From assembly GCA_039096225.1 (NCBI GenBank), contig JBBPEB010000007.1:186001-250000 (forward strand): a DNA stretch of 64,000 bases. Direction: 5' to 3'. The DNA comes from Blastocystis sp. Blastoise. Its lineage: Eukaryota > Sar > Bigyra > Opalinata > Blastocystidae. Position numbers and translations under genes: made by a program. Under the pieces are notes generated by a model, which did not search any database, was not told the DNA's origin, and worked only from the letters and a program-made list of their open reading frames with translations. Positions 1 through 64,000 of this stretch are shown one piece after another; position 1 is the stretch's first letter, and the number at the start of each line of letters is the position of its first letter.

Positions 1-9826
<9,826 letters not shown>

Positions 9827-10950
9827 ATCCAAAAATTTTTTTTTTCTGTTTCATGTTTTTATTTATTCCTTCATGGATATTTCATATTCATTTTCATAGT
9901 TAGTAAACATTATAAAATATATATTTTTGATTTCAATGCATTATAATTGTTTTGTTGTATCAATAGCAATTTCTATGATATTATAGAAACAAGGAGTTGT
10001 AATAAAATGAATTTGTTAACTCATAAATATTAAACAATATCAGTGCCTTCCCTGGGGCCCTTTTTTTTTGCGGCGCAGCAATTGTCACAAAAATTTGTGA
10101 CACAAAATTGTATTTATGTTAATATCTCTTTCATTTTTGATTTTAAAAATATATAAAAAATATAAGCATATCAACCACATCGTAATTGTTTGAAATAACC
10201 ACTTTTTAGAAAAAAAGACTCGGGTGGTAGCAACATTATTTTTTTAGACATTTAAAACATTTCATCTCTCAATATAGAAATTATTTGAATATTGATAGAA
10301 GTTTTTTAGCATATACAATCAAATATAATCAATATATTTTTAATTCTAACAAATTCACTCAACTCATGTACTTACAAATTGACGACTCAATACTTGATTA
10401 GACATTAAAACTATATTAATTTTATTTTTTTAATTTGAAACACGTCAAAAATGCAACATTTCTCTTTTTTGAATCACAACTTATCTTATAAAATCAAAAA
10501 ATGTTAAGTGTTTTGAATATAAACCTCAGTATTTAAGTCATTCATTATATAATTCCTCAATAGACATAATAATAACAACACGTATACAAAATGATGAAAG
10601 CAATATTATATAAAATTATGTGTCATAGCAATATTCACTACCCATTTTATTCAAAAGAACGTTTAAAATATAATAATAACTAGATAATAGTATTTATACC
10701 AATAAATAGAAAATAAAACAGAAATTTGTATAAAACTTTTTGTTTTTACTTTCGATTTTTAGGTTTTTAAATTTGTTTTTTAATTGCAGAGTCTATAAAT
10801 TAATTAAATATTTTTTTTATATTCTATACACAATATATCTTATAGATATATATATATATTTTAATAAGTATTGTTTATAGTAAATATATTTAAAATAATG
10901 ACAATATACGTATCTCCTTTATATTAAATTAAAAAAGGTAAGTACAAGAT
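9827..10950. other. Intergenic AT-rich DNA
   Basis: No coding exon is supported. The stretch holds poly-T/poly-A runs, a short GC-rich patch near 10050-10080 (contains GGGGCCC and GCGGCGC) and the small hairpin listed separately. Confidence 0.7.
10084..10101. repeat. Perfect 8-bp hairpin
   Basis: GTCACAAA at 10084-10091 pairs with TTTGTGAC at 10094-10101 across a 2-base spacer; the arms extend weakly (CAATT/ATTG). It directly follows a GC-rich patch and a T-run. Function unknown. Confidence 0.7.
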
Positions 10951-11028
10951 TTATTTGGCCGAATGGTCATGCATGTGCTTGGTGTTTTGCCATCCGAAGA
11001 TCGAGTCGCAACGGTGTCTTATTTTTTA
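10949..11028 (+). ncRNA. Degenerate tRNA-like element (A box/B box)
   Basis: TGGCCGAATGG (10956-10966) matches a tRNA A box of the Leu/Ser type, and AGATCGAGTCG (10998-11008) resembles a B box. A T-run at 11022-11027 could end Pol III transcription. The acceptor and T stems do not pair well, so this is a tRNA relic or tRNA-derived SINE head rather than a working tRNA. Confidence 0.4.
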
Positions 11029-11321
11029 ATTTACATTTTTGTTTTATAAGAGAATAATTTGAATACTTACTTTTAAAATAAACAGTGTGTATTGTTGCAT
11101 TTTGAAGGGAATAAAAACAGATTATTTTTTTTGTCACACACAGATGTAATTAAGAATTTCTAAGAAAAACAAGTATAAATAGGCTTATTTAAATTATAAA
11201 CTATTCTGCTTTCATTTGTGATATAAAAAGCATACTATTTTCTTTTGTAAGTAAATTTAATTCAAAATAAAAAAGTAATTATTCAGATATATTTTACAAG
11301 AATATAACAATATATTATAAG

Positions 11322-11406
11322 TTCTTCTATAGTTTAGTTGGATAAGTGTTTGTTGTGGGTTAGATGGATGAAGGATCGAATCTGTCATTTTGCTTTTTTT
11401 TTTTTA
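11322..11406 (+). ncRNA. tRNA-like Pol III element (His-like)
   Basis: TAGTTTAGTTGG (11330-11341) is an excellent A box and GGATCGAATCT (11373-11383) a good B box; a T-run from 11394 fits a Pol III terminator. The T stem GAAGG/CTGTC pairs at four of five positions. The presumed loop TTGTGGG would give anticodon GTG, but anticodon and acceptor stems do not pair. Likely a decayed tRNA or a SINE head. Confidence 0.45.
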
Positions 11407-11900
11407 TAAAACATAAATGTGACATTTTTCTATTTTTCTAAGCATCTAAAAGGATTTGAGCGTTCTTGATCATTTTATGGGTTAAGGAAGTCTGTACCTA
11501 CTAAACATAGTGATATGAGGTCATTTAGAGATTTTTGATACCCGATTAGGTGGATCGCTCATTCAGCGACCTATGAAAAAAAATAGTGCACCAATGGATA
11601 GAGCGCAAGAAAGACCCTTTAGCTGGAATAATGAGACCTATTTAAGAGGAATTAAAGAGAATTTACAATGATTTGATTAAAAAGTATAAACTTTTTCAAA
11701 ATTATCAAAAACAAAATAATGTTTTTTGATCAATATCATTTATTATTACGAATTTGAAGGTTTTAATGAAATTTTAAAAAAATATAAAATAAAATTATAA
11801 TGGGAAAATTCGTAAATTACTGTAAAAAATAAAAAAAATTAATAATAAATAAATTTCTTTTATTACTGTTAATATCTATCATAATTACTCTATATAAGAT
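11407..11900. other. Non-coding stretch with slightly raised GC
   Basis: No coding exon is supported. About 11440-11650 is less AT-biased than its surroundings and contains a small stem (TCGCT/AGCGA at about 11555-11569) and a tRNA D-arm-like piece (CCAATGGATAGAGCGC near 11591). It could be a remnant of a structured RNA; 11650-11900 shows nothing. Confidence 0.4.
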
Positions 11901-12722
11901 ATGATAACAGCTTCATTCATTATATATTCACTTCCTATATATGTTAGAGAGTATATTGGACAAACTGATGAAAACTATTTCCATGATACTCATGAAAAAT
12001 ACTATATAAAAGATCTTTTATCAACCACTCATGTATTATTTCAGTTTTTATTAGATTTAAATATATTATATAGAATGGAAGAGCTCAAAAAGTAAGAGAA
12101 TACAAAAATTTCATTGACAAGATTCGTGATTCTGGTTATGATATATTTTTTATTATTGAAGGTATATTATATATATTATATATAAAAAAGTTATAGAAAT
12201 CGAAAAAAAACAGAAACCTTTCTATAATGGTACAACGAAAACTTTAAAAGAAATATCAATAAGTAAGTAATTTAATGATATGATATATGTTTGTTATGAT
12301 TATAGCAAGTGAATCACTTTCAAAACGGATTATAGAAGCTAGAAATGAATTATCATCATTGACAAGAGAAAGAATACAAATAACATGTAGACATGATGGT
12401 TATATATGCAGTATATATATACTATTTTATATATATACTATATATATTGTATTACTTTTGTTTATATACTATAGTAACATCAAAAAAAGAAACCCAAATA
12501 CTAACTAATTTTATTTCAGAAGAAAGAAATACAAATGTAAATGTGATTCCAGTTTTAAATTGTATATATATATATATATAACTATGTTCATTATTACTAC
12601 TAGTATTACTATCGTAAATAATATTACTATCATATATATTCTTCTAGCTAAAAATAGTTCAATAGACACAACAACTGATTTATCAATGGATAAAGATACC
12701 ATAAAGATAACTAACTATTTCC

Positions 12723-12762
<40 letters not shown>

Positions 12763-15402
12763 TCTAAGCAGACTAATAATCCTCTTTCACCTCAAATAAA
12801 TAAATCAAAAGAAGTAACTACTATGAAGTTAATGGCAATTTCTAGGTTTATTTCTGATTCATTTGCTTCTCTTCTTTTAACATCATCAACAACTATTGAT
12901 ACAATAGAAAAAATATATTCTCTTCTTCCATGTCAATATCAGGATTTAACAGTTTCATCTACTTTGGTTAACATAAATCATTCAGTTGAAACTAATCTTC
13001 AACATATAACAGATGAAAATTCTATTACTTCTGAAATTTCTGATAATAGCTTATACAACTACCCTATATTTACAATTAATGCTTCTCTTCATTATAGTGA
13101 TCAACTATTTAATACAATTCAAAATGTTATTGGTAATATATCTATTGATGATAAAAATACTTCTCTTTCTTCTTTAAATGAAAAATGGATAACCTATCTA
13201 AACAGTAACATAAGTACTATTATACAAATGATATCATATATTACTGATGATCTTCTATTTTATGATATAGAAACATATAAAAATCCAACTATTAAGAGTA
13301 TATTAAAACATAATGGAACATATAATAAATTTATATGTTATAATCAAAAGAACAAACGATGGTACTGTATCTCCTGTTTAATCTATTCAAATGATCCAAT
13401 GATACTAGGAAATAACTATACATATTCAACTATACAGAATCATATGAATACTGGTAACCATAGATCCTCAATGAAAATGTTTAGGAAATTATTGGATAAT
13501 TTAAAAAATAATCAAACACTTTTAGTTAGTCCATCAAATAGATGTGTTACTACGGATAATGTACGGATATGGAAATACTTTTTAAAAATATTTTATAATT
13601 GTATGTGTACATGTTTGAGTGATATTCATTCAATATATGGTACTACTACTCTTATATCTTCTCCTCATTGTGGTATGTTTATAACTCTTCTTAAACTTAC
13701 TGCAAAAAATGATCCTATCTTTTATCAGTTTTTGAATGAAAATTCAAAGATTTATCAATCAGTTAGATCAATTCAAAGATGGATTCCTTTAATTGTTTCA
13801 AATATGACTGATGTATTACGAAAAAGAATAGGAAATAATTTATTTAGTATTACTACTGATTCTACTACTTCACAAAATTTAGAAGAACTAGTAATAACTA
13901 TAAGATATACTGGTAAAGATTTTAGTATTCATCAATACTTTTTAAGTATTCTTGAAGAAACGTCACCTTCTGGAATTATTATATCAAGGTCTATTCTTAA
14001 TTGTCTAAAAAATTATAACTTCAATAAAAATAATATGTGTTGTGTATCTTTTGATAATTGTGTTTGTAACACTAGTTTGACAAATGGTATTATTACCAAT
14101 TTGTCATTAACTCCTAATTCTATTATTGGTTATGGCTGTAAGGTTCATCTTTTGAATTTAGCTTTAATAGACTTGCAAAATATATGTGTCGATTCTTCTT
14201 TTTATATTAATACTATTAGTGATGTAGCCTCAAGCTGGTCTCGATGTTCTAGATTACGAGTCATTATAAAAAACAATGGTTATAGTTCACATACACTTCC
14301 TCAAATATCCCAAACACGTTTTACTGCTCGTTATTTTTCTATACTACCTTATATTATATATCCAAAACAAACCCTTTGCAAGATATTTCTACTTTATTTT
14401 TATTCCTATAACAAAAATACTGTCTGTTTTAAAAATTGTGAAAAAATGTTGAAAATTCTTGGTGAAGTATCTTTTCATATTTATATAGAATGTTGGTTCT
14501 ATTTATTAAAAGTAATAAACGAAAGTTCATGTAAGCTTCAATCAGAAACATTAACAGTGTCAGAGGCACTGACTATTATAAACGATATGTTTGATAAACT
14601 ATCTTTACTATCTTCTCCTCAAATTATTTCAAAAATCTATAACAATTCTATAAAGAGAAGAGAGTATATATATAGTAAAATAACTTTATTGATTCATTGT
14701 CTTCAATCATATCATAATGATACAGAAAATAAGGAATGCATTAGTTCTATTCTTGGAGTTATGAAGAATTTTGATGAGTATGATAGTGAGTTTAATATTC
14801 ATATAAAAGATGATATTGATTTATATAATCTTGACGAAGATTCAAGTAATGAACAGGATGATTTATTATCTGATACGGATTCTTTAGATAGTAATATTTC
14901 TCCTGAATCAGATAAAAGCTCTTTCATTCGTACCTCATTATCCATTACTGAATCTATCGCATCCATTCTTAATTATAGAGATGAAACAGAAAGACAAAAC
15001 CTATTAAAAACATCTAAAATAAATGGTGTTGATTTTCCTAAAAGAAAGAAGTATTTATTTATATGTATAACATGATATGTATAAATAGTAATATATATAA
15101 TATAATATATAATATATACAATATAATATAAATATAATATAATATAATATAATATATAATATAATATATAATATAATATATAATATATACAAAATAATAT
15201 AAATATAATATAATATAATATATAATATAATATATAATATAATATATAATATATACAAAATAATATAAATATAATATAATATAATATATAATATAATATA
15301 ATATATAATATAATATATAATATATACATTTTTAGGCTAAAACAGAATGTATTAATAAATCATGATAATGATATTAATATGGCTCCTGTTTGTGATAATT
15401 AA
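11901..15402 (+). CDS. hAT-family transposase, N-terminal and catalytic part, with possible ERCC4-like leader
   Basis: Exons assembled by eye: 11901-12032, 12074-12161, 12197-12262, 12306-12398 or -12410, 12520-12561, 12648-12722, 12761-15050, 15336-15402. Every join keeps frame. The large exon holds a BED-like zinc finger (WYCISC then NHMNTGNH; Cys codons at 13366 and 13375). It then has the hAT/DUF4371-like catalytic start FSITTDSTTS (Asp codon 13858), the second Asp in VSFDNC (codon 14053) and the GCKVHLLNLAL motif. The usual C-terminal dimerisation segment is absent; the protein ends in an acidic/Ser region and KRKK. The upstream exons include GYDIFFIIEE and a helix-hairpin-helix-like stretch (MAISRFISDSFASLL) that recall MUS81/EME1-type proteins; that resemblance is weak. 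The start codon is uncertain. Confidence 0.6.
15075..15334. repeat. AT minisatellite inside an intron
   Basis: The last intron of the transposase gene (15051-15335) consists of TAATA/TATAA words organised in a higher-order unit of about 66-72 nt, marked by ACAAAATAATATAAATAT recurring near 15189 and 15255. Confidence 0.75.
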
Positions 15403-18340
15403 TATCCTTAATTTAGTTCATGTAGCGTACGGTGTCTCACACACTTTCACATTTATTGACTTTGTTATTAACTTTTATAAAATAAAAATAACATCATAAA
15501 AACCGGAACACAATTCTGAAAATGACTGTTAAAGAAATTTTTCGAAAACTCTAAATTTCTGGCTAAAAAACGCAAAAAACCATTTTCGCACAAAATTTTA
15601 ACCAAAATTATTGGATTATTTCTATTTTATCCAATATTTTTCATTTTAATAAAAACACTTATTTTTCGTTTTTTATTTTTTATTGTTTTCTTATTTTTTC
15701 TATATCTACTCACATTCTTTATATTTATTTTTATAAAATTGACTTTTATTGACGGGTTAGTCTAATAAATAGTTTTGACGGGTAAATTTGTTTATATTTA
15801 GAAGTTGACAACATATCAATACACACATCACTAACTATAAACTCTAAAACCATTTTATATGCAATGATACTGACCTCAACTACTCTGAAACAACAATAAT
15901 TCCTTTAAATAACAACAAAAGACAAACTGATATCCAACACATTCCTTCTTTATAAACTTATTTGAGTTTATTCAAGTGATTTTGAATCAATACATGTCAG
16001 AAATATGTCTTTTAGTTGTTTAAAAAGTTTTCATAAGAAAATATTTGATAATAGAAATTTTGATGTTTTGATAGTATAGTTTGTTATTCGTCTTTCTCCT
16101 TGAGTTTTGGGTATTTTTTAAAAATAAAAGTATAATTATAATTAAGATAAGCTATTGCAGATACATATTTTTTATTTTATCTAAATATTGAATATTGACT
16201 GAGAAACATTCATTTATATGAAAAACATAAAAATGAAAATTTTCAAAAAAGGGTATAGTTTGTTATTGTGATTTCTCAATCAATTCTTAATAAAATAAAA
16301 AAGTTAAAACATATTTAGAAACTAGACATGTCATAGCAGATACATATTTTTCATTTTTTTAATTAATTGAAAACTCAGGTGACAAGAGTCAATAGTTGAA
16401 CTCAATAAAAAATGACTTTCAAAAAATTTTCTTAAAAAGTTTTCATTTGTTTTTTGTTTATATTTTCATCATTAACAATTTTATTTGACATTTTACTTTA
16501 TATTTAAAAACTACATACCAAAATAAACATATTTTACAATTTTATTTTGTTTTTAAAAGACTTTAACAACAGATCACCAGACAATGTTAACTCAATAAAC
16601 TCTTAAAACGTTTTAATATGTGTTTAGAACCACTCATAGACACTGAATATGACTTATTTGAAAAAGTTAAGACAACATGTTGAACTGATACAGACAATGT
16701 TTGTTTTAAAAAGTTAGTTATGAGTCTTTATGAGTTGTATATGTCATAAATAAGCTTAAAATAAATAAATAAGTTTTTAATTGTCTTTAATTAGTGAAAT
16801 AAATCGTTTAAAAAAAGAAAACATTTTTGATACTATAGTTTATTTTGACAATTTCTCCATCAATATTAATTTTTAAAAAATAAATAAAACTTATATATAA
16901 ACTAGACAACCTATAGTTTATATATTGATAAAAATCTTATCAAAATATATAATAACTTTTGAGATAAAAAATTATATATGAAAAACATAAAAAAATTATT
17001 TTTTGAAAAAAGGGTATACTTTATAACATTAATTTCTCAGTCAATATTTTATTATTTTATATAATTTTAACAAATAAATACATAGAATAAGATATATTAA
17101 TTATATTATTTTTAATATTTGAAATTAATAAAAAAATGAGTTCAGTAGAGTCAATAGTATAACATGTTAAAAAACTGAAAATTGAAAAATCGTTTTTCTA
17201 AAAATTTTCTGAAAGTTGACAAATCAAATTCATATTTGACAATTAATTTTTACATATTTGAAAACTAGACATTATATGTATTGCATATCTCAAAAAAATG
17301 GTCAAAAGTGGAGTTGACGAGTGAATGAGTATATATAACATGTTGGCTCATAATTTTATAAAAAGTAGTTCAATATGTCCTAAACCACATATTAGGACAA
17401 TTCTATAAATATTATCACTTTATAATGAGTTTAAAGGGTAAAATAATTTTGAATTGTCTGTTTGACTGTCTTAAGTGAAGAGATTCAAGTCACTTTTTGT
17501 AAAAATGAGTATTAGAGTGTTTAATGTTTATAATAATAAAAGAATTGTTTGAAATAAAGGTGGTTGTGTGTTTGACCAAAATGTTAAAATGAGTCTATTT
17601 TAAAAAAATGGTTAGAATAAGAAAGTATTGAGTGTTTTTGGAGTATTTTATATTAAAATCTACAATAAATAAACATTTTAAGTTGTTTAAAAATTTGATT
17701 CTTTAGAATTACAATAGTTAAGTCAAGAGATTCAAGTCACTTTTTATAATAATAATAAATAGACTTATTATAGAATATAAAATATTAAAAATTAGTTTAA
17801 TTAAACATGGTTGACTGTTTGATAGGGAATGTTAGAATGGGTAAAAAGATTTTAATTGTTTCTAAAACAGTATAATACGTTTTTTTGTCACTAAATACAA
17901 AAATATTATTGTTTAAAGAATGTTTTTTATCTTTCAAAAGAACTCATTTTTTGTAATTGTGACTTTAAACAAATGAAATTCAAGTTACTTTTTATAAATT
18001 AAAATAATAAATTAAATATATATGTATATTAGCATAAAATTAGTTAAAATAAAAGTGGATATGTGTATTTCAAAACGTTAAAGTCTTTTAGAGTTTTTTT
18101 AAAATAACTCATTTGTTTTATAAACTATATTTTATGTATGATAGTTACAGTTTTTAAAGTACTAAATCTATTTATGATATAGAATGTAATTTTTGGTTTA
18201 TATTTAGTTTTTCGTTTCATTTAATGAAATGATTTTGAAAACATTATAAAAAATGAATAGATAATTTTTAAAAATAATTCTTTTTTTCTTTTATAAAAGA
18301 AATTCTATATATGATAAATATTTAGAAAGAACTCTATGAG
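15398..18340. repeat. 2.9-kb direct repeat, copy A
   Basis: The sequence from ATTAATATCCTTAATTTAG onward recurs at 21306 with few differences over the first 2.5 kb, then diverges. No coding exon is seen. It starts at the stop codon of the upstream transposase gene. Internally it contains three or so diverged monomers sharing GAGATTCAAGTCACTTTTT. Confidence 0.9.
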
Positions 18341-18905
18341 TTATTATCGATTATATAGAATAATATATATATTTTAATTATTAAAAATATATATATATTT
18401 TTTTAAATCCAAATTGAAATAGGAGTAATAAAAAATAATAATATTATAAACATTTGAATCTGATAGTATTAAAATATAGTAACTATTACATATAATTAAA
18501 CATTTATTAATAAGAAAAGGGGTATAATAAAATATTAAATATATATATATAATAGTATATATAAAAAGAAATGATAGAATATAAAAAATCAAATAGAGAT
18601 AAAAATGATAATAATTTAAAATGGAATAAAATAATATATGAGAAAATTTATAAAAGAATAAATAATATTTTTTAGACAAAAGAGTAAGTTCTTTCTCATA
18701 ATAATAATTATATAGAATAATTAAAAATAAAAAATAAATTCTTAAAGATAAGAAATAACTGATAATAATAAGTTTTAAAAGAAAAAATATTTTATAATCA
18801 TAATAATATTGTTTAAAGTATAAAATATTTATAAAACTAAATGAATTTATAATTACAAAAACAGTTATAAATAAATTAACAAAGAAAAGTGAATTAATAT
18901 AGAAA
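18341..18905. other. Intergenic AT-rich DNA
   Basis: Only A/T-rich simple sequence; no exon, hairpin or RNA gene is supported. Confidence 0.6.
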
Positions 18906-18907
18906 AC

Positions 18908-19525
18908 TAAAATATAAATTTAAATCTAAATAGAAATCTAAATAGAAATAGAAATAGAAATAGAAATAGAAATCTAAATAGAAATCTAAATAGAAATAGA
19001 AATAGAAATAGAAATAGAAATAGAAATAGAAATAGAAATCTAAATCTAAATCTAAATCTAAATAGAAATAGAAATAGAAATAGAAATAGAAATAGAAATA
19101 GAAATAGAAATAGAAATAGAAATAGAAATAGAAATAGAAATAGAAATAGAAATAGAAATAGAAATAGAAATAGAAATAGAAATAGAAATAGAAATAGAAA
19201 TAGAAATAGAAATAGAAATAGAAATAAAAATAGAAATAGAAATAGAAATAAAAATAGAAATAGAAATAGAAATAGAAATAGAAATAGAAATAGAAATAGA
19301 AATAGAAATAGAAATAGAAATAGAAATAGAAATAGAAATAGAAATAGAAATAGAAATAGAAATAGAAATAGAAATAGAAATAGAAATAGAAATAGAAATA
19401 GAAATAGAAATAGAAATAGAAATAGAAATAGAAATAGAAATAGAAATAGAAATAGAAATAGAAATAGAAATAGAAATAGAAATAGAAATAGAAATTGAAA
19501 TCTAAATTGAAATAGAAATATGAAT
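18908..19525. repeat. (TAGAAA)n hexanucleotide satellite
   Basis: About 600 bp of the 6-nt unit TAGAAA, nearly pure in the centre, with variant units TCTAAA clustered towards the left end (for example 19036-19062) and at the right edge. On the minus strand this reads as a Phe-Leu open frame, which is an artefact of the 6-nt period. Confidence 0.95.
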
Positions 19526-19897
19526 AAGATTAAAAATAAAATATAAGAGCTAATCAATTATTATTAATAAACAATAAATATATATAATCAATAATAAAAA
19601 TAGCTAAAATGATACTAAATAAAAAAGGAAATACTACTCAAAAAATGTAATATAAAATGTTAAATAGGAATTATCAATAAAGTGTGAATTAAATTATTTA
19701 GAATATACTAAACTAATAACTAAACAATAGAAGATAACAACTAAAACAATTGAAATAATAATTTATAAAATATGAAATAGTCTTCATCCTAAAAATAAAA
19801 AAATAGAAATGAATAACAAAAACATAAAAATAAACATAATATTTAAAAAAAAACCAACATAAAATATAACAATTAAGAGATGACAACTATCAAAACT
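19526..19897. other. Intergenic AT-rich DNA
   Basis: No exon supported; precedes the structured hairpin at 19898 and the second transposase gene. Confidence 0.6.
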
Positions 19898-19934
19898 CAA
19901 GCGTAGGCTGGCGTAGCCAGTCGTGAAACGCTTG
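19898..19934. repeat. GC-rich two-part hairpin
   Basis: CAAGCGT (19898-19904) pairs with ACGCTTG (19928-19934). Inside it GGCTGGC (19906-19912) pairs with GCCAGTC (19916-19922) around GTA. It lies 25 bases before the start of the second transposase gene. It could be a 5'UTR structure, a transposon-end recognition element or a small RNA. Confidence 0.7.
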
Positions 19935-19959
19935 TATACATAATAATAATAATATAAAC

Positions 19960-21296
19960 ATGAAATGTGTAGCAAATATCAATTGTATTCAATCAAATGA
20001 ATATATCCACCAAATAGAATTAGAAGAAATAGAAAAGAGATTATCTAGTGTTTCATCTTCATCCCAATCAGAAATCAATTTAATAAATCTGGAAATATTT
20101 AATGTAGAAGATAATGATATTGATATATTTTATTCCACGTTAATCAAACTTAAAACTTCATTATATTCTTCTATTACACCAAATGATGACAATAAGAACT
20201 TAACTGATTACTCTGAAGGATCGAATAATTCAGCTTCTTTATCAGATATTATTAAACCAAAAAGATCTAGAGGAAGACCAAGAAAATCACCGGATATTGT
20301 TCAAAACTCTAATAATAATATTTGTGGTAGTAGTACTTCATCATCTGGACAGAAAAGAGTATTAGAAGAACTGAATAATGAAAAAGGACAGAATATTATT
20401 AGTAGTTCATTATTACAGGAGTCTTCAGTTATTTCATTCGAAGATAAAAGGAAACATGTTTATTCTCAATTATCGTCATCATCCTATATGTATATAATAT
20501 TATATATAATATAATATAATATAGAATATATAAATAATATAATATAATATAATATAATATAATATAATATAATATAGAATATATAAATTATATAATATAA
20601 TATAATATAATATAGAATATATAAATTATATAATATAAAATATAATATATAATATAATATATGTATAGAATACAATTTGGAAACAGTAAGGATAATATTT
20701 ATGAGTTTTCAGCAAATATGAATTTGATGGTTTTACGAATAAGACAGAATATAGTTTCAAGATTATATAAAAACATAATAAGGGATTTATCATTATCATT
20801 CTTTATTTCACCCAGTTTAATAGCAGATACAACTGATGATATACAATCATTATATATTCATATATTTTATTCAATGTTCGCTTCAAGACTTCCTGATAAT
20901 TTTAAATTAAGAATTACACCCATTGTAAGATACTTAAAGAAAACAATATCTTCTTTGTCTACATTAAAAGATCTTGTAGCAGTTGTAAAGAAAGAATATC
21001 CAATCGAATCTTCTATCTATGAACTCGTGATAAACCTGAGTTTAACTGTGAATCCAACAAGTATTAAGAGTGAAACGTGTTTTAGCGCGTTAAAAAGAAT
21101 AAAGGATTGCTATCAAGCAAGTATGAAACCAAGTCTACTTCAAGCATATATGTCCAGCACATGTAATTATGATCTTCTTTCTTCTCTAAATAGTACTGAA
21201 ATTGTTGATAAATATATTGAAAGACTTCATTTACCAGTTCTGAGTAATACTCTGAGTAAAAAGGTTCTAAGAAATGAATTACTTAATTGTGAATAG
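19960..21296 (+). CDS. hAT transposase C-terminal part with AT-hook
   Basis: Two exons, 19960-20489 and 20669-21296, joined in frame by a GT-AG intron (20490-20668) made of TAATA words. The N-terminal half has an AT-hook, PKRSRGRPRKSP, at about residues 98-110, for minor-groove DNA binding. The C-terminal part shows the hAT dimerisation signature: YPIESSIYELVINL, then an ETCFSALKRIKDCY core and MKPSLLQAYM. The zinc finger and first two catalytic aspartates are missing but occur in the gene at 11901-15402. The stop is followed within 10 bases by the second copy of the 2.9-kb repeat. It could be the remaining half of a broken element, or a separate protein. Confidence 0.6.
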
Positions 21297-21305
21297 AATT
21301 TTATT

Positions 21306-24290
21306 ATTAATATCCTTAATTTAGTTCATGTAGCGTACGGTGTCTCACACACTTTCACTATTATTGACTTTGTTATTAACTTTTATAAAATAAAAATAAC
21401 ATCATAAAATACGGAACACAATTCTGAAAATGACTGTTAAAGAAATTTTTCGAAAACTCTAAATTTCTGGCTAAAAAATGCAAAAAACCATTTTCGCACA
21501 AAATTTTAACCAAAATTATTGGATTATTTTTATTTTATCCAATATTTTTCATTTTTATAAAAACACTTATTTTTCGTTTTTCATTTTTTATTGTTTTCTT
21601 ATTTTTCCTATATCACTTCACATACTCTATATTTATTTTTATAAAATTGACTTTTATTGACGGGTTAGTCTTATAAATAGTTTTGACGGGTAAATTTGTT
21701 TATATTTACAACTTGACAACATATCAATACACACATCACTAACTATAAACTCTAAAATGGTTTCAGTTGTTATGATACTGACCTCAACTACTCTGAAACC
21801 ACAATAATTCCTTTAAATAACAACAAAAGTCAAACTGATATCCGACACATTCCTTCTTTATAAACTTATTTGAGCTTTAATGTATTTATTTAACTCTGTA
21901 TCCGTCATAAATATGTTTTATATTTTAATAATATGTTTTAATAAGAAAATATTTGATAATAGAAATTTTGATGTTTTGATAGTATAGTTTGTTATTCGTC
22001 TTTCTCCTTGAGTTTTGGGTATTTTTTAAAAATAAAAGTATAATTATAATTAAGATAAGCTATTGCAGATACATATTTTTTATTTCATCTAAATATTTAA
22101 TATTGACTGAGAAACATTCATTTATATGAAAAACATAAAAATGAAAATTTTCAAAAAAGGGTATAGTTTGTTATTGTGATTTCTCAATCAATTCTTAATA
22201 AAATAAAAAAGTTAAAACATATTTAGAAACTAGACATGTCATAGCAGATACATGTTTTTCATTTTTTTAATTAATTGAAAACTCAGGTGACAAGAGTCAA
22301 TAGTTGAACTCAATAAAAAATGACTTTCAAAAAATTTTCTTAAAAAGTTTTCATTTGTTTTTTGTTTATATTTTCATCATTAACAATTTTATTTGACATT
22401 TGACTTTATATTTAAAAACTACATACCAAAATAAACATATTTTACAATTTTATTTTGTTTTTAAAAGACTTTAACAACAGATCACCAGACAATGTTAACT
22501 TAATAAACTCTTAAAACGTTTTAATACGTGTTTAGAATCATTTATGGACACTGAATATGACTTATTTGAAAAAATTAAGACAACATGTTGAACTGATACT
22601 GACAATGTTTGCTTTAAAAAGTCAGTTATGAGTCTTTATGAGTTGTATATGTCATAAATAAGCTTAAAATAAATAAATTTGTTTTTAATTGTCTTTAATT
22701 AGTGAAATAAGTCGTTTAAAAAGAAGAAAGCATTTTGGATACTATAGTTTATTTTGACAATTTCTCCATCAATATTAATTTAAATAAAATAAATAAATCT
22801 TATTTATAAACTAGACAACCTATAGTTTATATATTTATAAAAATATTATCAAAATATAAAATAACTTTTGAGATAAAAAATTATATATGCAAAACATAAA
22901 AAAATTAATTTTTGAAAAAAGGGTATACTTTATAACATTAATTTCTCAGTCAATATTTAATTATTATAAATAATTTTAGCAAATATATATAGAGAATAAT
23001 ATATATTAACGATATAAATTTTAACATTTAAAATTAATTAAGAAATGAGTTCAGTAGAGTCAATAGTATAACATGTTAAAAAACTGAAAATTGAAAAATC
23101 GTTTTTCTAAAAATTTTCCGAAAGTTGACAAATCAAATTCATATTTGACAAATAATTTTTATATATTTGATAACTAGACCTTATATGTATTGCATTTCTC
23201 AAAAAATTAGTCAAAAATAAGTTAGACGAGTGTATGAGTATATGCACATGTTGACTCATAATTTTGAAAAAAGTAGTTAAATATGTCCTAAACCACATAT
23301 CAAAGCAATTCTATAAATATTATCACTTTATAATGAGTTTAAAGGGTAAAATAATTTTGAATTGTCTGTTTGACTGTCTTAAGTGAAGAGATTCAATACA
23401 CTTTTTATAAAAATGAGTATTAGAGTGTTTAATGTTTATAATAATAAAAGAATTGTTTGAAATAAAGGTGGTTGTGTGTTTGACCAAAATGTTAAAATGA
23501 GTCTATTTTTCTAAAATGGTTACAATAAGTATATATTGAGTGTTTTTAGAGTGTTTCATATTAAAATCTACAATAAATAAACATTTTAAGTTGTTTAAAA
23601 AATTATTTTTTTAGAATTACAATAGTTAAGTCAAGAGATTCAAGTCACTTTTTATAAAAATAATAAATAGACTTATTATAGAATATAAAATATTAAAAAT
23701 TAGTTTAATTAAACATGGTTGACTGTTTGATAGGAGTGTTAAAATGGGTAAAAAGATTTTAATTGTTTCTAAAACTGTATAATACGTTTTTATGTCACTA
23801 AATACAAAATTATTATTGTTTAAAGAATGTTTTTTGTCTTTCAAAAGAACTCATTTTTTGTAATTGTGACTTTAAACAAAAGAGATTCAAGTTATTTTTT
23901 ATAAATTAAAATAACAAATTAAATATATGTGTATATGAATATAAAATTAGTTAAAATAAAAGTGAGTATATGTATTTAAAAACGTTTAAATCTTTTAGAG
24001 TTTTTTTATAATAACTTATTTGTTTTATAAACTATATTTTATGTATAATAGGTAAAGTTTCCAAAGTATTTAAATCTATTTAGTTATGAAATGGAATGTA
24101 ATTTTTGTTTTATATTTTAGTTTTTATTTCTTATTTCTAAAATGATTTTGATAACACTATAAAAATTAAATAAATTTGAATTAAGTAATTTAAAATAATG
24201 AAAAGATAATTTCTCTAAAAATAATCTCTTTTACTTATAACGAATAAATTCTATTAATGATAAATATTAAAATAAGACTCTAATTTTTTT
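21306..24290. repeat. 2.9-kb direct repeat, copy B
   Basis: Second copy of the repeat at 15398-18340, offset 5908 bases at its start. Differences are mostly single bases and short indels. The last few hundred bases are only recognisable in patches. No coding exon. Confidence 0.9.
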
Positions 24291-26340
24291 GTTTATTATA
24301 TAAAGTAATAAATATCTTTTAATTATTAAGAGTACTTTTGTATTAATAATTCAAACTAAAATAAGTATAATAAAAGAAAAATTATAATATTTATCAAATA
24401 ATATCAAGATATCATTACTATATATATGAGAATAGGCAAAAAAATTCCCATTGGTCAGTTTTTGGAGAATGCATTTGATTGGCTACTATATACTATAGTT
24501 TGTCGCCGCAACTCCTCTAAACTTACGGGGAGTTAACTTTTGAGTGAAATACAGTTCAATACGATATAACGTGTAGTTGTGCACCGTATATTTAGTTAAG
24601 CGATATTATTTATAACTAAAAAGTTATTAATAAAAGAACAGAAAACATGATTTTTGAGTCGTTTTTGATTGGCTCTTTGGGATGACCCCGATAAAAATTG
24701 TTGACCAGACAATTGGAAAATAAACATGGGGTAAACTTGATTTTTTCTCAATCCCACAATATACGTTATCCGTGTTTATTCTTTATATTTATCTATTTTT
24801 TAATACTTTTTCATATTGAACACGTGAGGCCTTAACGGTCAAATTTAGATTCTTAATTTGACATCATATTCTGATTCAGGAGGTCAGAAAACCTAGGTGT
24901 AGCGATTTTGAGCTCCTGAAGACGATTTTTGAGTGATCGATATTTTCTTCGATCTTCTTATAATCGACTAATATTGTATCATAGTAATCAATAGGTCATC
25001 AAACTACTATAGTAGAAACAGAGTCTTAAAATAATGAGTTTAAGTATGACAATTTTGAAAAATGTGAATTAAGTGGTCTTAGAGTGAGAGATTCAATATA
25101 ATGACTTTTATTTAATAAACTAGAGATAATACTCTATACTATGTTAAAAGAAGAGTCAAAATTATGAAGGTCAAAGTGTATGACCAAATGACAAAATGTG
25201 TCTTAAAAAGAAAAAGGGTTTGCATATGTGTATAGAATGTTAAGTCAAGTTTATTCTATGAATAAGAGCTTTAAATAAATAGTTTAAGGTTGTCAAATTC
25301 AAAAGAATGTGTAAAACATAGTCTTAGACTATGAATAAAAAATTTAGAGATATTAATTAGTGTACAGCTGTAGTAGCTCTACAACATATCAAAAGTACAA
25401 AGAAAATAATTTTTAGAGAGTGGATGTGTGAGGTGTTGTGACTATTATTTAAAATTTATTTTTACTTCAGTTTGAGCAAAATCGTGAATTTCGTGCACTG
25501 TGGAAAAATTGAGTCAAAAGGTCAACTCTAAGGGTCTTAAATTTAAAAAAATGTAAAAATGAGTGACTTAGAGGACGAGATTCAAAATAAGAGCTTTTAT
25601 TCATTAAACTAGAGTGTATGATCTATATTATGTTAAAAGAAGGGACGAAAATATTTTGATCAAAGTGTATGACCAAATGGTAAAGTGTCTTTAAAAGTGT
25701 TATGATGATGACAGTTGTGTTTATATGTCTGAATCAAGTCTATTCTTTAAATATTAGCTTTAACTAATAAGTTAAAGGTTGTCAATTTGTCAAAATGTTT
25801 TAAAGACTATCTTAAACAAAGAGATTCAAGAAGTTGACTTTCATTTTATACATAATATGTCTATATAAACACTTTAACAAAAGAACTTTGGAAAATATTG
25901 TGGATGAGTGTTTTGTCAAATGGTAAAGTTGTATCAAGAGTGAATTGTTTCCATTCCTTTTTGTTTAAATCAATGTTTTATGTCCACTCTATAAAAACTA
26001 TCTTTTAATACTGAGTTTAACGTTTTAAAGTCAACATGTGTGTTTGGTTTGCTTACTTTTGAGAGTTGAAAATCAGTTTAAATTGATAAATTATGTCATA
26101 GACGTCTATATTAATTGATTCAAACAGTTTTGAGATGACTTAGTTGTTTGAGTTAAAATGGATTTGTTCTCATTGTGACTGTTGTTGAGAAGAGGAAGTC
26201 TAAAAAAACTATAAACAGTTAGATATATGTATATAATGTCAAAATTTAAAAGGTATAATCTAAAAGAGATAAAAATAAGTTTAAAAAAAGAGAAAATATA
26301 TATATATATATAATACGTAAAAAATATTAAAGAAAAAGAA
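24291..26340. other. Non-coding region with diverged repeat monomers
   Basis: Monomers sharing GAGATTCAA..., ATGTTAAAAGAAG and GTGTATGACCAAATG recur at about 25086-25215 and 25577-25690, roughly 490 bases apart, with a partial one near 25820. Related words occur in the 2.9-kb repeats and at 29716-29830. No exon is supported. 24440-24930 has raised GC and no recognised gene. Confidence 0.65.
24510..24534. repeat. GC-rich hairpin
   Basis: AACTCCTC (24510-24517) pairs with GGGGAGTT (24527-24534) with one G.T pair, loop of 9. It follows GTCGCCGC in an otherwise AT-rich area. Confidence 0.6.
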
Positions 26341-26348
26341 AAATAAGA

Positions 26349-26415
26349 CTTCATGTCAGGAATTGAACCTGAAAACAATCTATAATGATTGTTTCTCTCC
26401 TTCTAGAGCATAAAG
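26349..26415 (-). tRNA. Compact tRNA-like cloverleaf 1
   Basis: On the minus strand: acceptor CTTTATG/CATGAAG (7 bp, one G.U), D-like stem CTC/GAG with 6-nt loop, anticodon-like stem AACAATC/GATTGTT with loop ATTATA, and T arm TCAGG-TTCAATT-CCTGA. TTCAATT sits where the T loop should be. There is no canonical A box. The same T arm and anticodon-like stem recur at 30492 and 30840 with different but still paired acceptor and D stems. It may be an unusual tRNA, a mitochondrial-type tRNA insertion or a tRNA mimic. Confidence 0.5.
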
Positions 26416-26462
26416 GGAGTTTATAAATAATAATAATAATAATATATATATATATATATAAT

Positions 26463-26880
26463 AAGGAGGAAGTAGGAAGTAGGAAGTAGGAAGGAAGAAG
26501 GAAGAAGGAAGGAGGAAGTTTAAGAAGGAAGGATGAAGAAGTAAGAAGGAAGGATGAAGAAGAAGGAAGAAAGAAGGATGAGGAAGAAGGAAATAGGAAG
26601 AATCAAGGATGGGGAAGAAGAAAGAAGGAAGAAGGAAGGAGGAAGAAGAATGAAGAACCAAGGTGAAGAAGAAGGGAGAAGTAAGAAGTAAGTACGAAGA
26701 ATGAAGGAAGAATGAGGAAGAAGGAAGAAGGAGGAAGAAGTAAAGAATGAAAAGAAAGAAGGCAGAAAGAAGAAGGAAGAAGGAAGAAGAAGGAAGGAAG
26801 AATGAAGTAAGTAGGAAGGATGAGGAAGAAGGAAGAAGTAAGAAGGAAGAAGAACGAAGATAGAAAGAAGAAAAAAAAAA
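26463..26880. repeat. Polypurine (GGAAGAA)n-like tract
   Basis: About 420 bases of nearly pure A/G on the plus strand with irregular GGAAGAAGGAAG units broken by occasional T. Reading frames on the minus strand (Ser/Phe/Leu-rich) are artefacts. Such tracts can form triplex DNA. Confidence 0.95.
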
Positions 26881-27107
26881 ACTAAGAAGAATATTAAACC
26901 TATATACAATAAATAAACATAATAAATAAATAAATAAATAAATAAATAATAAACAATAAATATATATATAAATATATATATATATAATTAATAAATAAAT
27001 AAACATATAAAAAAAATGAATAAATAAATAATAAATAAATAAATAAATAATAAAAAAAAATGTAAACAATAAATAATAAAAATAATAAATAAAATATAAA
27101 TATATAC
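26881..27107. repeat. (AAAT)n and (TA)n simple repeats
   Basis: Tetranucleotide AAAT/AATA runs and short TA tracts fill the space between the purine tract and the exon-like units. No gene is seen. Confidence 0.85.
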
Positions 27108-27190
27108 CTTTAAAATAACCTTGAACGACAGATTAAAGAAGGAAAATATTTAGCAACGAAGACCACAACACATCCATTGAAGTTTCTTTC
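27108..27190 (-). other. Exon-like unit, minus strand (83 nt)
   Basis: Bounded on the minus strand by CTATAG before 27190 and GTATATA after 27108, with low AT compared with its surroundings. It contains GGTCTTCGTTGC, similar in base use to the plus-strand units further right. No open frame is convincing. Confidence 0.4.
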
Positions 27191-27337
27191 CTATAGAATA
27201 AAAATTATTAATAATATATAGAATAAATTATATGTAAAGACTAAATAAATAATATTGATAATAAAAATAATAAATAATAAAAACGAATTAACAAAAAGAA
27301 AAACAGATCTTAAGAAATAAATAATATATTTATATAC

Positions 27338-27421
27338 CTGAAACAAAGTAATCCATTACACACAACCAAGACCACTTCAAGAACCCTTCACTACCACAAC
27401 CAAGACAAATATAAAAGAATC
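27338..27421 (-). other. Exon-like unit, minus strand (84 nt)
   Basis: On the minus strand CTATAG precedes it and CAG-GTATATA ends it. It contains GGGTTCTTGAAG and two GTCTTGGTTGTG words, related to TCTTGGTCTTGGTGG in the plus-strand unit at 27895. The frame with YICLGCGSEGFLKWSWLC is open. Gene status unclear. Confidence 0.45.
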
Positions 27422-27779
27422 CTATAGAAAAGTGTATTATTTTAAATAAATAAATATATACATACAAATATATATAAAAATAATAACTAAACAATATCAA
27501 ATAAATAAATAAAACATACTCAGTCAATCAATATAATTAAATATTTAAAAAAAGAGTAAAGAACTATGTTTTTTGGGTACCCAAAATGATTTTAAATAAG
27601 AATGACCCAATTATTACTTTAGTAAATAAATCAATGAAAAATTAAGGTTTTTTTTGATTTCTATTATGTTTAAAGAAGCATATTTTGAAAATAGACCCTA
27701 TTATATTTATTAATACAAATGAAATAGGATTCTTAAATACATATTCAAATACTTAATTGTATATTATATTATTAAATAA

Positions 27780-29100
27780 GATGTCTAAAAACAACAAAAT
27801 GTCATCCAGGAGGAGGTCTGGAAATAAAAAATAATATATATTTCAAAGAAAATCAGGTATATTATATCTATTTGTTATTATTATTCATATTTAGGTTCTT
27901 CTACTCAATAAAATCCAGTTGTGTATGCTCTTGGTCTTGGTGGTACTTGCTATGATGGTCTTTAATGTATATATTTTTCCATTTCTTTTTTTTTTAAATT
28001 ATTTATTATATTATTTTAGGTTCTTCTATGCTATTTGAATTATGCAGTGGTGGTGGTGTTGCCTGTTATGCTAACTGTGAAGGTATGTTGTCAATGATTT
28101 GTTTTTATTTTTTTAACTTTTCTTTATTTATAGGTTCTTCTGTTGTTTTAAATGATGCTAATGGTTCTAATGATGTGATTGTAGGTTCTTCTTATTGTAT
28201 TGAAGGTATGTTGCCAATCATTTAATTTATTTTTATATTTTATTATTATTTTTTTATTATTTCTATATATATATATAGGTTCTTCAGTTGCTGTGCATGT
28301 AAACAGTGGTGTAGATGAAGATATCTGTGTAGTGTTGAAGGTATGTTGTCATTCATTTATTTTTCTTTTTTACTTTTATATATATTTAGGTTCTTCTGAT
28401 GTTTTCAATACTGCTGTTGATGTTGTTGGTGATCAGATAGACTGTTCCTATGGTATTAAAGGTATATATATATATTGTCATTCATTTATTATTATTATTT
28501 TTTTATTTATTATTTGTCTATTACTGTTTCTTTATAGGTTCTTTTATTGTTGTGTGTGTGGTTGCTGAAGGTGTTAATAATTAAGGTATGTCTATTTTTT
28601 TAATTTAATTTAGTTTATTTTTATTTATTATTTATATATAGGTCCTTCTATTCTGATCGAGTCTTCTATTATAGGTAATGAAAGGTATATACTTATTTCT
28701 TCCTTTCTTTTTTTTTTAATTTATTAATTATCTTATCATTATATATAGGTTCTTCAAGTCAGTTATGATATGATACTTATTTTTCTGTTCCTTCTTTAGA
28801 AGGTATATATATTTTTATTGTTTATATATTTTTTATTATTTATTATATATAGGTGTCTTTTCTAATAGGGGATCTTATCACCCTAATGTTGGCTTTTATT
28901 TTAATAATAAAAATATATCTAAAGGTATATATATATATATATATATATAACAAATATTTATATTTCTTTTAATATATATATCTATATATTTTATCTATAT
29001 AGTGATGGTGTAAATAGTTCTTTAATGCTGAAGGTATATATATATATATTTATCTTTTATTTCTATAGGTTCTTCTAATTTGGTTGGCATACTTAACATA
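27780..29100 (+). other. Tandem array of small exon-like units beginning GTTCTTC
   Basis: After a short open frame (27780-27833, MSKNNKMSSRRRSGNKK), eleven units follow, each set off by an upstream TAG acceptor and mostly ending in AAG before a GTAT donor: 27895-27966, 28020-28082, 28134-28205, 28279-28340, 28390-28461, 28538-28585, 28642-28684, 28749-28802, 28853-28924, 29003-29033, and one starting at 29069. Four are exactly 72 nt, with phase 1 at both ends in the open ones, giving G-S-S peptides such as GSSDVFNTAVDVVG. Others carry stops or are not in register, so a single full-length protein cannot be built. Intron-like spacers are 35-78 nt. It may be a decayed repeat-exon gene, an alternative-exon cassette or a repeat that mimics exons. 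Confidence 0.5.
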
Positions 29101-30490
29101 TTATTTTATTTTTGTTTTGTTTTGTTTTGCTTTGTTTATTATTATTATTTTTTTTTTCACAGATAATATCTTTCTATTATCTGTTTTCTTAGTATTATTT
29201 ATTTATTTTTGTTTTGTTCGTTTTTTATAATTTTTATTGTGCTTACTATTAAGATAATTTTGAAATTAGTTAATGTTATTAGTATGTGGTCCTTAATATT
29301 GTTTTAATTTATAATAACATTCATTTATCACCTAATCTGATATAGACTAGCGATATAATTACATCAATGATTGAGTTATTATTAAGTTTTGTATTCTCCA
29401 CTTTCATTTATATATTTAATTATGTGTAAAATTTTAAGCAATAAGAAATGTGAAAAAATAGGTTATTAAATTAAGAGATTTAAAATTATAGAAATTGTTT
29501 AATATAGAACAACATGTACTCTACAACATATTAAAAAATAAGAGAATTTCATTTTTGACAAGTGAATTAAGAATGCGTTTGAGTTGTTCAGAAATTTTAA
29601 AGAGTAAGTCTATTCTTTTAAAATTGTGTTTTTGTTATACTATGAAAATTTTGACTTTTAAAAACAAGTTTAAAGGGATTATTTTTTTAAAATGTAGAAA
29701 TGAATTATCCAAAGGACGAGATTCAATATAAAACATTTTATTTATCAAACTATTATTTATAGTCTGAATTATATTAAAAGGAGGGACAAAAATACTCTTG
29801 ACAAAGTGTATGACCAAATGAAAAATGTTTATAAAGAGTGTCAAAATGGTAGCTAATGTATTGATAGAGTTATGTTGAGCATAGTGTTAAAATATAAGCT
29901 TTTTAAATTAACTATAAGTGTGTTAACTTTTCAAAATGTATAAAAAAGGGTCTTTAGGTCAGAGATTCAAGACATTCAACTATAAGTAATATATGAAATA
30001 ATGAGATCTATACTATGTGAAAGTTATGTCTAAAACTATTTTGATACACTGGATATCAAAATGGTGAAGTCTCTTTACAAGCGATATTGTTGACACTTTT
30101 ATGTATAGAAATGCTTTTTAGAGTGACTTTATTAATATTAATTCTAAAATTATGTGTTTAAGTCGTTAAAGTGAAAATGAATGTTGACTTTGTTGTGTTA
30201 GATTCGTTTTAGTTTTATGAAATGGTTAAAGAAAGTGTAAACTACCTTATTATAATCTATTTAAAATGATTTTACATAATAATGACTTTCAATACTTAAC
30301 ATTGTGACCCATTTCTAAATTTATTAGCTTTAGAAACTCCATAATAATTAAAGCAGTAACTCAACTATTTATAAATACAAAATATATTTTTAAAATAATA
30401 AATAACAAATATAATGATTCAAAAACGATTTCTTATTTTTTTTAAAGTATTGTTTTTAGTTTTTCAGATACTATTCAAAAGTAAATTTTA
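29101..30490. other. Non-coding region with repeat remnants
   Basis: 29716-29830 carries the GAGATTCAATATAA ... GTGTATGACCAAATG monomer also found at 25086 and 25577. CAGAGATTCAAGACATTCAAC near 29960 is another piece. No exon is supported. Confidence 0.6.
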
Positions 30491-30491
30491 A

Positions 30492-30561
30492 TTCTTATAT
30501 CAGGAATTGAACCTGATTACAATCAATATATGATTGTAACTCTCCATATAGAGTATAAGAA
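30492..30561 (-). tRNA. Compact tRNA-like cloverleaf 2
   Basis: On the minus strand: acceptor TTCTTATA/TATAAGAA (8 bp perfect), D-like stem CTC/GAG with loop TATATG, anticodon-like stem TACAATC/GATTGTA with 7-nt loop ATATATT, and T arm TCAGG-TTCAATT-CCTGA. Total 70 nt. The T arm is identical to the copies at 26349 and 30840 while the acceptor differs completely and stays paired. Confidence 0.55.
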
Positions 30562-30722
30562 GTGTTAATAAAATACTATATATAATATATAATAAGTAAC
30601 ATATTATAGATAATAAGTAACATATTATAGATAATATTTAATAAATAATATATATTATATAATATATAGTAGATAATAAGGAAAGAAAGTGAATAAAAAC
30701 AAAACACTTATTATTCATTGCA
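30562..30722. other. AT-rich spacer
   Basis: Short repeats of TAATAAGTAACATATTATAGA (in part) and TATA words; separates cloverleaf 2 from the GC-rich hairpin. Confidence 0.6.
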
Positions 30723-30759
30723 GCCGCGGTCCGGTGCCGTTAGGCCCCGGACCTGCGGC
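30723..30759. repeat. Strong GC-rich hairpin
   Basis: GCCGC (30723-30727) and GGTCCGG (30728-30734) pair with CCGGACC (30747-30753) and GCGGC (30755-30759), leaving one bulged T (30754). Inside, GCC (30736-30738) pairs with GGC (30743-30745) around GTTA. That is 15 base pairs, nearly all G-C, in a region that is otherwise almost pure A/T. Confidence 0.85.
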
Positions 30760-30839
30760 GTGACCCTAGTATATATATATATATATTAATCTTTTAATAA
30801 TTTTTTTTTAATATTAATTCTCCTGATTGAATCAATAGT

Positions 30840-30907
30840 TTCTAGACTGTTCATGGTCAGTAACAATCGTTATTGGATTGTTATCAGGTTCAATTCCTGA
30901 TCTAGGA
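30840..30907 (+). tRNA. Compact tRNA-like cloverleaf 3
   Basis: Plus strand: acceptor TTCTAG pairs with CTAGGA (one G.U), D-like stem ACTG/CAGT with 8-nt loop TTCATGGT, anticodon-like stem AACAATC/GATTGTT (8 bp counting the next T-A) with 7-nt loop GTTATTG, and T arm TCAGG-TTCAATT-CCTGA. If read as a tRNA, U33 is present and the anticodon would be UAU. It points towards cloverleaf 2, with the GC hairpin between them. Confidence 0.55.
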
Positions 30908-32581
30908 TCGTTTATTATGCTTATAGAATTTGTTTAGATTTCATACATTTATGTATATATTTTTTGTTCACTTTCTTTATATAATATATAGTGTGTTAAA
31001 CTATATAGTCAACTGTATATATTATAAGTCGTTCTCTTATCATTTCTTGAGATAACATTCTCAATGAGCAATGCATTGAACATTGCATGCACTTGTTACT
31101 GGCAATGTGAAATTCTTTTCATAGACTCATTATTGAGTACAACTACAAGCATAAATAAAATCTTAGTGATTTGAATAAGTTTCGTTATATGAATAAACTT
31201 GAAATCCATTTATAATTATTACATAATGCAAATAAATATAGTCAATTTTAATTTAGAATATGTTAAAACTCAATCAATATAGTCTTGAGTTAATTTTTAA
31301 TGCTTATATAAGTTTTTTAACAATGATCAACATGGTCAACTTCAAAATATGACTCTATCTTTCCATTAAATATTCATTAAATGCACTCTAATGGTTAAGG
31401 CTTAAGAAATGAATAAAATTAACTTTCTAGTTCTGATTCAAAATTAGAAAATGTTCAAATATATATATTTAAATGAAAACGATTTCATTTTTATTCTCAA
31501 TCAATATACATATAATAAGTTAAGCAACACATATATCGTATAATTCTTTAGAATGAAACAATTTAGACAATTGATTCTTTCAAAACTTATGGCATCTATT
31601 ATTCCTAATGATAACACTTCAACTAAGGATTATAAAACAAAGATAATTCAAACAACATTATAAAACACTTGGTTATGTTTATTTGATTTTCAGTCACATT
31701 AATCATGACTTAAAAAAGTGTCACAAAAGTGTCACAGCAAGTGTCACAAACATTCGGGAAGGCACTGAACAATATATATATTTAAAAAAAAAATATTTAT
31801 CATTTTTTTTTAATTTTCTGAAAGAATATATATTTTATAATTCTTCTAAATATATTAATCAAATATTTATTTAAAAAACAATAATGAGTTCAATTTTTAG
31901 TTGTGAATACTTCAGATATCATTTTATTATGGTTAAACCTATGAACTCAGTTCATTATAACATGTGAATTATTTTGTTTAGTAGAAAACGATTCGTTCTT
32001 ATTGTTTTATTATCACTCCAACATGTATAACAAAATCCACAAAATTAAATTACTATTCAAAGATAATAATAACCTGTCTTTTTCAACTATTATCATCTTT
32101 TAAAGGAAATAAATGCTGAAATATACTTCATCGGCTTAAAATTACAACTTAAATCATTTATAACTTTAAATTACACTTGATAGAAAATACTTGCTGAACA
32201 ATTTCTTTTAATTATAAAAAGAAATGTTATATTTTAAAAAAGAGTAATTGTATAAAAAATATTAATGTTCATTACTATTGAAATACTTGATAAAAAAGAA
32301 TCTAAAACGGAATTACTATGATATTTCATCATTTTTTCAGGTTCGTATGATAGTACAACTTTACTCTATATCATCTAATATCTTATATCAGTTTATAACA
32401 CGAACGTCTCAAATTATAAAAGCAAAGATTATTGTTTTAGATTATTTTCATATTTCTACGCAAAACTTTTGTTTAATCGTGTTTATCTCATTTTTTGTTC
32501 TTCAAAAACTCAATTTATATATTTTAATAGAAACTCTTTGAGCTTTTAGATATTTATTCATTTGAGATCTTATTCTAGAAA
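30908..32581. other. Intergenic region before the actin genes
   Basis: No coding exon is supported. At 31717-31748 the word AGTGTCACA occurs three times with spacings of 11 and 12 bases; 31717-31770 is less AT-rich than its flanks. Confidence 0.6.
31717..31748. repeat. Triple AGTGTCACA direct repeat
   Basis: AGTGTCACA begins at 31717, 31728 and 31740. About one helical turn separates the copies, as in arrays of protein-binding sites. Confidence 0.6.
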
Positions 32582-33737
32582 ATGTCAATTCAATGTATGA
32601 TATATACAATGACAATTAATTTTATTATTAGCAATTGTTATTGATAATGGGTCTGGGTTATGTAAGATCGGTTATTCTGGAGATGACGCTCCACGAAAAG
32701 TATTTCCTTGTGTTGTAGGACGTCCAAAGACTCCTGTTTATATGATAGGTATGGATTCAAAGGATCATTTTGTTGGAGATGAAGCTCAAAAAATGAGAGG
32801 TATTCTAGAGATGAGTCATCCTATTGAGCATGGTATGGTAACTAATTGGGATGATATGGAGAAATTATGGTATCATGCATTTTATAATGAGCTTCATGTT
32901 GCTCCTGATGAGCACCCTGTATTAATTACAGAGACTCCTATGAATTCGAAAGCGAATCGTGAGAAAATGACTCAAATTATGTTTGAATCATTTAATGTAC
33001 CTGCATTTTATACTAAAACTCAAGCAGTATTAGCTCTTTATGCTTCTGGACGAACTACTGCATGTGTGGTTGATTCTGGTGAAGGTGTAACACATATAGT
33101 ACCTATATATGAAGGTTATTCTCTTCCTCATGCTATAACACGTATTGATTTTGCTGGTAATGAATTAACAAAATATTTACAGACTTTAATGATTGAAAAA
33201 GGATATAATATGACATCAAATTCTGATATTGAGATTATTCGTGAAGTAAAAGAAAAGCTTTGTTATGTTGCTTTAGATTATTCTCTAGAATTAAAGAAAG
33301 CTTCTGAATCTTCTAATTTAGATAAATCTTATGAAATGCCTGATGGTAATATAGTTACATTAGATGATGAACGATTCCGTGTTCCTGAAATATTATTTAA
33401 TCCATCTCTTATAAATAGTGAATTTTCTGGTATACATAAAGCTACATTTGACTCTATTATTCGATCTGATTTAGATATACGTAGAGATTTATTTAATAAT
33501 GTAGTTTTATCTGGTGGTAATACTATGTTCCAAGGTATGGGTGAACGTATGCAAAAAGAACTTTCTTCTCTTGTTTCTTCTTCATTAAATGTCAAAGTAT
33601 TAGCATCTCCTGAACGTAAATATATGGTTTGGATTGGTGGTTCTATTTTATCTTCTTTATTTACATTTGCTTCTATGTGGATATCAAAAAGTGAATATGA
33701 TGAATCTGGTCCTTCTATTGTTCACAGAAAATGCTAA
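32582..33737 (+). CDS. Divergent actin paralogue
   Basis: Exon 1 (32582-32594) encodes MSIQ; the intron 32595-32631 is GT-AG at phase 1; exon 2 runs from 32632 to the stop ending at 33737, giving 372 residues. Nucleotide-binding loops are present ([48 protein letters not shown]), as is the conserved end [15 protein letters not shown]. It lacks the final Phe of ordinary actins and has many replacements in conserved positions, for example [10 protein letters not shown] where TTGxVMDSGDG is usual. It shares its intron position with the actin 1.3 kb downstream, so the two are tandem duplicates. It may form specialised filaments or be an actin-related protein. Confidence 0.9.
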
Positions 33738-34800
33738 TCAGTTGAATTCATATGTTATTAAACTATTAGGTTCATTTAAATTATTAAATAAATGTATTAT
33801 TAATTATTGTTTTTTTTGTCAACAAACATACTTTTCTTCTTTTTTTGTATAAACAAATTTTTTATTTCTTATATATATTATTATCGTATACAATAGTCAA
33901 ATGTCTTGTTTTTATACTTTTAATTTTTTATTTATATATATATATATTCTATTTGTTTGGTCTTCAATAGTATAGGTATGAATTAGAAAATTTGATTCTA
34001 CAGGAGTCCAATTTCAAAGAGTTTTAAATAGAAAATTATTGGAAGTTTAGATAGTTTCAACACGTGCGTTATTGTATACATATTTAAATACTTTTTGACT
34101 TCTTTTTCTTCATGTTAACAAAGATGAGTATATAAAATAGTGTTTTATCTTATATATTCTAGAGTTTCTAAGTAAATTTGAAACGAAATGGAATTGTATC
34201 GCAACATATGTCTTATTTTTTAAGAATTTGAATAGTAAAATCATGTATAGATGGAGTTGAGTCTATTGTATTTGCTGATTTTAAGTCATTTAATAAATGA
34301 TATACATTTGATCATTCTAATTTGAATAATTTAAACTTGATTCGTATCCTATTTAAAGTTTGCTTAATGTTTATATATTATATATGTTAAAATTATTACA
34401 AAAACTTTATTTTTTTCTTAATCAACTAAAAGAATGTTCTTTATTTATTGGAATAAACTCTTCTTCTTTGCCAAGTATGATTTTGTAAGTGACAGAAATT
34501 AGTTTTTTTAAATAAGCAAAAAAAAAAAGTGAATAAAAATGAATTCATTATTTTAGAAAAGAAAAATTTATTGTTTATTCAATAGATCCCCTAATTTTAT
34601 GTTTAATTTGATATAAAAAAAAGAAAACAACATATGTAAAAGTGATATATAAGAAGGAATATATCCTAATTTTGAGATTTTTCTATGAATCTCAATATGA
34701 ACATGTGATGAGAATTGTCAAGTAGAAAATAATAGAGTTTCAAAATAAAATAAAAAAGAGAGAAATTTCCAGGAAATATAGAAAATACAGAGATTCTTCG
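33738..34800. other. Inter-actin spacer
   Basis: AT-rich sequence with T-runs shortly after the stop (3'UTR-like). No gene recognised. Confidence 0.6.
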
Positions 34801-34814
34801 TTATATCTTTTATA

Positions 34815-35016
34815 CCCCCTGGTAAGAATTCATTTTGTATAGAGATTTCTATAATAAAAAGTCAATTTTTCAAGACGAAGACCCCAGGGATAAGGATCCT
34901 GTAAGGTCATTTATCTGTGTTTTTATACTATGATAATAAAGGTGAATAAATGTGTTTATCTTGATCACTAAACAAAAATGATAATAAAAATTAATATTTT
35001 ATCTAAATTTAAATAG
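34815..35016 (+). promoter_or_regulatory. Probable 5'UTR exon end and 5'UTR intron of actin 2
   Basis: CCCCCTG is followed by a strong donor, GTAAGAATT, at 34822, and a possible acceptor AAATAG ends at 35016, 47 bases before the actin start. CCCTGG (34817-34822) can also pair with CCAGGG (34884-34889). A leading-exon intron is the simplest reading; a small structured RNA is an alternative. Confidence 0.35.
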
Positions 35017-35062
35017 GTAGTTCATATATTCTTTAGCCTAGTTTTATAATTTAAGTTCTAAA

Positions 35063-36227
35063 ATGTCTGCTCAAGGTATGTTTATGATGATCTTTTGTAT
35101 ATGATGTTTTTTATATAGCTGTTGTCATTGATAATGGTTCCGGTATGTGTAAGGCCGGTTTTTCTGGAGATGATGCTCCTCGCGCTGTATTCCCCTCTAT
35201 TGTAGGTCGTCCTAAGAACCCTGTATATATGATTGGTATGGAAAATAAGGATCATTTCGTTGGTGATGAAGCTCAACGTATGAGAGGTGTTTTAACTATT
35301 AAATATCCTATTGAACATGGTATCGTTACTAACTGGGATGATATGGAAAAGATTTGGCATCATACTTTCTATAATGAACTTCGTGTTGCTCCTGATGAGC
35401 ATCCTGTTCTTCTTACTGAAGCTCCTATGAATCCTAAGGCTAATCGTGAAAAGATGACTCAAATTATGTTTGAAACTTTCAATGTACCTGCTATGTATGT
35501 ACAAATTCAAGCTATTCTTTCTCTTTATGCTTCTGGTCGTACTACTGGTTGTGTCATGGATTCTGGTGATGGTGTTTCTCACACTGTACCTATTTATGAA
35601 GGTTATTCTCTTCCTCATGCTATTCTTCGTCTTGATCTTGCTGGTCGTGATTTAACTGATTACATGCAAACTATTCTTGCTGAAAGAGGATATACTTTTA
35701 CTACTTCTGCTGAACGTGAAATTGTTCGTGATATGAAAGAAAAACTTTGTTATGTTGCTTTAGATTATCAAGAAGAATTAAAGAAAGCTTCTGAATCTTC
35801 TAGCTTAGAAAAATCTTATGAAATGCCTGATGGTAATATTGTTACTATTGGTGATGAAAGATTCCGTGTTCCTGAAGTATTATTCCAACCTAGTATTATG
35901 GGTCGTGAACTTCGTGGTATTCATACTGCTACTTTTGATACTATTATGAAATCTGATGTTGATATTCGTAAAGATTTATTCGCTAATATTGTTTTATCTG
36001 GTGGTACTACTATGTTCCAAGGTATTGGTGAACGTATGCAAAAAGAACTTTCTTCTCTTGCTCCTGCTACCGTTAAGGTTAATGTTGTTGTTACTCCTGA
36101 ACGTAAATACATGGTTTGGATTGGTGGTTCTTTCTTATGTTCTCTTTCTTCTTTCAATAGTTATTGGATTACTAAGAGTGAATATGATGAATCTGGTCCT
36201 TCTATTGTTCACAGAAAATGCTTCTAA
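35063..36227 (+). CDS. Actin
   Basis: Exon 1 (35063-35075) encodes MSAQ, intron 35076-35118 is GT-AG at phase 1, exon 2 runs from 35119 to the stop at 36227: 373 residues. Actin motifs run throughout: [77 protein letters not shown] and the C-terminus [11 protein letters not shown]. It is the better conserved of the two actins, and its codons (GGT, CGT, GCT, frequent C endings) suggest strong expression. The DNase-I-binding loop region reads [20 protein letters not shown], unlike the usual [20 protein letters not shown], and the same unusual pattern occurs in the upstream paralogue. It builds the actin cytoskeleton. Confidence 0.97.
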
Positions 36228-37024
36228 ACAAAGATAATCACAATATAAATTTGCTTGCGATTACAACAGCATTTATATATAATATTATAATAGATTTTTT
36301 ATATATTTAGTTTTATATACACGTTATGTATCATAGTAGTAATAATATATTATAAATTTGTATCAGTGCTTTTTTGATTGCAACATTTCAACCCTATATT
36401 AATAGTTTATTTAGTTAGTAATGCAGCATATCAAACAATAGGTATATATATATAATTTATTTATATAACTATTTGATTTTATTTTAATTTTTTTTTGCGC
36501 TGAACTATGTTTCAAGTCCCTTCTATGCTGTTGTTTTTTCTATTTTGTTTTGTTTTCATATTCTTTTCAATTATATTTCAATACTATTTTTAAATATTTT
36601 CATTTTATTAAACAATCTCTATTTTTTTTTCTCCTTATTACTACATTATTTACTCTTATTTTTCAATAGAATTAGTCACGTTTAATGTAATTATATAATC
36701 CGGTGAAATCATTAACATATTCATTTTTATGTTTTGTTTTATTATTAATTTTAAATACTATATACTCGATAAACAACTTTTAGAATTCAAATTCTTGATT
36801 TTTTTAAATACATTTTTTTTTTATTAAAAAATTTAAAGACAAAATTAATAATCGTGAATATTTAACAGAAATCTGTTGAAGAATTATGTTCTTTTCTTTT
36901 TAATTTAAAAGCCAATTCTTTACTTTATTAGAAGAAAAAATTAATTTCTAAGAAGATTTATACTCAAAATAACTTTCAAAGTTTTGTTTAGAATTGATTC
37001 TTTTGAGTATTCAAGTCCATCATT
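36228..37024. other. Intergenic AT-rich DNA
   Basis: 3'UTR-like T-rich sequence after actin and the presumed promoter of the kinase. No gene seen. Confidence 0.6.
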
Positions 37025-39779
<2,755 letters not shown>

Positions 39780-40995
39780 CGATATTTATTCTATTATATA
39801 GTATTCTATTTCATATATTTTATTTTATTCAGTTATGTTTTTTTATTATTTTTTTTTATCTTTATCTTTTTCTTATCTTATAATTTTATATTATTTTTAA
39901 ATTCATTTCATAGTATATATACTTGCTTAGGGCATATATATTCTATATATATATATTAACTATATATATTCTATCTCTAAAAGATATAACAATATATATA
40001 TATTTCTATAGTATTTCTATTTTCTTTTTTATATTAGTAAAATAATATATATATCTCATTATAATAATATACTTTAAACAATTTTTTTTTTTCATTTGTT
40101 TTCAATATTATATATGTTTTGATTTTTCTAGATATCTATTTTATTTTAATTTTATTTTATTTTCTTCATTTTTGTCATATTATTTGTTAGGTCTATAGTA
40201 TATTTACACTTTTCTTTCTCTAAATCTATATATATTGTTATTTTAACTTTTTCATTTTATTTATATATTTTGTGTACATCTAGTGTTTAAATAATAGTAT
40301 CTATTATTATGTTCTTTTTTATAATATAAGTCAATTCATAGAATCATATTAATATTCTATATATATAATATTTATATAGTATCAAATTCTATTAAATATA
40401 TATATTTTTTAATTATATTTCATTTCATTTCTTTTCATATTCTGTATAGAGTGTGCTATATGTTAGTATTCACTTTTTTTGTTCACTTTTAATAATTTAT
40501 ACTCTATATTATTTAAAAATAGATTCACTATTTAAAAACACTTTAAATACATTTTTTCATCAAACCAAACAAACAACAAACAGGAACACAAAAATCAAAT
40601 TAACGATATGGCTAAGAAATAAACAAAAAACATACAAAACGCACCCGTTACAAAAAAGATAAAAAATAAACTATTGACGAGAAAAGAGAATACTCTTTCT
40701 TTTGAATAATTTGAGAAAGGAAATTGAAACATTTGATGAAAAAAGTAACAGAAACTTATAATTAAATCATAAATGAATAAGAACAATAAAATCTCTACAA
40801 AATAATAGAGAAAATGATGACAAATAATATATTATAATACGAAAAAATATATAAAAAAATTTTATAAAAAAAAATATACAGTTCTTTTAGAATAATTGAC
40901 GATTTTTGTGTTTGCTAGAATGCCTCCTAGGAAACACAACGTGACACGTTGAAAACATGCTCCTACAATACAACTGAATCATCTTGTTCATTTGA
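39780..40995. other. Intergenic AT-rich DNA
   Basis: T-rich 3'UTR-like sequence, then TA and A-rich runs. No exon supported. Confidence 0.6.
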
Positions 40996-41142
40996 TTAAG
41001 ATATATATCCTAAAATAACAAAAAATAATATGATCACAATCAAGCAGAGAGCTACACCCAACAAAACAAACAACAACGATATTAAATGAGATATATTCTT
41101 TTCTTTTCTTCTGTTAATTATTTTCTTTGATGCTGACGCCAT
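40996..41142 (-). CDS. Small single-pass membrane protein (48 aa)
   Basis: An intact frame starts MASASKKIINRRKEKN and ends TAA at 40996. The N-terminus is basic and Ser-rich; residues about 20-46 form one long hydrophobic helix (LLFVLLGVALCLIVIILFF) with almost no tail. Base composition is clearly richer in G and C than its flanks. The layout resembles short ER tail-anchored proteins of the SERP/RAMP4 or OST4 kind, but no specific family is recognised. Confidence 0.55.
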   Translation of the reverse strand: MASASKKIINRRKEKNISHLISLLFVLLGVALCLIVIILFFVILGYIS

Positions 41143-41228
41143 TCAATATAGATAAAAAAAACTAATAAGTCTCATTTATAAATGAAGAACTAATCGTGCA
41201 CTGTATAATAAAAAATTATCATGATTAT

Positions 41229-41531
41229 TTAAAACTCTTTTTTTTCTTCTTCACTCATTTTTATATACAGTTTTCCTTTGTTTTTATGAAACCTCAATGA
41301 AGAATAAGTGAAGAGAATAAGGATATTTGAATATGAAGTTAAATTAATGTAAATACAATACTGAAATGCATTCTTTTTTTGGATCTTAATGTTAGCAGGT
41401 AATTCAACTACTATCATCATAAGCAAAGGATGAATAATTGAATCAAGTATATATTCAAGTATTTTTGACGATTTCAGATGAATTTTAAGTGAATTCATTT
41501 TTTTAGGTTTTAGACTGCTTGAACCTAACAC
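41229..41531 (-). CDS. Hypothetical small protein or first exon
   Basis: A 100-residue open frame starts MLGSSSLKPKKMNSLKIHLK and continues with SKILEYILDSIIHPLLMMIV and ELPANIKIQKKNAF. The first half looks coding by composition. The second half, after AATGCATTTCA-GTATTG, may be an intron. It lies upstream of, and on the same strand as, the 48-residue protein. No family recognised. Confidence 0.3.
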   Translation of the reverse strand: MLGSSSLKPKKMNSLKIHLKSSKILEYILDSIIHPLLMMIVVELPANIKIQKKNAFQYCIYINLTSYSNILILFTYSSLRFHKNKGKLYIKMSEEEKKEF

Positions 41532-41689
41532 TTAAATGCATATCCACATGTCTAAAGTAAAACTCACTATTTTAGAAACATAGATTTCATAAATAAGTTA
41601 GAAAATATATACATAGATATGAAGCGTTTTCATAAACCTTTCGAATGTTGTGTTTACAATAAATTCCCACGAAAATGATTCTCTATGTT

Positions 41690-42357
41690 CTTATTGGTTA
41701 CTCGAAGATTGACAAGTCTACTGGTCATTTCAGAATATCAATTGAATCAAAAATTTTTTGGAAGATATTATATAGACTATCTGCCGACACTAATGTCGGC
41801 TTAAGGCGTAAGAATAAATTCTATTGGGGCATACTCTCTACCTAGCGTATAGTTAGGCGGATTCTTGATTGAGAGTCTCATCGTTGTTAATTTTTTTTTT
41901 TGTAATTTAAATTTTTTTAAAGAACTGTTTGGTGAGTTCTTGATATATTGAAACAATCCATAAACATAGATATAACTTATGACAAGAACTATTCACGAAA
42001 ATAAAACACAAACAACGTTGTTCATCTAGATTTCTCTGTTTTAATATTAGCGTTTGTTTTTCTGTTTTTCTTGGAAATCCTAAAACGACAATAAAATTGT
42101 GGTCAAAAGTATTCCCATGAATTTTTTGACGACTTAGTCTCTAATCAAATGAAATCTTTATGGGAATATTTCTGTAGTTTTTGTTGTTCTATATGTATTT
42201 AACAACCAGTCAAAATGACCGTATTCTTAATAGACTCTTGTTTTCGATTGGTGATTTACCTATGACAGAATCGATGTCATTACAGAATGGTTCTCTTTTT
42301 TTCATCATCTGCTGTTTAGGAAGAATATATTATTTTTGTATTTTACACTAGAATAAA
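41690..42357. other. Intergenic region with structured patch
   Basis: 41760-41900 has raised GC and holds the hairpin at 41783 plus further short stems. 41900-42357 is AT-rich and presumably includes the promoter of the GH3 gene. Confidence 0.5.
41783..41800. repeat. Perfect 7-bp GC-rich hairpin
   Basis: GCCGACA (41783-41789) pairs with TGTCGGC (41794-41800) around CTAA. It is followed by TTAAGGCG and a CCTA/TAGG stem. Possible terminator or part of a small structured RNA. Confidence 0.75.
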
Positions 42358-43325
42358 ATGAGAACTTTCTTATTCATTCTTCTTGTAACCTTAGCTTTTG
42401 CTCTTCCCTCTGTGGATTGCCAATCAAAACCTCAAGCTGATTACCCCTATTGTAACCCTGAACTTTCTATCGATGAAAGAGTTGATGATCTTGTCAGTAG
42501 AATGACTTTAGAAGAAGCAATTTTCCAAACTTGGTCTGAAGCTCCTGCTATTGAACATTTAGGCATGAAGTATATTTAAAGTATTAAATAAAAATTAATT
42601 AATTTAATATAGAGATTACAATTGGAGAGCTAATTGTCAACATGGTTGGTCTGCTTCTGGTGGTAAATGGTATGATTTAAAGTGGAACAATTTCCCTGCT
42701 CCTATTGGTCTTGGTGCCACTTTTGATATTCCTCTTGTATGCCTTTTTATGTGTTTTTTACAATTATTGATTTTTAATACCTTTTTTTATAGATTAAAAA
42801 GGTAGCTGTTATTACTGCTAATGAAGGTCGTGCTCTTCATAATATTCTTCTTGAAAAGAATAATGGTTCTACTCTTGAAGCTGCTGGTATTAACTGTTTT
42901 TCTCCTAATGTCAATTTATTCAGAGACCCTAGGTATATATTTTTGTTTATGATTTATAGAATATGTTTTAAGTTATATATATGTTCTTTTTAAAATAGTA
43001 TATCTATTTTATGTTTTTTTTTGTTTAAATTAGTTATATATATATAATTTTGAAAAAATTATTTTTTATATGTTTTTTTTTGTTAAAAAATTATATATAT
43101 AATATTATATATATATATATATAGATGGGGTAGAGGTCAGGAAACCTTTGGTGAAGATCCTTATTTGATTTCTATGATTGGAGGTGCTTATACTACTGGT
43201 TTACAAGTATATATATACTTATAATATTTATTAAATATTTTATTTTATTCTATATATATATATATATAGGAACATGACGGTAATTATTATAAGATTGCTG
43301 CTTGTGCTAAACATTTTGCTGTATA

Positions 43326-43403
<78 letters not shown>

Positions 43404-43560
43404 TAGGCTCATAGTGGTCCTGAAGAAATTCGTTATTCATTTACTGTAAATTCATCAGAACATGATTTATATGATACTTTCTTCCCTCAATTTGAAACTC
43501 AAGCTCGTTGTGTCAATGTCCTTCAAATCATGCCTGCTTATACGTATATATATATATATA

Positions 43561-43636
<76 letters not shown>

Positions 43637-43649
43637 ATTGTTATTATTA

Positions 43650-43685
<36 letters not shown>

Positions 43686-44405
43686 ATTGTTATTATTATT
43701 ATATTAATTATATACTTATTAGTTATTATTATTATTATTTTTATTATACTTATTAATTATTATATATATATATAGTGCCTTAAAATCAAAGGAATCTCCT
43801 GAAGGTCGTCCTGATGTAGCTAATAATTTCTTATTAGAAGAAGTACTTCGTAAAAGGTATATATATATATATATATGTATATGTATTCATAATATATACA
43901 TATATATAGATGGAATAGACCTGAAATTAGTATTATGAGTGATAATACTGCTGTTCAATATGTATAATATTTATAATCATTATATATATATAATATATAT
44001 ATATATATAGATTTGGTCAGAGTTTAATTTAACTAATAAAGTAGATGCTACTTGGATTGCTTTTAATGCTACTACGGATATTGATTTAGGTCCTGATAAG
44101 CAATTCGCTACTTATTTAATGGATAACGTTAAGAATGGTCACGTGAAAGAACAACAAATCAGAGATGCTGTTAAGAGAAGGTATATATATATTTATTATT
44201 ATTATTATTATGTTAACTAGTTATATTTCTACATATATATATATTGTTTTATTATTATTATATATTGTTTTATTATATATATATATATAGTATGAGATTA
44301 AGAATGTTAGTCGGTGATTTTGATCCTAAGGATAAAGTTGAATATCAAAATTGGGGCTATGAACATCTTAATACTCCTGAATATAAAGTATATATATATA
44401 TAATA

Positions 44406-44439
<34 letters not shown>

Positions 44440-44651
44440 AACTATACTTTGTATACTACTGAATATTATTATTAATAATACTATTAATATATATATATAT
44501 ATAGGCTGTTAATTTGAAGACTACTCAGGAGTCTCTAGTTCTCCTTCGAAATCGTGCCAATATACTTCCTCTTAATATCAAGAAATATCCTAGAATCGGA
44601 ATTGTTGGTATATATATATTTATTATCTTTTTAGAGTTTTCTTGTATTATT

Positions 44652-44690
<39 letters not shown>

Positions 44691-44766
44691 TAATAATGCA
44701 GATCACGCACGTGCTTATATTTCTATTTATGAAGCTATTCCTGATCATATATTTACAGTTAAAGAA

Positions 44767-44851
<85 letters not shown>

Positions 44852-45153
44852 ATTATTTTTTAAATATATATATATAGTCTATTGAAACTTATGCTAAAGA
44901 ACGTGGTCTTCCTACTCCTCTTTATTCCCCTGGTTGTACTTCGTCATTCTGCCCTAATTATGATGACTTCCCCGCGGTTGTTGATATGGCTAAGGATGTT
45001 GATGTTATTGTTGCTGTATATATATATATTATTATATTTTATTATATATTATTATTATATTTTATTATATATTATTATTATGTATATAGGTACTTGGTTT
45101 AGATGAGAATTTAGAAGATGAAAGACACGATAGACAAATGAAACAATGCAATA

Positions 45154-45200
<47 letters not shown>

Positions 45201-45353
45201 TATATATATATATAGATGTAGATACTCCTATGCTTGGTCTCCCTGGTTGTCAAGCTCATTTCTTACAATATCTTAAGAACTTTACTAGTGTACCTGTTAT
45301 TCTTGTTATGATTCACGGTGCTCCTATTACTATTCCTGATTTTGTGGGTATAT

Positions 45354-45384
<31 letters not shown>

Positions 45385-45446
45385 TATGTATATATATATA
45401 GATACTGCTATTGATGCTTTCTATCCTGGTCAATTTGGTGGAAATG

Positions 45447-45508
<62 letters not shown>

Positions 45509-45801
45509 CTGTTGCTGATATTCTCTTTGGTGATTATAACCCCGCTGGTCGTCTTCCTTATACTATTCTTAAGGACGATAAATATATTCTTCCTAATACT
45601 GTATATATATATATTATTATTTATTAATTATATTCTTTCATTAATAATTAAACTTGATATATATATACATAGGATTATGATTTCATTAGTACTCCTGGTC
45701 GTACCTATAAATATTTTAAGGGAGAAATTCAATTCCCCTTCGGTTATGGTCTCTCTTATTCTACTTTCCAATATACGTATATATATATATTATTATTATT
45801 A

Positions 45802-45860
<59 letters not shown>

Positions 45861-46273
45861 CTTCTGCAAGTGTTTCAAAAGCAATTATATCTCCTTGTGA
45901 TGATATTACTATTAAAGCTACTATTACTAATCTTGGTCCTTTTGATGGTGATGAAGTAATTCAAGTATATGTTTCTTCTCCTCAAACTACCTATGTTACT
46001 CCTATTCATCAACTTATGGGTTTTGAGCGTGTTACTATAAAGAATGGTGATTCTTATGCTTTCTCTTATACATTATCTGGTATTAAATATTCTGTTGTTA
46101 ATTTGGAGGGAAAGAGAGTATTTTTACCTGGAACTTATACCATATATATTGGTGGAGGTCAACCTGGTTCTTCTTCTGGTACTTCAGTTCAATTTAATGT
46201 TATTGGTTCTCAAGAATTTGAATTAACTCAATGTCCTGAACATGTACCTCAATATTTCTGTATGGATTTTTAA
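42358..46273 (+). CDS. Secreted GH3 glycosidase, beta-xylosidase/beta-glucosidase type
   Basis: About 19 exons and roughly 765 residues; joins checked are GT-AG. A signal peptide ([21 protein letters not shown]) is followed by [20 protein letters not shown], the usual start of BXL-type GH3 enzymes. The N-terminal barrel has [35 protein letters not shown] and the region [11 protein letters not shown], where Asp is the expected nucleophile. The C-terminal sandwich has [26 protein letters not shown] and [13 protein letters not shown] fibronectin-III-like domain follows ([10 protein letters not shown] ... GTYTIYIGG). It would release sugars from plant or algal oligosaccharides. Unusual points: the helix after the signal reads TWSEAP and the nucleophile motif is SDNT instead of SDCG/SDWG, so substrate cannot be set. 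Introns include 42570-42612, 42737-42792, 43543-43774 and 45777-45870. Confidence 0.9.
43322..43386. repeat. (ATT)n microsatellite in a GH3 intron
   Basis: Pure ATT repeat between the donor after the CAKHFA exon and the acceptor before AHSGPEE. Confidence 0.95.
43562..43760. repeat. (ATT)n microsatellite in a GH3 intron
   Basis: ATT repeat with a few TTA-ATT breaks fills the intron 43543-43774. Confidence 0.9.
44767..44846. repeat. (TA)n microsatellite in a GH3 intron
   Basis: About 40 TA units begin at the donor itself, so the 5' splice site is the first GT of GTATATAT. Confidence 0.95.
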
Positions 46274-46705
46274 ATAATATTGATTTCCTATGAATCTATT
46301 ATCTGTGATTTATAAATTCTTTTTTTATAAATCTATCTAACGAATAAAATGATTTTTAAAAGTCATATTTTATTTTACTTTTTTTTTTGCTTTCTACTCT
46401 ACAATAAATTTATTTTGCTGTATTTTGAGTATTATGCATATTATTTTATTCTTTTGTTCTTTTAACGAAACATTTTTTTTTGTTAAAATTATACTGATTC
46501 AATAAAAATATATAACTTCATCAGCGATAATGATACACTTCTATTTTGGAATATGTAGAAATACTTTATTGAAATATCATTTGTGATTCAATTAAGAAAA
46601 CGGATAAATTAGTAAAAAAAAAACAGGATACTTTTTGAAATAGAGAGTTTTCTTCATTCGTATCATATAAAAGCTCATTTCAATCGTTAAAGATTAACTC
46701 AGTCT
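46274..46705. other. Spacer between GH3 and subtilase genes
   Basis: 3'UTR-like T-rich sequence then a short promoter region. No gene seen. Confidence 0.6.
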
Positions 46706-47254
46706 ATGAAGATTTATTTCTTACTACTCTTTTTGTTATTTATCACAGAATGTGTTGCTATTCGTCGTTCAGTTCTACATACTTCAGAAAATATATTTCG
46801 TAGAGAATCTCAAAACAAGAATTTCTACACAGAAAAGGACGTATTATCGGATTTCACAAGATATACAAGTACATTATTCACAAATATTTCTTTAGATTAT
46901 CAAAAAGAAGAGCTTGATGTATGCTACAAGGTTTAGATATCACTTATATTGTATAGATACTGAATAATAAACAATCAAGAAAACTGACTTCATCAAATTC
47001 TCATTCTTTTGGACAATTTATTACAGTTATAGATCACTCTACAGACATAGCAAACTTATATGATGCTATTAGAAAACATGAAACGCTATTCAAAATGCAT
47101 TTCATCGGAAAATCAGATAGGATCGCTATCATTGAAGGTTACACTGACGATATAGAATCCTATCTTCTCAATAATCATTATATTCAAAAATATATAGAGA
47201 TACCACCTCTTTCAAAAGTATTTTTTTTGATTTATTTATAATGATAATAATAAT

Positions 47255-47293
<39 letters not shown>

Positions 47294-47442
47294 TTAGTAA
47301 CACATTTTCTTCAGATTCATTTAATGGGAATATTACTCTAATTTCATATTTTTCTTCCTTATTAAATATAAAGGATACTATAAAAACATCTGTTGATACG
47401 ATTCAATCATTTATTAATATATCCTGATTTATTTAAGTAATT

Positions 47443-47479
<37 letters not shown>

Positions 47480-47895
47480 ATGTATTTTATTGTATTTGCT
47501 ATTGTAATTATTATTATTATTTATATATATCCTTAATAATATACTCTTTGAGTTCATTATATTTCCCTTCATTTTCTTCTCTTTCTAATGAACTTCATCA
47601 ATATATTACTCTATTTTCCAATAATAATCGCGGGAATATCGTAAACTTATTAAAAGATATATATATTAAAAAACAATCATTTTCAAATTCTTTACATATC
47701 CTTATTATATATAATAATGATAATTATTGTTCGTATTATAAAAATGTATTATATATATATATATATTCCTTTATTTTTTACATCCCTATATATCCATGAC
47801 TTATGAAGGCTTTCATTTAAAAATAACTACAGATTCCCACGGGATTGTTCCTATATTAGCCTATTTGTCCTTACAACCTTATATTATGTCTATTA

Positions 47896-47985
<90 letters not shown>

Positions 47986-48067
47986 ATATATATAGGTAGA
48001 TATGAGCCAATAACCTTTGTTGATGAAATGAAAGAATTAAATAATAATGAAATCGATATAGATAAAC

Positions 48068-48118
<51 letters not shown>

Positions 48119-48242
48119 TATATAATTATATAATTATTTATTATATATATATATATGTAGGAAGACGTTTAAATGATCGTGTAAAGTATATAATAACCGC
48201 GGGACAAACGATAAAATCTGAAATCTATGAAAGAGGACTCAG

Positions 48243-48282
<40 letters not shown>

Positions 48283-48318
48283 GATGGAACTGGTCAAGTA
48301 ATTTGTGTTGCAGATACA

Positions 48319-48368
<50 letters not shown>

Positions 48369-50780
48369 TGTGGACACGAATCATTGTTTATTTTTTGATC
48401 CGTTAAATGACGTTATATATGGGAACACAAATCCAAATACGAAACATAGAAAAGTTATTCTGTATATATATTTATATTACATTTACTTATATATATATAA
48501 ATATACATATAACTATTTATATATATAGATATACTGGATATGCAGATACCACTGAAAGAATGTATAATAACCACGGGACTCATGTTTCTGGGACTGCAGT
48601 TGGATATACCGACGGGGATCAATTTAAATATAACGGTGTCGCATATGGTGCCAAGTTATCTATGTTTGATATAGAAGATTCCCACGGGAATTTACTTATT
48701 CCTAATAATCTTCAAGAATATTATCAATTAGAGTATATATATATAAATAATCTAGTAGTATGTTATTTTTCTTTATATATATAGATATACATTAGGTGTT
48801 CGTATATTATCGAATAGTTGGGGAAAGAAAGAAAGTAATATATATACAGAAGATACTGCTTCTACTGATGAATATATTTATAATCATCCTGATATGGTTA
48901 TTATTTTTGCTGCTGCCAATTCTGGTGCTTCTGGGTATATAAATATATATATATTATTATTATTATTATTATAAAGACCTGGTCACATTAGTACGTTAGC
49001 TATTGGTAAGAATACTATTTCAGTTGGTTCAACGTATAATAGCGGTGAAGTTATTACAGAAGCTAAGTATATATATATACAAATATATATATATATATAT
49101 ATAGTGCATTTAATTATGTTCTTCCATCTTCTTCTTATGGAAATACTCTTGATAATCGAATAAAGCCTGATATATATACAGTCGGATCTCTTCGTTCTGC
49201 TGTCAGTAACTCAGAATGTGAAATTTCCAATAAACAAGGAACATATCCATATATATACATATACATATATATTGATTATATATTTTTTTTCATGTTTCTA
49301 ATTATTATTTTCATTTATTTTTTAAGGAATATATATATATATATATATATATTCCTTAATAGACTACGTCTATGGCGACTCCCGCCATTGCTGGCGCCAT
49401 TGCTATTATTCGACAGTATCTTATGGAGGGATATTATCCTGAAGGTATATATATATATAATATAAATGAATAAACATACAAATATATACATAAGTATTTA
49501 ATTTAAATATATAAAATATGAATTATATAAATAGAAATCTTTATATATTTCAAATTATATATATTTACATATATATTAATAGTAATATTAAACAATAATA
49601 TATATAGGTATTCCATCTTCTTCTTCTTCTCTTTCTCCTTCTGCTTCTCTATTAAAAGCCATGATTATTCACTCGGCAGTACCTCTAAAAGGAAAAGCCA
49701 CAACATATACGGTGAGTCCCGCGGTTATTTCATTTAATAAAACACCGAATTCTATGGGAGGATGGGGACGAGCACAATTAGATAGGTAATTATATATATA
49801 GTAATAATACTTATATATATAATAAAAATAGTATATATAATAATAATATATATAATATATATATAGAGTATTATTTCTTGCTAATTATACGCCATTTAAT
49901 TTATTTCTTGAGGATCAAATTGTTGGAAGAGAAAATGGAACTATTTTGTATACATTAGATATTGATGTATATATATATATATATATATAATATAATTAAA
50001 TATAAAAAGAATTCTTTAAATATAAATATAACATAAATCTATATAAATATAAAGAAATAACATTAAATATATATATATATATATATATATATAGCCTTCT
50101 TATGATTTACGTGTTACGCTCACGTGGACAGACCCCCCTGCGTCATCTCTATCAACCAATAATCTTATTAATGATTTAGATTTATATATCATTATACAAA
50201 ATAATACTCTCTATAGCAATTCGTATATATATATTTATATATATATATATACAATTATCTTTAAATGATTATAATATATATTTACTATAGATATAGTCAC
50301 TATTACAATTATATATAATATATAATACATATTTATTTATATAATTTATATATAGATTACCTTATTTTGATCGTAATAATAATATTGAAACAATTTCTAT
50401 TTTTGCAAATGATTTAAATAAATATATAAATAATAATTCGAATCATGTTAATATAACTATTTATGTAAAAGCATTTATGCTTTCTACTTCTTCACAAGTA
50501 TATAAATATATATATAATAATAAGTATAATAATAATATATTTTCATTAATTTTAAACTTCAATAAGTTATCTGTTCATATTATGTATATATTATATATTA
50601 TAATAATAATACTATACTATTATATAGTCTTACTCAATAGTATTAACAGGTAGATTTGAAAATGGATTTCAGCATTATACTGAACAAACTGAAATTCTAG
50701 ATTTCTCTTATTCTTCAACACTATTTTCTTCTATTCTTCTTATTCTTCTATCCTTTGCTTTCATTTTATTTTCATTCTAG
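46706..50780 (+). CDS. Secreted/membrane-anchored subtilisin-like serine protease (S8)
   Basis: A signal peptide ([18 protein letters not shown]) starts the protein; a hydrophobic C-terminus ([18 protein letters not shown]) suggests a membrane or GPI anchor. A long propeptide comes first, with basic DKRRRLNDR. The triad is visible: Asp in [13 protein letters not shown], His in [13 protein letters not shown], Ser in [11 protein letters not shown]; the oxyanion Asn is in [20 protein letters not shown] before the His block is typical of the tagB/C-like group of subtilases. Early exons: 46706-46918, 46957-47217, 47293-47418, 47545-47695, 47782-47900, 47996-48067, 48161-48241, 48284-48319, 48368 onward. 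Frame continuity requires three AT-AC introns and one GC-AG intron, listed separately; with them no stop or shift remains in the parts checked. The later half is a beta-rich C-terminal domain ([20 protein letters not shown]). It would digest proteins at the surface or in a secretory compartment. Confidence 0.88.
47419..47544 (+). other. AT-AC (U12-like) intron 1 of subtilase
   Basis: Starts ATATCCTGA and ends TCCTTAATAATATAC. Without removal the exon runs into TGA at 47425. Removal joins ...DTIQSFIN to [10 protein letters not shown] at phase 0 on both sides. Donor and the TCCTTAA branch-like element about ten bases before the AC end match the U12 type. Confidence 0.75.
47696..47781 (+). other. 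AT-AC (U12-like) intron 2 of subtilase
   Basis: Starts ATATCCTTA, a close match to the U12 donor ATATCCTT, and ends TTCCTTTATTTTTTAC. Removal joins phase 1 to phase 1, giving [15 protein letters not shown]. No GT-AG choice in this stretch keeps the frame. Confidence 0.72.
47898..47983. repeat. (TA)n microsatellite in subtilase intron
   Basis: About 40 TA units filling the intron before [10 protein letters not shown]. Confidence 0.95.
48320..48367 (+). other. GC-AG intron of subtilase
   Basis: Exon ...GATACAG is followed by GCATATAT and an ATATAG acceptor; removal yields the exact subtilisin motif DTGVDTNH. The alternative is read-through, which stays open and would insert an (IY)n run next to the catalytic Asp. 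Confidence 0.55.
49243..49364 (+). other. AT-AC (U12-like) intron 3 of subtilase, with inverted-repeat end
   Basis: Starts ATATCCATA and ends TTCCTTAATAGAC. Removal joins KQGAC to TACGTCTATGG and restores GTTSMATP around the catalytic Ser. TTAAGGAAT at 49322 pairs with ATTCCTTAA at 49351 around a TA run, so the branch-like element is partly hidden in a hairpin. Because AC repeats at both ends, an AC-AG cut is formally possible. Confidence 0.65.
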
Positions 50781-51773
50781 TTTTTTAAATATATATATAT
50801 ATACTTTTCATTCTAGTTTTTAATTATATATATATAAATAATATATATCTTTTCAATCTAATCCTATAATCCTATATGAAGAAATAATAAAGATTTTCAT
50901 TCTTATTATATATTTATGTATTTATTTTGTCTTTTATACAAAATAATCTATTTTATTGCTTATTGTTTAATTTTTAATATTTATAAATATACTTAATGTT
51001 AATTAAATCATTTTAAGGATAATTGACTGCATTTTCACTACAAATAAAAATAAAAATGTATTGTTTATGACATTAAAAAATATTATTATTTTAAACATAT
51101 TATGACAAAGTATTATATATGTATTTTATATACACGAATAAATAAATATTAATTGTTCTACAAATAGAATACTTTTATAGTTAACAAATAACATCTCGAC
51201 TGATAAGAATATACTTTTTATTCATAATATTAAAAGACAGTAGCTTTATGAAAATACTATTTTAACAAGAATTTATGAAAATGAATTATTAAACATATTC
51301 TTTTTTAATAATAAACCGTAAAAACATATATGAACACACTCTACATTCTTTCTGAATGCTTTATAATACTCAATTTAAATTATTTTGGTCAGGATTTATA
51401 GTATTAAAAAAATAAAGATATTTTTAATATATGTTAACCAATATATATAATAATATTTTGATATATAATCACTTTCTAATATGATTAGTTTTTTATAGAA
51501 TAATATGTATATATATTTCTATTTATTTGATTATAAATAAAGTATTAAACATATTTATTTACCATTATATAAATATTGAGTAGTAAATATTATATTTTTT
51601 ATGTATTAATATGAATTTATCAAATTCTTTGTTTTAACTCTTTTTTAAATGTAGAAATAATTAAAATGTTATATACATATATAATTATGTTTCATTTGGT
51701 TATCCCGCTAATTCACTCTTATATTTCAAGAAATATCTTTTTTTATTATTGACTTTAAAAATACAGTTTGTCT
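50781..51773. other. Intergenic region between convergent genes
   Basis: AT-rich; no exon, hairpin or RNA gene supported. Confidence 0.6.
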
Positions 51774-52695
51774 TCATATCATTGCTTCTTTGATTTCTTC
51801 TCTTCCTTTATCACCAAATAATTCAACCATTTCGTTCTCTAATATATCTTTATTAATATCAATTATTTTATTCTTATATATCTATATATCTATTATTTAC
51901 ATATTCTAATGTATTCAATATATTTGTATTCCTTATTCATATCTAAACTATCATCTATATGATTATAATCTATAAATCCATTATCATAATTCATAACATA
52001 TACATTCCATAAACCATTCTTTATCAAATAATCTTTAATTATATCATTCTTATTTCCATTAATAATCAATTCCATTTCATCTCCTTCTTCATCTTCTTCT
52101 TTTTAGTATCTCTTCTTTCTCTACAATTTAATAATTCTATTGGAATTATTAATCCACAAAATTCAAATAAATTCAGTATTTCTAATTGTTCTTCATAAGA
52201 AAATTGATCAAAATTAACTTTCTTTCCATTCAAATAATCTAATAAATAGTAAATAAAAACATCTTTTCCAGGATAATCAAGAAATATAGATCCATCGTTT
52301 GTTCTAAGTTCTTCTTCACATTGCTCTTCAATAAAAGAACCTTTCAAAGAATCTAAAACAGATTTTGATATTTGAAATATTGGACCACTATTCTTAAATC
52401 GTATCAAATCCATATCATCATCATCATTAGTATTCATATTGACATTCATATCTTCGTTATTATTACTTTCATAAACACATTTCTTTTCAAATTCATTTCT
52501 TTCGCCTTCTTTTACAATACATTCATCTCCAATATGTTTAATAAGTCTATTAATCGATATTCCAGAATGTATACCAAGATTGATCACTGATCCAAATACA
52601 TCAACAACATCTTTCATCAATTCTTTATATACATTGATATCCTCCTTCAATCTATTGAATTTATCGATATCAAATAACACTTTTTCTTTCACCAT
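51774..52695 (-). CDS. T1/BTB-domain protein, possibly frameshifted
   Basis: Starts MVKEKVLFDIDKFNRLKEDI (ATG at 52695). An N-terminal helical part and an acidic Asn/Asp linker precede a tetramerisation-type BTB core: DLIRFKNSGPIFQISKSVLD, GSIFLDYPGKDVFIYYLLDY, LNGKKVNFDQFS, ILNLFEFCGLIIP. The frame stops at 52066 after KKEMKWN. A second frame overlapping by ten bases continues as MELIINGNKNDIIKDYLI to 51893, and a further piece (DILENEMVELFGDKG) reaches a TGA at 51774. The decayed copy at 62110-62950 is colinear with all three pieces, so they belong to one ancestral gene. The break near 52070 is either a frameshift, a small unseen intron or decay. No function beyond BTB-mediated protein contacts can be given. 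Confidence 0.6.
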
Positions 52696-54201
52696 TAACG
52701 AAATAATGCTAATTAAATAAAAATGTATCTTTCCCTTGTTTATTTTTATTCTTTCAATATTTTATTATTTTCTTTATTACTCAATTATTATTTTTTTTTT
52801 ATTTGTAATAATTATGCTGATTGACTAATAGACAATATGATTTGCAAAAATATAATCTAAATTTCTTAAAATAGAATGTTTATTTTGAATCATCGCTTCA
52901 TTTATTACTTAAAATAGCGTATTGAATATTAATTCGAAATATAGAAGATATTGAAAGCAGAGTGGCATGCTTAATTACTTTTTATCTCTTATTTGATTTT
53001 CATTTTGGTCTATATTTTTCTTATTTTATATAGCTACATGATATTCATATTCACATAATATTTACCTATCTGTTTCTGATACCTACTACTAGTTTAAAAT
53101 GTAATTATTATATTTTTCTTGTAAACATTCCTTTTTTCTCTATATTTGAAATTTTTTTAATTCATATATCTTATTTTATAAAATATCTCAGTTCCTCTAG
53201 TATTATCTTTTCTATAGTCTCTTGATTCAGTTACACTCTCTCTAATTCATGGTCTATCTCCTTATTATTACTCAGTTACTTCTTCTTCACACAATTTTTT
53301 TCATTATATTCTACGTAATAACTCAAAGATCATTTTATGTCAATTATAATAATAAATATTATTTGAAATGTAGTCTCAATATATGTGATGAATAACAATT
53401 GCTAGATTCAATTCAATATAATGCTATTGGTAATATGAGTGTATACTATTTATATATATATCCCAAAAAAATATATAAAAATGGCATATCATTAATGAAG
53501 TATACTTTATTTAAACGTAATTATTCAATAATTCTCAATTAATATTGTATGTTAAAATTATTTATTGTAAAAGATGTTATAATAATAAAACACAATAATT
53601 CAAATTATATATATATATATATATATAAATTATGTATAAATTATGATATCACAAATGTGACAACATTATTCAGTGATCTATATAAATAATACAATTTTAT
53701 AATACATATTTTTTAATTATTGAAAAATATATAAAATAAAATTGTATACAACTATTAAGTGATGAACTAGTGTAAAAAATGTCCAATTTTCATCATTCTT
53801 TCAATACATACAGAGAATTGTGTAGCAATATCAAGTATTATTATTCAATCATATCTACTTCTATATATCAACTATCGTTTACAAATAACTTTTATTTATC
53901 TACATTTCAGGATATCATACAATAATGATAGTAATTTATAAATATATTCTTAAAGAGAATACTTAAGGAATACAGTATAAAAATAGATTTCTAATAAATA
54001 TGTTCTAATAGCTAATTATATTATTTAATAGTTGGTATCATGTTTGTATTATATTTATAAAACTCTTTTAAAATACTTTCAAATAAAAATAATTTTATAT
54101 AAAATAAATAGAAATATTAGTAAATAATAAAAAGAACACAAAAACAGAAATCACAATTTAACATAACAGTAGAAATAGAAATAATAAATAACCATAAAAA
54201 A
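52696..54201. other. Intergenic AT-rich DNA
   Basis: No exon supported on either strand; a (TA)n tract at about 53607-53627. Confidence 0.6.
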
Positions 54202-58045
<3,844 letters not shown>

Positions 58046-61000
58046 TACTTGAATTCAACTATAATTAGAGAAGGATAATATGTTATTAAGCTTAAAAGAT
58101 ATATCTTTATATAAGTAACTAATAAATACTTTAAGAATTGTTATAATAAATAATAAATGAATGAATTCTAAAAAGGAAAAAAAACTAGATTTTCAAAAAG
58201 GTAGTACTAATGAAAAATTGAAAAATGACTCGATACGATAGCAATTCTCACGGTTTTTATTCAGTCTTTTTCAGATAAACTTATTTGAGATTCATATTAA
58301 ATTTCAGAAACAACACATTATTCACTTTTTTTCAGCAAATAATCTATATTCACTTAAACTGAGATTCTCTTTATGTTTATATTACAGTATAGAATACATT
58401 TATTCTCAATAAAATGAAAAATAATTGTAATTATGTCAATCAAGTTGAAGAAATGGAGTACATACTTTGTTTAGGTTATTGAAATTAATTAGAAAATGTT
58501 ACTGTTATCAAATTATTAATTATTCTTTCAAATACTATATTTTTACAATTCAAATGAATACAAATGAATAATATTTGTCTTAAAATATCATTTAGATATC
58601 TATTAAGATGTGAAACATAGTCTTATATATGAAATGATTATCAAAGGAACATTACTCGTATATTCTGAAGTGGAATCACATTAAATATAACTGCTTTCTT
58701 CAGCAAATCTTATTATTATATTCAGAATTCTCTACTCTTTTCTTTATCAAAATCAAGCTTATTAATTAGTCTTATCTGCCTTGAATCCTTATATTAAATG
58801 AAATACATATAAAGATAAAGACATTATATATGCTATTAATGCATATAATATGAAATACATTTCTTTCTATAGCATTATACAGATATTCAATTTTTTTTTA
58901 TTTAGCTTATTTCTAAAAATCTACTCATTTAGTTCTTTCCATCAAGTATAATCATAAAAACATATTTTAACAATATTTTTAAACATATATTTATATTATA
59001 TTGATTATAATAATTTTCTATGAACTCTATGATAAATAAAATATGTATTTGGATACTTTTTAATATATACAAATAACCTATTAATACTATTACTATGTAT
59101 AAAATATATTTTTAACTTTAACAATAAAAGAAAATGGAATATTTACTCTCTTAATTAATATTAATAAATCTATAAAAAAATATATATAAATAATAATAAT
59201 ATAATAAAAAGAAAACTAACCACACTATCTTAAACAAAACTATTTATCGTTTTCTTGTCATATCACTAGTAAGAATAGCTTCATAGCAATTATCAACAAT
59301 AAAATAATAAAATAGTTGTCTTAGTAATATGATTATATCATTTCTTATTCATAAAAGATAAGTTTAACTGAAAGTGATACTAAAATATAGTCATAAAAGT
59401 GAATAAAGTCTTTGAATATCTTATTAGAATACATAATATAACACATTATTAACTATTTTAACAAAAACATATATAATAGTACCATTTTATTTTTTAAAAA
59501 TAATCATTACTTTAATTGGTGTGAAATATCTGTAAATCTTATAAAATTGAAATTAAGTATATATATTAATACTTATTACTTTCACTTAAATTATTCATAA
59601 AATATAACTATCATAATAAGATATAAATTTAAACTAACAAAACAAAAAATTAAAGTTAAATCTCGAATAGTAAAAAGAATAGATAATTATATAGAAATGG
59701 AAAGATATATATATATATTTTAATATATATATATAAAGATTAGTATCAATATCAAGAAATCTATGAATAGAAAACATAAAAAATTATTAAGTAATACCAG
59801 AAGATATATCAAGAAATAAAAAAGATATATCTATTGTATTTGGGAATAAAAAAAGAATTATGATAATAGTATTAATGATGATATAGTGTTTCTATATGTA
59901 TATAAATAATAGCATAAAATTAGATAATGATTTGAAAAATTATATATGATATAAAGTAATATAAATATAGTCCCAAAATATGAAATAATAAATGAATATC
60001 ATAAAAGCTTAATAAAAATAATAATGTAATAAAATCTCTATTTCAAAAGAAAGTAAATTATGAAAGAGAATAAGAAATAGAACTAAGAGGATGAACAATT
60101 ATAAACAAGTATACATATATATATAATAAAATATTTTTTAAAATAATTGTTTATTATTCACTTTATATACAAAAACTATTGTGTACAGAAGATACATACG
60201 ATAAAAAATGTAATATATAAAATGTTAAATAAAATTCTAGTATATAAGAGTAATTTATGGATTATATTATAAATAATTAAAACTAAATAACAATAGAAAC
60301 ATTAAAGATATAATATAAATAAAGAGATATCTTAAAGAAATAATATCATAGTATGAGTATATATATTGAAAAAAAACTATACATTTATTTTTAAACCAAC
60401 AATAATATTATTCATTTGATAACAATAACATGATTGAGTAAAAGTGTAGTTAAAAGATATAGTTTTCTTTAGTTGATTAGTTAATACATTTTCATTGAAA
60501 TAATTGGAAACAGTGTCATATTCAAATAAAAAATATCAGGTAAATAATGTGAGAAATAATAAGCTTTATATTCTTTATTTAATATATTTGTCTATTATTT
60601 ATTTTTAAAAAAAGTGTTTTTTAATGAAGCAATTCTTTTCATTTAATGAAAAATAGTTCATTTTTTAAATAGAACATATATATGTAAAAATATTAATAAT
60701 AGTTTATAGTAATAAAATCTAATTAAAAGAATAATTTAGACACTATTTACTTTCTATATAGTTTTATACTCTATTTTTTAATATATTTGAAAAATATAAT
60801 TAAAAACTATATTTAAAAATAGAGTTCTTGCATAGATTATAAATAGCTATTTAAAATATGATTAGACATTTATATTATCCTAACTCTTATTTATATATCT
60901 TTTTTATATATAACTAGTGATTTTTGAATAATAAATATATAATTCTATAAGTTTATTGCCTTTTTACTTTTCTCAATTTGTTTTTAATAATGCTATTATG

Positions 61001-61463
61001 TATGTATATATTTAAATAATTAATCATATATATATTCTACTAGTTTTATTATATGATTATATTTTTAAATATTTCTATTAAATATATTAACGATTAGTGT
61101 ATAAAAAATGAATAGTATCATCTGTTAAATTTATGATACTGACATATATTGTTTAATTTATAGAATACTATAAAACAATTAATTATATATATATTTAAAT
61201 TTTATAAAAACTATTTATAAACAAAATTCAATAGAAATCAATCATCTATTAATTATTAATATAGTAAATAAATATATAAAATAATTTAAATAAAAAAAAA
61301 TATTAATAAAATAATCTTATTTATATAATATAATAGTTATAAAATTGTTATAATAATTCATAATATATAAACATGATTTCTTCCTATACTTCATAATCTT
61401 CTATTATAAAAAGATTCACCTTCTATGAACAGCCAATATTTACAAATAAAGAATACTCTTTAT
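58046..61463. other. Long intergenic AT-rich region
   Basis: No exon, tRNA or other RNA gene is supported over 3.4 kb. Composition is uniform, with short TA and A/T runs. Confidence 0.6.
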
Positions 61464-61580
61464 TAGTATTTGAAACACTATTAGGCATTTTGACGTTTTA
61501 AGAAAAATGATTGGATTAAAAAGTGAATTCTGCCAATCATTTATTTGAAAAAGTCAAAAGTGCCTAATAGTGAAATACTA
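61464..61580. ncRNA. Long imperfect hairpin
   Basis: Four paired blocks stack outward to inward: TAGTATTT/AAATACTA, CACTATTAGGCA/TGCCTAATAGTG (12 bp perfect), TTTTGAC/GTCAAAA and AAATGATTGG/CCAATCATTT, with an 18-nt loop and small bulges. Total 117 nt. The form fits a small-RNA precursor or a miniature inverted-repeat transposon. Confidence 0.65.
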
Positions 61581-62109
61581 GAATGATTTGCAATACAAGA
61601 ACTTATATTACTATAACAATCCTCTACTATTTCTAATCATCACTCATATAATCAGTATAATATAAATAACAACATATACTACTTTTTTATTACTATTAGT
61701 ATAATCATAGTTCGTTTGAGGAATACCAGGTTCGTTTCTTAAAATAGAAGCTCTATTAAAAATAAATTCCAAACAATATAATATATACTGAATATTCTAT
61801 TAAAATGAAATTTATATATATACTATATGAATTATAACAACTTTGATCTGTATATCTTCCAAATTTATTCATATAATTATCATGATCTAAATGTTTAAGT
61901 CACTGTTACACCTTTATTATCATAATAGTTATAAAAATCATCTTTAGAATACTTATATTCACTTGTTCTTTATAAATAGAATAAAAAAATATTAAATCAC
62001 ACCTAACTAATAATCTCCTTTTCTTTCCCTTATCAAGTCATTTTTGTAATTGATAATCTATATTCTTATCATAAAGAATTGAATTATAAAAAATGAGGTT
62101 TTATATTTA
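61581..62109. other. AT-rich spacer
   Basis: No exon supported. Confidence 0.5.
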
Positions 62110-62950
62110 AACATAATTCTATTTCTTCTTTTTTCATCAAATATCTCGATCATTTCTTTTTCTAATAACCTTTATTAACAATATTCATTTGTATATACTT
62201 ATAATTCTTATTATGAAATACAAGTATTGTTTATTGTATTTCAAAAATCCATAATCATAATTATTTATATATCTAATCAATAAATCATTCTGTTCTAAAT
62301 AGTTTTGACCTCATTCTTTATTTTCCATTAAAAATCCTATTCATAGCATCTTCTTTCTTATTTCTTCATATATATATCTCTTCTTATTCGATAATCAACT
62401 TATTCCACAAGAATCATCAATACACAAATCTCAAATAATTCTAATAATTCTAACTGATCTTCATATTCTAATGCATCAAAATCAACAATTTCATAATAGG
62501 AATACACATCATTACCCATATAATTAAGGAAAACAGTTCCATCATCAGTTCTATACTCTTCAGAACATTGCTCATCAATAAAAGAACATTTCTAAGTATC
62601 TAATTTTGATATCAAAATTCGAAAAACAGGACCATTATTGTTGAAACGAATCAGATCGGTATCTTCTTTATCACATTCATTATACCCATTCTTTTTATGA
62701 TTTATAGCTGTAGTATTATGATTATTTAGAGTAGTATTTTCATTATATGAGTGTAATATATCTTCTATTTTGCCATAATCATCATTGAAACGCTTCATAA
62801 TATTATTAATAAACATTCTAGAATGAATATCAAGATTTGTTACAGCTGAGAAAACAATTATAACATCTTTCATCAGTTCTTCATATCTATTAATATCTTC
62901 CTTCAATCTATTAAACTTCTTAATATCAAATAACCTATCTTTTTATGCCT
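62110..62950 (-). pseudogene. Decayed copy of the T1/BTB gene at 51774-52695
   Basis: KEDINRYEELMKDVIIVFSA, LIRFNNNGPVFRI, CSFIDEQC and DDGTVFLNY align with the intact copy. A TAG replaces the codon after SKLDT (about 62592), further stops follow, the initiating ATG is not present at the matching place, and a one-base loss occurs near 62175. Homology continues through the second and third pieces of the other copy. Confidence 0.8.
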
Positions 62951-63155
62951 TTCTACGAAATATCAACTATAAAAAGAAAAAACAATTTCATTCATTTTTC
63001 CAGTGTAATTACTGTTTTAGACAGGATATCGATCTATTTTCCATGTTATTTTTTTTAACATTATTATTAAGCATAATTCATTTTCTTTTACGTTTTATCA
63101 GTTAATTATTAGTTAGAATTCGTTAAAATAGTATATTGGATTCAATATCAAAAAT

Positions 63156-64000
63156 ATGTCAGAAATAATAAATGAAATTAAGTGTGATCAAGAAAAACTA
63201 GGTATTCTTCTTATTATTCTATTATATTTGAACTATACATAATTAATATAGTTGATTTTATCTTTCAAGATGAGACTAGAATTAAAATTTCAGTGTCATT
63301 TCTTAATAATTATCCCGAATCATTGCTTTCATTAATCTATTTAAATAAAGCAAATTATTTGAAAGATGAAGATGCATATTTTGTTGATTCTCCTACTCTT
63401 CATATCGATAGAATTGTATTATATATGAAAAACGAACTATCTCTGGATACTTTGTCATTTACAGATATATTAGATCTATATTCTGGATTAAAACATTTCT
63501 TTGCTAGTTCATTTCTTGAATATCAAATGAAAATATATGATTATTTGATTTTAAGTATGCAAGAATTCATTGAACAACATGAATGTGGAATGTAATATAT
63601 ATATGTATATATATGTTATATAATATAATAATTGTGGTGATTTATTTGAATTTGATAAAGAAAAGGAATTAACTATTAATAGTATATTATAGAATTCTTT
63701 TCATTTCTCTATTTTTATAGATATATTTACAGAAGAAAGAAACTTATTATTTCAAAAATATTCAAAACTATTTGAGATTTTTAAAGTTACAACAGTTGTT
63801 TTACAATGTATATATATATTATAATATATGTTTATATATATATAGATGATTTTGATGATAGGACTCCTTATGAATATATATATCCCTCCAATTTACATGA
63901 ATTATTTCCTTCTAAAAATCAATATAAAATAAATAGTATGAATATGTAATATAGTATTATATATATATAGTGTCTTATTATCCTCAGAATAAAACTATAC
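63156..64000 (+). CDS. T1/BTB-like protein, 3' partial
   Basis: Exon 1 (63156-63201) encodes MSEIINEIKCDQEKL; a GT-AG intron (63202-63269) leads in frame to DETRIKISVSFLNNYPESLL. The core (NNYPESLLSLIYLNK, DEDAYFVDSPTLHIDRIVLY, TDILDLYSGLKHFF) is a tetramerisation-type BTB domain, and its plan matches the start of the minus-strand gene at 54202-58045. More exons follow: around 63632-63674, 63721-63809, 63846-63939 and one cut by the window end. An LRR-like continuation is expected but not seen here. Confidence 0.65.

Follow-up and report, generated by a model that had tools for sequence, protein, structure and literature searches.

Three predicted U12-type AT-AC introns in a subtilase gene of Blastocystis sp. 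Blastoise, and an unusual U6atac in its genome

Three of the 18 introns in a subtilase gene of Blastocystis sp. Blastoise are, on the evidence of sequence, very probably U12-type introns with AT-AC ends, such that expression of an intact and probably secreted protease would call on both spliceosomes. We base this reading on the motifs of the three introns, the rarity of those motifs, the conserved residues that removal of the third intron restores by comparison with relatives, and the weakness of GT-AG alternatives. It draws further support from minor snRNA genes in the same genome, the pairing of U4atac with U6atac, an upstream element (ACTTCTAATCA) shared among the snRNA genes, a match to PF18036, and the U12-type introns already published for Blastocystis. 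That the gene is actually spliced in this way, and any regulatory use of such splicing, we infer. The window is the whole stretch of DNA that was analysed (64,000 nucleotides), and positions given without a contig or locus name refer to it.

The subtilase gene and its AT-AC introns

The gene begins with an ATG at 46706 and ends with a stop at 50780, and removal of its 18 introns (14 GT-AG, one GC-AG and three AT-AC) joins 19 coding exons into an open frame of 839 aa. Residues 345-641 match Pfam PF00082 (Peptidase_S8; E 6.1e-38), and the catalytic triad, D354, H402 and S582, is invariant in 16 of 16 aligned sequences, namely our model together with the deposited protein P0001 and 14 relatives, these 15 being drawn from 120 listed matches of the protein search. 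A preliminary description of this DNA had proposed that a conserved subtilase, including its catalytic Ser motif, is restored by splicing, which the open frame, the domain match and the triad bear out; its statement that the other introns are GT-AG with a single GC-AG exception is true within this gene. By eye, the N-terminus of the model is hydrophobic and signal-like. The intron that we judge least certain among the 18 would be a very short GT-AG intron of 26 bases (46931-46956), for which alternative borders are possible. The features on which the argument draws are as follows.

46706..50780, plus strand: S8 subtilase gene, from its open joined frame, PF00082 and invariant columns
47419..47544, plus strand: AT-AC intron 1, 126 bp, phase 0; ATATCCTGA at its start, TCCTTAA 8 bases from its end; in-frame TGA if retained
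47530..47536, plus strand: intron 1 branch word TCCTTAA, pairing with the U12 core (duplexfold, -6.5 kcal/mol)
47696..47781, plus strand: AT-AC intron 2, 86 bp, phase 1; ATATCCTTA at its start, TTCCTTTA 8 bases from its end; frame break if retained
47766..47773, plus strand: intron 2 branch word TTCCTTTA, with T at the usual R (-7.4 kcal/mol including flanking pairs)
48320..48367, plus strand: GC-AG intron, 48 bp, from the gene model
49243..49367, plus strand: AT-AC intron 3, 125 bp, phase 2; ATATCCATA at its start, TTCCTTAA 8 bases from its end; removal restores C573, G580 and GTSMATP
49352..49359, plus strand: intron 3 branch word TTCCTTAA (-8.5 kcal/mol including flanking pairs)
49368..49444, plus strand: exon with the catalytic Ser, starting within the Thr codon of GTSMATP, from the gene model and alignment

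Directly upstream of the subtilase, at 45500-46273, lies the end of a gene with an Fn3-like domain (PF14310), presumably of the kind found in family 3 beta-glucosidases. Elsewhere in the window there are two adjacent actin genes on the same strand (32613-33737 and 35091-36227; PF00022, 437.9 and 451.6 bits), an open frame of 3033 codons (672-9773) that is rich in Asn and Ser and includes long runs of poly-Asn, and a 786-codon open frame that gives the impression of a hAT-like transposase (12715-15075), neither of the latter two matching Pfam at 0.001. The window yielded no Rfam match above gathering scores and no tRNA.

We compared the three introns with the U12-type consensus, in which the 5' site is RTATCC(TTT), the branch word TTCCTTRAY lies near the 3' end, and the intron ends in AC or AG, typically AC when it begins with AT. 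All three begin with ATATCC (followed by TT in intron 2 only), all three end in AC, and in each the U12-type branch word is exactly 8 bases from the end. The preliminary description had given the ATATCC starts and AC ends, which stand for all three introns apart from one border, 49364 for intron 3, which is better placed at 49367; the branch words it had placed near the intron ends were located as TCCTTAA, TTCCTTTA and TTCCTTAA. As it had also proposed, each intron removes a stop or a frame break: retention of intron 1 brings in a stop at aa 207, and retention of intron 2 or 3 shifts the frame, with stops at aa 289 and 664, respectively.

Conventional introns are poor substitutes. GT-AG and GC-AG alternatives were enumerated for each AT-AC intron over lengths of 24 to 700 bases, and within this range none kept the frame in place of intron 1 or of introns 1 and 2 jointly. 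The best replacement of intron 2 scored 1.5, against 12.5-27.4 for the U2-type introns of the gene, and the candidates for intron 3 fell far below the other introns as well, although the splice-site matrices behind these scores were trained on the introns of the same gene, as the motif rule below was derived from it, and their numbers therefore flatter the model somewhat. Because introns 1 and 2 interrupt an N-terminal part that is poorly conserved among relatives, their junctions rest on frame, motif and spacing rather than on aligned residues.

The junction of intron 3 can be set by comparison. Both candidate AC ends, 49364 and 49367, keep the frame, but the former yields GTTSMATP, whereas GTSMA is uninterrupted in 14 of 14 relatives. 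We prefer 49367 because it produces GTSMATP and gives the branch A the distance from the end, 8 bases, that introns 1 and 2 also have. It also restores C573 and G580, which precede the catalytic Ser and are kept in all 14 aligned relatives.

The combination of signals is rare in the sequence sampled. Under a strict rule, which was written after the introns had been seen (ATATCC, then TCCTT[AT]A, six bases and AC, with a total length of 60-160), the sense strand of the gene contains exactly the three introns, and a 200-kb sample of one contig contains a single match in its 400,000 strand-bases. Dinucleotide shuffles of the gene gave at least two matches in 0 of 2000 cases and one match in 4; when ATATCC was replaced by its permutations (n=89), three matches were never obtained and two were obtained once. 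A looser rule found nine matches on both strands of 264 kb, the two in the window being introns 1 and 3. Across the whole genome, loose intron patterns are as frequent as in the reversed control (16 vs 16 and 15 vs 15). Among 31 pattern matches, ATATCC is followed by TT in 18 (by eye), compared with 31 of the 213 ATATCC sites of the sample; four of the 31 are the same repeat in identical form, and another three stem from two similar places on contig C20, one of which was counted twice.

We viewed nine further candidate introns in context, four from the 31 pattern matches and five of the seven looser-rule sample candidates outside the window. Counted without a control set, four of the nine (L042, L043, L013 on the minus strand and L023 on the plus strand) connect frames that stay open for no fewer than 16 residues upstream and 29 downstream. 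Separately, four places (G000:C14:1239873, C24:60798, C24:722979 and C26:942086) share the same 46 bases, ATATCCCTC ... TTCCTTAATATATATAC, which resemble either a short AT-AC intron or a piece of a repeat; the context at C24:60798 contains no long joined frame.

Minor-spliceosome components and an unusual U6atac

Components of the minor spliceosome, whose complete absence the preliminary description had named as one observation that would refute it, are present in the genome: a search of 33.3 Mb in 34 contigs matched U11, U12, U4atac and U6atac as well as PF18036. U11 has one match of 62.9 bits (Rfam cut-off 39) and U6atac one of 63.8 bits (cut-off 33), with a second U6atac match of 18.4 bits located at the U6 gene, in a search in which no more than 46 of the 946 first candidates were scored. 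The single matches to U12 (46.8 bits) and U4atac (29.7 bits) fall below their cut-offs, both 53, and the U12 match contains the core AAACUAAUGAGUAAGGAAA. At a loose threshold, sub-cut-off matches also arose in prokaryote control genomes (U6atac in 8 of 14, U4atac and U11 in 1 of 14 each), none of those to U6atac or U11 above the cut-off. PF18036 (Ubiquitin_4), which we take to be the domain of the minor-spliceosome U11-25K protein, matched in two pieces of 24.2 and 20.3 bits, 45.9 together against a cut-off of 22.8, and in none of the 14 control genomes.

The weak U4atac match is supported by two features, an exact pairing with U6atac and a shared upstream element. Its CGUCCUUAUCG is the exact complement, over 11 bases of stem II, of CGAUAAGGACG in the genome's own U6atac; the computed U4atac/U6atac duplex reaches -36.5 kcal/mol, and stem II is better than 1000 of 1000 shuffles. 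The element ACTTCTAATCA is common to the U11, U12, U4atac, U6atac and U6 genes (loci L001-L005), starting 57-60 bases upstream of U11, U12 and U4atac and 64 bases upstream of U6 and U6atac, and is likely to be an snRNA promoter element. A pattern, CTTCTAATCANNATG, occurs seven times in the genome and once in the reversed control, and three of the seven occurrences are U11, U12 and U6atac.

The only U6atac found departs from the Rfam consensus within its element for pairing to the 5' splice site, reading AGCCGA instead of AAAGGA.

L002 1617..1501 (G000:C21:544821-544937), minus strand: U6atac, from its Rfam match, with the U4atac pairing and the upstream element in place

Positions 15-29 equal the Rfam consensus, positions 12-14 are GCC where the consensus has AAG, and positions 5-8 also differ. 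Computed pairing with ATATCCTTTA is -2.0 kcal/mol for this U6atac, compared with -6.4 for the Rfam-consensus U6atac and -5.8 for U11. With the actual 5' sites of introns 1, 2 and 3 the corresponding values are -0.4, -1.3 and +0.3 kcal/mol for the genome's own U6atac, -4.6, -5.4 and -3.4 for the consensus U6atac, and -3.5, -4.3 and -2.3 for the genome's own U11. Complementarity of U6atac to the 5' site, which is among the marks of U12-type introns, is not seen here, a shortfall that belongs to the snRNA of this genome and not to the introns.

The 5' sites do not seem to have adapted to the odd U6atac, judging from two counts: shifted sites, that is, ATATCG with a branch word, occur once against six times in the control (one length class), and TT is enriched after ATATCC, as noted above. 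Nor did searches of the assembly reveal a canonical second U6atac. Allowing at most three mismatches to AAAGGAGAGAAGGTTAGCA gave three matches, as in the control: the known gene, a candidate on C16 with AGGAGAGAAGGTTA, for which the surrounding 351 bases gave no match to Rfam up to E 10 and, by eye, no upstream element, and a further candidate at C21:193043. The exact core GAGAAGGTTAGCA occurs once, and once in the control. Either the odd U6atac would work with little pairing, or it would pair in some other way, or a canonical gene would have been missed or lie outside the assembly.

Proposed splicing and rival explanations

In minor introns the order in which U11, U12 and U6atac act is established. 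For the three introns of the subtilase gene, U11 would read the 5' site by AUAAAGG against a CCUUUA-like sequence, U12 would read the branch word by AAGGA against UCCUU, and U4atac/U6atac would then take the place of U11 for catalysis. The remaining 15 introns would be removed by the major spliceosome; with introns of both kinds in one transcript, the mature subtilase mRNA would need both machines. We suggest, tentatively and as something rather less than an even chance, that the minor spliceosome of this organism operates with a U6atac that has lost the usual pairing to the 5' site, although its introns keep ATATCC(TTT), such that U11 alone selects the site and the hand-over involves hardly any U6atac helix or none, or an unfamiliar pairing. 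Such a U6atac would offer a natural test of the extent to which the minor spliceosome depends on pairing between U6atac and the 5' site.

The gene can be read without minor splicing by accepting the deposited protein, WA158_007058 (P0001, 568 aa), which is the best protein match (97% across the whole query region), shows none of the three AT-AC introns, and by eye differs from our model only around intron 3. That protein begins MTYEGF, directly after intron 2, and so lacks the signal-like start and all exons upstream; its translation implies, for the third gap, GT-AG splicing from 49202 to 49362, with splice sites that score -4.4 on the matrix from the gene's own introns, against the range of 12.5-27.4 given above. 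It reads SATTSMATP in place of the GTSMA that our model shares with all 14 relatives, without the Cys and Gly before the catalytic Ser that are kept in all of them. We consider it very improbable that the deposited model is right; it is what a gene caller without AT-AC introns would be expected to produce, and it leaves the public protein truncated, devoid of its start and of residues beside the catalytic Ser.

The remaining explanations accept the three stretches but assign them differently. The major (U2) spliceosome is responsible for excising some AT-AC introns, and AT-AC ends by themselves do not settle the class of an intron; the poor pairing of the genome's own U6atac with the three 5' sites fits such removal here, but the U12 5' hexamer together with the constant spacing of a U12-type branch word in three of three introns, and the minor snRNA genes in the genome, argue against it, leaving it in our estimation as improbable as the deposited model. 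Still less credible is a decaying pseudogene in which the three stretches are random insertions: each does contain a stop or a frame break, but apart from them the frame stays open through 839 aa and the catalytic residues are intact, and the stretches have three-part splice signals in common. We retain the reading of three U12-type introns in an intact gene.

Comparison with known U12-type introns

Our literature search found no paper on the Blastoise genome itself, and the sources below are cited from parts of their text. The ST1 intron survey among them is presumably the work of Larue and Roy 2023. U12-type introns in Blastocystis are already known: the available text of Gentekaki et al. 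2017 (PMC5608401) reports for ST1 346 such introns in 319 genes, the four minor snRNAs and all seven minor-specific proteins, and for ST7 also U12 introns and components, and published U12 introns of the genus appear again in the survey (PMC10639083), the available part of which counts 253 in ST1, 77% of them AT-AC, with a median of 39 bp. Because the introns and the full machinery have been published for ST1, the subtilase is a further example of something known; it brings with it a revised gene model and an unusual snRNA that deserves closer attention.

The density within one gene, which the preliminary description had called unusual, is uncommon but not extreme. With 346 minor introns among about 35,000, the published rate for ST1 (from the available text of PMC5608401) gives a probability of 7e-4 that at least three of 18 introns are minor; U12 introns are known to cluster in genes more than by chance, in 21 of 21 genomes tested according to the part available of PMC7367187. 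According to the accessible text of PMC6865273, most genes that contain minor introns have no more than one or two of them. The present case indicates that a single stramenopile gene, here one for a protease, can hold a dense set of minor introns.

As far as the cited portions of these sources extend, the Blastoise introns resemble those of ST1 in genus, AT-AC ends and the presence of all four minor snRNAs (PMC5608401), but the subtilase has three where affected ST1 genes have a mean of 1.08 (PMC5608401), and its AT-AC introns are 86-126 bp long with TA repeats, compared with the ST1 median of 39 bp (PMC10639083). With the clustered U12 introns described elsewhere (PMC7367187) the gene shares the presence of several per gene, the host here being a stramenopile subtilase. 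In human U6atac, mutation and suppression demonstrated base-pairing of G14 and G15 to C5 and C6 in the 5' splice site, per the cited portion of PMC4980772; the human and Blastoise U6atac have the U4atac pairing in common, and differ in that the latter carries GCC at positions 12-14, where the Rfam consensus has AAG.
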